Of a DNA stretch of 58,573 nucleotides, positions 1 to 58,573 are shown in pieces. Source of the stretch: a virus; the IMG/VR virus record IMGVR_UViG_3300031857_000201, positions 1-58,573 of that record; one strand, 5' to 3'. Within the stretch, counting starts at the first letter, position 1, and every line of letters starts with the position of its first letter. The position numbers were made by a program, and so were the translations under genes. The notes beneath the pieces were generated by a model that had not been told where the DNA came from, did not search any database, and saw nothing but the letters and a program-made list of their open reading frames with translations.

Positions 1-127
1 CCGGAAGTGCCGCTAAATAAACCCATCCTTCGACAGTAAAGTTGCCGTTTCCAAATTCAAGCGCAGTAGTGTCAGGTATTTGAATGTAATCAGTCGTTCC
101 ATTAAAAAAGTTACCCCACCCCGTCTG
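1..127. repeat. Terminal direct repeat, left copy (circular-assembly overlap)
   Basis: These 127 bases are identical to the last 127 bases of the window. Joining the two copies restores one uninterrupted minus-strand reading frame (3477 nt, 1159 codons), so the repeat is best read as the overlap a k-mer assembler leaves on a circular contig, not as a biological long terminal repeat. A circular contig fits a circularly permuted, headful-packaged phage genome. Confidence 0.95.
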
Positions 128-1720
128 ACTGAACGGCGTGAACGTACCCTGCGTGGTATTACCGTTGCGGGTAATCAGGAAGTTGTTGCTGGACGAGTCA
201 AGGAACGAATTGTTGTTCGCGCTTTGCGAGTTTTGCAGGGTCAGCAGGGATGTGTTCGTGACTGCTGTCAGTGGAGCGGTTGAAGGGGTAAATGTGGTAG
301 TGTAAAGCGCTGTGCCTTTAATCACACGCACGTTGGACATGTAGCCGATCAAATAATTCGCATCGGATATTTCAGCCCATCGACCTATGTTTGCGCCAAA
401 CGAACTACCTGTCGTTATATTACTGCTATTCGTGGCGGTTGACCCGTCTTGCACACCATTAACAAACAATCGCATTGAAGTACCGCTGCGGCTTACTGCG
501 ACGTGATACCAATTATTAGCAGTTCTGGTCGTAGTCCCAACAATTATTGCACTACCATTCCATACTTTAAACAGATTTCCTTCAAAATAAATCCCCAAAG
601 ATGCAGTCGTATTTGGGCCTTGCGCATACAGATACGTGTAACCACCCGGCCCTGTTGCTGAAATAGGATATACCCAAAACTCTACCGTAAAATCACCAGT
701 ACCAAACGTAAAAGCTACATTAGTGGCAGTCGTTAAAAACCCAGTAGTCCCACCAAAATAACCAGCCCCAGAGTTAGGATACGTAGTTAACGAGAACGGC
801 GACAGACCAGCAGCACGGGCATCACCATTTACAGTTATAGCAAAGTTATTGGTACTCGCATCTGTGATCCATGTAGGCACGTTAGTAACAGGAGTGCCTG
901 ACAGCTTCAATGTGGTGTAGTTAAAATACGGGTCGTACATGTTCCAGCTACGATTCGCAGCTGCTTGTAGTGCATCAGATACTGTCCAAATTCCCGGAGT
1001 CGCAGCGCCAAGGGCTGGGTTGTATGCTTGGTAGCCAGTGAATGGTGTGAAGGTGCTGACTGCTGCGTTGCCGTTGGCGGTAATAGCAAATGCGTTGGTG
1101 CTTTGGTCTACGATAGCCGGGGAGTTGCAGGTCAGCAGAGACGTGTTGGTGATGTTGAATAATTGGGTAGGCGGTGTGAAGTTCGCAGTATATAGTGCGG
1201 TGCCTTTAAGAACCCTAAAATTAGATATGTAGCCATTCCAAAGATAGGAAGTGCTGTAATATCCACCGACAGCAAAATAAGTGCCAGTATAATTTGTGGT
1301 ATCTGTAATTGACCCACCGGTGCCAATGCTTGTCTCCAACACCCCATTTATATATAGCTTTGTTACTCCAGAAGCTCTAACAATTGCCAAATGCATCCAA
1401 GTGTTAAATGGCAACTTATTACTAGAAGTGGAGTAGGTGAAATTATTAGCGTAAACAGTAATTGAGTTTGTAGTAAATATATTACACGCAACACTATTAG
1501 ACGCAGTTGCGTTTAATCCTCCAGCATTGGTAGATACTTGAAACATTCCATTGTTAGCACCCGACGTTGCATATACCCAATATTCAATCGTAAAGTCGCC
1601 TGTTCCAAAAGAGAAGTTAGCACTGCTAGGCGTACTTAAATAATCCCCCGTCCCGTCAAAGAAAACGGAATATCCGGTGTCTGCGCCGGTGGTGATGATG
1701 TTTCCGGGATATTTGCTCAT
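1..1720 (-). CDS. LamG-domain tail fibre/virion protein, N-terminal part (continues across the circle at 56690-58573)
   Basis: The start codon is ATG at 1720, with a GAGG-type ribosome-binding site inside the end of the upstream gene. The frame is open to base 1 and continues in frame from 58446 down to the stop at 56690, giving 1158 aa in all. The protein is built of repeated concanavalin-A-like (LamG/Laminin_G_3) modules, visible from recurring YFDGTGDYLS, GDFTVEFW and VLKGTALYT patterns about 200 residues apart. Such modules bind glycans, so a role in host-surface recognition is likely (inference). It is the sister of the LamG protein encoded immediately upstream and lies downstream of the other fibre genes in the late minus operon. 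The exact virion position (fibre or capsid decoration) cannot be told. Confidence 0.85.
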   Translation of the reverse strand, partial: MSKYPGNIITTGADTGYSVFFDGTGDYLSTPSSANFSFGTGDFTIEYWVYATSGANNGMFQVSTNAGGLNATASNSVACNIFTTNSITVYANNFTYSTSSNKLPFNTWMHLAIVRASGVTKLYINGVLETSIGTGGSITDTTNYTGTYFAVGGYYSTSYLWNGYISNFRVLKGTALYTANFTPPTQLFNITNTSLLTCNSPAIVDQSTNAFAITANGNAAVSTFTPFTGYQAYNPALGAATPGIWTVSDALQAAANRSWNMYDPYFNYTTLKLSGTPVTNVPTWITDASTNNFAITVNGDARAAGLSPFSLTTYPNSGAGYFGGTTGFLTTATNVAFTFGTGDFTVEFWVYPISATGPGGYTYLYAQGPNTTASLGIYFEGNLFKVWNGSAIIVGTTTRTANNWYHVAVSRSGTSMRLFVNGVQDGSTATNSSNITTGSSFGANIGRWAEISDANYLIGYMSNVRVIKGTALYTTTFTPSTAPLTAVTNTSLLTLQNSQSANNNSFLDSSSNNFLITRNGNTTQGTFTPFSQTGWGNFFNGTTDYIQIPDTTALEFGNGNFTVEGWVYLAALP

Positions 1721-1723
1721 GTC

Positions 1724-3844
1724 TTATTGCCTCGGTAGTGCGACTTGCGGAGGTGTAAAGTTTCTGGTGTAACGGGCGATGCCTTTGGTTACGCGAAGGT
1801 CGTCCATATAGCCGTTATACTCATATGTTGTAGCAGTGCCAAATCTTCCCACCCATAAGGTCGTTCCTTGATATAAAAAAGCAGCGCTTTGGGTTGGGTT
1901 TGTTATCGTTTGGGCTACGCCATTTACATAAATAGAAATTCTATTTGCATCGTTACGCACAAGAGCGATGTGATACCAAGTTCCAGTAACAAAATTAAAT
2001 GAGCAGGAAGCTATAGTGCCGGGGACTCCACCAAACTGCGCCTCCAATCCAGTGGAAGTAACTGTAAAATAAGTAGGCGCAGTAGCGTTATCAGAAAATA
2101 ACATCCTGTAATTTGCCTGTGCTGCGGTTAAATAAAACCATCCCTCTACTGTAAAAGGGGAGTTGGCGGGAATAGAAAATGCGCCCGACATTGGCATACT
2201 AAGCCAATCTCCGGTGCCATCTAGAAATATACTTCCACTGCCATACTTCACGACACTGGTACTGACCTGCGCGTTGCCGACTGTCTCCAAGTTGTTCTTC
2301 ATCGTGCCGTCGAGGATACCGGCATTCGTGAAGTTCAGGAGAAGTGAACAAGACGAAGCATCAAACGTAGTGTTGACATTTGTTGTGCTTGAATATGCAG
2401 ATGCCGAGGCAGAACCAGAGGTGGATAGCAGTGCTATTGGAGCCGAAAACGCACCCGTATAAACAGCCACACCCTTCACAATTCTAAAATTCGCCAAATA
2501 GCCCTGCATTGGGAAAGAGTCGCTACTGATCTTACACAAAACACTAGAGCTACCGACATTTCCACTATACGTAGCAGAACCAACAGAAACACCATTGCGA
2601 TACATCGTTATTGTCGTGCCGTTTCTAACAATGGCGTAATGGCTCCATGTTCCAACAACATCGGACTGACTCGCGGTAATAGTGCTTGATCCGTTGTAAT
2701 AAAAAATCATCGTCCCTCCATTTGGCTGCACTGTGCAGTTAGGAGCGGTTGCATAATTAATATCTAAAATTGTTCTGCTACTTGATATAGAAAGTGGGTA
2801 ATACCAGAACTCAACGGTAAAGTTTCCAGTGCTGAAGTTAAACGCTGCATTAGCAGCGGCACTAAGATAATCTCCTGTCCCATCAAAGTACCCGGAACTG
2901 CCCGTTATTGTTGGGGTGTATTGGTATTGCGGAGCAAACGGAGAAAAAGCTTGGACGTATGGAGTACCAACAAGCGTGATGGTCTTTGGAGTTCCACTAT
3001 TATCAGCAAATCGATTGCTTTGGCATGTCAATAATGAAACATCGGTCGAAGTTGCGCCTTGCGATGTCGTGGTCAACGCAGCCGATGGAGGAATAAAAAC
3101 AACCGTTCCGGAGGTCGTACTGGCTGTTTGATAAGACGTAGGTATGCTTCCTTTAATCAACCTCACGTTCGATATATAGCCAGCCGCATTGTATCCAGCA
3201 ACACCAGTATTCATTAAAAACAAGTTACCTGTAGCAGACCAGTTATTTGCGTCTGTACCTGCAACAGCTAAAACACCATTGACAAAAATACGAGTATCGT
3301 TTGCCGCTGTAGAATTTCTTGTTATTACAACATGAGTCCACTGATTTAGAGGTATTTGATATGAATTGGTCGTAATTACAGCTCCCGTTCCACGCGCATT
3401 TAATGCAACACCTGCATTGAGATTTCTACTGATATACCATCCGGTACTAACAGTCTCAATTGATGCAAATACAGCGTCACTTCCACCTGCTGCCGTGGGG
3501 TATACGAAAAATTCAATGGTGTACTTGCCAGTACCAAACGCATATGCAGCTTGAGAGCCACAATTAATATAGTCAGTCCCCGCTGTTTGGCAAAAGTTAC
3601 TCCACCCCGTTGCGCTAAAAGGCGAGAAACTACCTTGGGTCATCCCCGGATTGCCGCCATTGCGGGTGATCGCAAAGGCATTGCTGCTGGAATCTAAGAA
3701 CGTGTTGTTCTGCGCACCACCTGCTGCGTTATCGGCCTGCAATAGTAACGTGGTGTTTCTGAACAGGGGGTCAGTCACCCACCGCTGACTTGTCAGTGCT
3801 TGTGCTTGTTGGGCTAGGTTCCATACACCTTGGTACTGCGGCAT
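1724..3844 (-). CDS. LamG-domain tail fibre/virion protein (706 aa)
   Basis: This protein has three LamG-like concanavalin-A modules. Each has the pattern FDGTGDYLS, (F/L)TVE(F/G)W, a WxHxAxVRN strand, an IxxNGV strand and a closing RxxKGxAxYT segment. The N-terminus (GVWNLAQQAQAL) precedes the first module and may be an attachment segment. The modules are known carbohydrate or cell-surface binding folds, so receptor binding or virion decoration is inferred. The gene sits between a MAHFAKLDENN-type tail protein (3 bp away) and the circle-spanning LamG gene (3 bp away), consistent with one translationally coupled fibre block. The two LamG genes are probably paralogues from duplication. Confidence 0.85.
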   Translation of the reverse strand: MPQYQGVWNLAQQAQALTSQRWVTDPLFRNTTLLLQADNAAGGAQNNTFLDSSSNAFAITRNGGNPGMTQGSFSPFSATGWSNFCQTAGTDYINCGSQAAYAFGTGKYTIEFFVYPTAAGGSDAVFASIETVSTGWYISRNLNAGVALNARGTGAVITTNSYQIPLNQWTHVVITRNSTAANDTRIFVNGVLAVAGTDANNWSATGNLFLMNTGVAGYNAAGYISNVRLIKGSIPTSYQTASTTSGTVVFIPPSAALTTTSQGATSTDVSLLTCQSNRFADNSGTPKTITLVGTPYVQAFSPFAPQYQYTPTITGSSGYFDGTGDYLSAAANAAFNFSTGNFTVEFWYYPLSISSSRTILDINYATAPNCTVQPNGGTMIFYYNGSSTITASQSDVVGTWSHYAIVRNGTTITMYRNGVSVGSATYSGNVGSSSVLCKISSDSFPMQGYLANFRIVKGVAVYTGAFSAPIALLSTSGSASASAYSSTTNVNTTFDASSCSLLLNFTNAGILDGTMKNNLETVGNAQVSTSVVKYGSGSIFLDGTGDWLSMPMSGAFSIPANSPFTVEGWFYLTAAQANYRMLFSDNATAPTYFTVTSTGLEAQFGGVPGTIASCSFNFVTGTWYHIALVRNDANRISIYVNGVAQTITNPTQSAAFLYQGTTLWVGRFGTATTYEYNGYMDDLRVTKGIARYTRNFTPPQVALPRQ

Positions 3845-3847
3845 GGC

Positions 3848-4294
3848 TTACTCCAATCCGGAAATCTGCTGGCTGGTCAGTGCTTGTATATCTGCCGTGG
3901 TTAACGCAGGGATATCTGCTGACTCCAGCACTACCGGGGCTTGCGTCTCAATAACCATCTGCGGCTCAACTTCAACAACAGGTTCGATGACAGGAGCATC
4001 AACACTAGGAGCCACGACAGGAGAACGAAATTCATTAGCATCTGCGTCATATGTATCTCCTATACTTGCATACTTGCCACGGAAATTACCGTTGTAGCTG
4101 GTCTGCGCCCAGCAGGTGTCTGCACCATACAACCCTTGGAGAAACTGAATACCCCTCTCTTCCGACAGCACTAATTTTTCCTTAATGAAGCCATTCTCTA
4201 TAATAACTTCCGAATTAATAGCCAACTCATTGTTGTGCACTACAAACACCGCAGTAACTGTATTATTTTCATCAAGCTTTGCAAAATGAGCCAT
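3848..4294 (-). CDS. Conserved phage tail-associated protein (MAHFAKLDENN family)
   Basis: The 148-aa product starts MAHFAKLDENNTVT, the typical opening of a small protein family common in fibre regions of aquatic phages, whose members also carry the QTSYNGNFR and YDADxNEF segments seen here. I chose ATG 4294 rather than the longer frame (to 4399) because it matches the family start, has GAGGT upstream and leaves only 7 bp after the preceding gene. The C-terminal 60 residues are rich in proline, valine and acidic residues and look disordered. The molecular role is unknown; the neighbourhood says virion or fibre. Confidence 0.75.
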   Translation of the reverse strand: MAHFAKLDENNTVTAVFVVHNNELAINSEVIIENGFIKEKLVLSEERGIQFLQGLYGADTCWAQTSYNGNFRGKYASIGDTYDADANEFRSPVVAPSVDAPVIEPVVEVEPQMVIETQAPVVLESADIPALTTADIQALTSQQISGLE

Positions 4295-4301
4295 ATCAAC
4301 C

Positions 4302-5210
4302 TCAGAATGTAATGCTGCCGCTGCCGGTAAAAATGTAAACCCAACGGCCATTAAAAACGTATATTGAAGGAGAACCTGTAACCGATGCGGCAGGGGCATA
4401 TGTAATTGGGTACGTTAGTATCACAACTCCGGAAGACCCTGAACCACCGGCGGAAGTGCCGCCAACGTTGACCCTCGTACCGCCGCCGCCACCCGCTCCA
4501 AAATTGGCTGTAGCATTTGATCCTGCTGCGGTGCCACCAGCACCAGCTCCGCCACCACCTGTGGCAGAACCTCCAGTATTAGATCCTCCACCACCACCGC
4601 CCCCGGCTCTTGTTATGGCCGCTCCAGTAATACTAGAAGTCACACCAGAGCCGCCCGTCCCGCCTGTGCCAGTACCTGTTGCATACGCTCCTGAGTAACC
4701 TTGGCTCGTCGTGCCATTCCCTACAAGAGTGGCACCGCCACCGACACTACCAGCGCCCCCGCCCCCACCAGCTCCTATCGCACCAATATTTGCAACGGCA
4801 GTTTGCCAGCCTCCTCCACTACCACCGGATGTAGCATCTTGATTACTTGGAAATCCACCTCCGCCTCGTCCACCGCCAGTAGCAGTTATGCTACTAAACA
4901 CTGAATTAGACCCACCTGCGCTTGCTCCACCACCACCACCTACTGTAACTGTGTAGGCCACGCCACGAGTAATGGCTAAAGGAGATTCAGCGCTTGCGCC
5001 ACCACCAGATGATTCTCCTACAACGGACGATCTATATCCTCCGGCACCACCGCCCCCTCCGACCCATGTGTCGCCATCTACGGAGATCGTCCCGCCCCCT
5101 CCCCCTCCTGCTAATACAACGTACTGGACATTTGGCGTAATGAACACGTTGTTAGCAACGGGGTTATATCCACTGGATATGAAATTACCGGGGATAGAGC
5201 GCAAAGGCAT
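4302..5210 (-). CDS. Glycine-rich tail fibre/adhesin protein
   Basis: The 302-aa product has a short N-terminal strand region (FITPNVQYVVLAGGGGG) followed by about 220 residues dominated by GGGG, GGAG and GGS tracts, and a C-terminal YPITYAPA...IYVFNGRWVYIFTGSGSITF strand region. Glycine-rich blocks of this type are known in phage adhesins, where they form polyglycine-II sheets that contact host receptors (T4-like gp38, S16). Here the role as a receptor-binding tip is inferred from composition and position among fibre genes. Proline-rich reading frames on the opposite strand are shadows of the glycine codons. Confidence 0.7.
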   Translation of the reverse strand: MPLRSIPGNFISSGYNPVANNVFITPNVQYVVLAGGGGGGTISVDGDTWVGGGGGAGGYRSSVVGESSGGGASAESPLAITRGVAYTVTVGGGGGASAGGSNSVFSSITATGGGRGGGGFPSNQDATSGGSGGGWQTAVANIGAIGAGGGGGAGSVGGGATLVGNGTTSQGYSGAYATGTGTGGTGGSGVTSSITGAAITRAGGGGGGGSNTGGSATGGGGAGAGGTAAGSNATANFGAGGGGGTRVNVGGTSAGGSGSSGVVILTYPITYAPAASVTGSPSIYVFNGRWVYIFTGSGSITF

Positions 5211-5220
5211 ACTTCACCTA

Positions 5221-5628
5221 TTAGGTAATAGCTTCAAACGTCGCGGTGAAAGTCAGAGCAGATGCCGTGCCGGAAAATGCAGCCACCGACTGGTTCTCCG
5301 TGACGTATATTGAATTCGTCTTGTCGATAATAACCAATGTAGAATTCGGAGGGACTGAAATCTGATACGCCGGGTAGGTAATCACAGTAGCTGATCCGAA
5401 TGTAGCATTGTTACCTACTGCAATCGTGGCAGTCGCTGCCGAAGCAGTAGTATTGGATGCGGTGATTGAGGTCACGCGGTTTACTGTGTTGGTGGCTGGC
5501 TTCAGGCCAGTTAATGAAGTGGTCCCGTCATACGTCCACGAAGTCGTGGCAGTAGCCGCAGCTGAAGGGATAACGTAAGCGGTATTTCCGTAAATACTCG
5601 TTACATTGACAATATTCGGGTTAGCCAT
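5221..5628 (-). CDS. Virion structural protein, function unknown (135 aa)
   Basis: The product is rich in threonine, alanine, valine and serine with alternating hydrophobic residues, as in beta-structured virion proteins; the segment VPPNSTLVIIDKTNSIYV resembles strands of a jelly-roll. There are no cysteines, signal peptide or catalytic motifs. AAGGAG lies just upstream of the ATG at 5628. It lies between the glycine-rich protein and a repeat-containing fibre protein in the late operon, which supports a tail or decoration role. Confidence 0.6.
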   Translation of the reverse strand: MANPNIVNVTSIYGNTAYVIPSAAATATTSWTYDGTTSLTGLKPATNTVNRVTSITASNTTASAATATIAVGNNATFGSATVITYPAYQISVPPNSTLVIIDKTNSIYVTENQSVAAFSGTASALTFTATFEAIT

Positions 5629-5638
5629 TTAATACTCC

Positions 5639-6238
5639 TTAGAAGCCGAAGATCATCGCCATAGCGATGCTTTTACCTGTTGTAATACCGCCACCACCGC
5701 CAGTGGCCGAAAGCGTACCGCCGACGAATGTCAAATTAGACCCAATAGTTACGTTGCTAAACCCACCTGATCCATTGCCGTATAAGATGGAAGTGCCTGA
5801 AGTAGCCGGTGCGTAGTCAGTGCCGGATACCGCGTTACTAAAACCGCCAGAACCGTCACCTTTTAAAATTGCAGTGCCGCTAGTCGCTGGGGCGTAATCG
5901 GTGCCTGAAACTGCTGCAGAAATGGCTGTACCGTTACCCTTGAGAACGCCAGTAACAGTAGTCGACAGGGTAATAGCAGGAGTCGTCGTTGGATTCGCGA
6001 CAGTGCCCGCTAATCCATTAGTATTGACCACCGATATCGTGGACACTGTGCCGGTTGCACCATCTTTGGTCGCGATGACTTGCACAACGTTCGAGCTGTC
6101 TTTATAAAACAACTTGCCGTCAGCGATGTTGATCGCGAGTTCCGCACCATTGGTATTATCCAGATTCCCAGCCGACGGGGTAGCTGAAGGGGTGCTGCTG
6201 GCATATAGCTTTATTGGTGTATAACCTGTTTGGGCCAT
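5639..6238 (-). CDS. Repeat-containing tail fibre protein (199 aa)
   Basis: The N-terminus (YTPIKLYASSTPSATPSAGNL, NGAELAINIADGKLFYKD) is a segment widely seen in phage fibre proteins, usually forming a trimeric shaft. It is followed by near-identical repeats of a roughly 29-residue unit containing VSGTDYAPATSGT and LxGxGSGGFSN. The C-terminus is GITTGKSIAMAMIFGF. The ATG at 6238 overlaps the stop of the upstream 803-aa fibre gene as TAATG, so the two are translationally coupled. A trimeric fibre subunit is inferred. Confidence 0.7.
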   Translation of the reverse strand: MAQTGYTPIKLYASSTPSATPSAGNLDNTNGAELAINIADGKLFYKDSSNVVQVIATKDGATGTVSTISVVNTNGLAGTVANPTTTPAITLSTTVTGVLKGNGTAISAAVSGTDYAPATSGTAILKGDGSGGFSNAVSGTDYAPATSGTSILYGNGSGGFSNVTIGSNLTFVGGTLSATGGGGGITTGKSIAMAMIFGF

Positions 6239-8649
6239 TAGAATGTACCTCCGGAGATTCCTGAAGTGGCAACAATATTCGCTGCAGTTAATGTATTAGA
6301 AGATGGGTTATAGGTCATATCAGTATCTACGCATACCCCATTACTACCGCTGGTACCTGGCATAAACGCCATGTAATAAGTGCTGTTGGCCGTAACTGCT
6401 GTAGTTGTTACATTAGCTGCGTTACCTACGTCAAGAGTAGATTGCGCCGCATAAGTAGGCGCACCTGCGCCTGCAACCAAAACGTACCCCGTAGATCCAA
6501 GTGCCAAAGACGTTAGCGAGGTAGTGCCATTGGCGTACACTAAATCACCGGCGGTGTAAGAGGTCAACCCGGTGCCGCCATAAGCGGCTTGGATGGTGCT
6601 CGCGTTCCAAGTGCCGGTGGTAAGCGTTCCGACGCCGGTAATACCGGTGTAAGAACCGCTGATGTAACTTGACCCTACGGTACCCGAGGTGATCTGATTA
6701 CCATCAATAGCAATATTGGTGTCCGCCAAAGCCGTCAATTGGCCCTGAGCGTTGACAGTCGCGGTTAAAGTCTTGCTGGCGGCACCATACGATGCTGCGG
6801 TAACCCCGGTATTAGTAATACTAAACTGTGTACCAGATAACGTTAGACCAGTACCGGCACTATAAATCTGAGCACTGGATATTTGGGCAAAGGTAATAGC
6901 TGTGGTGCCAAATGTTATAACACCTGCTGTGTTACAAACATAAGTCTCACCAGCACCTGTATTACCACTAGTAACGAAGAATGCGTCCCCATTACCTAAA
7001 GCATTTGTATCTTTTAAACCGTAACTATCAGCGTCAGCGGTTCGAGTTAGCACCCACGCGGTTGAACCATCGCCAACAATGGTTACCTCATATACGCCAT
7101 TCTCAAATTGATTTGTCTGGTTGTAAACCAGAATACGATCGCCAATCTGCGCGGTAGGGCCATCTGGCGCAAATGCAACTAATGCGCCTGCATTTGTTAG
7201 CGTAGCGCCAACACCTGCAGTTCCGTTATTGTATGTGGCATTTAAATTACCGGTACTATTTGGTACCTCGTATTTGACGGGCGCATGATACGTAATACCG
7301 GTAGCTACTAAGGTGTCGACATACTGCTTCGTCGCTGCCTGCAGATTCGAAGTCGGGTCCTGTGTGAGCGTTACTGATGTCAGACCCGCCAAAGTAGTCG
7401 AAGTGCCGCCCAACGCGATGTTAGTCGAGCCAATCGTCACCGACGAATTATCGAGGGCGTTATTCGGAATGGCAGTTAGAGTGTTCGTCGCGCCAGAAAT
7501 CGACTTGTTGGTAAAGGTCTGCGTACCTGCCAGAGTTGCAACGGTCGAATCAATCGCAATTGTTACCGGCGACCCGCCGTTGAAGCTACCACCACTCAAG
7601 CCGGTGCCGATAGTCAAAGTGCTAGTAGTCGAAGCGGTAATAGTCGTTGAACCCCCGAGGGATACCGAGTTGCCATTAATGGTTACTGAACTATTAGCCA
7701 ACTGGGCGTTGCTGATTGTGCCGCTCAGATCAGTCGTCGGAACGGTGGCCGAAGCTGTCATTACCGCCGTGCCATTGCCTTTAACGTATCCGGTTAAAGT
7801 AGTAGCGCCTGTACCGCCATTGGCAGGCGTTAGAGTACCACCTAGTGTCAAAGTGCCAATGGACGTAATAGGCCCACCTGAGAACGTCATGCCGGTACTA
7901 CCACCCGACGCGTTAATTGACGTTACCCCCGCGCCAACTGCAATTGACCCCCAGACATTATTGGCATAGCCTTCAAAGTTAGCGGTTTCTTCATTGTACC
8001 GAATGGTGCCATTAACGGGTATTGGGCTGCGGTCAGCTGTCTGACCTTTTGGTAGCACAATACCTGCAAGCCCGGGAAGTACAGCATTACTTGCAATACT
8101 AAAAGTAGGGTTACCTGCAGTACCTTGCGGGTTGGCAACATCAATTTGGTCAGTTGTGCCTGCAAGCTGCCGTACAGTGGCACCAGTGCCTAGCAAAGTC
8201 AATTGCCCAAAGCCACTTAAACCAGCTATGGTTGCGGATAGGCCATCCAGTGCAATAGTTGGGTCGCCAGAAACACCCGAGCCGTTGGTAATAGTCAATC
8301 CTTGGCCAGAAACTTGAATGCTTCTAGAGGCCAGATTGCCACTGGATGTCTTGGCCAGCATACCAGTGCTAACATTAATTAGGCTTAATAGTTCTGCAGT
8401 TGGGCTAATTTGGTACTGCCCAAGCGCGCCCCCATCAGTAACAGTTAGACCTGCGCCAACGCCGATATATCGGCTATTAGGCAGCGTGGTTTGTAAGCCA
8501 ACTGTTAAGAAAGTCTGAGTTTGCGATGGGCTAGCAGAAATGGCAGCTGTTGTTGTTTTAACAGTAACGCCATTTTGCACAATGGGTACAGACTCTGCGC
8601 CAGTAATAGGCCCAGCATTTGGGAGTTGCGTAATCTGTATGTTGGCCAT
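6238..8649 (-). CDS. Long tail fibre protein (803 aa)
   Basis: This is a long, low-complexity beta-rich protein full of Thr, Gly, Ser and Ala with repeats such as GTLTLGGTLTPANGGTG and NxSVTIGS, typical of trimeric fibre shafts. The N-terminus (ITQLPNAGPITGAESVPIVQNGVTV) matches the N-terminus of the 194-aa protein at 10482-11066, suggesting a shared attachment domain. A central segment (ATKQYVDTLVATGITYHAPVK) is a known phage fibre motif. The C-terminus SGISGGTF encodes the ribosome-binding site for the next gene. It is likely the main side fibre or tailspike shaft; no enzymatic motif was seen. Confidence 0.75.
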   Translation of the reverse strand: MANIQITQLPNAGPITGAESVPIVQNGVTVKTTTAAISASPSQTQTFLTVGLQTTLPNSRYIGVGAGLTVTDGGALGQYQISPTAELLSLINVSTGMLAKTSSGNLASRSIQVSGQGLTITNGSGVSGDPTIALDGLSATIAGLSGFGQLTLLGTGATVRQLAGTTDQIDVANPQGTAGNPTFSIASNAVLPGLAGIVLPKGQTADRSPIPVNGTIRYNEETANFEGYANNVWGSIAVGAGVTSINASGGSTGMTFSGGPITSIGTLTLGGTLTPANGGTGATTLTGYVKGNGTAVMTASATVPTTDLSGTISNAQLANSSVTINGNSVSLGGSTTITASTTSTLTIGTGLSGGSFNGGSPVTIAIDSTVATLAGTQTFTNKSISGATNTLTAIPNNALDNSSVTIGSTNIALGGTSTTLAGLTSVTLTQDPTSNLQAATKQYVDTLVATGITYHAPVKYEVPNSTGNLNATYNNGTAGVGATLTNAGALVAFAPDGPTAQIGDRILVYNQTNQFENGVYEVTIVGDGSTAWVLTRTADADSYGLKDTNALGNGDAFFVTSGNTGAGETYVCNTAGVITFGTTAITFAQISSAQIYSAGTGLTLSGTQFSITNTGVTAASYGAASKTLTATVNAQGQLTALADTNIAIDGNQITSGTVGSSYISGSYTGITGVGTLTTGTWNASTIQAAYGGTGLTSYTAGDLVYANGTTSLTSLALGSTGYVLVAGAGAPTYAAQSTLDVGNAANVTTTAVTANSTYYMAFMPGTSGSNGVCVDTDMTYNPSSNTLTAANIVATSGISGGTF

Positions 8650-8650
8650 G

Positions 8651-8986
8651 TTAAGGACTCAAATTATCCAAGTTGCCGTTATTCTCAGGAGTATCAACAT
8701 TTTGCTCCGGAGAAATTTCATAATTCTCGTACGGTCCGGTTATTAATGCATCCGGATTCGTAGCAATGTCAGCATCAGGTCGCGGAAAACGTATCGCGAT
8801 TTTCTCAGGCTGCCTTGCCGGCAATCTATACGGATCAAATTGATCTTTGCAACCTTGATTACATACTCTTAAGCCAGGAAAGTTAGGGTCTTGGCTTAAA
8901 TCTACATACGCTCTCTTCATACGGCAACGATCGCATATTGCTATGCTGATGATGCTATTGCCAGTGGTGTCGAGAGTGCGTGGCAT
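8651..8986 (-). CDS. Small zinc-ribbon-like phage protein (111 aa)
   Basis: The N-terminal half contains CDRC (CxxC) and, about 25 residues later, CNQGC, a spacing suited to a four-cysteine zinc site. It is followed by a proline- and acid-rich tail (RLPARQPEKIA, then DxxTNPDALITGPYENY). The ATG at 8986 overlaps the stop of the upstream adaptor gene as TAATG. It lies between the adaptor and the long fibre and is probably a small connector or structural protein; no function can be assigned. Confidence 0.6.
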   Translation of the reverse strand: MPRTLDTTGNSIISIAICDRCRMKRAYVDLSQDPNFPGLRVCNQGCKDQFDPYRLPARQPEKIAIRFPRPDADIATNPDALITGPYENYEISPEQNVDTPENNGNLDNLSP

Positions 8987-10044
8987 TATCTTGTATAGGG
9001 CGCAATGTTAGGCGCAAAGTAAATAGGCGACTTATCTCTTTCTTCTTGCTCAGCTTGAGCCCAATATTTTTCTGCTTGCTGCTCGCAGTAACCAATTCTG
9101 CCAGGATCTACACCAGGGAGTTCCATGGCCATTTGATGCGCCAGCATATTTTGTACTGCCAAATACCAACGTTGCGGTATCTCAAGCTCACCATTCAATG
9201 CGCCAACATCCTCAATTTGTCGATGACACCATGCAACAATTTGTTTGAAAGGATTGCCAGGCACCGGCCATGTGTACATAGAAGGTTGTGGAATGGTTCT
9301 ATCAAACCAAAATAGCAAAGGTTGGTCTGCAGTAAAGTTTTTGTTAGGCAAATTGGTGTAATCATCACGATTAAGCCGCGCCATAGGGATCTCTGTAGGC
9401 GCTGTGCCCCATACCAATTCACGAACAGCCAATGTATTGCCACCAGTTTCCTTAATCCGCCATAAAATTGCGGTTGCGCTAGGCTCTAAATCATAATAAA
9501 GCCATTTTCCATCAACCCAAGTGGTAGCGCCAGGTGCATAAAGCGTCGTCCAAGTGATATTATCACTACTGTATTGTATTTCGATGTTAAAAACACCGGA
9601 AGTGCCTGCCAAAATGCCAACAGTGGCCATATAAACAGCATTACTAGTGCCATTATTGATGCCAATATACCCATCAGGCGAAGTTTGTTGGCAAATTGTG
9701 TCTAAATCACCATCATACGCAAGACTTGCATTACCAGATGACGCAAACATGCCATTTGTTAGGCGCGTAACCGTGCGATAATTGGCATTTAATACATCAA
9801 CGGTGCCTAAAGGCATATCATAGATGTATTGGTCCGGGTAAAGGCCTAGAACATTTTTTTGAATGCACCAATATTGAATGCCACGATTGGCCATATTGGA
9901 CAATATATAGAACAAACACTCTTTAGATGACAAAACTTGCTCATTAGTGAGCTCTTCTGCCAATTTGCCTGCACGGCGAGCACCATGATCTATCAGTGTT
10001 TGTACTGATATAACGGTATTTCCAACTGTTCCACTAGTTGCCAT
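8986..10044 (-). CDS. Head-tail adaptor-like protein with discoidin-like insertion (352 aa)
   Basis: Residues about 1-95 and 215-352 look like a P22 gp4/T7 gp11-type tail adaptor: helical N-terminus, a YPDQYIYDMPLGT strand, and a C-terminal EIPQRWYLAVQNMLAHQMA helix with an AEKYWAQAEQEERDKSP tail. Between them, about residues 97-213 (ASLAYDGDLDTIC, WTTLYAPGATTW, WRIKETGG) resemble an F5/8 type C (discoidin) beta-sandwich, a glycan- or lipid-binding fold. The insertion would decorate the connector. The gene is in the late operon between a basic DUF-type protein and the zinc-ribbon protein. Adaptor assignment is moderately secure; the domain insertion rests on pattern only. Confidence 0.6.
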   Translation of the reverse strand: MATSGTVGNTVISVQTLIDHGARRAGKLAEELTNEQVLSSKECLFYILSNMANRGIQYWCIQKNVLGLYPDQYIYDMPLGTVDVLNANYRTVTRLTNGMFASSGNASLAYDGDLDTICQQTSPDGYIGINNGTSNAVYMATVGILAGTSGVFNIEIQYSSDNITWTTLYAPGATTWVDGKWLYYDLEPSATAILWRIKETGGNTLAVRELVWGTAPTEIPMARLNRDDYTNLPNKNFTADQPLLFWFDRTIPQPSMYTWPVPGNPFKQIVAWCHRQIEDVGALNGELEIPQRWYLAVQNMLAHQMAMELPGVDPGRIGYCEQQAEKYWAQAEQEERDKSPIYFAPNIAPYTR

Positions 10045-10047
10045 GCG

Positions 10048-10482
10048 TTACCACCCCGGGCAATTCCATCGTTTTAAACTTGCTGCCTTGCGAGTTAGGT
10101 TACCTTTTTCATCACGTTTAGGCCCTGGCATACCACTCATTCTGGCGCAAAAAGATTTTTTACGACCTTCATCAGCTTTTGTCTTAGGATTCGGTGCCGG
10201 AGGCTTTAAATTTGCCCCTGTAGCACGATTATACTTTTGACGACCTTTTTCTGTAAGGCCTGCGCCACGGTTAGTAGGCAATTTTTCGCCTCTGGAAACC
10301 GACAATCGTGGCTCACCACCATCTTTCATTTTTTCAGGCAATTTGCCATATTGCCGTTTGCCAACATTAGTCGCCGTATACTCTGCTGCAGCAGATGAAG
10401 ACATGCCAATTTTTTTGGCAATCTTAGGGTCATTCTCAATGGCCTTCATTAGCCGAAATTGTGCTTTAGACTTTGCTGGCAT
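10048..10482 (-). CDS. Basic conserved phage protein (DUF6321-like)
   Basis: The 144-aa, lysine- and arginine-rich product has two recognisable blocks: an N-terminal KSKAQFRLMKAIEND helix followed by VGKRQYGKLPEKMKDGG, and a C-terminal GRKKSFCARMSGMPGP, TRKAASLKRWNC block seen in a family of small phage head proteins (DUF6321-like, by memory). It has no enzyme motif. High basicity suggests contact with DNA or with acidic virion surfaces. It carries a KDGG element related to the YKxGG motif found in other virion proteins here. The stop precedes the adaptor start by 3 bp. Confidence 0.6.
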   Translation of the reverse strand: MPAKSKAQFRLMKAIENDPKIAKKIGMSSSAAAEYTATNVGKRQYGKLPEKMKDGGEPRLSVSRGEKLPTNRGAGLTEKGRQKYNRATGANLKPPAPNPKTKADEGRKKSFCARMSGMPGPKRDEKGNLTRKAASLKRWNCPGW

Positions 10483-11066
10483 CAGGACACCTGTGTAACC
10501 ATTGCGATGATTGAAGGAATCGCAGGATACACCGGCGACACACTTGCTGGTAGATGTTCGATAGTTACCGTGGTAGATGTAGGTACCCAGATAATTTGGA
10601 TATAATCGTTGGCATTCAAGCTCAACAAGAACGGCAAAGATATTCCTAAATATCCAAACACCCCCGCGCTCTTTCTAGCAGGGATCGTATATTGAGTGGC
10701 AGAATTCGCCAAGTCTGTACCATTGATACGTAACCAGATAGTGGCGTCTTGTTGTGCGTTGTCTGTATTCTTGAGCTGAATACTGAACTGCAACATGTAC
10801 TTACCAGTGTTCGGGACGGTCAATTTACTGTTATCGACTAGTGACACACCATCTGCTACATCAACGGTATTGAACGTAACCGCTGTACCTGCAGTAGTTC
10901 CACTAGTCTGATCGGTGGAATCGCTAAAACCACCATATGCAGCGTCGTATTGACGAAGTGTGTCGAGCGTCGCCTTGACATTCGCACCACTCTGAACCAA
11001 CGGAATCAATTCAGTGCCAGTCAAAGTGGCGGCGTTGGGCATTGCGGATATTTTCTGATCAGCCAT
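10482..11066 (-). CDS. C1q/jelly-roll-like virion decoration or head-fibre protein (194 aa)
   Basis: The N-terminal 35 residues (KISAMPNAATLTGTELIPLVQ) match the long fibre protein at 6238-8649 and are probably a shared attachment domain. The rest (FNTVDVADGVSLV, VPNTGKYMLQFSIQLKN, LPFLLSLNANDYIQIIW) has the strand pattern of a C1q/TNF-like jelly-roll, frequent in phage head fibres and decoration proteins. The start overlaps the upstream stop (TAATG). A role as a trimeric decoration protein is inferred. Confidence 0.65.
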   Translation of the reverse strand: MADQKISAMPNAATLTGTELIPLVQSGANVKATLDTLRQYDAAYGGFSDSTDQTSGTTAGTAVTFNTVDVADGVSLVDNSKLTVPNTGKYMLQFSIQLKNTDNAQQDATIWLRINGTDLANSATQYTIPARKSAGVFGYLGISLPFLLSLNANDYIQIIWVPTSTTVTIEHLPASVSPVYPAIPSIIAMVTQVS

Positions 11067-11305
11067 TATGACGACTCCAACACGATCTTGCTATCATCTT
11101 CTTGCAGGACATAACCGGGCGACGCTTCATCGGCTATGTAATACGTGGTAGTGGGGGTAGCCCCGTACATATCTACCACACCATCATCTCCAACGTCCAG
11201 GCCGAAATCGGTACCACCAATCACATTCTGAGCACCCACTCCGGAGGCGAATCCATCACTGGTGTTCGCTTGATTAGCTACTCCTGAATAGCCGACTTTG
11301 CCCAT
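11066..11305 (-). CDS. Small acidic virion-module protein (79 aa)
   Basis: The product is acidic and glycine-rich (GLDVGDDGVVDMYGA, LQEDDSKIVLESS). The start and stop overlap neighbouring genes by one base (TAATG on both sides), which supports it being real and co-translated with the flanking structural genes. No domain is recognised. Confidence 0.55.
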   Translation of the reverse strand: MGKVGYSGVANQANTSDGFASGVGAQNVIGGTDFGLDVGDDGVVDMYGATPTTTYYIADEASPGYVLQEDDSKIVLESS

Positions 11306-11607
11306 TAAATGCCAGCCTGAACGAGGTTCAGAGTAACAGTACCACTCCCGCTATTAACCAGAACTTTAATACCAGTCACCGGAAATGCATAATTACCATC
11401 AGCATTTGCAGTCTGACCGGCCACGGTCGGATGCGAGTACCAAGTCGTGAATCCAACCGCTGGATCATCAAATGTGTGTTGAACGGTGTAGTTAACAGTA
11501 CCTGTCGCGACAGCACCGAAACCAACGTTGAACGGGCTGATGTTGGTGTTCATCACAATGGCTGTACTACTACCTACACCAGTTTGAGAAACAATTTGAA
11601 CTTTCAT
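11305..11607 (-). CDS. Small beta-rich structural protein (100 aa)
   Basis: The sequence opens MKVQIVSQTGVGSSTAI and contains WYSHPTVAGQTANADGNYAFPVTGIKVLVNSGSGTVTL, a strand-rich pattern common in small phage capsid-associated proteins. AAGGA lies upstream of ATG 11607. It is located among decoration genes downstream of the capsid gene. Specific role unknown. Confidence 0.6.
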   Translation of the reverse strand: MKVQIVSQTGVGSSTAIVMNTNISPFNVGFGAVATGTVNYTVQHTFDDPAVGFTTWYSHPTVAGQTANADGNYAFPVTGIKVLVNSGSGTVTLNLVQAGI

Positions 11608-11616
11608 AAAAGTTCC

Positions 11617-12036
11617 TTATGCGTATACGTTAGCGTAATGCTTTTGCATTTCCAGAATGATAGTGTATGTATCACCTGCACCAGTCTCATACGTGGTAAA
11701 AAGAATCTTTCCATTTTTACCAGCACCTGCGTTATTCGTCAAACCCCCAATATGGGAATAATCCTGGATGTATTGCGTATTAGATGGAATGGTTTGAATA
11801 GGCACCGGCGCAGTAGCATCCCACAATAATCGCACTGACATGCCATTTGTAAGACCTGAAATCTTTAGAAGCGATACTTCATCACATGCACCACCTGCTG
11901 CAGAAGGGTTAAGCACAGCAGGATCTACTTTTACTACATTTGTTTCGCCTGTAGCATTATCTGTAATAAAGTCAAACTTCATGATGGCAACGCGCTCGCC
12001 ATCAAAAAGCGTTTGCGATGTAGCAGTTGCTGCCAT
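11617..12036 (-). CDS. Structural protein, function unknown (139 aa)
   Basis: I place the start at ATG 12036 (MAATATSQTLF), which has GGAGAT upstream, rather than the longer frame beginning at 12072, which has no good ribosome-binding site. The protein has well-spaced hydrophobic strands (VAIMKFDFIT, MSVRLLWDAT, DTYTIILEMQKHYANVY) and resembles small capsid-decoration proteins. It is surrounded by other small structural genes. Confidence 0.6.
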   Translation of the reverse strand: MAATATSQTLFDGERVAIMKFDFITDNATGETNVVKVDPAVLNPSAAGGACDEVSLLKISGLTNGMSVRLLWDATAPVPIQTIPSNTQYIQDYSHIGGLTNNAGAGKNGKILFTTYETGAGDTYTIILEMQKHYANVYA

Positions 12037-12077
12037 AACGATCTCCATAAAAGTGGGGCCGTAGCCCCACATTCAAA

Positions 12078-12530
12078 TTAGTGGCAAGAACCACCTTTTT
12101 TGAAAGCTTTATGGCCGCAAGAGTCGCCTTTCATTGCAACAAAGCCACCTTCTTTATACTTTGAAGGCTTAATTGCGCCACCAGTTTTGTAACCACCTTG
12201 CGCATTGGCCACACCACCAGTTTTATAGCCGCCTTGCGCGTTAGCCACGCCACCGGTTTTCAAACCTTTGTGCGCTTTAGATGCTGGCATTGAAGCATGC
12301 TTCTTCAACTTGGATTCAGTTGAAGCCATTTTCTTCATTTCCATTGCGTGCTCGGCTTTGGACTCACCACCTTCTTTCATTGCCATAGTACCTCCTGACA
12401 TAGGTTGCATTGCGCCAGCCATTGGTGGCTGCGGCGCAGTAGGAAGTGCAGGTGCCATACCACGACGCATAGGGCGTTGCATACCTCTACGTGGCGCTGC
12501 CGGCATCGCTGCAGTTTTAGCTTTGGGCAT
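12078..12530 (-). CDS. Basic, repeat-rich virion-module protein (150 aa)
   Basis: The N-terminal third is rich in Pro, Met, Ala and Arg (RRGMQRPMRRGMAPALP); the middle is Lys/Met/Ala-rich; and the C-terminus has tandem copies of KTGGVANAQGGY followed by KTGGAIK, KEGGFV and a Cys/His-ended tail (CGHKAFKKGGSCH). It is very basic and probably unstructured, perhaps a DNA-binding or packaging-associated minor head component. It overlaps the next gene upstream by 14 bp. The KxGG units are shared with several other virion genes in this genome. Confidence 0.55.
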   Translation of the reverse strand: MPKAKTAAMPAAPRRGMQRPMRRGMAPALPTAPQPPMAGAMQPMSGGTMAMKEGGESKAEHAMEMKKMASTESKLKKHASMPASKAHKGLKTGGVANAQGGYKTGGVANAQGGYKTGGAIKPSKYKEGGFVAMKGDSCGHKAFKKGGSCH

Positions 12531-12744
12531 GTCGTTCTCCTAATTTGTGAGCATTGATAGGGATTGCATCGCCTATCTCATACCCAGGTATACTTACAGG
12601 TTCTTCTGTCAAATCAAGTCGAGCAAGCAAAGATTGCAAAACATCAACCGCTGCTTGTGAAGCAATGGCAACTTCATGTGCATGTTGCCGCTGCTCCTCC
12701 ATGCGCTTGATTTGCTCTAATAGATACTCTTTAGTAATATCCAT
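12517..12744 (-). CDS. Small coiled-coil protein (75 aa)
   Basis: Residues about 1-45 (DITKEYLLEQIKRMEEQRQHAHE and following) form a strongly helical, coiled-coil-like stretch; the tail contains PGYEIGDAIPINAHKL. It overlaps the stop region of the upstream structural gene by one base and the downstream basic gene by 14 bp, so it is likely translated by coupling. Similar short helical proteins are common in phage head modules; the role is unknown. Confidence 0.55.
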   Translation of the reverse strand: MDITKEYLLEQIKRMEEQRQHAHEVAIASQAAVDVLQSLLARLDLTEEPVSIPGYEIGDAIPINAHKLGERHAQS

Positions 12745-13322
12745 TAAGCGGTGTCAGAAACCATTAAGTAGTACGTGGTGCCCGAAGCATTTTTGATAGG
12801 AATCACATGTGATACGGCAGCAGCAGATTCTGCAGCAACCATTGCGTCAGGAAACACAGCAAAAGTGCTAATTGCGCCAGTGCCACTATTGGTCAAACGC
12901 AGATAAGATGCATTAGTCCAAGTGCCACCGGTAGCAAAATCAGAATCCAATTGCAGCGCCGCAATGGTGCCACCAGGATTTGTAGAAGTACCGCCCAGCG
13001 TCACACGTAGTGCATTGCCTGCGCCAGAAATTGTACCGCTACCATTGATTGACAGCGAGATATGTGCGCCATTAACAGTGCCACCAGTTGCAGCGCCTGC
13101 GCCAGTTACTCGAGTAAGAGCACGTAGTGTCTCACCTGAACCAGTGGAGGTGAATTCCAAACGGCTGTAGTTGAGGCGAACATCGCCAGTGGTATTAGAT
13201 GCTGTTGCATACGAACTGGAAACGTTACCAGCAGTCGTTACAGCAATAGGATCAGCGGAAGTGCCACCAATAAAACCATTAAGCGATTTTACCGGGCCGC
13301 TAAAGGTAGTTTGTCCCATCAT
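12744..13322 (-). CDS. Virion structural protein downstream of capsid (192 aa)
   Basis: A strong AAGGAG site precedes two consecutive ATG codons (13322 and 13319; MMGQ or MGQ). The sequence is beta-rich and Gly/Thr/Ser-rich (GGTSADPIAVTTAGN, LRALTRVTGAGAATGG, HISLSINGSGTISGAGNALRV) with the C-terminal strand ASGTTYYLMVSDTA found in many phage structural proteins. It is the first gene after the terminator that follows the major capsid gene, so it may be read by leak-through or a local promoter. Confidence 0.6.
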   Translation of the reverse strand: MMGQTTFSGPVKSLNGFIGGTSADPIAVTTAGNVSSSYATASNTTGDVRLNYSRLEFTSTGSGETLRALTRVTGAGAATGGTVNGAHISLSINGSGTISGAGNALRVTLGGTSTNPGGTIAALQLDSDFATGGTWTNASYLRLTNSGTGAISTFAVFPDAMVAAESAAAVSHVIPIKNASGTTYYLMVSDTA

Positions 13323-13399
13323 TACTCCTTATGCACAAGTTGCTCGTCCGTCTGTGCATCGTCTGCTAGGGCAGTCTGACGAGCTATTTTCCCTAGAAA

Positions 13400-13429
13400 A
13401 CTCTCCCACCAATTGCTTAGTGGGAGAGT
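13400..13429 (-). terminator. Intrinsic terminator after the major capsid gene
   Basis: A perfect 10-bp inverted repeat (ACTCTCCCAC at 13400-13409, GTGGGAGAGT at 13420-13429) with a 10-nt loop lies 8 bp past the capsid stop. On the minus strand the stem is followed by TTTTC, as in Rho-independent terminators. It would set capsid mRNA above downstream genes. Confidence 0.75.
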
Positions 13430-13437
13430 GTCTTACA

Positions 13438-14352
13438 TTAAATACCCGGAGTACCGTACATTGCACGCGGGTCGGTGAAGCCAATATCGTAACGCTCGGT
13501 GGCCTTGTAGCGCATCGAGTCGGTTTCGAAATCGCCTTCCATGGTCTTTTCCAGACCACGACGCATCAGCAGCTTCATACCTTCCGGCGTGTCGGTCTGT
13601 ACCCACCATGCGGTAGCGGAGGTAAGACGAGACAGAACCGAAGCACCTTGCGGCAGCAAACCAATCGACTTGATCGGGTTGATGTCGTTGTCGGCGGTGC
13701 CGGAACGCAGTACCGACTTCAGCAGGACTTCAGCTTGGAAGACGTTGCCAGGTGCAACAACCAGCTTCAGCGGTTGCAGGCGAATCTTCTTGCCGTTGTT
13801 GTCCACAGCCTGACGAACTTGAATCAGCATCTGCTCCAGAGAAGTCTGGGACAGGTTAGCTGCAGAAGTCAGCAGGTTGCTGAAGGTACCATTGACGATG
13901 GGGTGGTTGGAAGCGTTCAATGCAACGCCGTCACCACCGGGGTATGAACCGTTGAATGCGCGATTCAGTACGTTAGCTGCCAGAGTTTCTTTGGTTTCGA
14001 CCAGAGACTGCGCCAGGTGACGAGCATAGACGTTACCAATACGGATGTGATCGCCATCTTCCACCAGCACCTTGGTCAGTGCAAAGGCCAGACCGTAGAC
14101 CTTATACACATAGCGCTTCAGGAAGAGAACGCCACCTTGCTGGTAGCTAACCGGAGTGCCGTCGGGCAGCTCAGGAGCTGCACCGAAGCCGTACAGAACC
14201 GGCTCTTCATGGTAGTTACGGGGGATACCGGTTTGCTCACGGAACACTTGGCTCCATTCATCGGTACGCTGATCATAGACGCCGTCGAATGCTTCATTGA
14301 GAATTGGCTCAACAATCGAACGAAAGTCTGTACTTCTCATTGGGGCTGCCAT
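13438..14352 (-). CDS. Major capsid protein (HK97-fold-like, 304 aa)
   Basis: The length, position after scaffold and decoration genes, and sequence features fit a major capsid protein: N-terminal helix (RSIVEPILNEAFDGVYDQ), an EEPVLYGFGAAPELPDG stretch, a long spine-helix-like segment (AQSLVETKETLAANVLNRAF), a central LQPLKLVVAPGNVFQAEVL block and the C-terminal segment MRYKATERYDIGFTDPRAM, all typical of Mu gpT/HK97-like capsids of this kind. The coding strand has strong codon bias, which produces long false frames on the opposite strand, in line with high expression. The gene is followed by its own terminator. No protease-cleaved delta domain is evident. Confidence 0.85.
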   Translation of the reverse strand: MAAPMRSTDFRSIVEPILNEAFDGVYDQRTDEWSQVFREQTGIPRNYHEEPVLYGFGAAPELPDGTPVSYQQGGVLFLKRYVYKVYGLAFALTKVLVEDGDHIRIGNVYARHLAQSLVETKETLAANVLNRAFNGSYPGGDGVALNASNHPIVNGTFSNLLTSAANLSQTSLEQMLIQVRQAVDNNGKKIRLQPLKLVVAPGNVFQAEVLLKSVLRSGTADNDINPIKSIGLLPQGASVLSRLTSATAWWVQTDTPEGMKLLMRRGLEKTMEGDFETDSMRYKATERYDIGFTDPRAMYGTPGI

Positions 14353-14367
14353 AGTTTATGCCCTCCC

Positions 14368-14937
14368 TTAGATAGCGTTAAGAGTAGCGACAAACTGATG
14401 TTCAGCAATTTGTACACGAACGATCGTGTACGCATCGCCCCATGCGTTGTCAGCATACGGTGCCAGATCGACGATACGCAGCTGACCAAATGTCGACGTG
14501 CCAGTCAGCGAAGCCGACATGGTGCACTGCGACAGACCAGTGGTAGAAGAACCAGCAGTGAGGTTGGAGAAGTTGGCGTTGTCGCCAATCGCGGTTTGAG
14601 CAACAGAACCGTCGGCCTGGATTTCATACACGATCAGAGGATCGTTGTAGAAATACGCAACGCACGAACCAGCCTGATATGCCGTATTGGCAGGCCAGTA
14701 GTTCGATACGCGGCGACGACCGGTGGTGTCAGTCCACTCAACGCCAGCAAAGGCGCCAACGAAAGCTTCAGTGGAAGTAACAGGCTGAATAACGCCGTTG
14801 ACATACTTGACGGGCTGACCCTTCAGGATGTCGGACGTGTAGCCCGAGGTAATACCATTGGCCAACGCTTGAGCACGTTCCAGTCCCGTAGGAAAGAACG
14901 CCGGGCGAAGACCGAATGGTGCAGAAGTTGCGCTCAT
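14368..14937 (-). CDS. Capsid decoration/stabilising protein (189 aa)
   Basis: The product begins SATSAPFGLRPAFFPTG and contains GQPVKYVNGVIQPV, FVGAFAGVEWTD and a C-terminal beta-rich half, resembling the DUF2190/decoration-type proteins that usually sit next to capsid genes. A GAAAGGA site precedes ATG 14937. It lies directly upstream of the capsid gene and shares its strong codon bias, so it is probably an abundant head component. Confidence 0.65.
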   Translation of the reverse strand: MSATSAPFGLRPAFFPTGLERAQALANGITSGYTSDILKGQPVKYVNGVIQPVTSTEAFVGAFAGVEWTDTTGRRRVSNYWPANTAYQAGSCVAYFYNDPLIVYEIQADGSVAQTAIGDNANFSNLTAGSSTTGLSQCTMSASLTGTSTFGQLRIVDLAPYADNAWGDAYTIVRVQIAEHQFVATLNAI

Positions 14938-14972
14938 AAAATGAGTCCTTTCACATTCGATTTCATCAAATG

Positions 14973-15509
14973 CTACTCAAAAGTAGGCATTTTGATGTGG
15001 GCGTTAGATTCCATGCCTTCGCCTTCAACCGATACTAGTGAACGACCCCTGCTGTCACGAGCGCCAAGCAATTGCTCTTGCTGAACTTTAATCTTTTCTT
15101 GCTCCTCAAGAGGAGCTTGATGATGCAGTTCATACATGATTTGTTGGTACAAGTCCATCGGCATCTTGTACAACAACATCTCATTGCAAGATACATAGCC
15201 AACATTCTCGCCAGCCTTTACTCGCAGATGCTCAAAGCCTGGTAACTCTTCGGCTTTTACAGGTTCATACCCCATTCGCATCCGTTTGTGGATGGGATCG
15301 TACTGATTTGATGAAGACAACCAGCACAAATGATAACCCGGAATTTCGGGCGGGGTCGGAAGTGCTTCTTGAAGCCACTCCGAGCGGAACATCTTACGAC
15401 GCTCCTCGGAAAATGCAAAATTCGTTTCAGGTGCATCACGCTCGCGGTCTTCTGCTGCGCGGGTTTCGCGGCCACCTGCTTTGAGATCCTTCTTAAAACG
15501 TCCGTCCAT
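14973..15509 (-). CDS. Conserved head-module protein (178 aa)
   Basis: I use ATG 15509 (MDGRFKKDLKAGG), which has a GGGGG site and begins 1 bp after the scaffold stop, rather than the frame extended to 15548. The protein is charged, with an N-terminal RETRAAEDRERDAPE segment, a globular middle (IPGYHLCWLSSSNQYDPIHKRMRMGYEPVKAEELP, shown in part) and a C-terminal helix rich in Q and E. It is found between scaffold and decoration genes in many phages of this type; it may assist head assembly. Confidence 0.55.
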   Translation of the reverse strand: MDGRFKKDLKAGGRETRAAEDRERDAPETNFAFSEERRKMFRSEWLQEALPTPPEIPGYHLCWLSSSNQYDPIHKRMRMGYEPVKAEELPGFEHLRVKAGENVGYVSCNEMLLYKMPMDLYQQIMYELHHQAPLEEQEKIKVQQEQLLGARDSRGRSLVSVEGEGMESNAHIKMPTFE

Positions 15510-15510
15510 A

Positions 15511-16515
15511 TTACCCCCTAGTCTTGTTTTGACGATCCCAGTCTGCAAATTTGCGGATCATCTTATTACGTTGTTCAATGTTCTCCCACATGCCTGCTTC
15601 TTTAATGGCAGCAACGCGATCGGGCGTCAAACGAAACTCATTAGGCCGACTACCACCTGATGATTCTCGTCCTGAACTCGTAACCACAGACCTTGGAGGT
15701 TTCTGATTTCGGTTGCGATCATTATATCCTTGACTTGAGCGATGTGGTAAATATTTTTGCAGCCGCTCGTCAAGCTCTTCCCAGTACTCTTCAGAAGTCG
15801 GGTCAAACCCTTCTTCAGTCAGTTTACGGTCAATTCGTTGAGCAATCTCTGAATCAAGATCTTTGCCTTGCGGGTCATACCAGGTATTACGCCGCATCCA
15901 ATCAGCCGCCATTCTTTGAACCATAGGGTCCGGCAACTCAATGTTAGGCTTGGTAGTTTGAGACATCTGCTTAGTGGCATTCTCTTTAAGCGTGTTAAGA
16001 GACTCCATCTTGCGTTGAGCCTCATACAGCATCTCTTGAGCTTGCACCAAAGCATCTCCGTCTTGCTGCGAGACTGCCTCTTTCATTTTCATTTTGGCAA
16101 ACTCAACTTGCACGCCAGCGTCGTCAATGGCTTTATCGACTCGAGCCAGCTCGGCGCCCGATGTCTTTTTCTCAAGTTGAGCAATACGCTCTGCCAGTTC
16201 TGTATTTTGCTTTTTCAGAGCAGAAATCAGATGGTTGGACTCACGTACCTTTTCTTTGTGCAACTGCTTCTTAAGGCGACGCTCTTCACGACGTGCAGCA
16301 CGAATGGCTTCACGCTCAGGGTCATCGTCTTGAGGCTCATTATTTTGTGGCAGATTATTTTGTAAACTTCCACCATCATCATCGTCATCATCGTCATCTT
16401 GCGAATCAGCCTGTTGATTTTGATTAGGTGGCATCTCATCATCTGGCAAATGTACCAGAGCGGAACCATCTTGCTCTTCAGTGAGCTGGAGTTCCATTTT
16501 TTGTGTTTGATTCAT
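15511..16515 (-). CDS. Scaffolding protein (334 aa)
   Basis: The domain layout is that of phage scaffolds: an acidic, disordered N-terminus with an eight-aspartate run near residue 40, a long helical coiled coil (about residues 70-190, REERRLKKQLHKEKVRES and onward) and a basic C-terminal region (WENIEQRNKMIRKFADWDRQNKTRG, shown in part) of the kind that docks on capsid protein. It lies between the GroES-like gene and the capsid module. It would direct procapsid assembly and leave before or during DNA packaging. No protease motif was seen. Confidence 0.75.
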   Translation of the reverse strand: MNQTQKMELQLTEEQDGSALVHLPDDEMPPNQNQQADSQDDDDDDDDGGSLQNNLPQNNEPQDDDPEREAIRAARREERRLKKQLHKEKVRESNHLISALKKQNTELAERIAQLEKKTSGAELARVDKAIDDAGVQVEFAKMKMKEAVSQQDGDALVQAQEMLYEAQRKMESLNTLKENATKQMSQTTKPNIELPDPMVQRMAADWMRRNTWYDPQGKDLDSEIAQRIDRKLTEEGFDPTSEEYWEELDERLQKYLPHRSSQGYNDRNRNQKPPRSVVTSSGRESSGGSRPNEFRLTPDRVAAIKEAGMWENIEQRNKMIRKFADWDRQNKTRG

Positions 16516-16533
16516 AGTTCTACCTTTCTGCGT

Positions 16534-16956
16534 TTAGACAAACGCTCTGATGGCCAGAGGGTCCCCAGTACAGGCACCAATGAGTTCATGGTCATTAAAG
16601 AACGTAAAGAGGGCTTTGCCTTTCACGTCATTATGCTCATAGTCGATCTCCCAGCGATCGCCACCCCATTTAGGTACACGTACATAGTCGCCTACTTTGG
16701 CCCAAGCGCCTTCCGGCCAGGGCTCCATGGTATCCCGCTTGCAAAACGCAAGTGGTCCTATGGCAATAACTTTGCCAATCATGGTATTCCATTTCTCAGT
16801 TTCTTTGGTTTCCTCGACCAGGACGATACCGGACTTGGTTGCCTTCTCTTTGACAGCACGAAGTTGTACCAAAACACGAGCACCAAACGGGCGCATCAAC
16901 GGATCCACAACGGGGAACGCTTCATCGAGCGTCTGTTCTACGATATCATTCGACAT
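16534..16956 (-). CDS. GroES-like co-chaperonin (140 aa)
   Basis: The sequence aligns by eye with the GroES fold: PFGARVLVQLRAVKEKATKSG corresponds to the GroES N-terminal strands (RPLHDRVIV...), then GIVLVEETKETEKWNTMIG spans the mobile loop that contacts GroEL, followed by GKVIAIGPLA and the KVGDYVRVPKWGG barrel strands. A phage co-chaperonin (compare T4 gp31, known) lets host GroEL fold a capsid protein that the host GroES cap cannot accommodate. Its location next to scaffold and capsid genes supports that role. It is longer than GroES (97 aa) mainly through an N-terminal extension and an inserted loop. Confidence 0.75.
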   Translation of the reverse strand: MSNDIVEQTLDEAFPVVDPLMRPFGARVLVQLRAVKEKATKSGIVLVEETKETEKWNTMIGKVIAIGPLAFCKRDTMEPWPEGAWAKVGDYVRVPKWGGDRWEIDYEHNDVKGKALFTFFNDHELIGACTGDPLAIRAFV

Positions 16957-17134
16957 CTCTTTTTTCCTCTTCTAAAAGCATATCAAGAATCGATAAAGCC
17001 TCTGCCAGGCCTTGGTAATGGCCGACTAAACGCTGATAAGACTCATAATTGACTGGCGTTCCTGCATGAAGAACCTCAGTAATCTTTGCCTGCTCAGCTT
17101 TTACTCGGCCAATGTAGTCCGATAGAGTCTTCAT
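16946..17134 (-). CDS. Small helical protein, head module (62 aa)
   Basis: The product is almost entirely helical by pattern (SDYIGRVKAEQAKITEVLHAG, then YQRLVGHYQGLAEALSILDMLLEEE). It overlaps the GroES-like start by 11 bp and abuts the gene upstream by one base, supporting translation by coupling. Homologous small proteins are common between portal and capsid in such phages; function unknown. Confidence 0.55.
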   Translation of the reverse strand: MKTLSDYIGRVKAEQAKITEVLHAGTPVNYESYQRLVGHYQGLAEALSILDMLLEEEKRDVE

Positions 17135-17412
17135 CAGCGACCGCGACCTGACTTCCGCATAGGTACTGCAACTGCGATAGTTAGACCGGGACCTTTAGAG
17201 CCGCCGCCTTTTGCAAAGCGAGCGATCTTTCCGGTTGGTTTACCCAATGGCTCTTTTTGTGAAGAGTCATTGATCAGCGTACGAGTCTTGCTCTCAGGCA
17301 TGACTTTACCGCCATCTTTGTAGCCTTTAATACCTTTGCCAGGCGCCTTGGTGATAGACTCACCACCGCCCATGGCAAGGCGCTTATGCATGTTGATTGC
17401 TTCATCAGACAT
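17134..17412 (-). CDS. Small basic virion-module protein with YKxGG motif (92 aa)
   Basis: I choose ATG 17412 (MSDEAINMHKRLAMGGGES) because AAGGAG precedes it; the longer frame to 17463 lacks a site. The product is Gly/Lys-rich with GIKGYKDGGKVMPESKTR and a C-terminal RKSGRGR. It is likely disordered and possibly binds DNA or portal. The YKDGG unit recurs in other virion genes of this genome. Confidence 0.55.
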   Translation of the reverse strand: MSDEAINMHKRLAMGGGESITKAPGKGIKGYKDGGKVMPESKTRTLINDSSQKEPLGKPTGKIARFAKGGGSKGPGLTIAVAVPMRKSGRGR

Positions 17413-17422
17413 AATAGTCTCC

Positions 17423-17647
17423 TTAAAAACCGTGTTTGTGTTTCCCAGTTGCGGTACGACCAAAGCCGTGCCAGTCTTTGACGCTACCCCCTGACTTATA
17501 GCTAGGTTGTTGCGACATTGCTTCTTTTCTTACTTTACTCAAAAGATCTACATCTGTTTTCTCAATCTTTGGATCAGGCAAATCATACTTAGTACGAACC
17601 TTGCCTAGTAAATCCAGACCTTTGGGTGAAATGAAAGTGTCAGACAT
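17423..17647 (-). CDS. Small basic virion-module protein (74 aa)
   Basis: The start is taken as ATG 17647 (MSDTFISPKGLDLL), which overlaps the portal stop as ATGTCTGA and has GGGAG upstream. Two similar short blocks, GLDLLGKVRTKYDLPDPKI and VDLLSKVRKEA, suggest an internal repeat. The C-terminus SYKSGGSVKDWHGFGR carries the YKxGG motif followed by a His/Lys/Gly tail. Function unknown; it is expressed directly after the portal. Confidence 0.55.
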   Translation of the reverse strand: MSDTFISPKGLDLLGKVRTKYDLPDPKIEKTDVDLLSKVRKEAMSQQPSYKSGGSVKDWHGFGRTATGKHKHGF

Positions 17648-20168
17648 TGTCAACTCCCATTTGTGATTGCAATGCTTGTTGCGCGCCAAGTACTGTTTTG
17701 ATTTGCTCATGCTGCAAATTAGCAGCGCTATGGTCAAGCTCTGCAGCCTTAATACGCTCAGCGGTAAGGTTCTTTTCAGTGTTCATCACCAGCTTAGTAT
17801 TCTCAGCTTTCTCAGCCTTGGCTGCATCCAATTGTAGACGCTGTACATCCAGCATGGCGTCAGTTTGATCCTTGGCTGCTTTGCGCTGAGTCTCTGCCAT
17901 TTGTACATCAACCAGTGCTTTGACTTCAGGAGGCATAGGCGCTTGGCCTGACATTTGCTGCATCATTTGCAATGCTGCCATAATAACAGGTGGCAACTGA
18001 GCAAACGTTTCTTGTGAATCCATCATAACATGCTGTGATGCTGCAGCCAAGAGCTTATCAGCTGCAGGTGGCAGCATTTGTTCTTTCATAACATTGAATT
18101 GACGACCGAGTGCCGTGGAGGCGTAGGTATCAATTTGATTGAGATACCACAGTGTGACGTGCTGCTTCAAATGCTCAAGTGCTGCAGGAATATACACCGG
18201 GGCTATAATGGGGTTGGCACCATATAAAGGGTTCTTCATATAGTCCAACAAAACCTGGATGTGAGATAAATGATCCTGGTGCGGAAAAGCGCCTACTGGC
18301 TTACCTACCGTCATGGCTACATTTTCAAGAGCCGGGTTCATATCCTTGACATTCTGTGGATCAGGTAGAACCTCGTTGACATCAGGGATCTTGATTTGCT
18401 TAAGGATTCTCTTCTCAACTGCAATGCGGTTATACAAATCAGGATTAGCTTGAGCACGAGCTGCCAATGCCTGAATTTGAGCGTAGCGCTGAGTCTCTGA
18501 GAAAATGTGCGGATCAGATACCGGCACAATATCAGAATTCTTCTCAAAGTCTTCTTTGCTAACGCCAATTTCTTCAGCAATGTCATTTTTCTGTTGGTCA
18601 TCCAAATACCAACGATTGAGACGAGCAATGACACGCAATACGCGACGTTGAGACTCATGCAGCCTTGCATGAATTGAGCTGAACACAGCAGCGCCTTGCT
18701 CAATCAAAGCTTGTGTTGTACCTACCGGAGCTTGCGAATTGACATCAGCAATCTTTTCTTCAGACGTTGTTACCACGCCCTTAGCAGCATCAGTCAACCA
18801 GCCTAGCAATTGGAACAATACTGGGCTTGGTGGATTGAATGGCACCGGCATAGCTATCTTGCGGATGTCATCAACTCCTGGCGCTCCCTCAATTTCTGCA
18901 ACTTGAGTTGGTTCGATAGTGGTGCTCTGACCCGAGATCTTAGCCCCTTTGAGCTTGAGCATTGTGGGGGCAGTGTTAATATGTGCACTATCCAACAAGG
19001 CACGGAGAGCACCAGTAAGAGCAGCACTAAGGCCACCAATGAGATGAGGGAATCCGATTGCATAAGCACCACGCCAAGGGATGAACTTAAATTCAATAAT
19101 CCAATCGAGCTTAGACATTGTGTCATCGCCGTACTCCCAGTTGCGATATAAGCCTAGCACATCGCGAGTAAGCTCATCCACCATCAAAATATACGGCGCA
19201 CGCTCGCCTTTTGCGTAACTATCATCTTCTTGCTCAAGCCAAGTGTAAATGTGAAAAACGCGGCGTATGCCATCTACATTCTCTGCTTGAGATCTTTTAC
19301 CCTCAATCTTATTGGTTGCTTTCTCAGCCGCCGACTCTTCCGGCTCCATGCTGGCGCGATAGATGTTGACGTCCTTATATAAGCCTCGTGCAATTCGAAG
19401 CTCAAACTCTTCCTGAGTAATATCTTGAACTTCGGTAACGCGGCCAGCCGTATAGAAGTTACCAGCTGCAAAGGGTAAATAGATATTGTCAATGGGCAAA
19501 AATTCTACGCATGGGCGTTTCTTTTGCTCATCGTACCAGATCTTAAAGTATTGAGAGCCACCCAATGGAATTTGAGTGAACATCTGCTCTTGCTCATCTC
19601 TAAACTCCTCAATTTGCTCAGTCAACTGCCAATTGAGATATTCTTTTTTGCGCTCAGCCTTGGTGGTCTTTTCCTCAGTCACCTCGCCAAAGATCTTAGT
19701 GCGAACAGGCCCATCCGGCGGAAAGAGTTCTTTAATTGCACGTGCCGCAAAGTCAACACAGGCCTCAGCCATGACTGGGTGGACAACCTTGGATGCGCCT
19801 TGAAAAGATGCTCCACCAGGGGCGTCATGCCCCAAGCCTGTTCTACGAATGCCATCCTCGTATTGTTTATCGCGCTCAGCACGAGCATCTTTATCTTTAT
19901 CAATTAGCTCAAGATACTTGGTCGCCAAAGAGCTGGCTTCGTATGAAGCCATATCCTCGGCCAGGTTAGCGTAGAAGTCCGGCTCATCTTCTGGGCCTTT
20001 ATGGTCATCCATGCGAACGATAACTGAGCCATCTGGCAATTCTTCAAAGTCATCCTCATCTGGCTCTTCTTGATCGAAGATGTCGTTGAATTGTTGCTCA
20101 TCATCGTCATCGGAGACGGGCCCAATGAAACGATTGTAATCCTGTGGGATCGGCATCTCAGTTGCCAT
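17640..20168 (-). CDS. Portal protein (842 aa)
   Basis: The length, the position beside the terminase module and the pattern (a very acidic N-terminal 60 residues, GASFQGASKVVHPVMAEAC, AIKELFPPDGPVRT, a central FIPWRGAYAIGFPHLIGGLSAALTG segment and a long C-terminal coiled-coil with QLDAAKAEKAENTKL) fit the large portal proteins of P22-like podoviruses. Twelve copies would form the DNA entry channel on which terminase docks and to which adaptors attach. The C-terminal 130-residue helical region may form a barrel extending into the capsid. The acidic tail at the N-terminus (EEPDEDDFEELPDG) is unusual. Start ATG 20168 overlaps the previous stop. Confidence 0.85.
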   Translation of the reverse strand: MATEMPIPQDYNRFIGPVSDDDDEQQFNDIFDQEEPDEDDFEELPDGSVIVRMDDHKGPEDEPDFYANLAEDMASYEASSLATKYLELIDKDKDARAERDKQYEDGIRRTGLGHDAPGGASFQGASKVVHPVMAEACVDFAARAIKELFPPDGPVRTKIFGEVTEEKTTKAERKKEYLNWQLTEQIEEFRDEQEQMFTQIPLGGSQYFKIWYDEQKKRPCVEFLPIDNIYLPFAAGNFYTAGRVTEVQDITQEEFELRIARGLYKDVNIYRASMEPEESAAEKATNKIEGKRSQAENVDGIRRVFHIYTWLEQEDDSYAKGERAPYILMVDELTRDVLGLYRNWEYGDDTMSKLDWIIEFKFIPWRGAYAIGFPHLIGGLSAALTGALRALLDSAHINTAPTMLKLKGAKISGQSTTIEPTQVAEIEGAPGVDDIRKIAMPVPFNPPSPVLFQLLGWLTDAAKGVVTTSEEKIADVNSQAPVGTTQALIEQGAAVFSSIHARLHESQRRVLRVIARLNRWYLDDQQKNDIAEEIGVSKEDFEKNSDIVPVSDPHIFSETQRYAQIQALAARAQANPDLYNRIAVEKRILKQIKIPDVNEVLPDPQNVKDMNPALENVAMTVGKPVGAFPHQDHLSHIQVLLDYMKNPLYGANPIIAPVYIPAALEHLKQHVTLWYLNQIDTYASTALGRQFNVMKEQMLPPAADKLLAAASQHVMMDSQETFAQLPPVIMAALQMMQQMSGQAPMPPEVKALVDVQMAETQRKAAKDQTDAMLDVQRLQLDAAKAEKAENTKLVMNTEKNLTAERIKAAELDHSAANLQHEQIKTVLGAQQALQSQMGVDNV

Positions 20169-23100
20169 TATGCTCTCCGAAGTAACTCAGCCCGCATGGC
20201 GGGAATTGATTTTGTCATTTGCACTTTTTTCTTAACGGCGCCACCCTTGGCGTAGCCTGGGCGTGGCTCTGCTTCAAACGCACGAAGCGCATATTCCAAT
20301 ATGTAAGGGCTTACTTCACCAAAAAAGTCAACAGGCTCTTCACGAATTCTTTCAGTGTAGTCATGCACTGTTGCTCGTATAGACGCATCGTCATCATTAG
20401 CGTCGATCATATTATCTAGCTGCTCACGCAAATGTTGAAGTATTTCACCTGCCTCGCCAAAATCTGCAGGCGATAGAAACTCACCTAAAGCGTTATTTGC
20501 CATGCGCCGAATCTGATTTGGCATTGCGTCCATTTCAGTTAGCAATGCGCCACGATTGTTGATGTCAGCCCAATCAACTTCGAATGCAGGCGTATCTATA
20601 TCGTCAAACAAAGTTGCTAAAGCGTCTTGGGGTACTTGTACTTCAGCAGGGGGCGGCGGCAGTTCTTCTGCTGCACGCAACTCACGTATACGATCATTAA
20701 CTTCGCGTATAGTTCTAAATAAGTGTTGATGTACGTCTCTAAAATCTTGTAAAACACGCACGTTCTCAGGCGTCATCTCCTGACTCTCTAATACTGCGAT
20801 AGTTTCTTCAGCGCCAGTTAATCTAGCCATTTGTTGATTGCCATAATTCAGCAATTCTTGCAGGTCATTCGCGATCTCAGGAGGTATCAAATCTGGCGTA
20901 GGCAACGGAGGCTCAGGCGCAACAACAGGCTCAGTTGTAGGCACCACATTATCGCTATTCTGCTTTACAAACTCGTCGAATTGCTTTTGCGTCATAAAGC
21001 GCGGCGCGGTGCTATAGTCAATGCTACGTATGACATCTACAGGCATGTCAGTTCTACGCTCAACATCACGAGCCAATGATCTAAAGTCGTTGTTATTGCG
21101 CGTATCAAATACGCCGGCATTTTCATGCAAATTGCTTGACGTTTGGTTGATAATGCTTGCGTATTGATTCATATACTCAGCTACGTCATCGCTATACGCA
21201 GGATTGATTTTTCCATTCTTTGCGCCCGATACATAGCCTATGCTGTAACCGCCTTCTCTGCGGGGCGTTAACTCGATGGTTACTACAGGCAAACCTGTTT
21301 GAGCATCACGCACACTGGCCAAGCGTTTATTGCCTTCGATTACTGCATTTACATATGAGAATTCAGAAGGGTCTCTACCGCCTGTAAACTCATCTTTTGC
21401 AAAGTCAAAGATAGGTTTATAGCTTTGTCTCTCATCTGTGAACAGATTGCGTGAGCCTTCAGCTGCTTGCCCGCATTGTCCAACGCAATGATCCAACACC
21501 AGTGTATCCAAACTTAGTACTTTGGCAATTGTTTCAGGCGGTGTTTCAAAGTCCAATTCAATAACTTTGGTCTTAGGTAAAGTAATTTGCGCCAAGCCCA
21601 GTTGCGCTTGCGCTGCATCAAGCGTTTTTTGCTTAGCGACTTGCGCAGCCTTAGCTTCTTCTGCCTCTTTGGCCATGCGCCTTTCAGCGCCTTTGCGTAC
21701 ATACTTTTCAACGGTTAGATTTTTAAGTTGATCCGCCGGTATATTGCCTCGCACTACGTCGTCATAGAAATCTTGTGCAATCTTTCCAAAACCTAACTCA
21801 TGCCCAATTTGACTTTCTCGGCCTGCGTATATTGTCTCACCTTCGGCTGCACGTGTAGCAGAAGGGTAAAACGGACGCTCATACGGATCAATATCACGCG
21901 TCAAAAATTGTTCTGGCGTACGCAATGCTACAGCCATATCTGATATAGCTTCATACGCCTTGCCGGTTTTTAAGTTCTCAATTTCTTTTTCAAGTTGCTG
22001 AATTTGCCGACCTTTGACTCGCAATGGATTGGTCAAGGCTGCATACTCGGGAATCGTTGCAGGGTCTACACCTTGAGCTTCAGCTTGTGCAAGCAACGTA
22101 TTACGTCGATCTTGCATTGCATCTAACTCATCTTGCGCAACAAGCAATTGCCCCATCTTCTCGTTTGCTTTTACACCTACAAGGCCTTCTACGGGGTACC
22201 CTGCAGCTTCGCGAGATGGTTGCACCCACTCAGGTTGTATGTATGACGCCATATCACGTATAAGCTCAGGCGACTCGTACGTCAAACCTTGCGCCGCCAA
22301 CCCTACCAATGGGTCACCTTCAGTGCCTACGTTACGAACCAAGTAGTTTGAGAAGGGGCCTTGCAGCCAATCAACTGCTGCAGCGTGGCGTTGCGTGAAG
22401 TCAATAGGCGTTACGATATTGGCACCTGTGCGCTCGGCTAATGCACGCGCTTCAGGTGAATTGAGATATTCAGTGTAAAGCTCCATTGTCTTGGCTGCGT
22501 TGGAATTGCGCTCGCTGTACTCTCTATCAAATGCTCGCCTTGCATCTGATGAGCCAAGATCTGGATACATTTCCATTTTACGCTCTACTGCGTACTCACG
22601 CATTGCATCTATCAAAGGATTGGGCAATTCACTCTCAATGCGATCGCGCCATTGCGCAAGCAAATTGTATGGCGCCAATTCTCGAGATGCACCTGCAACT
22701 GTGCGTACGATATTAGTTGCCGGGTCCACAGTAAAGCTTGCGCCCATTGCCGTTTCAGGCTTGGTAGGCTCTATTAACTTTGTGCCTTTTCGGCGTACAG
22801 CGTACATCTCAGGCGACGTGGCGGCGGCAAATGGCGATTCATCCTGCAGACTTTGGCGTCTCTCACTTATGCTGGCCCACTCATCTGCCAAGCTTTGCAG
22901 ACGTGAGCCAATTGTTGGTTTGCCTGTGATAGGGTCAATGCGCTGAAAGCCAGTTTGCGCGGCCTGGAAATCAGCAGGCACTTCTCTCAATTGTGTAGCT
23001 AAACGCGCGGCGTCACCTTTCAATGCCAAGACATCTGCGCCTGTGAGCATAGGGCGACGTGGCAAACCGCCTGGCATTGCAGGCCAAGCATGCGGCAGTT

Positions 23101-23554
23101 TAGAGGCTTCAAACGCTTTACCAAATGCTGACGCAAACTCTTCGCCTTGGGGTGTTTGCATTGGTGCTGCGTTCTTCTCGAGCAATGCGTTGACTTCAGG
23201 CGTAGATGTTTGACCTGTCAACAAAGCCTGCCAAGGTGTCCGCACCATCATTTGGAACGGGTTACCGAAGAGCGTATTGGTTACATCGGAGACTTGCTGT
23301 GGCAATGTAGCCATGTCACGCTGCAACTCAGAAAAGCGTTGACGTGGCTTTGCAAGCGGATCTTTGAAATTGGCATGACGCATTGCCGCCAATGCACGAC
23401 GCATCTCATCGATATTCGGAGGATTGTTGTACAAAGGATCCGCAGTGGGAATGTCCAGGTATCCAGGACGAGGGACCTCGCCTCGAGGACGTTGAGTTCC
23501 GGCGTAGTAGTCTTCTTCGCCAGGAATGTAGTTACCTAACGCGTCATACGGCAT
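20168..23554 (-). CDS. Very large virion-module protein with PcfJ-like patch (1128 aa)
   Basis: I set the start at ATG 23554 (MPYDALGNYIPGEEDY), which overlaps the terminase stop by 11 bp and has a GAGGG site, rather than 23641. The protein is mostly helical and charged, with a proline-rich stretch near residue 900. Around residues 680-830 it has VLDHCVGQCG, LASVRDAQTGLPVVTIEL and IGYVSGAKNGKINP, matching the order of conserved blocks in PcfJ-like domains (HxCVGxY, SLRD..G.P..TIE, GxxN..P). The C-terminus RPGYAKGGAVKKKVQM carries the YxxGG motif. Its place between terminase and portal and its size suggest a protein packaged in or ejected from the virion, possibly a multidomain effector; this is inference. 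Confidence 0.5.
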   Translation of the reverse strand: MPYDALGNYIPGEEDYYAGTQRPRGEVPRPGYLDIPTADPLYNNPPNIDEMRRALAAMRHANFKDPLAKPRQRFSELQRDMATLPQQVSDVTNTLFGNPFQMMVRTPWQALLTGQTSTPEVNALLEKNAAPMQTPQGEEFASAFGKAFEASKLPHAWPAMPGGLPRRPMLTGADVLALKGDAARLATQLREVPADFQAAQTGFQRIDPITGKPTIGSRLQSLADEWASISERRQSLQDESPFAAATSPEMYAVRRKGTKLIEPTKPETAMGASFTVDPATNIVRTVAGASRELAPYNLLAQWRDRIESELPNPLIDAMREYAVERKMEMYPDLGSSDARRAFDREYSERNSNAAKTMELYTEYLNSPEARALAERTGANIVTPIDFTQRHAAAVDWLQGPFSNYLVRNVGTEGDPLVGLAAQGLTYESPELIRDMASYIQPEWVQPSREAAGYPVEGLVGVKANEKMGQLLVAQDELDAMQDRRNTLLAQAEAQGVDPATIPEYAALTNPLRVKGRQIQQLEKEIENLKTGKAYEAISDMAVALRTPEQFLTRDIDPYERPFYPSATRAAEGETIYAGRESQIGHELGFGKIAQDFYDDVVRGNIPADQLKNLTVEKYVRKGAERRMAKEAEEAKAAQVAKQKTLDAAQAQLGLAQITLPKTKVIELDFETPPETIAKVLSLDTLVLDHCVGQCGQAAEGSRNLFTDERQSYKPIFDFAKDEFTGGRDPSEFSYVNAVIEGNKRLASVRDAQTGLPVVTIELTPRREGGYSIGYVSGAKNGKINPAYSDDVAEYMNQYASIINQTSSNLHENAGVFDTRNNNDFRSLARDVERRTDMPVDVIRSIDYSTAPRFMTQKQFDEFVKQNSDNVVPTTEPVVAPEPPLPTPDLIPPEIANDLQELLNYGNQQMARLTGAEETIAVLESQEMTPENVRVLQDFRDVHQHLFRTIREVNDRIRELRAAEELPPPPAEVQVPQDALATLFDDIDTPAFEVDWADINNRGALLTEMDAMPNQIRRMANNALGEFLSPADFGEAGEILQHLREQLDNMIDANDDDASIRATVHDYTERIREEPVDFFGEVSPYILEYALRAFEAEPRPGYAKGGAVKKKVQMTKSIPAMRAELLRRA

Positions 23555-24974
23555 AGGGGTTGACCCTCTTTGGCTGGGAGTCGTCGGAATACGAACTCTC
23601 GTCATTGTATACCGGATCAATGTCCAAGAATCCCATATCACGCAAAATTCTCAAAGCTTGAGTCGTGGCATCAACCAAGTCGTCATGCCGAACTTCAGGG
23701 AAAGCGCAAAGCTGACTAATCAAAGGCTCCACCCAATCACGTGCAAAGCCGGCTTTCTTCATAGACTCAGGCACGTAGACTCGACCCCGCTTAATGATGG
23801 GTGCCACGATGTTCAGCCTTTGCATCTTGTCAGCCAGCCCAGGGTTGTAGCTTCTTACGGGGACTCCGGCTCTTTGAAGATCTTGAATGAGACTGATACC
23901 GGCCGACTTATCTTCGATGAGTACAAGGTCGACCTTCTTCCCGTGCCCAAACTCATTTTCGTCCCCATAAATCGACTTAGACTCCTCAACAACTTTTGGT
24001 CGTAAGTCGGGGTACTGCAAATGCTCTTCCCAGCAATCAACGACCATTGCTGCAAGGGGTTTGTCTTCGGAAGGCTTGAAGATGCCCAGGACGACGCAGG
24101 CTGTTGGATCATTGTGGGTCTTGTCCGAAGTAGCACAATCGTAGGACTGTACAACATACTCAAACTTCGGGAGAGGCTTCTCAGCAGGCCAGAGCTTGAA
24201 CCAGTCACGCTTGACGATACCCGCCTCTTCAGGGTCGATAATCTCGGCATGAATTTCTTGGCGCCCAAGTTTGGTCCCCTCATACTGCAAAATTTGTTTC
24301 TGGAAGGTCGGAGCGAGGTTCTGGAGGTTGTCGTAGGTACTGGCCGAGGTATACACCACATCATCCCCATCGCGGGCCACCAGATCCACAATGAGAGGCT
24401 TGGGCTTAGGTGTTGTGGTACAGATCAGCCGAGGGTTCTTGCCAAGCCGCAATCCGAATTGCAGCATATCCCATGCGTCATCCAGGTAATCCCATGCTGC
24501 CAACTCATCCAGCCAACCGCCATGGAACTGAGGACCACGGAATCGTTCCGGTTCTGAAGCTGGGATGCCTTTGATGATAGACCCGTTTGTGAGTCTCAAC
24601 TCGTGAAGAGACTTGGTGTACGTCTCAATGAGAAGCTGTGGGATGACATTAAGCAGTCCGGAATCGCCTTCAAAGCAAACATCACGAACATCTCCGGATG
24701 TTGGTGCTGAGACCAACCAACGTGTGCCAGGCTGAGTCCAAGCTTCCCACCACACCCACTCGGCTGCGCACCGAGTCTTGCCTGCGCCACGTCCTGCAAG
24801 GAGTAACCACACACTCCACCAATCGCCGGATGGAGGGATCTGATGCTTACCGGCTTTGAGGAGCCACTTCATCCGCGCCAAAGTCGCGGCTTTTTGCTCA
24901 GGCGGAAGTTTGTTGAGATCCGGCCCTTTGCGTATCTTCTCGGCTAATTGCTCACTTACCTCGGGACTCAGCAT
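23544..24974 (-). CDS. terL: Terminase large subunit (476 aa)
   Basis: The ATPase domain shows Walker A GRGAGKT (residues 61-67), Walker B/catalytic glutamate WLDE (154-157) and the CTTTPKP coupling motif (185-191). The RNase H-like nuclease domain shows SYDCATSDKTHNDPTA (D279), LIEDKSAG (E354/D355) and HDDLVDATTQAL (430-441), the expected metal ligands. It translocates DNA into the procapsid through the portal and cuts concatemers. The circular, apparently permuted map fits headful packaging. It overlaps the small subunit by 23 bp and the 1128-aa gene by 11 bp. Confidence 0.95.
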   Translation of the reverse strand: MLSPEVSEQLAEKIRKGPDLNKLPPEQKAATLARMKWLLKAGKHQIPPSGDWWSVWLLLAGRGAGKTRCAAEWVWWEAWTQPGTRWLVSAPTSGDVRDVCFEGDSGLLNVIPQLLIETYTKSLHELRLTNGSIIKGIPASEPERFRGPQFHGGWLDELAAWDYLDDAWDMLQFGLRLGKNPRLICTTTPKPKPLIVDLVARDGDDVVYTSASTYDNLQNLAPTFQKQILQYEGTKLGRQEIHAEIIDPEEAGIVKRDWFKLWPAEKPLPKFEYVVQSYDCATSDKTHNDPTACVVLGIFKPSEDKPLAAMVVDCWEEHLQYPDLRPKVVEESKSIYGDENEFGHGKKVDLVLIEDKSAGISLIQDLQRAGVPVRSYNPGLADKMQRLNIVAPIIKRGRVYVPESMKKAGFARDWVEPLISQLCAFPEVRHDDLVDATTQALRILRDMGFLDIDPVYNDESSYSDDSQPKRVNPYAV

Positions 24975-25419
24975 CGGACTGCCTCACAGCCAAAAGCTCG
25001 TTCAACAGCTCACCCGTGAAGTCATGCGTATGCTCAACTTGCACAGGCCCGTCGTTCTTACCCGTGAGCTCAACTTTGGAGTTCTCCCGATATTGCTCGG
25101 GGAACCGCGCAGCCATGCTTCTTGACCAGAGACCAGTGTTTAGCTTTGGGCTACCAGGCGACTCAATGAGATGATTCTCAGCCAGTTCTTCCCAGTATTG
25201 CAGCGCATGCTGTCGTGATATTTCCAAGGCTTCCCGAAAATCCTTGTGCGCAGCTTCCCAATTTGTGAGATTGCTAGGCGGAATGTTGAGTATCGACCCA
25301 ATCGCCCAACGTGACTTGCCCTGCTTGCCAAGCTCAATGACCTGCTCACAATAAGCAGGGTCGTATTTGCTTGGACGCCCTAAAAACTTTCCGTTTTTTG
25401 ATGGAGTCTTGGTAGTCAT
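24952..25419 (-). CDS. terS: Terminase small subunit (155 aa)
   Basis: The likely start is ATG 25419 (MTTKTPSKNGKFLG). Residues about 17-60 (RPSKYDPAYCEQVIELGKQGKSRWAIGSIL...PSNLTNWEAAH, shown in part) form a helix-turn-helix of the type seen in small terminases. A central oligomerisation helix (REALEISRQHALQYWEEL) and a C-terminal LNTGLWSRSMAARFPEQY block follow. It recognises phage DNA and loads the large subunit, encoded by the overlapping next gene. The Shine-Dalgarno site is weak. The region upstream is AT-rich and may hold a promoter. Confidence 0.8.
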   Translation of the reverse strand: MTTKTPSKNGKFLGRPSKYDPAYCEQVIELGKQGKSRWAIGSILNIPPSNLTNWEAAHKDFREALEISRQHALQYWEELAENHLIESPGSPKLNTGLWSRSMAARFPEQYRENSKVELTGKNDGPVQVEHTHDFTGELLNELLAVRQSDAESRGK

Positions 25420-25475
25420 GGCTCGGATTTTATCCTCATTTTCGAAAAAGTAAATACACAAACCAAAATGACAAC

Positions 25476-25754
25476 GGGTTACAAAAAATGGTTTCACTTA
25501 GCCAGAACTCTATATATACGAGTGCATATATATATAATATTTATTTTTTATATTTTTTTAGAATTACTGTAACCTTCTATAACTATGTAACTTCCCAATG
25601 GAGCCAAAGGCTTTGAGGGTTACAAAAAAGTTTCAGGTTTCACCCATTTTGATACCACACAATCAACTATCCTTCCAACTCTGACAATATTGCTTTTTCA
25701 GTAATTGCTACAATATCAACCCAACTACGTTGTGTAACCTTCGACTGTGTAACC
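25476..25754. other. Candidate replication origin: AT-rich island with clustered GGTTACA heptamers
   Basis: The 247-bp space between the primase stop (25667) and the small terminase gene includes a 58-bp stretch (25503-25560) that is almost entirely A/T with ATATATATA runs. Around it are five exact copies of GGTTACA or its complement: 25477-25483 (+), 25568-25574 (-), 25618-25624 (+), 25733-25739 (-) and 25748-25754 (-), the last two inside the primase C-terminus. The two plus copies sit in longer similar units (GGGTTACAAAAAA ... GGTTTCAC). Iterons beside an AT-rich unwinding element and next to an initiator/helicase gene are a known origin architecture. No experimental support exists here. 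Confidence 0.45.
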
Positions 25755-27739
25755 ACAAAAGTTGTATATCGATGCGTTTTCCCGTTGATTTTGATCACTT
25801 TGCTGGGCTCACTTTCACCTTGAGCCTCCATTGCGCGACGAATATATTGCGTTTTAGCTTTAGCGTCGTAGCCCCAGCGTTCGCATAAAACAGATAGTTG
25901 CGCAGGAGTAAAAGCAGCTTCTCCGTTGCAATGCTCACGTGTCCAGTCAGCCAATTCTTTGGCAAAAGCTTCTAATGGAGACTTGCTTAGCTCAATCGCT
26001 TTCTGCTTATACGCCGTCATTGGCGCTGGAGCGTAGGGATCAAAATTACTAATATCACGACTCAAATACCAGTCAAGAACAGCTGAGAAGCCAGAGCCTT
26101 GGTTGGATCGAGCCCAGCGCATCATGGCACTAACACGTTCCAGAATATCTTGTTGACTGAAGGTAGGGCACTTATAAATAGCTTCTCGACGGCTACTGGC
26201 GCCCATATGAGTGATGTAGGGCTTATTGGATGTGAATACATAATTCACGTAATTCTTGACGGTGTATTGAGCGCCATATTTGTTGTTGATAAGAATCTCC
26301 TTGCCGGTAATGAGATTCTTTAATTTAGCGCTATGGTCATCGCGGTCTGAGCTTGGCTCATTGACCACCACAAAGATCTTTCCTTTCATGACGCCGTTGA
26401 AGTTGGAGAAAAGATCATCTGGCCCCAGCGTAGCAGCCGGAGAGTTTTCTCCCATACCAAGCATTTCAGCGATGAATTCAGGAATGGCTGATTTGCCCAT
26501 ACCTTCCATGTCATGAATGAACTGTGGCGTGGTGTTATTACGCCTCCATGGGTATTGAATGATATTGGCTACCCAATCATGCCAGTATTTGACAAACTCT
26601 GGCTCAGCCTGAAAGAAGTAATCACAAAAATCTAGATATGGGCTGGGGTCTCCAGGTATAGGCTCATGAGCCCAATCTTTAAATAGGTTATATTTCTTAT
26701 CCGGCGTAATCTGCAAACCTTGGAACTCCGGATACATACCTACCTGCTCTATTTTGCAGCAGCGTGGCCATTTTTTGTACTCATCCAAAAGCGCTATATC
26801 TTTGGTGGTAACGTTACCACGACTGCTAGTATTGACCTGAGTAAAGTATTGCTGCGCACTATCGATTTTGGCTTTGTTCCAATTAAGAATGAGCCCGTCC
26901 TTTAAGCGAATCACATCTCCATTGAAGAGAGCGTATTGAGTCTTGAACTCATAAAGCTTAGTTTCCATTGTATCAACACCATTCATCACCACCGATGTGG
27001 CAGTTAATACACTTGCAAGGCTACCATTGCTTAATAGGTGGTCGTCAATAGCATACTTAGAGCCCACGCCAGGGCCAAATTTGCCAACGCGGCAAAGGTG
27101 AACCACAGCCCCCAGGCCACGTAGAGTGACAGCCAACTTAGTTTCAGCCATGGCAACTTGTTCATTGGGCTCGCCATCTTCTTCTTTTCCGTCGTAATCA
27201 AAGACAATATAAACAGTTCGGTGTTTTTCTTGGAAGCTGGTTTTGCGCCTCCAAGCTATTTTCATCAGGTCGGCGTGTAGAGGCAGGCCAGATTTGTCAG
27301 TCCAACTGGTGACGCCTGCCAAGCCAATAGGCGCGTAGAGGCTGCCGTCAGCGGTAATTTGCTTCAGAATCTGATATGCTTTGAATTCCCCTTCGGTGAT
27401 GATGATGGGAATATCCACATCCTGAGCAATAGCTTTCCAATTGGCGCCAGGTGGGAAATAGATATGAGAACCTGAAGCTCTAGGCTGAGAGTATTTCATT
27501 TTGCTCTTGGGGAAGAGCAATCTGACTCGATTGAAGCCAGTTGGTTGGCCTGAGAAATCGTAATAAGGTAATTTGACGGACCATTCTTTGGTGTGGCCAA
27601 GAAGGTCGTATGTCTCATCAGGTGTCAGAAGTTCTAAGCCGAGAATCTTGCAATCGGTATCATCGAACTGTCTATCTGCTGTGAAGCTGGTATATAATTG
27701 CTCAGGTGATGTTGTTTGGGCGGCGAAACCGGATGACAT
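25667..27739 (-). CDS. Primase/helicase (DUF3854 Toprim-like + D5-like/DUF5906 helicase), 690 aa
   Basis: Residues about 90-250 form a Toprim-like primase domain of the DUF3854 type (PIIITEGEFKAYQIL with the catalytic glutamate, then VYIVFDYDGKEEDGEPNEQ). Residues about 390-560 look like the SF3/D5-type helicase of DUF5906: FIHDMEGMGKSAIPEF is the Walker A region (first position D instead of G/A), KIFVVVNEPSSDRDD the Walker B region and YVFTSNKPYITHMGASSRR the sensor/arginine part. The C-terminus is a winged-helix-like tail. It primes and unwinds DNA for the family-A polymerase encoded on the other arc. It is the first gene of the minus arc, and AGGGA precedes ATG 27739. Confidence 0.8.
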   Translation of the reverse strand: MSSGFAAQTTSPEQLYTSFTADRQFDDTDCKILGLELLTPDETYDLLGHTKEWSVKLPYYDFSGQPTGFNRVRLLFPKSKMKYSQPRASGSHIYFPPGANWKAIAQDVDIPIIITEGEFKAYQILKQITADGSLYAPIGLAGVTSWTDKSGLPLHADLMKIAWRRKTSFQEKHRTVYIVFDYDGKEEDGEPNEQVAMAETKLAVTLRGLGAVVHLCRVGKFGPGVGSKYAIDDHLLSNGSLASVLTATSVVMNGVDTMETKLYEFKTQYALFNGDVIRLKDGLILNWNKAKIDSAQQYFTQVNTSSRGNVTTKDIALLDEYKKWPRCCKIEQVGMYPEFQGLQITPDKKYNLFKDWAHEPIPGDPSPYLDFCDYFFQAEPEFVKYWHDWVANIIQYPWRRNNTTPQFIHDMEGMGKSAIPEFIAEMLGMGENSPAATLGPDDLFSNFNGVMKGKIFVVVNEPSSDRDDHSAKLKNLITGKEILINNKYGAQYTVKNYVNYVFTSNKPYITHMGASSRREAIYKCPTFSQQDILERVSAMMRWARSNQGSGFSAVLDWYLSRDISNFDPYAPAPMTAYKQKAIELSKSPLEAFAKELADWTREHCNGEAAFTPAQLSVLCERWGYDAKAKTQYIRRAMEAQGESEPSKVIKINGKTHRYTTFVVTQSKVTQRSWVDIVAITEKAILSELEG

Positions 27740-27763
27740 TCGTAATCCCTGTAGTGAAAGTGA

Positions 27764-27790
27764 GGCTCTCTATTGTGCAGATAGAGAGCC
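27764..27790 (+). terminator. Strong hairpin with T-tract in the divergent region
   Basis: A perfect 10-bp stem (GGCTCTCTAT at 27764-27773, ATAGAGAGCC at 27781-27790) has a 7-nt loop and is followed on the plus strand by TTATTTTTTAT. As an intrinsic terminator it would face rightward, although no rightward gene lies to its left. It may block antisense read-through, or form a 5'-leader hairpin on the leftward primase mRNA. Confidence 0.6.
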
Positions 27791-27892
27791 TTATTTTTTA
27801 TCATGACTGCGTAAATCGGATTTTGCTTGTTCAACAATCAGAAATTCGCAACCGCAGAGTGTAAGCGCCACCTTTCGGTAGCACCTGCCACT

Positions 27893-27939
27893 ATTATATT
27901 CACCATCCATTGTACATGGATGAAAAATGTATGTAATAT
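27893..27939. promoter_or_regulatory. Divergent promoter candidates with palindromic operator
   Basis: On the plus strand TTGTAC (27910-27915), an 18-bp spacer and TAATAT (27934-27939) form a sigma70-like promoter for the early genes. On the minus strand a perfect TATAAT reads from 27898 to 27893 and would serve the primase operon. Between them, overlapping the plus -35 box, is the palindrome CATCCAT-TGTAC-ATGGATG (27904-27922), a plausible operator for the XRE-like regulator encoded at 29307. Predicted by eye only. Confidence 0.45.
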
Positions 27940-27976
27940 TTTCTTTGTGTAATGTCTGACTGTTGAAAGGAGCTTT

Positions 27977-28102
27977 ATGTCCCAATTACTCTCTATCATA
28001 ATCATCTTATTCTGCGGTGCGATTGTAGCTGTTCTAGGTATCATAGGCGTGCTGTGGTTTATAGAAGCATTAGAAATACGCGACCCATGGGAGAACGACT
28101 GA
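27977..28102 (+). CDS. Single-pass membrane peptide (41 aa)
   Basis: TTGAAAGGAG lies 7 bp before the ATG. The peptide has a hydrophobic segment covering about residues 4-30 (LLSIIIILFCGAIVAVLG and on) and a short charged C-terminus (EIRDPWEND). Its stop overlaps the next ATG (TGATG). It is the first gene of the plus arc; early small membrane proteins often modulate the host, but no function can be assigned. Confidence 0.6.
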   Translation: MSQLLSIIIILFCGAIVAVLGIIGVLWFIEALEIRDPWEND

Positions 28103-28326
28103 TGACTAAAGAAGACATTATCCGCATGGCGCGGGAGGCTGGCTTTGAATCTCACGATGCCATCATCAATTACCCAAAAGAACTCCAACGCTTCGCAGCC
28201 TTAGTCGCAGCAGCCGAGCGTGAGGCGTGTGCGAAGGTATGCGAGAACTATCCCGATTCGATATATGTGTGGACTGATGTCAAAGCAAAGTTTGCTGACG
28301 CTATCCGCGCAAGGAGAAAACAATGA
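28102..28326 (+). CDS. Conserved small phage protein (74 aa)
   Basis: The start is ATG 28102 (MTKEDIIRMAREAGF), overlapping the previous stop. The sequence, with PKELQRFAALVAAAEREACAKVCE and a C-terminal DAIRAR, belongs to a very widespread family of short helical phage proteins of unknown function. The 'EREACAKVCE' helix recurs in shorter form in the protein at 29784. Confidence 0.65.
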   Translation: MTKEDIIRMAREAGFESHDAIINYPKELQRFAALVAAAEREACAKVCENYPDSIYVWTDVKAKFADAIRARRKQ

Positions 28327-28562
28327 AACCACAAACACTTAAGGTTGGCGATATCGTGGTGACGGATACGTTCGTCAATGCTACATTATGGCGAATCACT
28401 AAGATTCTTGATGGCGACGTTGTTGAGGTAGCTTTGGTCAAGTTTGAGGGTGATGAGCCTGTTGATGGCGTGTACCCTATACATGATTTCTTTCATCTCA
28501 ATACAAAACAAAAAGAGGAATACCGTGAGCGACTACAAGAATATAGAAGCAGAGCTGGTTGA
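28323..28562 (+). CDS. Hypothetical early protein (79 aa)
   Basis: The product has a compact beta pattern (LKVGDIVVTDTFV, ATLWRITKILDGDVVEVALV) resembling a small SH3-like or KOW-like barrel, then a charged helix (NTKQKEEYRERLQEYRSR). ATG overlaps the previous stop (ATGA). RBS AAGGAG is inside the preceding gene. No known function. Confidence 0.55.
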   Translation: MKPQTLKVGDIVVTDTFVNATLWRITKILDGDVVEVALVKFEGDEPVDGVYPIHDFFHLNTKQKEEYRERLQEYRSRAG

Positions 28563-28689
28563 GAAGCAAATACAAGACGCCGCCTCCATTTATCTTTTTG
28601 AAGGATGGTACTACCTTAGCGACTTGCAAAGAATGGTTGACGAGGCTCGTGAAGGTAAGCGAGTGGTGAAAGGAAATAGCAATGACTGA
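28525..28689 (+). CDS. Hypothetical early protein (54 aa, GTG start)
   Basis: I take GTG 28525 as start because AGAGGA precedes it by 6 bp; the upstream ATG of the same frame (28444) lacks a site and would overlap its neighbour heavily. The protein is helical and amphipathic (NIEAELVEKQIQDAASIYL, LQRMVDEAREGKRVV). Function unknown. Confidence 0.5.
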   Translation: MSDYKNIEAELVEKQIQDAASIYLFEGWYYLSDLQRMVDEAREGKRVVKGNSND

Positions 28690-28765
28690 CATCGTTTACT
28701 TCCTACTTGGCGTTGTCTTTGGTTGTCTTTTGATTTTTCTGCGCGGCTTTTTTGGCGCATGGTGA
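28682..28765 (+). CDS. Tiny membrane peptide (27 aa)
   Basis: ATG 28682 is preceded by GAAAGG. The peptide is nearly all hydrophobic (DIVYFLLGVVFGCLLIFLRG) with one arginine, a single transmembrane segment. Its end feeds the ribosome-binding site of the next gene. It is too short for confident calling but the spacing to both neighbours is coherent. Confidence 0.45.
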   Translation: MTDIVYFLLGVVFGCLLIFLRGFFGAW

Positions 28766-28775
28766 AGGAGCAGAA

Positions 28776-29126
28776 ATGACTGACAAACTACGAGAAGCGG
28801 CTCAGATGGCGCTGCATGCGCTTCAAGAAAGCAAACCTATTGATATTGACGACCCAGCGGCTTTTTACCGCAGCGCTCATGCAATCGAAGCCCTCCGCGC
28901 AGCACTAGCGAACGAATTCAATCCTGACTGGGATGCGATGGCTGTAATGGTTGAGGAACAGCAGCGCATGGCAAAGCGCATCGAGGAATTGGAATCGGCA
29001 GCGCAGCGTGAATGGCAAGGGCTAACGAATGAAGACAAGCGTGAAATTATCAATGAAACAGAATCCAAGGACAGGGGGTATATCATGGCTTTAGTCGAAG
29101 CCAAGCTAAAGGAGAAGAATACTTGA
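28776..29126 (+). CDS. Conserved helical early phage protein (116 aa)
   Basis: ATG 28776 (MTDKLREAAQMALHALQE) has AAGGAG upstream. The segment HAIEALRAALANEF and the following long coiled coil (QQRMAKRIEELESAAQREW) are found in many short phage proteins of unknown role. It overlaps the zinc-ribbon gene by 4 bp. Confidence 0.6.
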   Translation: MTDKLREAAQMALHALQESKPIDIDDPAAFYRSAHAIEALRAALANEFNPDWDAMAVMVEEQQRMAKRIEELESAAQREWQGLTNEDKREIINETESKDRGYIMALVEAKLKEKNT

Positions 29127-29326
29127 ATGACGTATACAAAATCAAAAGTGATCTTTATGGACGCAAATATTGCTCCAGCTGTCGCGTGCACCAAGAACAG
29201 GCCGGCGGTGAGTATAAGGCTACAAGATCTACAAGGCGTTGGGTATGTATGCATTGCATAAAACGTACACGTGAATCTGGCTTCTCAACAAAAAGGAAAA
29301 TAACACATGGTCACACCACGCAGTGA
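29123..29326 (+). CDS. Small zinc-ribbon protein (67 aa)
   Basis: Two CxxC pairs (CSSC near residue 17 and CMHC near residue 42) with basic residues around them form a probable zinc ribbon; the C-terminus is basic (KRTRESGFSTKRKITHGH). Such small early proteins may bind nucleic acid or host transcription proteins. ATG overlaps the preceding stop (ATGA), and the next start lies inside its end. Confidence 0.55.
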   Translation: MNDVYKIKSDLYGRKYCSSCRVHQEQAGGEYKATRSTRRWVCMHCIKRTRESGFSTKRKITHGHTTQ

Positions 29327-29558
29327 GTCATATGAATCTAACGAGCTCTTTGAATACCTCAAAAACAAATACAACTTACAAAGTGATTACGCTTTGGCTA
29401 AGTTCTTGGCAGCATCAGCGCCAACCATAAGTCGTATTAACAATGGCAGACGCGGCTTAACGCCAAAGATGATCCTTTACATTTATGACCGTACAAGTTT
29501 ACCAATCGAAGATATTCGCAACATGTTTAAAAAGAAGATTGCCAAGGATAAACTATGA
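29307..29558 (+). CDS. XRE/Cro-like helix-turn-helix regulator (83 aa)
   Basis: After an N-terminal helix, DYALAKFLAASAPTISRINNGRRGLTPKMILYIYDRT (shown for its order) has the helix-turn-helix pattern of Cro/CI-family DNA-binding proteins: the turn after AKFL and the recognition helix at TISRINNG. AAAAGGAAAA precedes the ATG. It is the only clear transcription factor in the genome and could act on the palindrome in the divergent promoter region. There is no CI-like cleavage domain and no integrase, so it need not indicate lysogeny. Confidence 0.65.
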   Translation: MVTPRSESYESNELFEYLKNKYNLQSDYALAKFLAASAPTISRINNGRRGLTPKMILYIYDRTSLPIEDIRNMFKKKIAKDKL

Positions 29559-29791
29559 AGCAGATGCATAAAGAATTAGCACGTGCTGTACTAGCTTATG
29601 ATGCCGCCATACAGCTTTGCGCGGATGACCCTGAAAAGATGGCAGCATTTCGCACTGCTCAAGGCGACGTATTAGATGATCTTTACTTCCGTATGCTTGA
29701 ATACGCCCGCTTCATACTCTCACAACCAGAGCCTACCAACAATCTACCCCCTAACGTCATACCTTGGAAAAAAGGAGAAGAAAATGACTGA
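29555..29791 (+). CDS. Hypothetical early protein (78 aa)
   Basis: The protein is helical (MHKELARAVLAYDAAIQLC, FRTAQGDVLDDLYFRMLEYARFIL) with a proline-rich tail. ATG overlaps the regulator's stop (ATGA). No known domain. Confidence 0.5.
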   Translation: MKQMHKELARAVLAYDAAIQLCADDPEKMAAFRTAQGDVLDDLYFRMLEYARFILSQPEPTNNLPPNVIPWKKGEEND

Positions 29792-30029
29792 GCTCAGCAA
29801 CTTTCAAAAGCAATTCTTGGCCAACTCAGGCCACGTACAAGTTTTTACGCAAAAAGAATTTGATGACGCCCTTACATTGGCCAAGGCTGAGATCATGACT
29901 GTTGCCATTGAGACCACAAAGCAGGCTATCTTTATAGAAAGAGAAGAATGCGCCAAGGTCGCAGAGGCTGAAGGGCAGCCAGATATTGCCGAGAAGATAA
30001 GGAATCGTATCCCTACGCAACGGCAATGA
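29784..30029 (+). CDS. Hypothetical early protein (81 aa)
   Basis: AAAGGAGAAG precedes ATG 29784, overlapping the end of the previous gene; the longer frame starting at 29676 is not needed. The second half (FIEREECAKVAEAEG, AEKIRNRIP) resembles the EREACAKV helix of the protein at 28102, indicating distant relationship. Last gene before a new promoter region. Confidence 0.5.
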   Translation: MTELSNFQKQFLANSGHVQVFTQKEFDDALTLAKAEIMTVAIETTKQAIFIEREECAKVAEAEGQPDIAEKIRNRIPTQRQ

Positions 30030-30083
30030 TACTTTTTGGCAACTATTTGTGCGCTTTTTTCGTAAATTTGTGCATTTTGCCTG

Positions 30084-30119
30084 TTTCCAAGACGAAAGAT
30101 TGGTGTAATATGCTCATGT
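30084..30119 (+). promoter_or_regulatory. Sigma70-like promoter for the DUF932 gene
   Basis: TTTCCA (30084-30089), a 16-bp spacer and TAATAT (30106-30111) are followed at once by GCTCATGTAGCACC. The same arrangement, including the 16-bp spacer and CAyGTrGCA box after the -10, is found at 31144 and 41654. It lies in the only gene-free stretch (127 bp) before 30157. Confidence 0.5.
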
Positions 30120-30156
30120 AGCACCCCACTTAACTGAACTTGGAAAGGAATACATC

Positions 30157-31116
30157 ATGGCTCACATGCTTGCAACCACTGCATCCGGCAAAGCCGCAAT
30201 GGCCTACGTTGGCGACACCCCTTGGCACGGCCTTGGTCAAAAGCTGACCGACAACGCACCTTTGGAAGTTTGGGCCGAGGAATCCGGTCTGGACTTCATG
30301 ATCCAATCTGCTGGCGTCCAGTTTCAAACGCCAAATACAGCATGGTCAAAGCAACAATTGCTTCCCTATGAAGGCAAGAAGGTTCTTTACCGCGCTGACT
30401 CCAACCTGCCACTTGGTCTGGTCTCAGATAAATACAACATTGTGCAGCCAATGGAAGTGCTGGAATTCTTCCGTGACATGATTGGCAGCATTGCGCATCT
30501 GGAAACTGCCGGTGTGCTTCGCAATGGTGCTCATTACTGGGCACTGGCTAAAATGGATGGCGAGTTCTCTGTGGCTGGCGACAAAGTGGCTCAATATCTC
30601 CTTATGGCTTCCAGTTGCGATGGCTCGCTAGCCACTCAGGCAAGGCTCACCTCGGTCCGCGTTGTATGCAATAACACTCTGCAAATTGCCGCTGGCTCAC
30701 GCAATGGCGACGTCGTCAAGGTTCGTCATAACTCAGTCTTTAACGCAGCTCATGTCAAAACTTCTCTTGGCGAGTTCAACCAAGCCTTCAAGGACTTCGA
30801 GGCCACCGCCAAGCTCCTGGCCAAGATTAAGATTGATTCCACTCAAGCAATGGGTGTCTTTACCAAGATTCTTGGCGGCGACGATAAGAAGCCAAGCCGC
30901 GCAGCAACTCGAGCACTGGCTCTCTTCGAAGGCGCAGGCATCGGTGCTGAGCTGGAATCTGCCAAAGGTACAGCCTGGGGCGCTCTCAACGCCGTCACGC
31001 AGTTGATGGATTGGGAAACGGCTCGTACACCGGATGCTAGAATGGCAAATGCCTGGTTTGGTGGCGGTGTTAATGTTAAGGCAAAAGCAGCAGAAGAATT
31101 GCTGACTCTTGCATAA
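30157..31116 (+). CDS. DUF932 protein (319 aa)
   Basis: The sequence is a clear DUF932 member: AYVGDTPWHGLGQKLTDNAPLEVWAEESGLDF (shown in two parts here: AYVGDTPWHGLG and WAEESGLDF), SDKYNIVQPMEVLEFFRDM, then RVVCNNTLQIA. The family, common in plasmids and phages, is often found beside recombination and replication genes; its biochemical function is unsettled. It has its own promoter candidate and a GAAAGGA site, and unusually C-rich, biased codons for this arc, suggesting strong early expression. Confidence 0.85.
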   Translation: MAHMLATTASGKAAMAYVGDTPWHGLGQKLTDNAPLEVWAEESGLDFMIQSAGVQFQTPNTAWSKQQLLPYEGKKVLYRADSNLPLGLVSDKYNIVQPMEVLEFFRDMIGSIAHLETAGVLRNGAHYWALAKMDGEFSVAGDKVAQYLLMASSCDGSLATQARLTSVRVVCNNTLQIAAGSRNGDVVKVRHNSVFNAAHVKTSLGEFNQAFKDFEATAKLLAKIKIDSTQAMGVFTKILGGDDKKPSRAATRALALFEGAGIGAELESAKGTAWGALNAVTQLMDWETARTPDARMANAWFGGGVNVKAKAAEELLTLA

Positions 31117-31121
31117 ATTTG

Positions 31122-31180
31122 TTTACTTTCCCTGGCGAAATGGTATTATGGCTCATGTGGCAAGCAACACCGCCACATGA
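31122..31180 (+). promoter_or_regulatory. Promoter candidate with 9-bp palindrome at the start of transcription
   Basis: TTTACT (31122-31127), 16 bp, then TATTAT (31144-31149) followed by GGCTCATGTGGC. A perfect 9-bp inverted repeat (TCATGTGGC at 31153-31161, GCCACATGA at 31172-31180, 10-nt loop) covers the predicted start site, so it could be an operator or a stabilising hairpin at the 5' end of the mRNA. Confidence 0.5.
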
Positions 31181-31207
31181 CCAAACTGATAATTGAAAGG
31201 AATGACC

Positions 31208-31612
31208 ATGAGACAGCTTGCAAGTAATGTACGCATCAACACCTCCGGCGACCCGTTCAAAGTCACGCACGATGTCGTGGTTGAGGTCCTCGAAAATGGC
31301 CAATGGGTTAAGCATGCTGGCTTCAACTCACTCTCCAATGACTATGCGTATACCTCAGCTAACGAGGCTGCTACGCGGTATATGACTCTCAATCCGGTTC
31401 TGCCTCCCGAGCGTGTGCATACCTTTGGCAAGATGGTTGGTGCCAACCTGGTCTATCGCCAATACGAGACTTTCATCTCCGATGGCGCCACTCTGTTCCC
31501 CCAACTGGCATACGTAGCCTACGAAAAAGGTGCTTGCGGCGATGATGTGCATGCCTACGGCGCCACTCCGGAAGAGGCTGTTGCCAATCTCCGCGAAATG
31601 ATCGAAGACTAA
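31208..31612 (+). CDS. Hypothetical protein (134 aa)
   Basis: ATG 31208 follows TTGAAAGG at the spacing shared by several plus-arc genes. The protein (RINTSGDPFKVTHDVVVEVLE, AYTSANEAATRYMTLNPVLPPERV, YGATPEEAVANLREMIED) looks like a small globular alpha/beta protein. It is flanked by its own promoter candidate and a strong terminator, making a one-gene transcription unit. Function unknown. Confidence 0.6.
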   Translation: MRQLASNVRINTSGDPFKVTHDVVVEVLENGQWVKHAGFNSLSNDYAYTSANEAATRYMTLNPVLPPERVHTFGKMVGANLVYRQYETFISDGATLFPQLAYVAYEKGACGDDVHAYGATPEEAVANLREMIED

Positions 31613-31615
31613 TCC

Positions 31616-31636
31616 AGGCCCTTCGGGGCCTTTTTT
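31616..31636 (+). terminator. Intrinsic terminator (GGCCC-TTCG-GGGCC-T6)
   Basis: A GGCCC/GGGCC stem, extended by an A-T pair, has a stable TTCG tetraloop and is followed by six T residues, 3 bp after the stop of the preceding gene. This is a textbook Rho-independent terminator for the rightward transcript. Confidence 0.9.
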
Positions 31637-31656
31637 GACTATTGAAAGGAACTACC

Positions 31657-31878
31657 ATGGATACCAATCGCACCTTCACTCTGGCCCAACTGGATGCTCT
31701 GTGCCATGCCCTTGATGACTACCTGGCCCTTACTGTCGATGAGCACTTTGCATTGCATAACACTATGACAACTGAGTTCAAATCAATTCGTGACCGGTTG
31801 ATGGCCAACTATACTCCTATCGAAGCTCGGATCTATGCCATGAAAGTTATGCAGCAAATTCCTATTACAACCGAGTAA
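31657..31878 (+). CDS. Hypothetical small helical protein (73 aa)
   Basis: ATG 31657 is 15 nt after the T of a TTGAAAGGA module. The product is helical (LAQLDALCHALDDYLALT, FKSIRDRLMANYTPIEARIYAMKVM). It lies directly after the terminator; read-through or an unseen promoter must supply its transcript. Function unknown. Confidence 0.55.
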   Translation: MDTNRTFTLAQLDALCHALDDYLALTVDEHFALHNTMTTEFKSIRDRLMANYTPIEARIYAMKVMQQIPITTE

Positions 31879-31942
31879 TATGGTGTATATTTGTTCTGTT
31901 GTCCACTCGTCCACTCGTTGTTGATTATTGAAAGGTAGTCAT

Positions 31943-32470
31943 ATGAATATCTTCTTTTTGCACCGCCTGGCTCCTGTTGCTGCAGCTATGCATTGCGACA
32001 AGCATGTTGGCAAAATGCTTATCGAATCCTGCCAACTCCTAGCCACAGCGCATCACGTCCATGGCAATGGCCATGCAGTATCCTACAAATCTACGCATGT
32101 CAACCATCCTAGCGCCATCTGGACTCGCCAGTCACGTTTGCATTATGACTACGTCGTTACTCTAGCCACCTACCTTGGCCGCGAATTCTTTGTACGTTAC
32201 GGCAAAAACCACAAATCACGCGACGTACTTGTTGCCGAGCTACTCAAAGCTCCACCTGCCATGTATGACATGCCTGCTACATGGTCCGACCCACCTCTAG
32301 CTATGCCTGACCAATACAAATCCAATGACGCTATCGAATCCTACCGTCGCTACTACGCTTCTAAGTCCGCAACCATGCCCATGCTTTATCACCGTGGTGA
32401 GCGACCCATGCCAATCTGGCTCAGTGACTATATCAACGAGCATCAGTCTACTGCCTTGGAGGCCGCATGA
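31943..32470 (+). CDS. Conserved phage protein of unknown function (175 aa)
   Basis: The opening HRLAPVAAAMHCDKHVGKMLIES, THVNHPSAIWTRQS, the FFVRYGKNHKS helix and DPPLAMPDQYK are a set of blocks found together in a widely distributed phage protein family; I recognise the family but know of no established activity. Several conserved His, Cys and Asp residues (MHCDKH) suggest a metal or catalytic site. TTGAAAGG precedes the start at the common spacing. It sits among nucleotide and DNA metabolism genes. Confidence 0.6.
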   Translation: MNIFFLHRLAPVAAAMHCDKHVGKMLIESCQLLATAHHVHGNGHAVSYKSTHVNHPSAIWTRQSRLHYDYVVTLATYLGREFFVRYGKNHKSRDVLVAELLKAPPAMYDMPATWSDPPLAMPDQYKSNDAIESYRRYYASKSATMPMLYHRGERPMPIWLSDYINEHQSTALEAA

Positions 32471-32628
32471 GTCTCTATCGTCTCGAATGCGTAATTCTTG
32501 TCCATGGTGATAGCCTTGATGACGCTGTGCAAGAATTTACTGAGCAATTAGATCTTTTAGGCACACAATTTGGCGCAATTGCTGACGTATACATTGCCAA
32601 TGCTGAAGGCATTGAGGAGCTAGAATGA
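32467..32628 (+). CDS. Small hypothetical protein (53 aa)
   Basis: The frame begins with an ATG that overlaps the previous stop (ATGA) and ends with TGA overlapping the next ATG, a perfectly coupled arrangement; GGAGG lies upstream. The peptide (LYRLECVILVHGDSLDDAV, TQFGAIADVYIANA) has a ferredoxin-like beta-alpha-beta pattern. Unknown function. Confidence 0.55.
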   Translation: MSLYRLECVILVHGDSLDDAVQEFTEQLDLLGTQFGAIADVYIANAEGIEELE

Positions 32629-33026
32629 CTACCTTTGAGCAAGTAGGTAAGTTCAGGAAAAAAATGGGCTTGCCAATATCAACCTTTCCTCATTTGCTTT
32701 CACCTGAAGAGTCGTCCTATTTTGTGCGATTCATCCTCGAGGAAATTTCTGAGTACATGAAAGCCTATGAAGAAAATTCTTTGGTTGATGCTGCTGACGC
32801 CATTGTCGATCTTGTGTATGTTGCTCTTGGTTGTGCTCATGCAATGGGCCTACCTTTTGATGATCTATTTGAAGTGGTACATGCGGCAAATATGAAAAAG
32901 CAACCGGCCGATGATTTCATACGCTCTACTCGAGGTCGCCAATACGATGTGGTCAAACCCATTGGCTGGACTGGCCCCGAAGGCGAGATGATTGCTATCC
33001 TCTCACAATACAAAGGTGGCGAATGA
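32625..33026 (+). CDS. MazG-like all-alpha NTP pyrophosphohydrolase (133 aa)
   Basis: The helix-forming metal motif is visible: E39-E40-x-x-E43 (LEEISEYM) followed by D58-x-x-x-D62 (DAIVDLVYVALG), then GLPFDDLFEVVHAANMKK, as in MazG/dUTPase-2/PRA-PH-type phage proteins. These hydrolyse (d)NTPs to NMPs and pyrophosphate. In this genome a dCTP-directed activity would supply dCMP to the dCMP-hydroxymethylase-like enzyme at 40873 and keep unmodified dCTP low (inference). The substrate cannot be told from sequence. Confidence 0.75.
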   Translation: MTTFEQVGKFRKKMGLPISTFPHLLSPEESSYFVRFILEEISEYMKAYEENSLVDAADAIVDLVYVALGCAHAMGLPFDDLFEVVHAANMKKQPADDFIRSTRGRQYDVVKPIGWTGPEGEMIAILSQYKGGE

Positions 33027-33388
33027 AAATCTCCGACCTAATTGATAAGTATGTCGAAACCAAAGCTTTGAAGGAAAGCTTAAATGAGGACATCAAAAAG
33101 GCAAACGAAAAGTTGGCCGCCATTGAAGCCGACATTATGGAACAAATGGCTCTTGCAGGAATTACGCAAGCCGCGTCGGAAAAAGCAAGCTGCACCATGC
33201 GTGAAACGCATCATCCATCCATTGAGGATTGGAACGTCTTCTACGATCATGTTGCAAAGACAAATCAATTTGAACTTCTTCACAAGCGTTTATCCTCTCA
33301 AGTCTTCCGTGAGCGGTGGGAGTCTGGAGATCTTATACCCGGTACGAAAATGTCTTCCGTCTGGGAACTTTCCGTTCGTCGCAAGTAA
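33023..33388 (+). CDS. Conserved phage protein, coiled coil plus C-terminal domain (121 aa)
   Basis: Residues 1-45 form a coiled coil (TKALKESLNEDIKKANEKL); the rest (IEDWNVFYDHVAKTNQFELL, SSQVFRERWESGDLIPGTK) is a block found in many phage proteins near single-strand binding and recombination genes, resembling Gp157-type proteins in layout. ATG overlaps the MazG-like stop. It may help DNA metabolism; not established. Confidence 0.55.
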   Translation: MKISDLIDKYVETKALKESLNEDIKKANEKLAAIEADIMEQMALAGITQAASEKASCTMRETHHPSIEDWNVFYDHVAKTNQFELLHKRLSSQVFRERWESGDLIPGTKMSSVWELSVRRK

Positions 33389-33407
33389 CTCGTTGAAAGG
33401 AGCCATC

Positions 33408-34154
33408 ATGGCCAAAACTAATAATGCTGTTGCACTGTTTGAAGATCAACTGGCCGCTATGGCCACAGAGAATGTCAAGGCCGAACAATCCGGTCTTACG
33501 GCCACGTTCCTGTCAACCAAAGGTGGAGTTCTAACTTACCGCGGTGACCCTATCACTGGCAATAAACTGGCCTGCGTTATTCTTGCAGCTCCAATTGAGC
33601 GCCTGTACTACTCGGATCGTTATGATCCTACCAAGATAGTAGGACCTAAGTGCTTTGCCATTGCTCCGGTAGCTACCGGCATGGGACCTGCCACAACTGC
33701 GGAGGCACCACAACATGAAAACTGCGAAGGTTGCCCACAAAACCAGTGGGGCTCGTCACCAACCGGTGGTAAAGGTAAAGCCTGCCGTGAAACACGTCGA
33801 CTCCTTCTCATCCCAGCAGATAGCATTACCACTGCGGAGTCTGTGGCTGCGGCAGAGGTCGCGGCGCTTCGACCGCCGGTCACCAGCATTAAGAATTATT
33901 CCAACTATGTACAAACAGTCGCCGCAACGCTAAAGCGCCCACCATTGGCTGTCATTACTGAGGTTGCTGTTGTACCGGATCCTAAGACGCAATTCAAGGT
34001 AACCTTCAGTATGGTCAAGGCGATTGACGATCCGGCGATTGTGCAGGCAATTATCAAGCGCTCTCAGGACGAGGTTCAAAGAGCTATTGAGACTGTAGGC
34101 CAAATGGAAGATGATGCGCCTGCTGCGCCTGTTGCTGAGTCAGATCGCTTCTAA
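33408..34154 (+). CDS. Conserved phage DNA-metabolism protein with cysteine cluster (248 aa)
   Basis: The true start is ATG 33408 after TTGAAAGGAG; a longer frame upstream is an artefact. The middle contains CEGCPQNQWGSSPTGGKGKAC (C-x2-C then a distant C) followed by RETRRLLLIPAD, a conserved block in a phage family often placed in replication modules. The C-terminus is acidic (MEDDAPAAPVAESDRF), as in single-strand DNA-binding proteins. An SSB-like or recombination mediator role is possible but unproven. Confidence 0.5.
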   Translation: MAKTNNAVALFEDQLAAMATENVKAEQSGLTATFLSTKGGVLTYRGDPITGNKLACVILAAPIERLYYSDRYDPTKIVGPKCFAIAPVATGMGPATTAEAPQHENCEGCPQNQWGSSPTGGKGKACRETRRLLLIPADSITTAESVAAAEVAALRPPVTSIKNYSNYVQTVAATLKRPPLAVITEVAVVPDPKTQFKVTFSMVKAIDDPAIVQAIIKRSQDEVQRAIETVGQMEDDAPAAPVAESDRF

Positions 34155-34165
34155 TAGGAGGCTTT

Positions 34166-34360
34166 ATGACCTTCATTAGCGTTGACGTACACCTTGATGA
34201 GTTTTCTGATGAGGATCTTATCGAGGAAATGAAATTGCGTGACCTGCACGTATTTGACGCCATGTGGTTGTACGACATTTACGTAACAAAAGGCAAGGAC
34301 GCATTTTATGATGCAGCCAAGCGTTTTGTAGAAGATACGACAGGTCGCATTATGGTGTAG
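34166..34360 (+). CDS. Small hypothetical protein (64 aa)
   Basis: AGGAGG lies 5 bp before the ATG, the strongest Shine-Dalgarno of the arc. The product is acidic at the N-terminus (VDVHLDEFSDEDLIEEMKLR) and helical (YDAAKRFVEDTTGR). Unknown function. Confidence 0.55.
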   Translation: MTFISVDVHLDEFSDEDLIEEMKLRDLHVFDAMWLYDIYVTKGKDAFYDAAKRFVEDTTGRIMV

Positions 34361-34364
34361 TTTA

Positions 34365-34437
34365 TGGGGGAAAGCGGATGCTGCCAATTTGATTAACCGG
34401 TCTGTGATCAAGGCAGAAGCAGCGAGTACCCCACCTT
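34365..34437 (+). ncRNA. Possible structured RNA / leader between 34360 and 34453
   Basis: The 92-bp gap before the lipoprotein gene can fold with nested pairings: TGGGG (34365-34369) with CCCCA (34429-34433); CTGCC (34381-34385) with GGCAG (34412-34416), or alternatively GCTGC with GCAGC (34419-34423); and TTGAT (34389-34393) with ATCAA (34407-34411) closing a 13-nt loop. A CCTTTTCTT run follows. It could be an attenuator or leader for the lipoprotein-polymerase operon. It matches no RNA family I know. Confidence 0.35.
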
Positions 34438-34452
34438 TTCTTGAGGATTGAA

Positions 34453-34701
34453 ATGAAAATGTTTACATTAATCTTTGTATGTACGATGCTGGTGAGTTGC
34501 TCATCAACATCCAACCCATCGCAGGCTTTGATACTTGATAAAGAGATCAATGCCATGAGCCGCAATGAAGTTATCATTGCAGTCAAAGAATGCGAAGTTA
34601 GTCGTATGCGCGCTGTATTGGTTATGGGTAAGCGTAAGATTGGTAACCATACAACAGATGTCGTCGTTGACGTAACTTGCGCACCTCTCTATTTCTACTA
34701 A
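34453..34701 (+). CDS. Predicted lipoprotein (82 aa)
   Basis: ATG 34453 (GAGG upstream) opens a lipoprotein signal: MKMFTLIFVCTMLVSC, with lipobox LVSC and cysteine at about residue 16, then SSTSNPSQ. The mature part (about 66 aa) contains two further cysteines (KECEVS, VTCAPLYFY), perhaps a disulfide. A phage lipoprotein among replication genes is out of place; superinfection exclusion at the cell envelope is a known role for such proteins and is one possible reading. Its stop overlaps the DNA polymerase start (TAATG). Confidence 0.65.
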   Translation: MKMFTLIFVCTMLVSCSSTSNPSQALILDKEINAMSRNEVIIAVKECEVSRMRAVLVMGKRKIGNHTTDVVVDVTCAPLYFY

Positions 34702-36518
34702 TGATACCTATATTCCTTGACTTTGAGACAGAAGGCATCGAGGCTCGCCCGACGTATCCGCCTAAACCGGTGGGTCTTGCTGTGTATGATCCTACAGGTC
34801 AGTTCGCTGATGGCTATTTTGCTTTTGGCCATATTACAGGTAATAATTCTACTTTTGACGCCGTAAGGCGCATGATGGGAGAAATGTATGATTCAAATCG
34901 ACCGCTATGCTTTCATAACGCCCTATTTGACTTGGATGTTGCTGATACTCATTTTGGCTTGGCTATCCCCGACGCATCTAGGTTACACGACACTCTCATT
35001 CTCTCTTTTCTCTTCGATCCACATGTACCTTCATTATCGCTCAAAGATCTCGTGGTCCATTGGAGCCTCGACACCCCAGAAGAACGAGATGAGCTTAAAG
35101 AATGGATCATTAATAACGTCCCTGACGCTAAACGAAAAAAGTCACAATGGGGCGCACACATCAGCAAAGGACCCGTCGAGCTGGTAGGTCGTTACGCCAA
35201 GGCTGACGTGCGGCTTACTGCTAAGCTATTTGAGTTTACCGCTTCAAACGTTTTACCGGCTCAGCAGGCGCCGTATATACGTGAACTTGAACTGATCCCA
35301 CTGTTGCTTGAAAACTCACGTTTAGGCGTTCGAGTTGATGTGGCTGGGTTATCAGCAGCAAAAGAACAGGCCATAAAAGATATTGAGGCTTGTAATGTTT
35401 GGGTTCGTGCATTGTTGAATTCTCCTGAATTGAATGTCGACAGCGATTCTCAGCTGGTCGAAAGTATTTATCAATCGGAGCATTGGGACAAAAATAAAGC
35501 CTGGCCTACCACAGACAAAGGCCAGAAACAAGCCACTAAAGAAGCACTAGAGGAGATGCTTACTCATGAACACTTGCGAGATGTCCTTAGGTATCGTGCA
35601 AATCTATCTACATGCCTCTCAACTTTCATTGACCCTTGGCTCACATCGGGCCAGCATACCGGCAGAATCTATACCAATTGGAACAGTGTTAGAGGTGAGC
35701 GTGGAGGCACACGAACAGGACGGCTCAGTAGCACTCCTAATTTCCAAAATGCACCCATTAGATATCCGAAGGTAAACCTACCACCGGATCTCAATGTGGC
35801 GCCATTGCCTTTGGTACGTAGTTTCATTCTACCGGATGAAGGCCATAAACTGGTAGCCTGCGACTTCAATGCTCAAGAGTTGCGTATCTTTGCTCATTTT
35901 GAAGGTGGCAATCTTATGCAGCAATACCAGCAAGATGCTCGTGCTGATTTGCATACCTACGCAGCCAAGATGATGACCGAGGCATCCGGCCGTGAGGTTA
36001 GTCGTACTTACTCAAAAGGCGTCTCATTTGCTATTCTCTATGGGGCTGGCCCAAAGAAAATCAGTGAGATGCTTGAGATCGACTACGACTTGGCCAAGAC
36101 ATTGATGGATGCCTATACCACAGCCGTGGCTCCAGGCCTCAAGGCGATGCAAGCCACCATGAGGACAAGGTACAAATTAGGCCAACCCATCAAAACCCTT
36201 GGCGGGCGTCTGGTCAAAATGGAGCCACCTAAGATTATCAATGGCCGGCTACGTGAGTTTGATTACAAAGGTGTTAATCTACTCATTCAAGGCTCAGCTG
36301 CTGATCAAGCTAAGGCGGCCATGTTGCTATTCCAAAAGACACGGCAAGGTAGTCGCCTATTGTTAAGCGTCCATGATGAACTGGTTATTTCTACACCTGA
36401 GGATACTGTGGAACGTGAGGCAGAATGCTTAACACAGGCTATGTGCCATGCTTTGCCCATGGATGTGCCTATGGTGAGTGACTATAAAGTTGGTAACTCT
36501 TATCAGGAAACTAAATAA
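34701..36518 (+). CDS. Family-A DNA polymerase with 3'-5' exonuclease (605 aa)
   Basis: The exonuclease domain has ExoI IFLDFETEG (D7, E9), ExoII FHNALFDLDVAD and ExoIII YAKADVRLT. The polymerase domain has TRTGRLSSTPNFQNAP, motif A ACDFNAQELR (catalytic D388), motif B SYSKG-type K439 followed by SFAILYGAG, and motif C SVHDE (H558-D559-E560). The length is that of T7-like replicative polymerases. The start is ATG 34701, overlapping the lipoprotein stop, not the upstream TTG. It is followed without gap by nuclease and helicase genes. It must accept any modified dCTP made by the downstream cassette. Confidence 0.95.
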   Translation: MIPIFLDFETEGIEARPTYPPKPVGLAVYDPTGQFADGYFAFGHITGNNSTFDAVRRMMGEMYDSNRPLCFHNALFDLDVADTHFGLAIPDASRLHDTLILSFLFDPHVPSLSLKDLVVHWSLDTPEERDELKEWIINNVPDAKRKKSQWGAHISKGPVELVGRYAKADVRLTAKLFEFTASNVLPAQQAPYIRELELIPLLLENSRLGVRVDVAGLSAAKEQAIKDIEACNVWVRALLNSPELNVDSDSQLVESIYQSEHWDKNKAWPTTDKGQKQATKEALEEMLTHEHLRDVLRYRANLSTCLSTFIDPWLTSGQHTGRIYTNWNSVRGERGGTRTGRLSSTPNFQNAPIRYPKVNLPPDLNVAPLPLVRSFILPDEGHKLVACDFNAQELRIFAHFEGGNLMQQYQQDARADLHTYAAKMMTEASGREVSRTYSKGVSFAILYGAGPKKISEMLEIDYDLAKTLMDAYTTAVAPGLKAMQATMRTRYKLGQPIKTLGGRLVKMEPPKIINGRLREFDYKGVNLLIQGSAADQAKAAMLLFQKTRQGSRLLLSVHDELVISTPEDTVEREAECLTQAMCHALPMDVPMVSDYKVGNSYQETK

Positions 36519-37156
36519 TGCGTAGCTTTTCTCACTCATCCATTAAGTCATACGAAGAATGCCCATATAAGTACCGGCTAACTCGTATTGATGGCCTTAA
36601 AGAACCTACCGGGGACGCTGCGCAACGTGGTAAAGATATACATACAGCATTTGAAAATGCTATTGATCATCAACAAAAGTTGGAAGATACTTTTGAGTAT
36701 TGGAATGACTACGTTGCCGAGCTAATTTCAAAAGGGGCCAAGAGTGAGATGCAATTCGCTATCAAAAAAGACTGGACTCGCACTGATTTTCTTGCTGCCG
36801 ATGCTTGGCTTCGTGGCATTTATGATGTGCTGTGGCTTGATGGCGCTACTGCTCACGTTATGGATTGGAAGACAGGTAAAGAAAGGGATTACGGCGATCA
36901 GCTCAAGCTTTACGCAACTATCATAATGGCTGAGTATCCAAGAGTAGAAACTGTTACCACTGAAATCTGCTATATTGATCTTAACAAGCGCCACGCGGGG
37001 CAAACATATTCGCGATTAGAGCATGAGAAGCTTAAAGAATGGGTTACTACTCGAATTACCAAGATTGAGAATGACGATATCTTTGCACCACGCCCATCGC
37101 AAGGATGTAAATGGTGTCATTTTAGGAAGTCCAATGGAGGTCCTTGCCAATGGTGA
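36518..37156 (+). CDS. PD-(D/E)XK exonuclease, Cas4/RecB-like with four cysteines (212 aa)
   Basis: The RecB/Cas4-type nuclease core is visible: H42 in QRGKDIHTAFE, D103 in GIYDVLWLDG, D116-x-K118 in MDWKTGK and QLKLYA (128-133). Cysteine 15 (EECPYKYRL) together with C197, C200 and C210 (GCKWCHFRKSNGGPC) reproduces the one-plus-three cysteine layout that holds an iron-sulfur cluster in Cas4 and AddB. No cas1/cas2 or CRISPR repeats are present, so a role in recombination or DNA end processing is more likely than spacer acquisition. The neighbours are DNA polymerase and VRR-NUC nuclease. Confidence 0.8.
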   Translation: MRSFSHSSIKSYEECPYKYRLTRIDGLKEPTGDAAQRGKDIHTAFENAIDHQQKLEDTFEYWNDYVAELISKGAKSEMQFAIKKDWTRTDFLAADAWLRGIYDVLWLDGATAHVMDWKTGKERDYGDQLKLYATIIMAEYPRVETVTTEICYIDLNKRHAGQTYSRLEHEKLKEWVTTRITKIENDDIFAPRPSQGCKWCHFRKSNGGPCQW

Positions 37157-37437
37157 CTCGAGCATTACTCGAACGCGACCTTGAGGCATACTTTACACGA
37201 CAATGCAAAAAGCTAAACCTGCTCACCCTCAAACTACATGTCCGATATGCGAGAGGGTGGCCCGACCGGATCGTGGTCTTATCTGGTGGGCATACATTAT
37301 GGGTGGAGTTGAAAAAACCTGGGGGAAAGACAACGCCTCTACAGGACAAAGTACACAAGCAACTAAAAGATCTTAACCATACAGTTTACGTATTAGATTC
37401 TAAAGAGGGGATTGACAGTGTTTTGGGAACCGCATGA
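37150..37437 (+). CDS. VRR-NUC domain nuclease (95 aa)
   Basis: The product is a minimal VRR-NUC domain: an N-terminal helix with ERDLEAYFTRQCKKL, GWPDRIVVLSGGHTLWVELKKPGG (PD...ExK catalytic core: D, E and K of the PD-(D/E)XK fold) and LNHTVYVLDS. These stand-alone domains act as structure-specific nucleases in phages and are typically next to SNF2-like helicases, as here. GGAGGT precedes the ATG. Confidence 0.85.
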   Translation: MVTRALLERDLEAYFTRQCKKLNLLTLKLHVRYARGWPDRIVVLSGGHTLWVELKKPGGKTTPLQDKVHKQLKDLNHTVYVLDSKEGIDSVLGTA

Positions 37438-38806
37438 GTATCAAAAGGAAGCTGTAAAGTTTCTCATTACTCGAGGCTCTGGCGGTCTTTGGCTTGACCC
37501 CGGTCTTGGTAAAACTTCAATTGTTCTATCGGCGTATAGAATCTTAAAGACCAAAGGGCATTGCAAAAAGATGCTAGTGCTAGCCCCTCTGCGGCCTACG
37601 TATTCTGTATGGCCTAACGAAGTCAAAAAGTGGGAGCAGTTCGAAAACTATTCTGTAGGCATTCTGCATGGTGGCAATAAGAACAAAGTTCTTAAGCAAA
37701 ACCACGATATCTACGTAATGAATTACGAAGGCATTGGCTGGCTCTCATCTCAACTCAATGGCAAGCCTTGGCCTTTTGAGATTTTGGTTGTGGATGAGAT
37801 CTCATACTTGAAGAATACGCAATCACAACGTTACAAATCATTGAAGCCATTGCTAAATAAGTTTGATCGCCGCTGGGGTTTGACTGGCTCGCCTGCGCCA
37901 AATGGGTTGCTGGATATCTTTGGCCCTCAATATGTGATTGACCAAGGCGCTACATTTGGGCCTTACATTACTCGATTCAAAAATGAGTACTTTTACCCGT
38001 CCGGCTTTGGTGGGTATGAGTGGAAAATCAAACCTGATGGCGAAAAGCGTATCTATGATGCCTTGGAGGGAAAGGTACTGCGTATGGCAGCGCTGGACCA
38101 TCTAGATTTGCCTGAGTTAACATACAACAATATTTATGTAGAACTACCTGAGGCCGCCAAGAAAATTTACAAGCGCCTCGAGGATGACCTTACCATTGAC
38201 TTGCAGTATGGCAATATAACAGCTGCGAACGCAGCCGTGGCGGTCATGAAATGTCAACAAGTTGCCAATGGAGGATCATACCTAGATGGGGAGAACAAAG
38301 AGACAATACACATACACGACGCCAAGACACAAGCCGTTCAAGATCTGGTTGACGAATTGTCAGGCCAACCTTGCATTATTGGCTTTCATTTTCAACACGA
38401 CCTGGAAAGACTCAAAGCTGCGTTTCCTCAGGCTCCAGTCATTGGTTCTGGCGTTGTTGGTTCTAGACTTGATAGCATTGTTAGCGCATGGAATGCCATG
38501 GAAATTCCAGTTTTACTTGCGCACCCGATGTCTGCTGGGCATGGTCTCAATCTTCAAGGCTCTGGCCATGCAGTCATTTGGTACTCGCTCACATGGTCGC
38601 TTGAAGTTTATGAGCAATTCATTAGACGCCTGTGGAGACAAGGTCAAAAAAATCACATCGTAGTCCACCACATTATTGCAAAAGATACCATTGATGAGGC
38701 CATTGTCTCAGCTGTAAAACGCAAAGACAAGACTCAACAAAATCTGTTAAATGCGGTACGCGATTACGTGCAACGTGATAAAATTGAAATTGCTGTTGAT
38801 CATTGA
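37418..38806 (+). CDS. SNF2-family (SF2) DNA helicase (462 aa)
   Basis: I use GTG 37418 as start (VFWEPHEYQKEAVKF), 7 bp after AGAGGGG; the TTG at 37412 is too close to that site. Motif I is DPGLGKTS (27-34), motif II DEIS (126-129), motif III TGSPAPNG, and the C-terminal lobe has AHPMSAGHGLNLQG and the arginine-finger segment QFIRRLWRQGQ. It belongs to the compact phage SNF2-like helicases that pair with VRR-NUC and probably handle recombination or fork processing. Confidence 0.9.
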   Translation: MFWEPHEYQKEAVKFLITRGSGGLWLDPGLGKTSIVLSAYRILKTKGHCKKMLVLAPLRPTYSVWPNEVKKWEQFENYSVGILHGGNKNKVLKQNHDIYVMNYEGIGWLSSQLNGKPWPFEILVVDEISYLKNTQSQRYKSLKPLLNKFDRRWGLTGSPAPNGLLDIFGPQYVIDQGATFGPYITRFKNEYFYPSGFGGYEWKIKPDGEKRIYDALEGKVLRMAALDHLDLPELTYNNIYVELPEAAKKIYKRLEDDLTIDLQYGNITAANAAVAVMKCQQVANGGSYLDGENKETIHIHDAKTQAVQDLVDELSGQPCIIGFHFQHDLERLKAAFPQAPVIGSGVVGSRLDSIVSAWNAMEIPVLLAHPMSAGHGLNLQGSGHAVIWYSLTWSLEVYEQFIRRLWRQGQKNHIVVHHIIAKDTIDEAIVSAVKRKDKTQQNLLNAVRDYVQRDKIEIAVDH

Positions 38807-38857
38807 AAAGTAAGCATGTCATACACCACCACTATTTTTACACAAGGAGATTCTGCT

Positions 38858-39067
38858 ATGTCAGAGGTAAAGCGCCGCCGTGTCAATAAGCAAGCAAAGA
38901 TTAAAGTGCTGGTTGAGGAAAACCCTAAGCGCAATAATACGCTAGCCGCAGACCGGTTTGCATTATATGAAAATGGTATGACAGTCGAGGAATACGTTGC
39001 TGCGGGCGGCCGTACAGGCGATATTGCACATGACGTTGCTGCAGGGTATATCGAACTGGAAGACTAA
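38858..39067 (+). CDS. Small hypothetical protein (69 aa)
   Basis: AAGGAG precedes ATG 38858 (MSEVKRRRVNKQAK); an earlier ATG at 38816 has no site. The protein is basic at the N-terminus and acidic at the C-terminus, with LAADRFALYENGMTVEEYVAAGG suggesting a small helical DNA-binding domain. Its stop overlaps the glycosyltransferase start (TAATG), so it belongs to the same operon. Confidence 0.5.
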   Translation: MSEVKRRRVNKQAKIKVLVEENPKRNNTLAADRFALYENGMTVEEYVAAGGRTGDIAHDVAAGYIELED

Positions 39068-39957
39068 TGAAGATCCTTATAACCGGCGTCACCGAGACGC
39101 ATACAAATCATCCACAGCGTGCAAGTTCCACAAAGTTTGTGTCAGTACCTGAGTTGATGCGTAACGCGTTTGAGCGACTGGTACATGATGTAGATCATCG
39201 AGCAGTAGGGGCAGGTGAGGATCTTTCTGAGTATCAAAAGGTCTTCATCTACCTGTACCCTGTAGACCATAACGCAGTTAATGTTAATGGCGCTATATGG
39301 GCATTGCAACAACGGCCAGACGCTTGGCTTTGTCTTGATGATTGGTCGTTTCAAAAATTGCTACCTACGTGGGGCAACTTTATTGACACCAAGCTACTTA
39401 CCAATCGTACATGGTTAGCACCTTTATTTCCATGGGGCGACGTTAAACAGATGGGTCTGCCGGTCGATGATATACGTCATTGGGACCCATCACCTTTGTA
39501 CAACTTGCCTAAAGTACATAGACTACGTTGGCAAGAAAGAAAAACTGAATGGTACAACGCCTCATTATCAAAGGATGCGCATGAGTGGGCAGATCGGCAA
39601 AATCTTACCTGGCCTGTTCGTGCCGTGGGTGGAAAATCACTTGGACAACCTAGGATTTTGGAGTCTCAAATTGTCTGGGAATATGGATCCTATAAAGGCG
39701 TGCTTTGTCCTACCTATGAACATGCCGGATGCGGATGGTGGCGCGTCAGATACTTACATGCTGCACATGCTGGAGCTATACTCGGTAGCGACCCCAAAGA
39801 AACCGGGATGATCCATCCTGCATATGGATACACACTAAAAGAAATAGAGAAAATGGGCGACGAGGCAAGAGAATACTTGGCCTGGTTGCAAGCAGACAAA
39901 CTAAACGTTGCAACTTTGCATGAAACAATGCAAAAAGTGGAAGGGTGGCTTGCATGA
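39067..39957 (+). CDS. Probable GT-B glycosyltransferase (296 aa)
   Basis: The N-terminal half begins with a Rossmann strand (MKILITG), has YQKVFIYLYPVDHNAVN and PDAWLCLDDWSF, and is about 150 aa. The second half has GKSLGQPRILESQIVWEYGSYKG, shown only by its beginning and end (GKSLGQ, WEYGSYKG), and GCGWWRVRYLHAAHAGAIL, the acidic/aromatic-plus-small-residue pattern of a GT-B donor-sugar site. The length and opening resemble phage DNA glucosyltransferases. Placement two genes before a dCMP-hydroxymethylase-like enzyme suggests it glycosylates hydroxymethylcytosine in DNA. The family is assigned by pattern, not by a search; another Rossmann-fold enzyme is possible. Confidence 0.5.
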   Translation: MKILITGVTETHTNHPQRASSTKFVSVPELMRNAFERLVHDVDHRAVGAGEDLSEYQKVFIYLYPVDHNAVNVNGAIWALQQRPDAWLCLDDWSFQKLLPTWGNFIDTKLLTNRTWLAPLFPWGDVKQMGLPVDDIRHWDPSPLYNLPKVHRLRWQERKTEWYNASLSKDAHEWADRQNLTWPVRAVGGKSLGQPRILESQIVWEYGSYKGVLCPTYEHAGCGWWRVRYLHAAHAGAILGSDPKETGMIHPAYGYTLKEIEKMGDEAREYLAWLQADKLNVATLHETMQKVEGWLA

Positions 39958-40898
39958 TCATAATTCTTGAAGGGCCAGATGGTGGGGGTAAAACCACGCT
40001 ATCTGAAAAGTTGCGACAAATGCTTAATCATGAAAGATTGACCAATGTCGTAAAACATGGCCCTTATACCGGTATGTCGTCTGAAGAATTATGCAAGACA
40101 TACTTCAGATCGATGTCACAAGCATTAACCTATGATGACCACGTTATTCTTGATCGCAGTTGGTTATCAGAGCCAATCTATGGCGAGGTCTATCGTAATG
40201 GCGTAACTCGTGTAGATATGCCACGCCATCGAATGCTAGAACGTGTGGCATTAACTCGTGGCGCCGTGGTTATCCATTGCCAACCTGAGTTTGCTTTATG
40301 CGTTGATACTTTCAAGACACGCAAAGATATTGAATACCTTGACACCACTGAGCAACTAGGCAAAGTATATGATGCGTATGAAACGCTGCCTATGCATACA
40401 TGCTTGCCCATCGTGCACTATGATTATGAAAAAGATACTGTTAGTGACCTATTAGAAAAAGTCATGGCAAAGTCAGTGCCTAATCGAGCATCCGGTGGTG
40501 GTTGCTTTAAAGAAGGCAATATCCTTATGCTTTGTGATAAAGGCCCTCGCACTAATATGCGAGCATCTGCAGCTGTTGTGCCATTCATTAACTTTTTGGA
40601 CGATGATGGCCCCAGTCGTATGTTGGCTCATGCACTAGAAAACGAAGGCGTGCCTGAGAAAGATCTTTACTGGATCAACACACAAAATTATCTAGGCACA
40701 CCAACTGACGCAAAATTCATTAATCAGCTTAAGCCTAGCCGAATCTTTGCCTTAGGCAATAACGCCTATAGTTGGGCTATTAACGCCGGTGTACAAGTGT
40801 ACAAACTGCCACCGCCGCTATATCATATGCAGCACTTCCCGCATTTGCCATACCACATTACTGAGAGCGATTATGGAAATACCACTCATTCATCGTGA
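39954..40898 (+). CDS. P-loop (deoxy)nucleotide kinase fused to a UDG-like domain (314 aa)
   Basis: ATG 39954 (MIIILEGPDGGGKTTL) has a GAAGGG site and overlaps the previous stop. Residues 1-165 are a thymidylate-kinase-like P-loop domain: Walker A GPDGGGKTT, DHVILDRSWLSEPIYGEVYR (DR-W motif) and VHYDYEKD. Residues about 175-314 look like the uracil-DNA-glycosylase fold: ILMLCDKGPR, a MLAHALENEGVPEKDLYWINT stretch, LKPSRIFALGNNAYSWA and a final HMQHFPHLPYH in place of the HPS loop, with no catalytic Asp/Asn obvious in motif 1. It could phosphorylate hydroxymethyl-dCMP or, alternatively, base hydroxyl groups in DNA, with the second domain binding the modified base. Confidence 0.6.
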   Translation: MIIILEGPDGGGKTTLSEKLRQMLNHERLTNVVKHGPYTGMSSEELCKTYFRSMSQALTYDDHVILDRSWLSEPIYGEVYRNGVTRVDMPRHRMLERVALTRGAVVIHCQPEFALCVDTFKTRKDIEYLDTTEQLGKVYDAYETLPMHTCLPIVHYDYEKDTVSDLLEKVMAKSVPNRASGGGCFKEGNILMLCDKGPRTNMRASAAVVPFINFLDDDGPSRMLAHALENEGVPEKDLYWINTQNYLGTPTDAKFINQLKPSRIFALGNNAYSWAINAGVQVYKLPPPLYHMQHFPHLPYHITESDYGNTTHSS

Positions 40899-41658
40899 AG
40901 AAGATCTCATTCTCATATATAAAGCACTTGAATACCGTGGAACTCGATCTGAGCCACGGGGAGAGGGTACTTTGGAAATTGAGAACTTTACTTATACTGT
41001 TAATCCTTTCGTGCGTTTTAACAACTTTGTCGGTCGTAACTTTAATCTTAATTATCTTAAGCGTGAAATGGCTTGGTACATAAAGGCTGATCCATTTGAT
41101 ACCTCTATTGCCGAGCATGCTGCGCAATGGGGCAAAATTGTCGTTAATGGCAAGTTAAATAGCAACTATGGTTCTTATTGGTTTGGTAAATATGGCGTAC
41201 GCCATGTTGTTAGTGTACTTCAAAAAGACCCTATGAGCCGTCGTGCAGTTATTCCTATGTACGGCACTGACGTTGCTCATATGGATAGCGAGGCCAAAGA
41301 CGTGCCTTGCACAACTGCCATTGAGTTTCGTCTACGCCGAGGCCGGCTTAACGCAAGAGCCATAATGCGTAGCCAAGACATTCTATGGGGGATGGCTAAT
41401 GATCTTCCTACTTTCTCATTCTTACAAGAAATTGTAGCAGCTTTGCTTAATGCAGAAGTAGGTACATTGACAATATCTGTTGGCTCATTCCACGTTTACG
41501 AGTCCAGAATGAAGATGTTTAAAGACATTATTGAAAAGTCAACGCATCAACCTGTAGCTGACCCACCCCCAAGGATTCAGAGATACGAGGCTCATATGTT
41601 GATGGATAAGCACATTGACAGTTCTCATGCGTTCTCACGCTGGCTCCTTAATGTATAA
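40873..41658 (+). CDS. Thymidylate-synthase-family enzyme, dCMP hydroxymethylase type (261 aa)
   Basis: The catalytic cysteine is in VPCTTAIEF (C146); SRR (122-124) and R166-S-Q-D169 are phosphate/substrate residues; FHVYE gives H207 and Y209. These positions coincide with E. coli ThyA numbering (C146, R166, D169, H207, Y209). ThyA Asn177, which selects dUMP, is replaced by Asp177 (MANDLPTF). Asp at this place is established for T4 dCMP hydroxymethylase and switches preference to dCMP. I therefore call a dCMP hydroxymethylase (or dCMP methyltransferase). Start ATG 40873 lies 26 bp inside the kinase gene, with GAGAG upstream. Confidence 0.75.
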   Translation: MEIPLIHREEDLILIYKALEYRGTRSEPRGEGTLEIENFTYTVNPFVRFNNFVGRNFNLNYLKREMAWYIKADPFDTSIAEHAAQWGKIVVNGKLNSNYGSYWFGKYGVRHVVSVLQKDPMSRRAVIPMYGTDVAHMDSEAKDVPCTTAIEFRLRRGRLNARAIMRSQDILWGMANDLPTFSFLQEIVAALLNAEVGTLTISVGSFHVYESRMKMFKDIIEKSTHQPVADPPPRIQRYEAHMLMDKHIDSSHAFSRWLLNV

Positions 41659-41673
41659 TTCACGTGTAGCACC
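41632..41673 (+). promoter_or_regulatory. Promoter candidate inside the end of the hydroxymethylase gene
   Basis: TTCTCA (41632-41637), a 16-bp spacer and a perfect TATAAT (41654-41659) are followed by TCACGTGTAGCACC, the same downstream box as at 30112 and 31150. It would drive the 41696 gene and those after it, separating them from the modification cassette. Confidence 0.55.
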
Positions 41674-41695
41674 TGACCATTGAAAGGAACTTATC

Positions 41696-42418
41696 ATGAC
41701 CCTCAATCGTATACGTTGGACATCCAGAGAGCGTGGCGAGGTTATTACCGCCGCCGCCAAAAAGCTCAATGAAGGCTATAAAATTGGTGACGCTTTAAGA
41801 GCAGCCCAATATGTCCTTGAGCCAGATCGCCGACGCCCGGAAACAAGTCTTTACAATGCCGCAGATATTATTGCAGCGGCGCGTAAATTGGCCAATGCTA
41901 CAGTGCCTCCAAAACATAGTGTGGATATTGCAATGGCTAAAGCCAATATGCAACCTATACAGCAAAAAGTTGTGGTCTCCAGTGCACATCCAGTGCCTCA
42001 AGCAGAAGGTTCTATTGATGCCCTAATTGACACCATAGCTCGTAGAATTGCCAGCACCGTAAAAACTGAAATTGTTAAGGCTGTTAAAGAGCTTGAGCAT
42101 GAGTTTAAAGTTGCACGCAATAATCCAGAATACGAAGCCAATGGTAAGTCCAAGCCCCGTGTTACTATTATTGGACTACGTGAAGATCAAATGTCTATGA
42201 TTGAGCATGAATACGCCAATCGATACAGCTTTAAGTTTCTTACGGCTGACGACGCCAAAGGCTCTATTGCAACTGACGCTGATGCGTATTTGCTGATGAA
42301 AAATTTCATCTCACATGCAGTTTTTGAGAAGTACCAAATCTATAAAAATTACGTCTTGATTGATGGGGGCATGACGGCGTTGCGGGGTTGGTTATCGACT
42401 AAAGGAGTTGAACTATGA
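41696..42418 (+). CDS. Protein with DUF2325-like C-terminal domain (240 aa)
   Basis: Residues 1-80 are basic and helical (RIRWTSRERGEVITAAAKKL, DALRAAQYVLEPDRRRP) and may bind DNA. A variable linker follows. The last 90 residues (RVTIIGLREDQMSMIEHEY, ADAYLLMKNFISHAVFEK, YVLIDGGMTALRGWL) follow the Rossmann-like pattern of DUF2325, where an ISH motif precedes a final helix ending the domain. It has its own promoter candidate and TTGAAAGGA site. Function unknown; a late transcription switch or host takeover role is possible given its position at the end of the early arc. Confidence 0.5.
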   Translation: MTLNRIRWTSRERGEVITAAAKKLNEGYKIGDALRAAQYVLEPDRRRPETSLYNAADIIAAARKLANATVPPKHSVDIAMAKANMQPIQQKVVVSSAHPVPQAEGSIDALIDTIARRIASTVKTEIVKAVKELEHEFKVARNNPEYEANGKSKPRVTIIGLREDQMSMIEHEYANRYSFKFLTADDAKGSIATDADAYLLMKNFISHAVFEKYQIYKNYVLIDGGMTALRGWLSTKGVEL

Positions 42419-42648
42419 GCATTCCCTTTGAGTACGTATACACGCCTTCAACTACGGATGTAACTATTCGTTGGCGTATCAAATATGGCTGGGTGCCACC
42501 TACTGAGCAAGAAAACTTTAAAAAGAAATGGGCTGAGTTTAGAGCGCAATCTGCTCGAGGCATTGAGAGTCTTGAAGCTCACGAAGACCCGATTAATGAT
42601 CGTAAACACGACAACGCCGGAAGGGTTATTCAATGGAAGACCAAGTAA
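42415..42648 (+). CDS. Small hypothetical protein (77 aa)
   Basis: ATG overlaps the previous stop (ATGA) and AAAGGAG precedes it. The sequence (IPFEYVYTPSTTDVTIRW, GWVPPTEQENFKKKWAEF) suggests a small beta-hairpin plus helix. Unknown function. Confidence 0.5.
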   Translation: MSIPFEYVYTPSTTDVTIRWRIKYGWVPPTEQENFKKKWAEFRAQSARGIESLEAHEDPINDRKHDNAGRVIQWKTK

Positions 42649-42806
42649 AAGAGCAGTATCACGAATGGATGAGCTTGCTCATCAAGACCAAGAATACTGA
42701 CTTACTTAGAGACCCTTACAACGTCTGGCTTGAAGCTTGGCACGTTGCAACGCTGTTTGCAGAAAAAAAGACCCCCGTACTAGACGGGGGTAAAACCACA
42801 AACTAG
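42633..42806 (+). CDS. Small hypothetical protein ending in the terminator region (57 aa)
   Basis: The ATG lies inside the end of the previous gene with GGAAGGG upstream. The protein is helical (DQVKEQYHEWMSLLIKTK, YNVWLEAWHVATLFAEKK), and its last 13 codons (TPVLDGGKTTN at the end) are encoded by the hairpin that terminates the opposite arc. It is the last rightward gene. Reality is supported by coupling and codon use, not by homology. Confidence 0.5.
   Translation: MEDQVKEQYHEWMSLLIKTKNTDLLRDPYNVWLEAWHVATLFAEKKTPVLDGGKTTN
42771..42791 (-). terminator. Intrinsic terminator of the minus arc
   Basis: A perfect 8-bp stem (ACCCCCGT / ACGGGGGT) with a 5-nt loop is followed, reading leftward, by CTTTTTTTCT. 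It ends the long late transcript after the 42815 gene. It lies wholly within the coding sequence of the last rightward gene. Confidence 0.9.
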
Positions 42807-42829
42807 GTGCGAGATTACCTAGGTTGTGG
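42796..42829 (-). terminator. Second hairpin at the convergent junction
   Basis: CCACAA-a-CTAGGT (42796-42808) pairs with ACCTAG-g-TTGTGG (42817-42829) around an 8-nt loop, a 12-bp stem with one mismatch. Leftward it is followed by TTTT. It covers the stop codons of both converging genes and stands in tandem with the terminator at 42771-42791. Confidence 0.65.
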
Positions 42830-43999
42830 CGTTGCGGCGGGGGAAAGGGGAGATTCGCCGGTATAACCCTTATACAGTTCGTATGCCAAAGGTGGAGCAG
42901 ACAATAACAAGCCAGCCCCTTTGGCTGCCGGATGAGGTAAGGTCATGAGGGCACCACCTGTGGCTGAGAGGCCATGCATGACGGCGCCAGGTATATCACC
43001 ACGTTGGCCAGCTTCATAGGCTTGTACGCCCTCGTAGCCGGCCATACCGCCACCAAGGGTACTACCTAGTGGGAAGTTCTTAACAGCGTAGCCAAGTCGC
43101 TTCATTACGCCTGGCTGATTCATCTCTTGCAAAAGCTGTGCACGCTGGCCAGCTTTGGAAGCAGCCGTTTGAGTCGAGGTAAGACCTTTTTGCAATTGCT
43201 CAAGTTCCAGCTTGGTCTGATTGAGAGCCGAACTGGCTTGCTCAAACTTGGCTTGTGCCTGCTGCAAACGATTATATGCTTGTTCTTGCACAGGTGAGGT
43301 GAATTGGCCTGAGAACTCTGGCGCATTGGGGACAATCAAACCAGATCGAGCGGCTTTAAATTTTGCAGCCTCGCCGGTTTTCTCAAGCTCTTGCTGTAGA
43401 CGATAGCCACGAGTAGCCTCAGTAACTGACTCGCCACCTGGGCCCATACTACCTACAACTTTACGTGACCATTTATCACCGGCAGCCTCGCCAGGAGCAG
43501 AGATCTCAGTAGGTAGATTATAGCGAGCTGCTTGTGCTCGTGCCTGAGATAGCTCACGTTGCGCGTCATCTAGCGCAATCTCCAATGATTGCTGCCGAGA
43601 CATAAGACTTTGCAATTGCCGTGAGGTTGATTGCGCTTCTTTTTGCCCAATCTTTGATGTAGCCTCGAGCTCTTGAATACGTGCTTCACGCTGCAACGGC
43701 CGTGGAAAAGGCTGGCGGTTTAGGCCATACCCAATTGCTGCGCCAGAAAGTGCTGCAGACTCTTTGCTAACAGGCGCCTGCTTAGTTGTAGGCTGAACTG
43801 TAGTACTTGGTGCAGGCCCAGTCGTAGGCCCAGCGGTAAAGACCTCATCCACAGCAGATAAGTCAGTCGAGTCTTGCGGTATTTGCGGCAAAGGCTCAGT
43901 TGAGACTTCACGAGGCTTACGGCGCCGATCAGTTTTCTTTGGCGCAGGCGCACTTGGCGTTGCAAAAATAGGGTCTAGATCTTCAAGACGATCTGCCAT
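42815..43999 (-). CDS. Internal virion/ejection protein candidate (394 aa)
   Basis: The N-terminal 90 residues are low in structure and rich in Pro, Thr and Ala. The middle (about 105-300) is a long coiled coil (SRQLQSLMSRQQSLEIALDD, QAKFEQASSALNQTKLELEQL in part). The last 80 residues are Gly/Ala-rich and hydrophobic (PLGSTLGGGMAGYEGVQAYEAGQ, KGAGLLLSAPPLAYELYKG in part). This composition, and its place beside other large proteins of the same sort, suits podoviral internal or ejected proteins that form a channel during DNA entry. No enzyme motif is seen. Confidence 0.5.
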   Translation of the reverse strand: MADRLEDLDPIFATPSAPAPKKTDRRRKPREVSTEPLPQIPQDSTDLSAVDEVFTAGPTTGPAPSTTVQPTTKQAPVSKESAALSGAAIGYGLNRQPFPRPLQREARIQELEATSKIGQKEAQSTSRQLQSLMSRQQSLEIALDDAQRELSQARAQAARYNLPTEISAPGEAAGDKWSRKVVGSMGPGGESVTEATRGYRLQQELEKTGEAAKFKAARSGLIVPNAPEFSGQFTSPVQEQAYNRLQQAQAKFEQASSALNQTKLELEQLQKGLTSTQTAASKAGQRAQLLQEMNQPGVMKRLGYAVKNFPLGSTLGGGMAGYEGVQAYEAGQRGDIPGAVMHGLSATGGALMTLPHPAAKGAGLLLSAPPLAYELYKGYTGESPLSPAATPQPR

Positions 44000-44001
44000 G
44001 A

Positions 44002-45384
44002 TTACCTCTTGTATGGGTAGTGTTGCTCATATAATTGTCCGTACAGACTTTGGTAGCGAGTTGCAATATCGTTATAAGGCCTTGAGCCAAAGAAGTCACC
44101 AAAGGGCACACGCAAACCTGTTTGCTTATCCCAATCACGTAATGCAGTAAAGTAATCTTGGCGCATCTTCATGCCTAGAATACTTTCTTTGGCGTAGTAT
44201 TTGATGGCGTCAGCAGCATCCCGAGGAGATACCATTGGGGCTTGCAATAGAGTTACGTCGGCATTAGAAATCTGTGGGCCAAGAACTGACTTATTGACTC
44301 GAGCATTTTCAAAGAATTGACGGGCAATGATGGTACTGGCACGAGCCAAGACTTTTTGTTCATCAGGCGACAGTTTAACTTTGGATAAGAATTCTTGTAC
44401 AGGCACTGAGAATGCGCCCCATGGAGTAGCAACACCCTTATCTGCTGCAGCTTGCAAACCAGCCAAGAGACCTTGCTGTTGCATTAAGCCCCAAATTTGT
44501 GGGTACTTATCAGCCAAGTCATGCAACTCTTTTAGATCTCTGACGTTGGTATTAACTCGATCCGGTGTCCAAGAATTGAAAACGTTGCGTTGCTCTTTCC
44601 ATTCTTCATCAGACAGCTTTTGACGCTCTTTCATACCCTCAGCACGAACAGCCAATGGCACACCAGCATCACTGCGGGATGTGTCGATAGTTGTAGGTGG
44701 CTGTTGTACAGGTGATGGCGCTGCACGACCACTAGGCGCCAAAGGTGTTGTAGGCACAGTTGTACCAGTTGAGCCAGGGCGCAAAGCATTGAGATACTCA
44801 GGTGGTATCATTTGCAAAAACTCAGGGCCAAACTTGGCTTCCATCTCAGCCAAAGAAACTCCAGATTTGACCATCTCAAGAAAGTTCTTAATGGCATCAT
44901 TTTCCATTGCCGCTGAGTTTTTTAGAATCTCCCCAAGCTTAGGGTACTTGGCAGCAAAGGCGGCGTAAATATCAGGTGTAATTTTGCGAGTTATACCTGC
45001 TGGGAAGCGACCTGTTTGTACGCCTTCGGCAGTTTGCTCTGGTGAAGTGCCAAGCAATTGCCCCAGCATTTTCATACCCTCAGCCTGGTTGGCCAGTTCA
45101 TACTTTTGGCCTGCAATTTGAGCACGTAATTGCGCAATAGGTAGTTCAAGCTCACGTTGCTTAGCTTGATCTTGCGCCACAGCCCCGGCAGCTCGACCAA
45201 GAGCCTCGCCAAATGTACCGGTGCGGCCAGGATCAAGAAACTGCGCTGCCACGTTCCACATATTGGTACCTTGGCGCGCTTCAAGAGCGGTTAACGTTTT
45301 ATTTAGCGCGTCAAGATATTCTGATTGCGCGCCTTCATCAAGGCCAATGCCTGTAGGCGCTTTAGGAATTGTTGGTAGTGCCAT
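44002..45384 (-). CDS. Internal virion/ejection protein candidate (460 aa)
   Basis: The protein is mainly helical, with LDALNKTLTALEARQGTN and a QLRAQIAGQKYELANQ segment near the N-terminus, a Pro/Thr-rich linker at about 205-240, and a globular C-terminal region (LSPDEQKVLARASTIIARQFF, GLRVPFGDFFGSRPYNDI). No lysozyme or transglycosylase residues are evident. It is 2 bp from the next gene in the late operon and likely enters the virion with its neighbours. Confidence 0.5.
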   Translation of the reverse strand: MALPTIPKAPTGIGLDEGAQSEYLDALNKTLTALEARQGTNMWNVAAQFLDPGRTGTFGEALGRAAGAVAQDQAKQRELELPIAQLRAQIAGQKYELANQAEGMKMLGQLLGTSPEQTAEGVQTGRFPAGITRKITPDIYAAFAAKYPKLGEILKNSAAMENDAIKNFLEMVKSGVSLAEMEAKFGPEFLQMIPPEYLNALRPGSTGTTVPTTPLAPSGRAAPSPVQQPPTTIDTSRSDAGVPLAVRAEGMKERQKLSDEEWKEQRNVFNSWTPDRVNTNVRDLKELHDLADKYPQIWGLMQQQGLLAGLQAAADKGVATPWGAFSVPVQEFLSKVKLSPDEQKVLARASTIIARQFFENARVNKSVLGPQISNADVTLLQAPMVSPRDAADAIKYYAKESILGMKMRQDYFTALRDWDKQTGLRVPFGDFFGSRPYNDIATRYQSLYGQLYEQHYPYKR

Positions 45385-45393
45385 AATAGCCTC

Positions 45394-46293
45394 TTAAAAT
45401 TGCTTGCTTAGCCAATCCCAAGCACTTGATGCGCCCTTGGAAATAACATCACCTAATGTGCCGCCTACTGTATTAGAACCTACGTTTGCACCAAGCAATG
45501 AGCCAAGACCCGCAATTTGCGCCAATGGCGAAGCAGCATACGCACCAGGCAATGGGCCTTTGTATGTGGATGCCACATCTGTAGGTATACTATAGCCCTT
45601 AATAAGCTGCGACGTGGTGCCTAACGTTTGCAATGGGAATAATTGTTGCGCCTGCCCAATTTGCTGTTGCTGCGCACCTAGTGTAGCCAGCGCATTAACG
45701 TCGCCTAAACCAAGCTGTTGTTGCGTACCGGCCAAGCTTCCAAGCTGTTGCGCGCCCATCAATTGACGTGCTAAGTCGTTTTGCGCAGCCGTCATAGCAT
45801 TTTGGTATCCTTGGCTAAGCGCCATCGACTGGCGGCCACCAATATCTGCTAATGCGTCACGAATGGTACGGCCTAGCACCTGAGCTCCACGTTGTGAGCC
45901 AAATTGGCCAGTACCTACTGCGCCAGATACTGCACCAGGGGCAAGATTTTCTACAATATTACGTTGCCCAAGTCGCCCAATCTCACCTACAACTTGTGAA
46001 GTGTAGGGATCCATGTATTGGCCTACCACAGATGGCGCTGTTGTACCAGCGCCTGTTTGGGCCATATTAACAGCGGCTTGCAGCGTAGGCGCGTATGTAC
46101 CTACATTGGCTTTGGTCAAATCAAAAGCTTGTTGCTGCAAAGGCGTCGCGCCTACAAACTGAGCTTGCTGCCCAGCTTGCATACCTTGTTGCGCAATATT
46201 GCTAAGGTAGTCGGTGTACCAACTAGGTGCTGTGGTTTTTTGTGTTTGCGCTACATTTACATCAGGTAGCGCTTCGCCGACGGTAAGAGCCAT
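45394..46293 (-). CDS. Internal virion/ejection protein candidate (299 aa)
   Basis: The protein is Gln/Ala/Gly-rich with helices (NIAQQGMQAGQQAQFVGATP, LADIGGRQSMALSQGYQNAM) and the block GVGTGQFGSQRGAQV, seen in small internal virion proteins of aquatic podoviruses. The C-terminal Gly/Ala-rich region (IAGLGSLLGANVGS) could insert in a membrane. It lies between the 1040-aa and 460-aa internal proteins. Confidence 0.5.
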   Translation of the reverse strand: MALTVGEALPDVNVAQTQKTTAPSWYTDYLSNIAQQGMQAGQQAQFVGATPLQQQAFDLTKANVGTYAPTLQAAVNMAQTGAGTTAPSVVGQYMDPYTSQVVGEIGRLGQRNIVENLAPGAVSGAVGTGQFGSQRGAQVLGRTIRDALADIGGRQSMALSQGYQNAMTAAQNDLARQLMGAQQLGSLAGTQQQLGLGDVNALATLGAQQQQIGQAQQLFPLQTLGTTSQLIKGYSIPTDVASTYKGPLPGAYAASPLAQIAGLGSLLGANVGSNTVGGTLGDVISKGASSAWDWLSKQF

Positions 46294-46296
46294 GAT

Positions 46297-49200
46297 TTAG
46301 CCTTTCAAATATTCCAGAGGTGATTTCGCAGCTGGCGGAATCTTCTTATGCGAAGCCCCCCGCTTATGCTTACGAATATTTTCTCTCATTTTATCCAACA
46401 TTTTTGCACCAGCTTTATTGGAACCATTCCCCAAAGCTGCTACAGTATCTGCATCAAATACGTACTCACCATCAGCCAACATAGCCGGTATGCTATCAGA
46501 TTGGCCATCGCCTTCGCCTTCTACATAATATCCTGTTTTACCTGTAATAAACTGTGGAACATGCACATCGCCACCACTTCTAAACATAAAAGGCTCTGCT
46601 CGATCGGAGCGTTGTAAGCCTGCCATACGGGCTGCGTCAAAACTAAACTCATCAGGTCGAATAAGGCTAGTTTTTTCCATTTCTGTAGGGCCAAGGCCTA
46701 CTTGTTGTTGTGGTTGTTGCATGCCATCTTCTTGTTTTAAGAACTGCGTATACATATCAAGTGGCGACTGTTGTTGCTGCGCACCATATGTGTAATAGCT
46801 TTGATCAGGCAGGCGCGATGAGATTACATCCAATAGCCCGCGATCCACGTCGGCTAAGCCAGGGTATAACTGCTGCAATTCTAAGAGCTGGTCGTACGCT
46901 GTCTGCGGCATCTTAGTTTGCAACATTGTTGGTGTAGGCGCTTGTGGCGTTGCGCCTGACAGAGTAGGCGTCGACAATAAACCTAATGATCCAGCGCCAG
47001 ATGTGCCTGTTGCAGCAGTTCTAATATTCCCCATGCCTGCTAAAGCTTCTGGAGTATATTCAGTTAGTGGGAATTCTTGCGACGCTTTTGTATACTCATC
47101 AAACTCAGGCGTATCTTGCTCTTCACTAGGCAAATATCGCCAAGGCTGCATTTCAATTTCACGCTGACCTATAACTTCAACTTCTTCTAAAGTACGCGGG
47201 TCAACAGGCCTCGTGACAATAGATGAGCCATCTATTGAGCCTAAGGCGCCTAAAGCTGCTTGTCTTTGTATATCCTCATAGCCATATTGGCCTGTTGCGT
47301 AGCCAGGCAATGGCGTAGTCAATTTCCAATCGGTAGGCGTTGCAGCACCTGTACCAAAGCCGCTTAATGCGCCCGCACCAGCTTGACCAGTAATGCTTGA
47401 ATAGTCAGGCCCCATATCGCCCATGGCCATGACTTGGTCAACAGGCAGACCTGCTGTTTTTTGCGTTGTAGATGGCGTATCTGCTTGTTGCGCTTTCAAA
47501 CCAGATGCTGCAATGGAAGGCGCTGCCGCTTGCAATGCAGTATATAGATCCTCGCCACGAACAAGCGCTTCAGACCCTACTTGAGCTACGTTGCCTGCGG
47601 CATCCACCATAAAAGGTAATGCACCACTTTCGCCCATGTATTTAGTAACGGCGTTTTGCGCTTGTGCTGACGCAAAATTACCTGCCACATTGGCAAGTAT
47701 ATTCTCACCTAGTTTTTCAGGCGCTATTGCTGCAGATGCCAAGCCTGTACTAATACCTTGCGCAATGGTTTGTTGCGCTTGACCTAACGATACGCCTGCA
47801 AAGTCTGCAACTTTCTTTACATTTTCAACGCCACCTAGCGCAGTATTGGCAATATCTGCGGATTTGACTTGTGCCAATGCACCCGCACCGCCCATAAGAG
47901 CAGCTTGCCCAATATTGCCGCCTGTTAATGCCGCCAAGCCTGCGTTGGTTACTGCGCCTGCAAGTGCGCCACTGGCAGCTGCGCCTAAGCCTGTAGCCGC
48001 GCCAATTTTTCCTGCTAGCGCGCCGGTAAGACCTGGCATAGCAAAAGACAACCCTATTGCAGCAATAGGTAATAGATCACCATACCAAGTCTCTCCGGTG
48101 ACGTTTCTAGTGGCGTTGTAGTAATTCGCCATAGGCGCGCCTTGCTCATTGGTTACAGGAACTAAGTTTCCTGAACCATCAGCGCGAAACAGCAACGCAG
48201 CATGTTTGTTGCCATCAATAGAGTTGGCAACCATGTAGAAGTCTTTTGTACGATCCGCAATGTCGTTATATAAAGATTGTTTATCAAGAACTTTCTGTGT
48301 ACTTTTTGTCCCATAAGCACCAGAAAATTCTTGCGTTGTGTAATAGTCGTTAACGTTTAGACCAACCTGTTCCGCTGCTTTTTTGAAGTCAGCATCTGAT
48401 GCAGCCTGATTGGTGCCAGCTTTTACAATTCCTCTTGCGCCACCAGACATACCGGCACTAACAGTTCCCATGTCCAGACCAACAATGGCAGGCCCACGCA
48501 TCGCAGTAGAGGCGTCAGATTTAACGTTCCAACCAAATTTGTTCCAGTTGTCACGGTACTGCTGTTCATCAATTTTGTTGCTCTTGTAGCGATCAAGCAC
48601 AGCATCTAAGCCACCTTGATCAAGAATAGGCAACTTTGTATTGGGGTCAATATTGCTAAAGGCGTCAGGGTTTGCGCCCTGAATATTTACAGTTGGAATT
48701 GCAGACATCTTCAGAGGGTCAATCTGAGACGCCATGCCAACAACAGGTGTAATTAAATCTTGTAACTTAGTATTTTTAACTGCAGTTTGAATTTGCCCCA
48801 GCAAAGTTTGAACCTGCTTTGCGTCTGCCATCTTAGTGACATCGCCAAGGCTATTTCTAATAGTATCTACATAACTGCTAACATTGCTAATTGCTTCGTT
48901 GCGTTGATCAAGATATGGTTGAATTGAATCAACAATACTTTGATATTTAGTTTGCGCTGTATCAAAAGTCTTGTTGGCAGTATTAAGAGCAGTTTGCGCA
49001 GGCTTAATAGTGCTATTTTGATACGCTTTTTCTGCGTTTGCTCTTGCTGTATCTAGTGTAGCGTAGGCTTTATCAACTGCAGTAACAGCTTTTCCATACG
49101 CAACCTCACCTGCTTTTGCTTTTTTGTAGTCGCTATCAAACATACTATTGTATGCTTTGTCACGAGCGGCTTCAGCAGTTGTAATAGCCTTAAGAGCATT

Positions 49201-49419
49201 CTGGTACGCGGCATTCTTAGAAAGATATGAGCCATCATTAAGCGCGTCAGTCAACTTATCAAGCTTTGCCTGCGCCGCATCTAAAGCTTTTTGCGCGTTA
49301 GTAACAGCAGTCTGGCTAGTTTTTGACGACGCTTGTGCATCTGTGTATTTTTTGTTTGCAGCAGTGACTGCGTTAATCGCTTTTTGTACATCTGCTAGTT
49401 TTACAGCGGTGTATGCCAT
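46297..49419 (-). CDS. Large internal virion/ejection protein (1040 aa)
   Basis: Start ATG 49419 (MAYTAVKLADVQKAINAV) is preferred over 49446. Residues 1-180 are an Ala/Lys/Asp-rich coiled coil. At about 455-560 there is a hydrophobic Gly/Ala region (LLPIAAIGLSFAMPGLTGAL, GKIGAATGLGAAASGALAG) fit for membrane insertion. The C-terminal 90 residues (VPQFITGKTGYYVEGEGDGQ, SDSIPAMLADGEYVFDADTV, AALGNGSNKAGAKMLDKMR) are a conserved domain of aquatic phage virion proteins. It is the largest protein of this cluster and a likely ejection or core protein; a transmembrane conduit is inferred. Confidence 0.6.
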   Translation of the reverse strand: MAYTAVKLADVQKAINAVTAANKKYTDAQASSKTSQTAVTNAQKALDAAQAKLDKLTDALNDGSYLSKNAAYQNALKAITTAEAARDKAYNSMFDSDYKKAKAGEVAYGKAVTAVDKAYATLDTARANAEKAYQNSTIKPAQTALNTANKTFDTAQTKYQSIVDSIQPYLDQRNEAISNVSSYVDTIRNSLGDVTKMADAKQVQTLLGQIQTAVKNTKLQDLITPVVGMASQIDPLKMSAIPTVNIQGANPDAFSNIDPNTKLPILDQGGLDAVLDRYKSNKIDEQQYRDNWNKFGWNVKSDASTAMRGPAIVGLDMGTVSAGMSGGARGIVKAGTNQAASDADFKKAAEQVGLNVNDYYTTQEFSGAYGTKSTQKVLDKQSLYNDIADRTKDFYMVANSIDGNKHAALLFRADGSGNLVPVTNEQGAPMANYYNATRNVTGETWYGDLLPIAAIGLSFAMPGLTGALAGKIGAATGLGAAASGALAGAVTNAGLAALTGGNIGQAALMGGAGALAQVKSADIANTALGGVENVKKVADFAGVSLGQAQQTIAQGISTGLASAAIAPEKLGENILANVAGNFASAQAQNAVTKYMGESGALPFMVDAAGNVAQVGSEALVRGEDLYTALQAAAPSIAASGLKAQQADTPSTTQKTAGLPVDQVMAMGDMGPDYSSITGQAGAGALSGFGTGAATPTDWKLTTPLPGYATGQYGYEDIQRQAALGALGSIDGSSIVTRPVDPRTLEEVEVIGQREIEMQPWRYLPSEEQDTPEFDEYTKASQEFPLTEYTPEALAGMGNIRTAATGTSGAGSLGLLSTPTLSGATPQAPTPTMLQTKMPQTAYDQLLELQQLYPGLADVDRGLLDVISSRLPDQSYYTYGAQQQQSPLDMYTQFLKQEDGMQQPQQQVGLGPTEMEKTSLIRPDEFSFDAARMAGLQRSDRAEPFMFRSGGDVHVPQFITGKTGYYVEGEGDGQSDSIPAMLADGEYVFDADTVAALGNGSNKAGAKMLDKMRENIRKHKRGASHKKIPPAAKSPLEYLKG

Positions 49420-49420
49420 A

Positions 49421-49669
49421 TTAGCCTCTAGGATTGATGGCGCCAACTAATGCAGCGGCCCAATCTTGCCAATTATCAAACTTGTATGGGCCCGGAATGC
49501 CTTCATTAACAAACACGTCAATGGCGATTAGGCCTGCGCCCCAGTCTTGCCATTTCATCTCATCTGATGGTATTTGTAATTGCTGTGGCGCGTAGAGCTC
49601 ACACATTAACGACGCCCATGACATAAAACTATGGTACCTTGGGTCGTAAATAAGACTAACATCAGCCAT
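49421..49669 (-). CDS. Small tail-module protein (82 aa)
   Basis: The protein is aromatic-rich (YHSFMSWASLMCELYAPQ, MKWQDWGAGLIAIDVF, FDNWQDWAAALVGAINPRG); the WQDWxA element occurs twice (KWQDWGAGL, NWQDWAAAL), a short internal repeat. Its start lies 8 bp inside the upstream gene and its stop 1 bp before the next. Probably a minor virion protein. Confidence 0.55.
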   Translation of the reverse strand: MADVSLIYDPRYHSFMSWASLMCELYAPQQLQIPSDEMKWQDWGAGLIAIDVFVNEGIPGPYKFDNWQDWAAALVGAINPRG

Positions 49670-51479
49670 TGTAGCCTCTTACGTCACCAATATTGCCTAC
49701 CAATAGAATGCGGCCTGTTTGGAAATCACCGCCAGCAGTATTGCTAACAAACTTCAATCGCAGCTCACGCCGTTGCTCACGTAGATCGATTTTGTTAGTA
49801 CCAGGGCTAAATGTGTAAGCATCAGATACTTTATCCGCCGCTTGAGCATATGGTCTACCGGTAATGTAAAGCTCCATATTGCCGGATTGTATGAAATCTG
49901 GCTCAATTCTGGACACATCCAGCCATACATTATTACCTACCATGGCCGGTTCAGAAGGCCCGCCGCTTACCCAACCTAAGTCATTGGTTTCCACATATGA
50001 CTCAATGGCGTTAACGTTAGTGCCTTTAACTGCGTCAGTACCAATCTCATGCTGCCAAAGAGAGACTGTATTATATGTGCTATCAACAGTTAATTGAAAT
50101 CCTGCGCCTCCACCAAACGTACCGGTAAGAATGTCGCCTACTGTATAACTTTGCCCGTGTGCAGTAATCTGAACTGCTGTTACAATATTGCCTGCCACTG
50201 TAATAGTGGCATACGCGCCTGTGCCTGTGCCACCTGTTAGAACAACAGCGGTATATGTGCCATTGGTATAGCCACTACCAGGATTAGTAATACTAACAGC
50301 GTTAACTGCATAAAGAGATTCTGGATCCCAACCTGCATTAATTGGGTACCTAAATACTTGTGAGAAATAGCCTGCTGATCTACGAGCGCCTAATGCTTGG
50401 CCTGCGTCGTACCAACGATTCTCACGAATATTGTAGATAATGGCGTCATTGCACTCTGTCGAGTTGCCACGTGGATAGAACCACCAAATCTCGCCAAAGC
50501 GAGGCACTTTGGATGCCCAAACTTTATTTCTTTGCGCATAGTTTAGATTGTCAAAGAAATAGTTTTGATTCATATCATTGGGGATTTCTTTGACCACGCC
50601 GTTATATAGCAAGAAGCGATCAACACCACACCAATAATAAATTCCGTCATACTCAATTACTGATTGGCTTGATAGAATGGACGATTGACTTGAAATAATG
50701 TCGTAACGCCAAAATAAAGTTTGCGCGCCAATTGTAGTTGGGTTGTATGAAACTCGAATTAATGAGTCCAAAGACCAAAACAGCCCAGATGGCGCATTAG
50801 AGCCACCTCGTACAGGCAGCCCTTGTACAATTTTTGTGCCTGCTACGTTAGTCTCGTTAGCATCAGCAGAATTCCAATCAGTAAAATCACCTGCAGCACA
50901 ATTCTTAATGAGTCCATTATTACCGTAAACAAAAATGTAAGGGTGCAGCACAACAAGGCCGCCACTAACTGAAATAGGGTTATTTGTAGGCGCCGAACCG
51001 CCGGTATCTGCTAACTGCGCCATGGACGTACCGGTAATCAAACCTTGCAATACAGGCGTGTTAATTTCAGATGCAATATCTGATAGATTTTGTCCAGGAT
51101 GCGCAACAAGCGTATTGGCTGCACCAGCTACATCATAAAACGTATCAAACTGCCATAGATTATTGGCATTAGCAGCAAAGTTAGATAAAGTAAAATCCAG
51201 AACACCGGTGCCTACACCAATATTGTTAATGGGGTTAACTTGTAAACCTGCAGCGTAGCCGCTAAAAACGTAACTCAAACCTGCTTGTGGGCTAACATAA
51301 ATGCCGCGCGATGGGCCTGCAAAGTCATTAGAAATCTCACGATATCCTGCCATTTTACGAGGGCGGCCGCGCTGAAAACGCACCCAACGGCCATCTGCAT
51401 AAAATTGACGATCAAATACAGTACCATCTCGCTGTATGCCGGCTGCGGTATCTAGCGCAAATACTTTTTCATCTGACAT
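49662..51479 (-). CDS. Packaged-DNA stabilisation / tail-hub protein, P22 gp10-like (605 aa)
   Basis: Near the N-terminus are GTVFDRQFYADGRWVRFQRGR and PRKMAGYREI, then SRGIYVSPQAGLSYVFSGYA and a beta-propeller-like succession of strands (YDGIYYWCGVDRFLLYNG, IYNIRENRWYDAGQALGARR), as in P22 gp10/T7 gp12-type tail proteins that plug the portal. A YTNGTYTAVVLTGGTGTGA segment (about 400-450) is a small inserted domain common in aquatic phages. It follows the fibre-like 412-aa gene with a TGATG overlap and GGAGG site. Confidence 0.65.
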   Translation of the reverse strand: MSDEKVFALDTAAGIQRDGTVFDRQFYADGRWVRFQRGRPRKMAGYREISNDFAGPSRGIYVSPQAGLSYVFSGYAAGLQVNPINNIGVGTGVLDFTLSNFAANANNLWQFDTFYDVAGAANTLVAHPGQNLSDIASEINTPVLQGLITGTSMAQLADTGGSAPTNNPISVSGGLVVLHPYIFVYGNNGLIKNCAAGDFTDWNSADANETNVAGTKIVQGLPVRGGSNAPSGLFWSLDSLIRVSYNPTTIGAQTLFWRYDIISSQSSILSSQSVIEYDGIYYWCGVDRFLLYNGVVKEIPNDMNQNYFFDNLNYAQRNKVWASKVPRFGEIWWFYPRGNSTECNDAIIYNIRENRWYDAGQALGARRSAGYFSQVFRYPINAGWDPESLYAVNAVSITNPGSGYTNGTYTAVVLTGGTGTGAYATITVAGNIVTAVQITAHGQSYTVGDILTGTFGGGAGFQLTVDSTYNTVSLWQHEIGTDAVKGTNVNAIESYVETNDLGWVSGGPSEPAMVGNNVWLDVSRIEPDFIQSGNMELYITGRPYAQAADKVSDAYTFSPGTNKIDLREQRRELRLKFVSNTAGGDFQTGRILLVGNIGDVRGYNG

Positions 51480-52717
51480 CAGAATGTGCCTCCACTAACG
51501 CCAGTTGTAAACGTACCTGAACCAGTAATTGTTAGCCCCGTTGCTGTTAAAGATGATCTTTGTGTGCCTAAAATTGAGATGTCAAATGCGCCTGCACCAC
51601 TACGATATATACCAGTATTAGTTTCTGCAGCAAAATTAAGACCCGGTGTAGATGCCGTGCCTGAAACTATGCTAATGGCAGTTGCGCCGGATTGCGTAGT
51701 ATTTGCATTGAAAAAGTTAGTGCCATCACAAACTAGCGTTGCCTGCTGCCCAGGTGGAATAGTTGCTGAAAACGAGCCTGGAATGCCTGTTGTAACTGTT
51801 AATGTATAACCATTATCAACAGTTTGATTACTAATAACGTATAGATTGACGATAGGTGGATACGTTACTACAACATTACCTGACAAAGTCCCTACGTATT
51901 CCTGAATAATATTAGATGCTTCTGACGGTGTCAGTGTATATGCGCCTGAAACTACAGGCTTTGTAATGGCATTAAATACAAATTGACTACTAGTGCCATA
52001 TCCTACAGTAACGTACTCCGTACCAGTGCAAATAACAAATGAGGCTTCACCCGGCGCGTATTGCTTAAATGCGCCACCATCAATTAACTCTACGCCTGTG
52101 GTGTTGATGGTTAACGTACCTGAGCCATTATTCTTAAAGATGGTGAACCAGTTATTGCCTAACGTAGCAACAGCTGGCAATGTTACACTGCCTGCACCAC
52201 TAGGCCAAATTTTTGTTTGTGCTCTATCCGCAGCTACAAAAGTGTAGCCATTGGTAATATTGGTTGCAGGATGGCTTTGATTTAGTGTTGCTGAAATGGC
52301 CAATAAGCCATAGCCTGCCAAGGTTGCAGCATCTGCGCTAGATGTTCCTGTACCAAATGCAATGATACCCCAAGTACCAGCAGCAGTAGAGTTAGAAGTG
52401 ACATAGATATATTCCGCTTGACCTGAGCCAATAGAAATGATGGTACCACCAGAACTATCTTTAACAGTGAATGCTGTTGCGCCAAGATTGCGAATCAACG
52501 AGTCAGTGCCAACAGAAGTCTGGTTGGCAGGCGGCATAATCAATGATAAGCCGCTTGTAGATGGCGTAACCTCCATAATACGTGCAGCATAGTTGCCAGT
52601 AGCATTGCCATTGATGGGCCATGACAGCGTCGTATTAGAAGATAGCGTAAACGAGCGATAGCTTACGTCAGTAGGCTGAATGACGTCGCCAGTAAATGGT
52701 GAGACATAAGATGTCAT
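51479..52717 (-). CDS. Tail fibre-like virion protein (412 aa)
   Basis: This is a Thr/Gly/Ser-rich beta protein with repeated units (VTLPAVATLGNNWFTIFKN, STPGLNFAAETNTGIYRSG) typical of fibres; the latter block (NTGIYRSGAGAFDIS) is a known fibre shaft segment that precedes trimeric tips. The C-terminus GVSGGTF is shared with the 803-aa fibre gene and encodes the next gene's ribosome-binding site. It sits between a gp4-like adaptor and the gp10-like protein, so it may be part of the tail needle or hub. Confidence 0.6.
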   Translation of the reverse strand: MTSYVSPFTGDVIQPTDVSYRSFTLSSNTTLSWPINGNATGNYAARIMEVTPSTSGLSLIMPPANQTSVGTDSLIRNLGATAFTVKDSSGGTIISIGSGQAEYIYVTSNSTAAGTWGIIAFGTGTSSADAATLAGYGLLAISATLNQSHPATNITNGYTFVAADRAQTKIWPSGAGSVTLPAVATLGNNWFTIFKNNGSGTLTINTTGVELIDGGAFKQYAPGEASFVICTGTEYVTVGYGTSSQFVFNAITKPVVSGAYTLTPSEASNIIQEYVGTLSGNVVVTYPPIVNLYVISNQTVDNGYTLTVTTGIPGSFSATIPPGQQATLVCDGTNFFNANTTQSGATAISIVSGTASTPGLNFAAETNTGIYRSGAGAFDISILGTQRSSLTATGLTITGSGTFTTGVSGGTF

Positions 52718-53343
52718 GAGTCAACCGCCACAGTTTGTCGATCGCCTGTACGCTGTATATCTTCAGCTTTTAGAGTCGCCATGCTCTCATCATACAGCGC
52801 TTTCCATACGCCAATTCGGCTGTCGTTCTTTAAGAATGGCATAGCCTGCAAGAGGCTACCATATAACAAAGCTTGTGGCGCGTATTCAGTAAACCAATTG
52901 GTTTGATTGGTCGCATCCAAAGGCTGCGGACGCTCGTAGTAAACTACCTCAAATGGATACGCTGCAGCAGGCGTAGGCGCAATCAACCAATGCGTATAAT
53001 CATAGTCAGCGTAATACAGTGGCACATCTGTATCAGTGGCATCAGGCCAGTAATTACGCAAATACTCATACTTGCGCAATAGAACTGGCTTTTTCTCGCC
53101 ATTAACAGTAATGGACATAGACACCGTTTTACGCCAACGAGCCGGCTTGGCAATTACTGGATTCCCAGATACCATAGTTGCGGTATCCACAGTCAATGTG
53201 CCAAGAAATTTGATCTGGCTTGCAATGATTTGCTCAGCCAGCATAATAAAAGTGGGGATCTTATTGATCGTGGCAGTGTCGGTACGCTCAAGATAGCTCT
53301 CGATATCTGCGGCCAACGATGTGTATGTCATTACTGCTGCCAT
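52714..53343 (-). CDS. Tail adaptor protein, P22 gp4/T7 gp11-like (209 aa)
   Basis: The helical opening (TYTSLAADIESYLERTD, FIMLAEQIIASQIKFLGTL), the strand region WRKTVSMSITVNGEKKPVLLR (shown in part), DVPLYYADYDYTHWLIAPTP and the C-terminal LLYGSLLQAMPFLKNDSRIG, WKALYDESMATLK form the typical layout of podovirus head-tail adaptors. It would bind under the portal and carry the rest of the tail. ATG 53343 overlaps the preceding stop (TAATG). Confidence 0.75.
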   Translation of the reverse strand: MAAVMTYTSLAADIESYLERTDTATINKIPTFIMLAEQIIASQIKFLGTLTVDTATMVSGNPVIAKPARWRKTVSMSITVNGEKKPVLLRKYEYLRNYWPDATDTDVPLYYADYDYTHWLIAPTPAAAYPFEVVYYERPQPLDATNQTNWFTEYAPQALLYGSLLQAMPFLKNDSRIGVWKALYDESMATLKAEDIQRTGDRQTVAVDS

Positions 53344-53513
53344 TATTTGCCTCGTTTAGCTTTTGCACCCTGCATATTTGCAACTAAAGAGGGGTAAACC
53401 GTGCCGGTTTTCTTGGCAAAAGCTTTGGCAGCTTTTTTCTGGTTGGGGCTAAGAGGCTTGGACTTGCCAATACTCTTAGGGCGTGGCTTTTCCCAGATAG
53501 GTTTATCGCTCAT
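53343..53513 (-). CDS. Small basic protein (56 aa)
   Basis: The product is lysine- and proline-rich (KPIWEKPRPKSIGKSKPLS, KKAAKAFAKKTGTVYPSLV, ANMQGAKAKRGK), with AAGGGA before the ATG and a stop overlapping the adaptor start. The YPSLVANMxxAK block is familiar from small phage head-tail proteins. Probably a nucleic-acid-binding virion component. Confidence 0.55.
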   Translation of the reverse strand: MSDKPIWEKPRPKSIGKSKPLSPNQKKAAKAFAKKTGTVYPSLVANMQGAKAKRGK

Positions 53514-53543
53514 TATATTCCCTTTCTATACCAGAATGACACT

Positions 53544-54032
53544 TCAATGTTGACTTCTTATGGCTTCGTATTGGCTGTAGCACTGTTTGAGGGCTGCTCT
53601 GATCTCGTCGGCTCGGGCAGCTTCCCCAACAAGAAATTCTCCATCCGGTCTATAAAGCTGCTTTCCAGTACACCCTGCGGCAACCTGTCCAGAGCCGGTG
53701 GTTTGGGTGGTGTTACTGGCATCGGCGCTGGGGCGATCTTGCCGCTGGCGCATGACGTTAGAAAGAGCGGTAGTACGAGCATTAAGATTCCTAATCTCAC
53801 GATCTTTTTCCTGTCTGATATTGTCAGCTGCCTGTTGCCAATTCTGCTCTTTCTCTCGAGCTTGATTAACAGCCTCAGTATGCTTAGCCAGTAAGTCAGC
53901 TTTCTCATGATCCCATTGCTGCTGAATCTCAGCTCTACCTGCCTTGTCGCCTCGCCAATAGCCTATACCGGAAGCACTCAGAAGGGCTACGAGCATCGCC
54001 AGTAAAAACCATGGGTTCATATACGCCATCAT
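53544..54032 (-). CDS. Inner-membrane spanin, Rz-like (162 aa)
   Basis: An N-terminal transmembrane segment (WFLLAMLVALLSASGIGYW) is followed by a periplasmic coiled coil (HEKADLLAKHTEAVNQAREK, DNIRQEKDREIRNLNA in part) and a Cys-containing C-terminus, the layout of Rz. It spans the periplasm and pairs with the outer-membrane lipoprotein encoded inside it (53558-53800) to fuse inner and outer membranes at the last step of Gram-negative lysis. Its start overlaps the preceding stop (ATGA). Confidence 0.75.
   Translation of the reverse strand: MMAYMNPWFLLAMLVALLSASGIGYWRGDKAGRAEIQQQWDHEKADLLAKHTEAVNQAREKEQNWQQAADNIRQEKDREIRNLNARTTALSNVMRQRQDRPSADASNTTQTTGSGQVAAGCTGKQLYRPDGEFLVGEAARADEIRAALKQCYSQYEAIRSQH
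53558..53800 (-). CDS. Outer-membrane spanin lipoprotein, Rz1-like, nested in Rz (80 aa)
   Basis: In another frame within the Rz gene, GTG 53800 (after AGGAAAAAG) opens VRLGILMLVLPLFLTSC, a lipoprotein signal with lipobox LTSC, followed by a proline-rich mature part (PAPMPVTPPKPPALDRL), the hallmark of Rz1. It is wholly embedded, as in lambda. The longer upstream frame (to 53908) is not the protein start. Both ends lie inside the Rz gene. Confidence 0.75.
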   Translation of the reverse strand: MRLGILMLVLPLFLTSCASGKIAPAPMPVTPPKPPALDRLPQGVLESSFIDRMENFLLGKLPEPTRSEQPSNSATANTKP

Positions 54033-54190
54033 TTTGCAGGTGGCTTAGTGCCTTCTAGCTTCTTATGAACCTTGACAGTCTTGCAAACCTGCTTTTTGGT
54101 CTTGGCGTCTTCCATACAAACTTTCTTCATCTCACCACCGGCAAGTGCAACAAGTGGAATAAATGCAATCAGTGCAAGCAGACTTTTCAT
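54029..54190 (-). CDS. Small secreted basic peptide (53 aa)
   Basis: An ATG at 54190 opens a typical Sec signal (KSLLALIAFIPLVALAGG, AxA-like end), then a basic mature peptide with two cysteines (KKVCMEDAKTKKQVCKTVK), possibly a disulfide hairpin. It lies between the holin candidate and Rz, overlapping the spanin start. It is a periplasmic peptide of unknown role in the lysis cassette. Confidence 0.6.
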   Translation of the reverse strand: MKSLLALIAFIPLVALAGGEMKKVCMEDAKTKKQVCKTVKVHKKLEGTKPPAK

Positions 54191-54645
54191 TACTCAATCT
54201 CCGGATGAGGGGGTTGTACAGGGGCAGGTTTACCTTTATAGCCTGTAGTTACTGGAGCTGCGGAGCTAACAGGCTCTATGGTGGGCTCAACTCGTTTTGC
54301 CACAGGCATAGGCGCAGACGGGCTCGGCTTATCCTCACGCTCTTCTTTAGTGGATAGACCAGGTGGTGTAAATTGAGGTAGTGCGTCTTTACCTTTAACG
54401 GCCAACAGTGTTGCCAAACTGCCCAAAATGTATTTGGACATATCAGACAAAATTAAGAAAAACTGCTTATCCGCAGGTGCCATGCCTGACATAGGCTGCG
54501 TCACAAAAACAACGCTATATAAGCTAATGCCTACCATGATGACTACTGTAAAACAAAAAGTTAATGCGATGCAAAACTTAATTACTGCATCGTGCTGTTC
54601 CTGTGTCAGCGCAAGGAACTGGCTTATCAGCTTTAGTGGGTTCAT
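54190..54645 (-). CDS. Holin candidate, two-transmembrane protein (151 aa)
   Basis: Residues about 22-48 (VIKFCIALTFCFTVVIMVG and on) and 64-85 (LILSDMSKYILGSLATLLAV) are hydrophobic; the rest is a Pro/Ser/Lys-rich cytoplasmic or periplasmic tail (KPSPSAPMPVAKRVEP). It lies between lysis lipoprotein and spanin genes with an AGAGGA site. A holin is the most natural reading by context; the long hydrophilic tail is larger than usual. Confidence 0.5.
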   Translation of the reverse strand: MNPLKLISQFLALTQEQHDAVIKFCIALTFCFTVVIMVGISLYSVVFVTQPMSGMAPADKQFFLILSDMSKYILGSLATLLAVKGKDALPQFTPPGLSTKEEREDKPSPSAPMPVAKRVEPTIEPVSSAAPVTTGYKGKPAPVQPPHPEIE

Positions 54646-54814
54646 CTTTCATATCCTCTGGCTTGGTCAGTTGATCCGGGCAAGTTCCTGTGGCTGAACA
54701 GTAAGGCCGTTTACACTCTTTCTTTTCCCAATTCTCAGGATCTTGACAAGGGTAGCGGAAGTGTTCTCCACAGCCAAATAGGCTAAATGCCAAGAATACG
54801 GCGAATACGCGCAT
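54578..54814 (-). CDS. Cysteine-rich lipoprotein in the lysis cassette (78 aa)
   Basis: Start ATG 54814 (GGGAG upstream) opens MRVFAVFLAFSLFGC, a lipoprotein signal with lipobox LFGC. The mature chain has a cysteine-dense block (YPCQDPENWEKKECKRPYC, then SATGTCP), recognised from lysis regions of several aquatic phages. It overlaps both the endolysin (32 bp) and the holin candidate (68 bp). It could help outer-membrane disruption or exclude superinfection; unproven. Confidence 0.65.
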   Translation of the reverse strand: MRVFAVFLAFSLFGCGEHFRYPCQDPENWEKKECKRPYCSATGTCPDQLTKPEDMKDEPTKADKPVPCADTGTARCSN

Positions 54815-55421
54815 GTTGTAGCTCCCTATCTTCCATCCCTTTAGTGCCACCATTGATTCGTTTACTTAGAGTAATGAAGTCGCCAGAATCAGCAAACTTA
54901 TTCAAGTTATTAGTTTCCCAAAACCAACAGGCGCTCTGGGCTGCACCCTCAAAGGTCTGCATATATTCAGAGGCTTCCTCTACCGTAATTTCAAGGCTCA
55001 TGGCAAAGTTTCTATAATTCTCAGCCCCGGTAAGCTGAATAATTCCGCGTCCAGCATGTAGCCACCCATCTCCAGACGCTTCATCTCTATTCCCCATGCG
55101 ATTGGCGTAGACCCTATTGGCAATAGCTCTGGGATTCTTTTCGTATCTCTTGGCAGTCTCCAAGTCCGGAAAGTACTTGGGGAAGGTCTTGAGAAGACCT
55201 GCTGCCTTGTAGTTCAAATTCTCAGAAAGATAGACAAACCCACCAGATTCATGATGGCATTGCGCCATGAATGCTGCTACTCGAACAGGCGTGTTGATAT
55301 CATACTCATTAAGCAATGTTGAGCCGCCTAACTCAGTTTGTGGCTCAAAAAGAGCGCTATGCCATTGCTCAGGATACTTTGTATGTGGCGCAAACTCTTT
55401 GAATTGTTTAAGGGTTAGCAT
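54783..55421 (-). CDS. Endolysin, GH19-type muramidase/chitinase fold (212 aa)
   Basis: The GH19 core is plain: FMAQCHHESGGFVYLSENLN with the catalytic glutamate (HHESGGF), IANRVYANRMGNRDEASGDG, AGRGIIQLTGAENYRNFA and CWFWETNNLNKFAD. There is no signal peptide, so it needs a holin for release. GH19 phage endolysins cleave peptidoglycan glycan strands in Gram-negative hosts. The stop region overlaps the lipoprotein gene. Confidence 0.9.
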   Translation of the reverse strand: MLTLKQFKEFAPHTKYPEQWHSALFEPQTELGGSTLLNEYDINTPVRVAAFMAQCHHESGGFVYLSENLNYKAAGLLKTFPKYFPDLETAKRYEKNPRAIANRVYANRMGNRDEASGDGWLHAGRGIIQLTGAENYRNFAMSLEITVEEASEYMQTFEGAAQSACWFWETNNLNKFADSGDFITLSKRINGGTKGMEDRELQHARIRRILGI

Positions 55422-55705
55422 TATTCACCCAATAAAATTTTTGCACGTAACTCACGCATTTTTCGAAACTCCTGCACAGCAGCCTCAGTGGCATTTTGCA
55501 TATCGATATACGCCATGCCTAGCAATGGAATGGCAATCACAAATGTTAAAGCCATTATTGCCAAACATAATACGATAACCCACGATACGTCTGACTCGTC
55601 CTTATGAGAATCATTACGCCCCACATCCACAGGAGAACGAACAGGATTGCCCCAATCCATGCCCCCATTGCCTTTGCTCGGTTTATTGTTCTTCTGCGTC
55701 GCCAT
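55421..55705 (-). CDS. Single-pass membrane protein upstream of the endolysin (94 aa)
   Basis: A hydrophilic N-terminus is followed by a transmembrane segment (WVIVLCLAIMALTFVIAIPL) and a charged coiled tail (QEFRKMRELRAKILLGE). The first ATG (55705) has a poor ribosome-binding site; ATG 55660 (MDWGNPVRSPVDVG) with AAAGG may be the real start. The endolysin ATG overlaps its stop (TAATG). A holin or antiholin role is possible by position. Confidence 0.5.
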   Translation of the reverse strand: MATQKNNKPSKGNGGMDWGNPVRSPVDVGRNDSHKDESDVSWVIVLCLAIMALTFVIAIPLLGMAYIDMQNATEAAVQEFRKMRELRAKILLGE

Positions 55706-56262
55706 CTTGCAATCTGTGCTTTTCTAACTTCGATAGCAAGGGCCTCGTTTTGTTCAAGCACAATGGTTTGCCACATTGTTTCAAACCGAGTCCACACATC
55801 CCCCAATTCGCTTGGCGTATTCCAGACCATTTCATGTCTAACTTCCGCAAGCATTGCATCCAATTGAGTACGAATCTTTACTCTTCTTAATGCTCTACGA
55901 GCAAGAGATTCAGTACCTTTATACAACTCTTTTGCTGAGGCTTCTTCAGCAATGTAAGCTTTTACAATCTTGTCGTATTCATCAACAAAATTGCCAAGAT
56001 GCTCCCAAATATCATCAAGTATTTGATGTGGATCAGCATTCTTTACTTCTTGTACACGCTTTACTTCTTGGTTATACTGCTTTGTTTGCTCAGGTGTTGG
56101 ATCAACTATTTTGTGGTACTGTTCTTTTAGATCTTTAAGAACTCCGGATACGTCACCTGCTGTTGCCTTGATCTCTTTGTATAAAGCAACACCCTTTTTC
56201 GCCATATCGATGGCCGTGGTTGCTGCCTTAATGGCAAGACCAATGCTGACCGGGTCAAGCAC
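55555..56262 (-). CDS. Membrane-anchored helical protein (235 aa, GTG start)
   Basis: GTG 56262 begins LDPVSIGLAIKAATTAIDM. The N-terminal 190 residues are helical and charged, and the C-terminus has a transmembrane segment (MGAWIGAILFVLLWMWGVMI) and an aromatic end. The last 151 bp overlap the next gene in another frame, an unusually long overlap. Similar proteins occur near lysis genes in aquatic phages. Function unknown. Confidence 0.55.
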   Translation of the reverse strand: MLDPVSIGLAIKAATTAIDMAKKGVALYKEIKATAGDVSGVLKDLKEQYHKIVDPTPEQTKQYNQEVKRVQEVKNADPHQILDDIWEHLGNFVDEYDKIVKAYIAEEASAKELYKGTESLARRALRRVKIRTQLDAMLAEVRHEMVWNTPSELGDVWTRFETMWQTIVLEQNEALAIEVRKAQIARWRRRRTINRAKAMGAWIGAILFVLLWMWGVMILIRTSQTYRGLSYYVWQ

Positions 56263-56263
56263 A

Positions 56264-56485
56264 TTACTTATCCGCTTTGTTCTCTAAACGATCGAAAATT
56301 TTACTCAACATCTCTTTGATATCATCAATATCTCGACGATAATCATCTTTTGTAACATAAGTCTTAGGCATTTCTCTGACATCATCATCTAAATCATCAA
56401 TTGATTTAACAATGCGATAAAGAGCAAAGCTGCCAAAGAAAGCAGCTATTCCTAAGATGATATTAAAGATCACTTGCATTTCCAT
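56264..56485 (-). CDS. Small membrane protein with coiled coil, XhlA-like (73 aa)
   Basis: The N-terminal transmembrane segment (VIFNIILGIAAFFGSFALY) and the following KTYVTKDDYRRDIDDIKEM, FDRLENKADK coiled coil resemble small phage lysis-associated proteins (hemolysin XhlA-like layout, with the orientation reversed). It is followed by the 235-aa membrane protein after a 1-bp gap. A lysis-regulatory or holin-partner role is inferred. Confidence 0.55.
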   Translation of the reverse strand: MEMQVIFNIILGIAAFFGSFALYRIVKSIDDLDDDVREMPKTYVTKDDYRRDIDDIKEMLSKIFDRLENKADK

Positions 56486-56680
56486 TTATTCCACCGGTAC
56501 AGGCTCTTCAACAATAGTTGCTTGTTCAGCAGCAAGCTTCTCATTGTAAGCTTGAATCTGCGGTACCGCTTGATTGTGAATCATGGTGATGTAATTGGCG
56601 GACTGGACATAAGGCAGCTGGCCCAGAGCGGTCAAAAGACCATTCATCTCGTCCAAGGTAAATGTCAGATTAATGTTCAT
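56486..56680 (-). CDS. Conserved small phage protein (64 aa)
   Basis: The opening INLTFTLDEMNGLLTALGQLP and the AVPQIQAYNEKLAAEQAT helix define a frequent small protein family of phage fibre/lysis regions, with no known function. It follows the LamG fibre by 9 bp (AAGGATAACC site) and ends with an acidic-proline tail. Confidence 0.6.
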   Translation of the reverse strand: MNINLTFTLDEMNGLLTALGQLPYVQSANYITMIHNQAVPQIQAYNEKLAAEQATIVEEPVPVE

Positions 56681-56689
56681 GGGTTATCC

Positions 56690-58573
56690 TTATTGGTTTT
56701 GTAGCAGTGAAGTAGGTGGGGTAAAGTTACCGGTGTAACGAGCATAGCCACGGGTTACGCGAACATCTTGCATGTACCCTACAAAATACTCTAAAATTCC
56801 AGAATTATTAAGAGCGCCAACATAATTCAATGTGCCGGTCATCAAAGCAGTAGTGGAGGCAATGGCGGTACTCGTATAAACAGATGTGCCATTTATAAAA
56901 AGATTAAAAGTCCCACCTGACCTTACTACTGCAATGTGATTCCAAGTATTGGATGTTACCGTCCCTACTTCACTTGAAACGATAGCCCACGCGCCACCAG
57001 TAGTAGATACTAATAAATACGCTTTGTTGATGTTGAGACCAACTCTACATGCAGCAAAACTGTTCGCGTTAGCTCCTAAATATAATATAGTTTGAGCCGC
57101 TGACGAAGTTGTATATACCCAAGCTTCTGCCGTAAAATCTCCAAGAGTTCCAATTGATGCAGTAGGGCTGTTTAATACCAAATAATCACTGGTGCCATTA
57201 AACAACATTGATGAACCACCGAACTTATTTATCGCAGTACTGATTCTTGCGCCACCCACATTCTCCAGCACATTCTTGCCGGTCGTGTCTACGATGCCTG
57301 CGTTGGTGAAGTTGAGTAGAAGGTTTGCCGCACCTGCACTGACTGTCGTAGTAAATGGGGAAGTAGGAACAGTGTAAGTAGAGCCTGTGTATAAAGCACC
57401 GCCTTTTGTAACACGGACACCGCCGCAGTAACCATTAAAAAATAAGTTACTTCCACCGGATATCAGCGCACCACCGATGTATGTACTCCAAGTTCCGGTA
57501 TTTAAAGACCCTACAATAGTTTGCGTTGTCGCAGACCGTGTGCCATTCAAGTATCCGTAAAAAGTATTACCAGTTCTTACCAGCGCAATATGATTCCATG
57601 CGTTTGGAACTACAGCGCCAACATTGATCGTGTAATCAGTTGTTCCGCTGTATGGACGAACTCTTGCTGACCCACTAAGAATAAATATATTGTACTGAAG
57701 GCTAGTTCCAGTGGAAATATTTCCATTATTTCTAGTTACTATTGGTTGTTCTGCTGTAACTCCAGTAGCATAAAACCAACACTCAACAGTAAAATCGCCC
57801 GACGAAACATCCAGTGCAGCATTATCAGCAGCAGTCAAATAATCCCCCGTCCCATCAAAGTACCCACTGCCGCCTATCGTTGCTGGTGTGTAGGCGACGT
57901 TTGTTTGGAAAGGGCTGAAGGCTTGGACGGATGGGGTGCCAACAACGGTTATTGCAAATCCGAAGCCAGCATTAGCCGTCCCATTATCAACAAAACGGTT
58001 GGATTGGCAGGTTAGTAGTGATGTGTTGGTGATGTTGGTTAATGGTGTTGTGCTTGGGGTGAAGTTGCTGGTGTACAAGGCGGTTCCCTTCAGTACACGC
58101 AAGTTAGAGATGTAACCGTTTAAGAAACTTGCGCCAGCACTCGCCGCTATTTGTGGCGTATATGTACCAGCAAAAATGGTGTCAGTTCCAATGTTATAAG
58201 TTGAGCCTACCTGAACTCCGTTCATGAACAGATACAAGCTTGAACCACTTCTACAAGCGGCAACATGATACCAAGTGTTTGCACTAAGACTACTTAGATT
58301 GGCAACTGGATTTATATTTGTTGAACCGTTTGTCGTATAGCTAAAATATAACTGGTAAGAACCCGCATTGTTGTAGAAATAAAAAAACCAATCTTTTTGA
58401 GATGCATTATTCCATTTTGAAATAATTGTTGAAATGCCAGATGCAGCCGGAAGTGCCGCTAAATAAACCCATCCTTCGACAGTAAAGTTGCCGTTTCCAA
58501 ATTCAAGCGCAGTAGTGTCAGGTATTTGAATGTAATCAGTCGTTCCATTAAAAAAGTTACCCCACCCCGTCTG
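56690..58573 (-). CDS. LamG-domain fibre protein, C-terminal part (continues from 1-1720)
   Basis: This stretch is the remainder of the 1158-aa protein begun at 1720. It is open from the window end to the TAA at 56690 and holds further LamG modules (for example SGYFDGTGDYLTAADNAALD, GDFTVECWFY, HIALVRTGNTF, RVTKGGALYTG) and a final one ending in YARYTGNFTPPTSLLQNQ. An apparent start at 58237 is only an internal methionine. The stop is followed by small membrane-protein genes of the lysis block. Confidence 0.85.
   Translation of the reverse strand, partial: QTGWGNFFNGTTDYIQIPDTTALEFGNGNFTVEGWVYLAALPAASGISTIISKWNNASQKDWFFYFYNNAGSYQLYFSYTTNGSTNINPVANLSSLSANTWYHVAACRSGSSLYLFMNGVQVGSTYNIGTDTIFAGTYTPQIAASAGASFLNGYISNLRVLKGTALYTSNFTPSTTPLTNITNTSLLTCQSNRFVDNGTANAGFGFAITVVGTPSVQAFSPFQTNVAYTPATIGGSGYFDGTGDYLTAADNAALDVSSGDFTVECWFYATGVTAEQPIVTRNNGNISTGTSLQYNIFILSGSARVRPYSGTTDYTINVGAVVPNAWNHIALVRTGNTFYGYLNGTRSATTQTIVGSLNTGTWSTYIGGALISGGSNLFFNGYCGGVRVTKGGALYTGSTYTVPTSPFTTTVSAGAANLLLNFTNAGIVDTTGKNVLENVGGARISTAINKFGGSSMLFNGTSDYLVLNSPTASIGTLGDFTAEAWVYTTSSAAQTILYLGANANSFAACRVGLNINKAYLLVSTTGGAWAIVSSEVGTVTSNTWNHIAVVRSGGTFNLFINGTSVYTSTAIASTTALMTGTLNYVGALNNSGILEYFVGYMQDVRVTRGYARYTGNFTPPTSLLQNQ
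58447..58573. repeat. Terminal direct repeat, right copy (identical to 1-127)
   Basis: Exact duplicate of bases 1-127; see the left copy. Removing one copy leaves 58,446 bp. Confidence 0.95.

Follow-up and report, generated by a model that had tools for sequence, protein, structure and literature searches.

In PICI origins, an AT-rich region lies between two sets of iterons (PMC6092414). In satellites of the PICI/SaPI type, such as SaPIbov1 and EcCICFT073 with their Pri-Rep proteins, SaPI Rep recognises its iterons through the C-terminal domain (PMC6092414, PMC7581432), and the C-terminus binds them directly 3' of the Rep gene (PMC7581432). The C-terminal domain of the SCCmec helicase Cch2 also binds repeats downstream of its gene (PMC7581432), like the reader proposed below, although SCCmec has only three iterons and a separate polymerase-primase, unlike the locus described here. 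The satellite phage P4 has an annotated crr immediately 3' of the alpha gene, with ten octamers, some in each orientation, and a second iteron set (ori) lies about 4.5 kb away; the P4 iterons are of type I, with the octamer GGTGAACA. In phage P1, PacA binds hexamers at the pac site, where short repeated motifs flank a central segment near the terminase gene.

The DNA analysed here (the window) is the whole of IMG/VR virus record IMGVR_UViG_3300031857_000201, with a length of 58,573 nucleotides. Its two ends share an identical 127 bp (1-127 and 58447-58573), consistent with the overlap of a circular assembly, and the window is therefore probably a complete, circularly assembled genome. Full terminase genes are present in this 58-kb genome. 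A DNA-level search of named phages gave no match, and a genome-contig search for relatives of the primase returned distant matches only (26-37% identity).

An array of short repeats extends from the last codons of the primase-helicase gene into the space that separates this gene from terS. The first-pass annotation had put it forward as a candidate origin because of five GGTTACA copies within 280 bp. All five were located exactly, as was the longer repeated unit, a 13-mer GGGTTACAAAAAA at 25476 and 25617. The whole window holds 14 GGTTACA copies against 6.8 expected; scaled to 278 bp, the expectation is about 0.03, the value given originally, and the nine copies outside the cluster are near expectation for the window. 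In 60 shuffled genomes, no 7-mer of any sequence reached five copies in 280 bp (maximum 3-4). The five exact copies were, however, not the whole repeat set. Four near-copies (GGTTTCA twice, AGTTTCA and AGTTACA) had been overlooked, and because relatives show these positions to be sites, we counted nine sites, which read >><<<>>[AT]<< along the primase strand. No other 58 bp of the window are as rich in A/T as the accompanying tract (25529-25586), but at 88% A/T its description as nearly pure was slightly strong. The features of the array are as follows.

25748-25754, minus strand: iteron 1, GGTTACA, forward on the primase strand, within the primase 3' coding end
25733-25739, minus strand: iteron 2, GGTTACA, forward on the primase strand, within the primase 3' coding end
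25636-25642, plus strand: iteron 3, near-copy GGTTTCA, reverse relative to the primase; exact copies at the matching position in relatives
25629-25635, plus strand: iteron 4, near-copy AGTTTCA, reverse relative to the primase
25618-25624, plus strand: iteron 5, GGTTACA, reverse relative to the primase
25586-25592, minus strand: iteron 6, AGTTACA, forward, directed at the AT island
25568-25574, minus strand: iteron 7, GGTTACA, forward, directed at the AT island
25511-25563, no strand: AT island, putative DNA-unwinding element, kept in relatives
25490-25496, plus strand: iteron 8, near-copy GGTTTCA, reverse, directed at the AT island
25477-25483, plus strand: iteron 9, GGTTACA, reverse, directed at the AT island
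24952-25419, minus strand: terS, terminase small subunit gene, which flanks the array and is argued below not to encode the reader
25667-27739, minus strand: primase-helicase gene (DUF3854 and DUF5906), 690 aa, putative initiator

Judging from the sequence evidence set out here, a tailed phage probably (probability about 0.8) uses this array as its replication origin, or at least requires it in cis for replication, and the phage's own primase-helicase would recognise it. The origin reading of the first-pass annotation is thus supported by clustering in relatives, by co-variation with the primase C-terminus and by a layout matching P4 crr and PICI/SaPI. A search of open-access papers turned up no description of this origin for these phages. 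The GC-skew minimum, computed on the circular, detrended genome, lay at 27.2 kb, only 1.5 kb away, but this value is confounded by gene orientation.

The layout of the array is like that of P4 crr, and the DUF5906 helicase domain is common to P4 alpha and the window's primase. P4 differs in its octamer and in its second iteron set, whereas a second heptamer cluster was not found in the window; in addition, the window's iterons extend into the primase gene and belong to a full-size phage and not to a satellite. P4 alpha has Zn-ribbon, Toprim, D5_N and Pox_D5 domains (Pfam), none of which was found in the window's primase, where Pfam at E<=0.001 detected DUF3854 and DUF5906 only (no Zn-ribbon, Toprim or D5_N). 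Profile comparison of the two proteins gave no full-length alignment (probability under 1%), though both match DUF5906. As for the PICI/SaPI type, an origin immediately 3' of the initiator gene is found in the window and nearly all of its relatives, with one exception (L054), and the setting of iteron specificity by the C-terminal domain is represented here by strong sequence co-variation only. The iteron sequences differ, and PICI/SaPI are satellites, whereas the 58-kb window has terminase genes and matching ends and looks like the genome of an autonomous phage. By analogy, the array would work like a PICI/P4-type origin, yet the element is not a PICI and lacks the second cluster of P4. The likeness to P1 pac lies in repeats flanking a central segment near a terminase gene; the difference is that the window's repeat type does not follow the terminase.

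Relatives of the primase and TerS were gathered by three collection scans, and after removal of duplicates 110 loci with terS were searched, motif-free, for the densest cluster of any 7-mer. In nearly all of them the strongest cluster lay within about 400 bp upstream of terS, and the heptamer differed by lineage (RGTTACA, RGTAACA, NATTACA, RGATACA or RGTATCA). Among 73 representatives, arrays had about 8 sites on average, and the sites were directed inward on both sides of the AT island in 65. The clustering in relatives, on which the first-pass annotation had made its reading depend, was therefore nearly universal, in the same place and with the same layout. In L054 the primase is located about 4.5 kb away, while a nine-copy AGATACA array remains next to terS, and the array consequently need not adjoin the primase. 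The displaced primase gene of L054 has a 3' end without heptamers, a sign that, at the other loci, copies inside the gene are under constraint at the level of DNA and not of protein; this bears on the two copies that the earlier annotation had placed in coding sequence (VTQSKVTQ), which we confirmed at the 3' end of the primase gene.

Some loci carried additional DNA or repeats. About 250 bp of extra DNA separates the array from terS in L130, L192 and L195, and that of L130 includes a short open reading frame as well as a leader, TGTACAATCTGGCAAAGAGG, that is repeated. L193 also has additional DNA between array and terS, with a tRNA T-arm-like stretch GGTTCGATTCC, although ARAGORN detected no tRNA in it. 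In L147, eight AGGCGTA copies within about 270 bp, at about 2.1-2.4 kb downstream of the terS start, are unexplained.

The C-terminus of the primase is predicted by AlphaFold to be a winged helix (mean pLDDT 85), with the same fold in the full-length model. Its parts that are of concern below are encoded as follows.

25670-25978, minus strand: codons of the C-terminal winged-helix domain (about residues 588-690), putative iteron reader; AlphaFold order H-E-H-H-E-E-H, with winged-helix matches
25754-25816, minus strand: codons of the wing hairpin (residues 642-662) with the co-varying residues 648, 650, 655 and 656, which sit in its two strands in the AlphaFold model
25796-25798, minus strand: codon of residue 648 (Val here), the best predictor of heptamer type

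Structure comparison matched winged-helix proteins, including origin-recognition subunits and the C-terminus of NrS-1 primase, with modest scores; the fold matches were generic (best Z 6), and a Foldseek search of the PDB returned nothing below an E value of 0.06. By sequence, the closest solved relative of the helicase domain is the phage NrS-1 primase (PDB 6k9e, 6k9c; E 3e-13), a primase-helicase whose C-terminal domain aligns with the window's predicted winged helix (Z 4.8). In the mechanism that we propose, the winged-helix domain would bind the heptamers, and the wing hairpin, with residue 648 and its neighbours, would determine the preferred bases. Primase-helicase molecules bound in opposed groups on the flanks of the AT island would load their SF3-type helicase domains as a double hexamer, and these hexamers would melt the island before priming begins. 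Binding, melting, hexamer loading and origin activity are all what we infer from the arrangement of the sites and the predicted fold.

Heptamer type tracked the C-terminal domain of the primase rather than the rest of the protein or TerS, as judged from sequence comparison. Nearest-neighbour agreement with heptamer type was 0.93 for this domain, 0.70-0.74 for the other primase segments and about 0.81 (79-81%) for TerS. Two phages, L073 (RGTTACA) and L167 (RGTAACA), have identical TerS and helicase domains that are 99% identical; their overlapping primase segments differ at ten positions only, most of them located in the wing or in the tail that follows, and nearly every array position is switched between GTTACA and GTAACA. 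One or two relic sites of the old type remain in L073 and L080. Counting heptamer changes by parsimony did not help to discriminate: trees of short segments gave 10-15 changes whichever segment was used.

Among all primase and TerS columns, residue 648 had the highest mutual information with heptamer type. It was Leu in all 30 RGTAACA phages and Val, Met, Ala or Ile in 26 of the 27 RGTTACA phages, the lone exception (L101) falling in a divergent, poorly aligned stretch; in NATTACA phages it was Pro, Ala, Thr or Met (Met in divergent, doubtfully aligned rows). At residue 650, Lys or Arg accompanied the heptamer types whose position 2 is G, and 8 of the 12 NATTACA phages had Thr, Ser or Asn. Six independent switches were counted on a tree built without the primase C-terminus, and residue 648 changed with all six, ranking first of 503 variable columns, followed by columns 669, 655, 668 and 656. 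The sign test for 648 was weak (p about 0.03), this residue having been selected as the best of many columns. Because its codon lies more than 40 bases from the nearest heptamer, the association of 648 is not a coding artefact; that of columns 661-671 partly is. Physical linkage is another matter: recombination could couple the array and the primase C-terminus without any function, and the agreement may be inflated in this way. The residue-level specificity and the independent switches argue against such a coupling, an argument built on six switches only. More tentatively, and with slightly more doubt than confidence, we propose that wing residue 648 picks T or A at heptamer position 4 and residue 650 G or A at position 2, and that origins of this type are common among tailed phages and have evolved through repeated switches of all iterons together, each paired with a change at residue 648.

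A packaging site would account for the position of the array in another way, with TerS bound to the heptamers that flank the AT tract, in the way that PacA binds its hexamers in P1. TerS is a DNA-binding packaging protein, and the array lies directly upstream of its gene; TerS was in fact first favoured as the reader, because in L054 the array stays beside terS without the primase. It was rejected as reader because of the pair L073 and L167, in which the same TerS accompanies different heptamers. Heptamer type also follows TerS less closely than it follows the primase C-terminus, and no TerS column equals residue 648 in the independent switches. Furthermore, the array stays at the primase end where additional DNA precedes terS (L130, L192, L195 and L193), and in distant phages the arrays follow the primase, away from terS. 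We regard a pac site as very unlikely.

Unlikely too, in our estimation, is a purely regulatory array, to which the primase-helicase would bind to shut its own operon or to control terS while the true origin is elsewhere. The location upstream of terS and over the 3' end of the primase gene would suit an operator, and, to judge from the two iteron locations of P4, replication does not have to begin at a cis array. On the other hand, about eight sites in a conserved inward layout around the most AT-rich segment exceed the needs of an operator, and no other heptamer cluster in the window offers itself as the origin. Chance or coding coincidence, which could be argued from the two copies encoding part of the primase C-terminus, is practically eliminated, since none of the 60 shuffled genomes reached five copies and the array is conserved, with altered spelling, over about a hundred loci.

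Across a large set of uncultured phages, sequence alone points to a likely origin, to the protein that would read it and to the residue that probably sets its specificity. With this natural series of iteron switches, it can be tested directly in vitro how an initiator and its eight or nine dispersed sites change together, and the relation of residues 648 and 650 to the heptamer, if true, would be a readable initiator-iteron code. By analogy with PLE and ICP1 Odn, the precedent cited for origin-directed attack and for competition in co-infection (PMC8263062), the pressure behind iteron turnover may come from attackers that target origins or from rivalry between co-infecting phages.

We also scanned 13 distant named phages with related primases for a cluster near the primase end. 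The automated scan detected one in 4 of the 13: TCAGACA nine times in Halomonas H4907, CCCTGCA nine times in Moraxella Mcat4 and CCGCACA eleven times in Stenotrophomonas S1, all after the related primase and well above the null, and, more weakly and at the null level, TGCACCA and TGAACCA four times each in Moraxella Mcat7. A low-complexity TGTGTTGGG array was seen by eye in Pseudomonas pAN, SC_9 and Meadow, the scan filter having skipped low complexity, and the scan found no array at the primase end in the other 6 of the 13 (PW916, ctUtU524, P106B, 1.111.B, ctvy9321 and YuA). By sequence, the arrays of these distant phages appear to be analogous, with repeats unrelated to the window's heptamer.

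In Stenotrophomonas phage S1, the CCGCACA array, at 16-272 bases after the primase stop, overlaps the annotated gp2; this gene may have been called in error on top of an origin. Six AGGGAAT copies, possibly a displaced array, lie close to the beginning of the stretch retrieved for Vibrio phage 1.111.B, at a distance of about 3.2-3.5 kb upstream from the end of the primase. In the window itself, four near-identical copies of TGACTATTGAAAGGAACT were observed on the plus strand (27957-27974, 31636-31653, 31922-31939 and 41674-41691; 0.02 expected), each a few bases upstream of a plus-strand ATG, and these are possibly a shared early-gene leader or ribosome-binding element.

Follow-up and report, generated by a model that had tools for sequence, protein, structure and literature searches.

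A three-gene cassette in a 58-kb phage genome

The window, that is, the whole 58,573-nucleotide stretch of the IMG/VR virus record that was analysed, carries three open reading frames arranged head to tail on the + strand, each overlapping the next. The first (39067..39957, 296 aa) codes for a predicted GT-B glycosyltransferase (GT), putatively acting on hydroxymethylcytosine in DNA, the second (39954..40898) for a thymidylate-kinase-like P-loop kinase, predicted to phosphorylate 5-hydroxymethyl-dCMP (hmdCMP), fused to a uracil-DNA glycosylase (UDG)-like domain, and the third (40873..41658, 261 aa) for a thymidylate synthase homologue of the dCMP hydroxymethylase type. They are preceded on the same strand by a conserved 83-aa ORF (38816..39067), which gave no match in a Pfam search and which shares a single base with the GT start (TAATG at 39065-39069). 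The stop codon of the GT gene overlaps the ATG at 39954 (ATGA), the kinase start chosen by most homologues, with a GTG at 39945 as the longer alternative, and the synthase ATG at 40873 produces an overlap of 26 nt with the kinase gene. An earlier note on this DNA had described three adjacent, coupled genes, which is confirmed. The order GT, kinase/UDG, synthase is found again in about 60 IMG/VR contigs, where GT identities are 58-100%. All three genes are under purifying selection (dN about 0.09-0.16 versus dS >1, NG86).

Within this lineage the cassette sits downstream of genes for a MazG-like protein, a family-A DNA polymerase (PolA; 34677..36518, + strand, PF00476 E 1.5e-59), a PD-(D/E)XK exonuclease and an SNF2-type helicase. 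The MazG-like pyrophosphatase that had been proposed at 32625 (32625..33026, + strand) was confirmed as a MazG/HisE-type protein, since it lies above the cut-off of PF01503, the all-alpha NTP-PPase domain (E 8e-15), and also matches phrog_671 (E 4e-23). The gene is kept upstream across the lineage, and its product is a candidate dCTPase supplying dCMP. Because the window ends in a terminal direct repeat of 127 bp, it probably represents a complete, circularly assembled phage genome of about 58.4 kb. The PHROGs matches to portal, terminase, head-protease and, weakly, tape-measure proteins do not establish the label "podovirus-type" that had been given to it.

The synthase homologue carries the residues of a dCMP hydroxymethylase

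The 40873 product matches PF00303 (E 7e-20), and its best sequence relatives in the PDB are the CMP hydroxymethylase MilA (1e-16) and the T4 dCMP hydroxymethylase (5e-13), both of which outrank every thymidylate synthase in the match list. In E. coli thymidylate synthase numbering, which coincides with the enzyme's own, it shows C146, T147, R166, S167, D169, D177, H207 and Y209. The Asn-to-Asp change of dCMP hydroxymethylases, already pointed out in the earlier note, is indeed present and invariant, position 177 being Asp in 27/27 lineage homologues. T147 is likewise invariant beside it, and so are the catalytic Cys146 and the substrate/folate residues R166, S167, D169, H207 and Y209. According to the MetaGPA study, positions 177 and 147 are those that best tell the synthases of phages with modified cytosine apart from ordinary synthases (PMC8670742), and at both the window enzyme is the same as T4 gp42 and MilA. 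The MilA paper assigns S167 to deoxy-specific enzymes and the Asp to cytosine-specific ones (PMC5175136). Asp177 is also found in all synthases of GT-bearing phages except extra canonical td genes; as controls, Asn occupies this position in the canonical td products of phage 25 and FBB1, as it does in the SPO1 dUMP hydroxymethylase.

These controls bear on the question of whether the enzyme might act on dUMP and lead, through 5hmdU, to a hypermodified thymine, a substrate preference that had been named as evidence against a cytosine pathway. In AXL_3 and PW916, the related enzymes bear the annotation thymidylate synthase or dUMP hydroxymethylase. However, they too carry Asp, so their annotated names look wrong, and the 40873 product bears dCMP-type rather than dUMP-type residues: D177 and T147 are invariant, and at 177 the SPO1 enzyme, a true dUMP hydroxymethylase, has Asn. 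We rejected the 5hmdU reading because of D177/T147 and the comparison with SPO1, and consider it extremely improbable.

A synthase making 5-hydroxy-dCMP, as the RB69 enzyme does (PMC13390438), would lead to a sugar ether-linked directly to C5, as in RB69/Mosigvirus, and in Morganella phage Rgz1 a distant GT homologue does occur together with an RB69-type synthase and an arabinose module. However, the two RB69-type synthases, RB69 ORF048c and Rgz1 gp33, have N169, V173 and F209, marks that were derived in this analysis from these two sequences only, whereas D169, G173 and Y209 are retained in the window synthase and across its lineage, as in T4 gp42. In thymidylate synthase, D169 contacts folate, and its retention here therefore argues for folate-dependent hydroxymethylation. 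The RB69-type assignment was accordingly discarded on D169/G173/Y209, and direct attachment of the sugar to C5 appears very unlikely. On all residue marks tested, the window synthase looks like a dCMP hydroxymethylase, which is its predicted activity.

A kinase fused to a UDG-like domain

The fusion protein had been described as a nucleotide kinase joined to a UDG-like domain. The kinase part of this claim stood, since about residues 1-180 are thymidylate-kinase-like (phrog_761, E 2e-21), with Pfam matches falling below cut-off; the UDG part is supported more weakly. For the C-terminal 131 residues (DNA 40503-40895; model pLDDT 72), the top PDB matches in Foldseek were family-4 UDG, UdgX and SMUG1, with a best E of 4e-3, and a PDB sequence search with this domain returned no UDG match and one match at chance level. 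A UDG-like fold is thus probable, though not firm, and the domain's role may be to bind cytosine derivatives or to proofread them. In Stenotrophomonas AXL_3, Pseudoxanthomonas PW916 and MW202621, too, the fusion adjoins a D177 synthase, and no GT was detected in the fetched loci of these three. Because of this arrangement, we infer that the fusion goes with the hydroxymethylation step and not with the sugar step.

The 39067 product has a predicted GT-B fold

The GT matched no Pfam, NCBIfam or PADLOC family above cut-off and only an unnamed PHROG, and it gave no match at E<=1 either as a profile against PDB sequences or against PF20691, the TET-associated glycosyltransferase. Its AlphaFold2 model (pLDDT 88.3, pTM 0.86) was more informative: the three best PDB matches in Foldseek were all T4 beta-glucosyltransferase (BGT; best E 6.7e-7, TM 0.56, 12% identity), which upholds the identification as a GT-B glycosyltransferase made before from the sequence. 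Other GT-B enzymes followed close behind, GT4 and SenB matches being nearly equal, and hhalign of the GT profile against T4 BGT was not significant (probability 1%). The evidence therefore reaches the fold and not membership of the BGT family, and the 39067 product is a predicted glycosyltransferase that resembles BGT at the fold level only.

Six residues, D92, E199, R226, R228, E245 and Q275, are unchanged in 34/34 diverse rows of the family and fall within the signatures xDW and GWWRxR. In an alignment made manually from the sequences only, D92 was placed near the catalytic D100 of BGT and R226 near its R269, and Tyr229 appears where BGT has the Glu that binds UDP-ribose. For the HY126 GT (PDB 9ir0), no paper was found in the open-access literature.

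GT homologues occur together with predicted hydroxymethylcytosine makers

Two lines of family-level evidence go beyond the earlier note: the GT occurs together with hydroxymethylcytosine makers, and its relatives are linked to UDP-galactopyranose mutase (UGM, PF03275). Distant GT homologues (about 25-35% identity) were found in Aeromonas T4-like phages, Erwinia FBB1, C48C1, DSL-LC01, Gordonia phages and others. A D177/T147-type synthase is encoded in 23/26 of the GT-bearing records, and a Tet_JBP oxygenase in exactly the three that lack it, C48C1 and two IMG/VR relatives. A predicted hydroxymethylcytosine maker is thus encoded in 26/26 tested records with distant GT homologues, which were picked for holding the GT and several of which share ancestry, so that the effective number is about 7 lineages. 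The background rate is low, as only about 4% of 50,697 phage records hold a relative of the synthase.

This association has to be weighed against the possibility that the pathway ends at 5-hydroxymethylcytosine or 5-methylcytosine and that the GT, although co-transcribed, acts on a capsid protein, a cell-surface glycan or a free nucleotide. The GT-B fold serves many acceptors, so a nucleotide or another molecule could take the place of DNA, and Xp12-type enzymes methylate dCMP (PMC5175136). However, throughout the lineage the GT gene and the hmdCMP genes overlap by a few bases, and in 26/26 records the family is accompanied by a hydroxymethylcytosine source, provided by either of two unrelated enzymes. 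We therefore regard a GT without a role on DNA as unlikely.

Furanose-donor genes adjoin the GT in related phages

UGM is otherwise rare in phages (86/50,697 records), yet the GT directly adjoins it in several unrelated lineages: in 19 Aeromonas and 2 Stenotrophomonas records, in FBB1, C48C1 and DSL-LC01, in most IMG/VR relatives of DSL-LC01, in locus L151 and in a locus of a Bacteroidetes MAG. The IMG/VR relatives of C48C1 show the order TET, GT, UGM, with the GT abutting UGM. The Bacteroidetes MAG, whose synthase-GT-UGM locus was the one match in a search for cellular relatives of the GT, is probably viral there and does not identify the host of the window phage.

Marine loci L199-L203, which form one clade, hold in this order genes for a D177 synthase, a dCMP deaminase, a cytidylyltransferase-like protein, an NAD-dependent epimerase, the GT, UGM and a C5-methylase-like protein, the full order, with the last two, referring to the UGM-bearing members. 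This set matches the requirements of a route from UDP-Glc through UDP-Gal and UDP-Galf to sugar-bearing hydroxymethylcytosine. In Rgz1, the more distant GT homologue lies between genes for an arabinose-5-phosphate isomerase and a nucleotide-sugar enzyme, in an RB69-like module that holds the RB69-type synthase. In the GT tree, which is rooted at the midpoint and so gives no direction, UGM-linked clades stand on both sides of the fork to the window's clade.

Because of the co-occurrence with hydroxymethylcytosine makers, the UGM linkage and the arabinose module of Rgz1, the family probably consists of hydroxy(methyl)cytosine-DNA glycosyltransferases. It plausibly uses furanose donors, which in related phages would be UDP-galactofuranose or an arabinose nucleotide. 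More tentatively, and with somewhat less than even confidence, we propose a family of phage DNA furanosyltransferases forming galactofuranosyl- or other furanosyl-5-hydroxymethylcytosine, through dCMP hydroxymethylase or TET depending on the lineage. A search of the open-access literature returned nothing relevant on galactofuranose in phage DNA, which is weak evidence as subscription journals lay outside the search, and no description of a furanosyl-5-hydroxymethylcytosine nucleobase. UGM was not found in the window, its lineage or the Gordonia phages. Since no donor-making gene was found in the window lineage, the donor there must be a host nucleotide sugar, which may be UDP-Galf, UDP-Gal, UDP-Glc or another.

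Proposed pathway and significance

The cytosine-hypermodification interpretation of the cassette withstood each computational test able to refute it and is supported. We propose, with a probability of about 0.8, that the cassette makes a glycosylated 5-hydroxymethylcytosine that replaces cytosine in the phage genome, the chemistry being predicted. The MazG-like enzyme would hydrolyse dCTP to dCMP, which the 40873 product, assigned to its substrate class by residues, would convert with methylene-tetrahydrofolate to hmdCMP. The thymidylate-kinase-like domain would phosphorylate hmdCMP to hmdCDP and host NDK would yield hmdCTP, for incorporation by the phage PolA. Finally, the 39067 product, a GT-B enzyme by fold prediction whose acceptor and sugar are suggested by family context, would move a sugar from a nucleotide sugar onto the hydroxymethyl group, DNA being its most likely acceptor. 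The modified base that results may be previously undescribed.

Petrov et al. (2010) noted that gene 42 is present in phages 44RR, 31 and 25, in which no glucosyltransferase was known (PMC2993671). Phage 25 holds a UGM-GT pair (locus L001, 4896-7074) that 44RR lacks and whose annotation reads hypothetical; this pair is a candidate for its missing base-decorating glycosyltransferase. It thus offers a candidate answer to the question, raised in 2010, of what decorates the base of Aeromonas phages such as 25, and, 25 being a named phage, the prediction is open to direct chemical test. More broadly, this is a candidate DNA-glycosyltransferase family that has no Pfam or NCBIfam name, is spread across unrelated phages and is coupled to either of two routes to hydroxymethylcytosine. 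New glycosylated cytosines bear on restriction and CRISPR evasion and on type IV restriction and glycosylase defences, and they are relevant as enzymatic tools for 5hmC.

Comparison with known systems

With the gp56-gp42-gp1-BGT pathway of T4, which leads to glucosyl-hydroxymethylcytosine, the window shares, by prediction, a pyrophosphatase, a D177-type hydroxymethylase, a dNMP kinase and a GT-B glycosyltransferase. The components differ, however: the window GT has no detectable sequence relation to BGT, the kinase is of the thymidylate-kinase type and fused to a UDG-like domain, the pyrophosphatase is of the MazG/PRA-PH type, and a compact operon in a 58-kb genome holds the cassette.

RB69/Mosigvirus cytosine arabinosylation likewise combines a synthase-superfamily enzyme with a GT-B transferase, and RB69 ORF045c is a related kinase (a weak match to the kinase-UDG profile). 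Its synthase differs from that of the window in lacking D169. In Rgz1, an arabinosylation module of this type includes a GT homologous to the window's family, and RB69 itself gave no GT-family match within the regions tested. As for the phage TET clusters with TAGT (PF20691), the C48C1-type phages similarly set a GT homologue beside a Tet_JBP oxygenase, whereas the window GT does not match PF20691 and Tet_JBP was not found in the window or its lineage.

The carbamoyltransferase system, whose NodU-type class makes 5-carbamoyloxymethylcytosine (MetaGPA, PMC8670742), shares with the window, in its Xp15 layout, a D177 synthase and MazG next to the enzyme of the last modification step. It has a dCMP deaminase, whereas none was found in the window's lineage. 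Xanthomonas phage Xp15-like phages also share part of the window's replication chassis (helicase, exonuclease and MazG) but carry a NodU/TobZ carbamoyltransferase where the window has its GT. Therefore, the final decorating enzyme seems to have been exchanged on a common hydroxymethylation base.

Related Gene Clusters in Other Phages

Aeromonas phage 25 carries a UDP-galactopyranose mutase (UGM) gene and a homologue of the window's glycosyltransferase (GT) at L001:4896-7074, both annotated as hypothetical, and the pair is absent from Aeromonas phage 44RR. The pair is a candidate for the missing gene-42-dependent glycosyltransferase of phage 25. In DSL-LC01 and Gordonia phages, two GT-family genes stand close together; the second is a diverged paralogue (L113:8148-9134, L115:5895-6872 and L118:6406-7416) that possibly adds a second sugar.

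A marine operon (loci L199, L200, L202 and L203) comprises the D177 synthase, dCMP deaminase, cytidylyltransferase-like protein, epimerase, GT, UGM and a C5-cytosine-methylase-like protein. Several phages with a dCMP hydroxymethylase of their own also encode, next to the GT, a protein of some 420 aa that matches C5 cytosine methylases (L202:7015-8289, L205:3320-4564, L158:7454-8710). In phage C48C1 (L002:6586-10030), a Tet_JBP oxygenase, a GT-family gene and UGM lie near one another, and the three are likewise clustered in loci L119-L137; here the source of hydroxymethylcytosine is TET instead of dCMP hydroxymethylase.

Stenotrophomonas phage AXL_3 (L004:7602-10744) and PW916 (L008:934-4098) encode consecutively a methyltransferase, a MazG-like hydrolase, the kinase-UDG fusion and the D177 synthase, with no GT detected in these loci. 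Their annotations call these synthases "thymidylate synthase" or "dUMP hydroxymethylase", but both have Asp at 177 and so are probably cytosine-directed.

The window protein at 33084-34154 has a relative in Xp15 (L007:8509-9339; 29% over 180 aa), which is immediately followed by the NodU-type carbamoyltransferase.

A distant GT-family member resides within an RB69-type arabinose module in Morganella phage Rgz1 (L210:7372-13791), whose synthase homologue has N169, as does RB69 ORF048c. A relative of the window's kinase, thymidylate-kinase-like, is encoded near the RB69 5-hydroxy-dCMP synthase (region L198:2048-4214). Compared with dCMP hydroxymethylases, this RB69 synthase carries D169N, G173V and Y209F, possible marker residues of the 5-hydroxy-dCMP synthase class.
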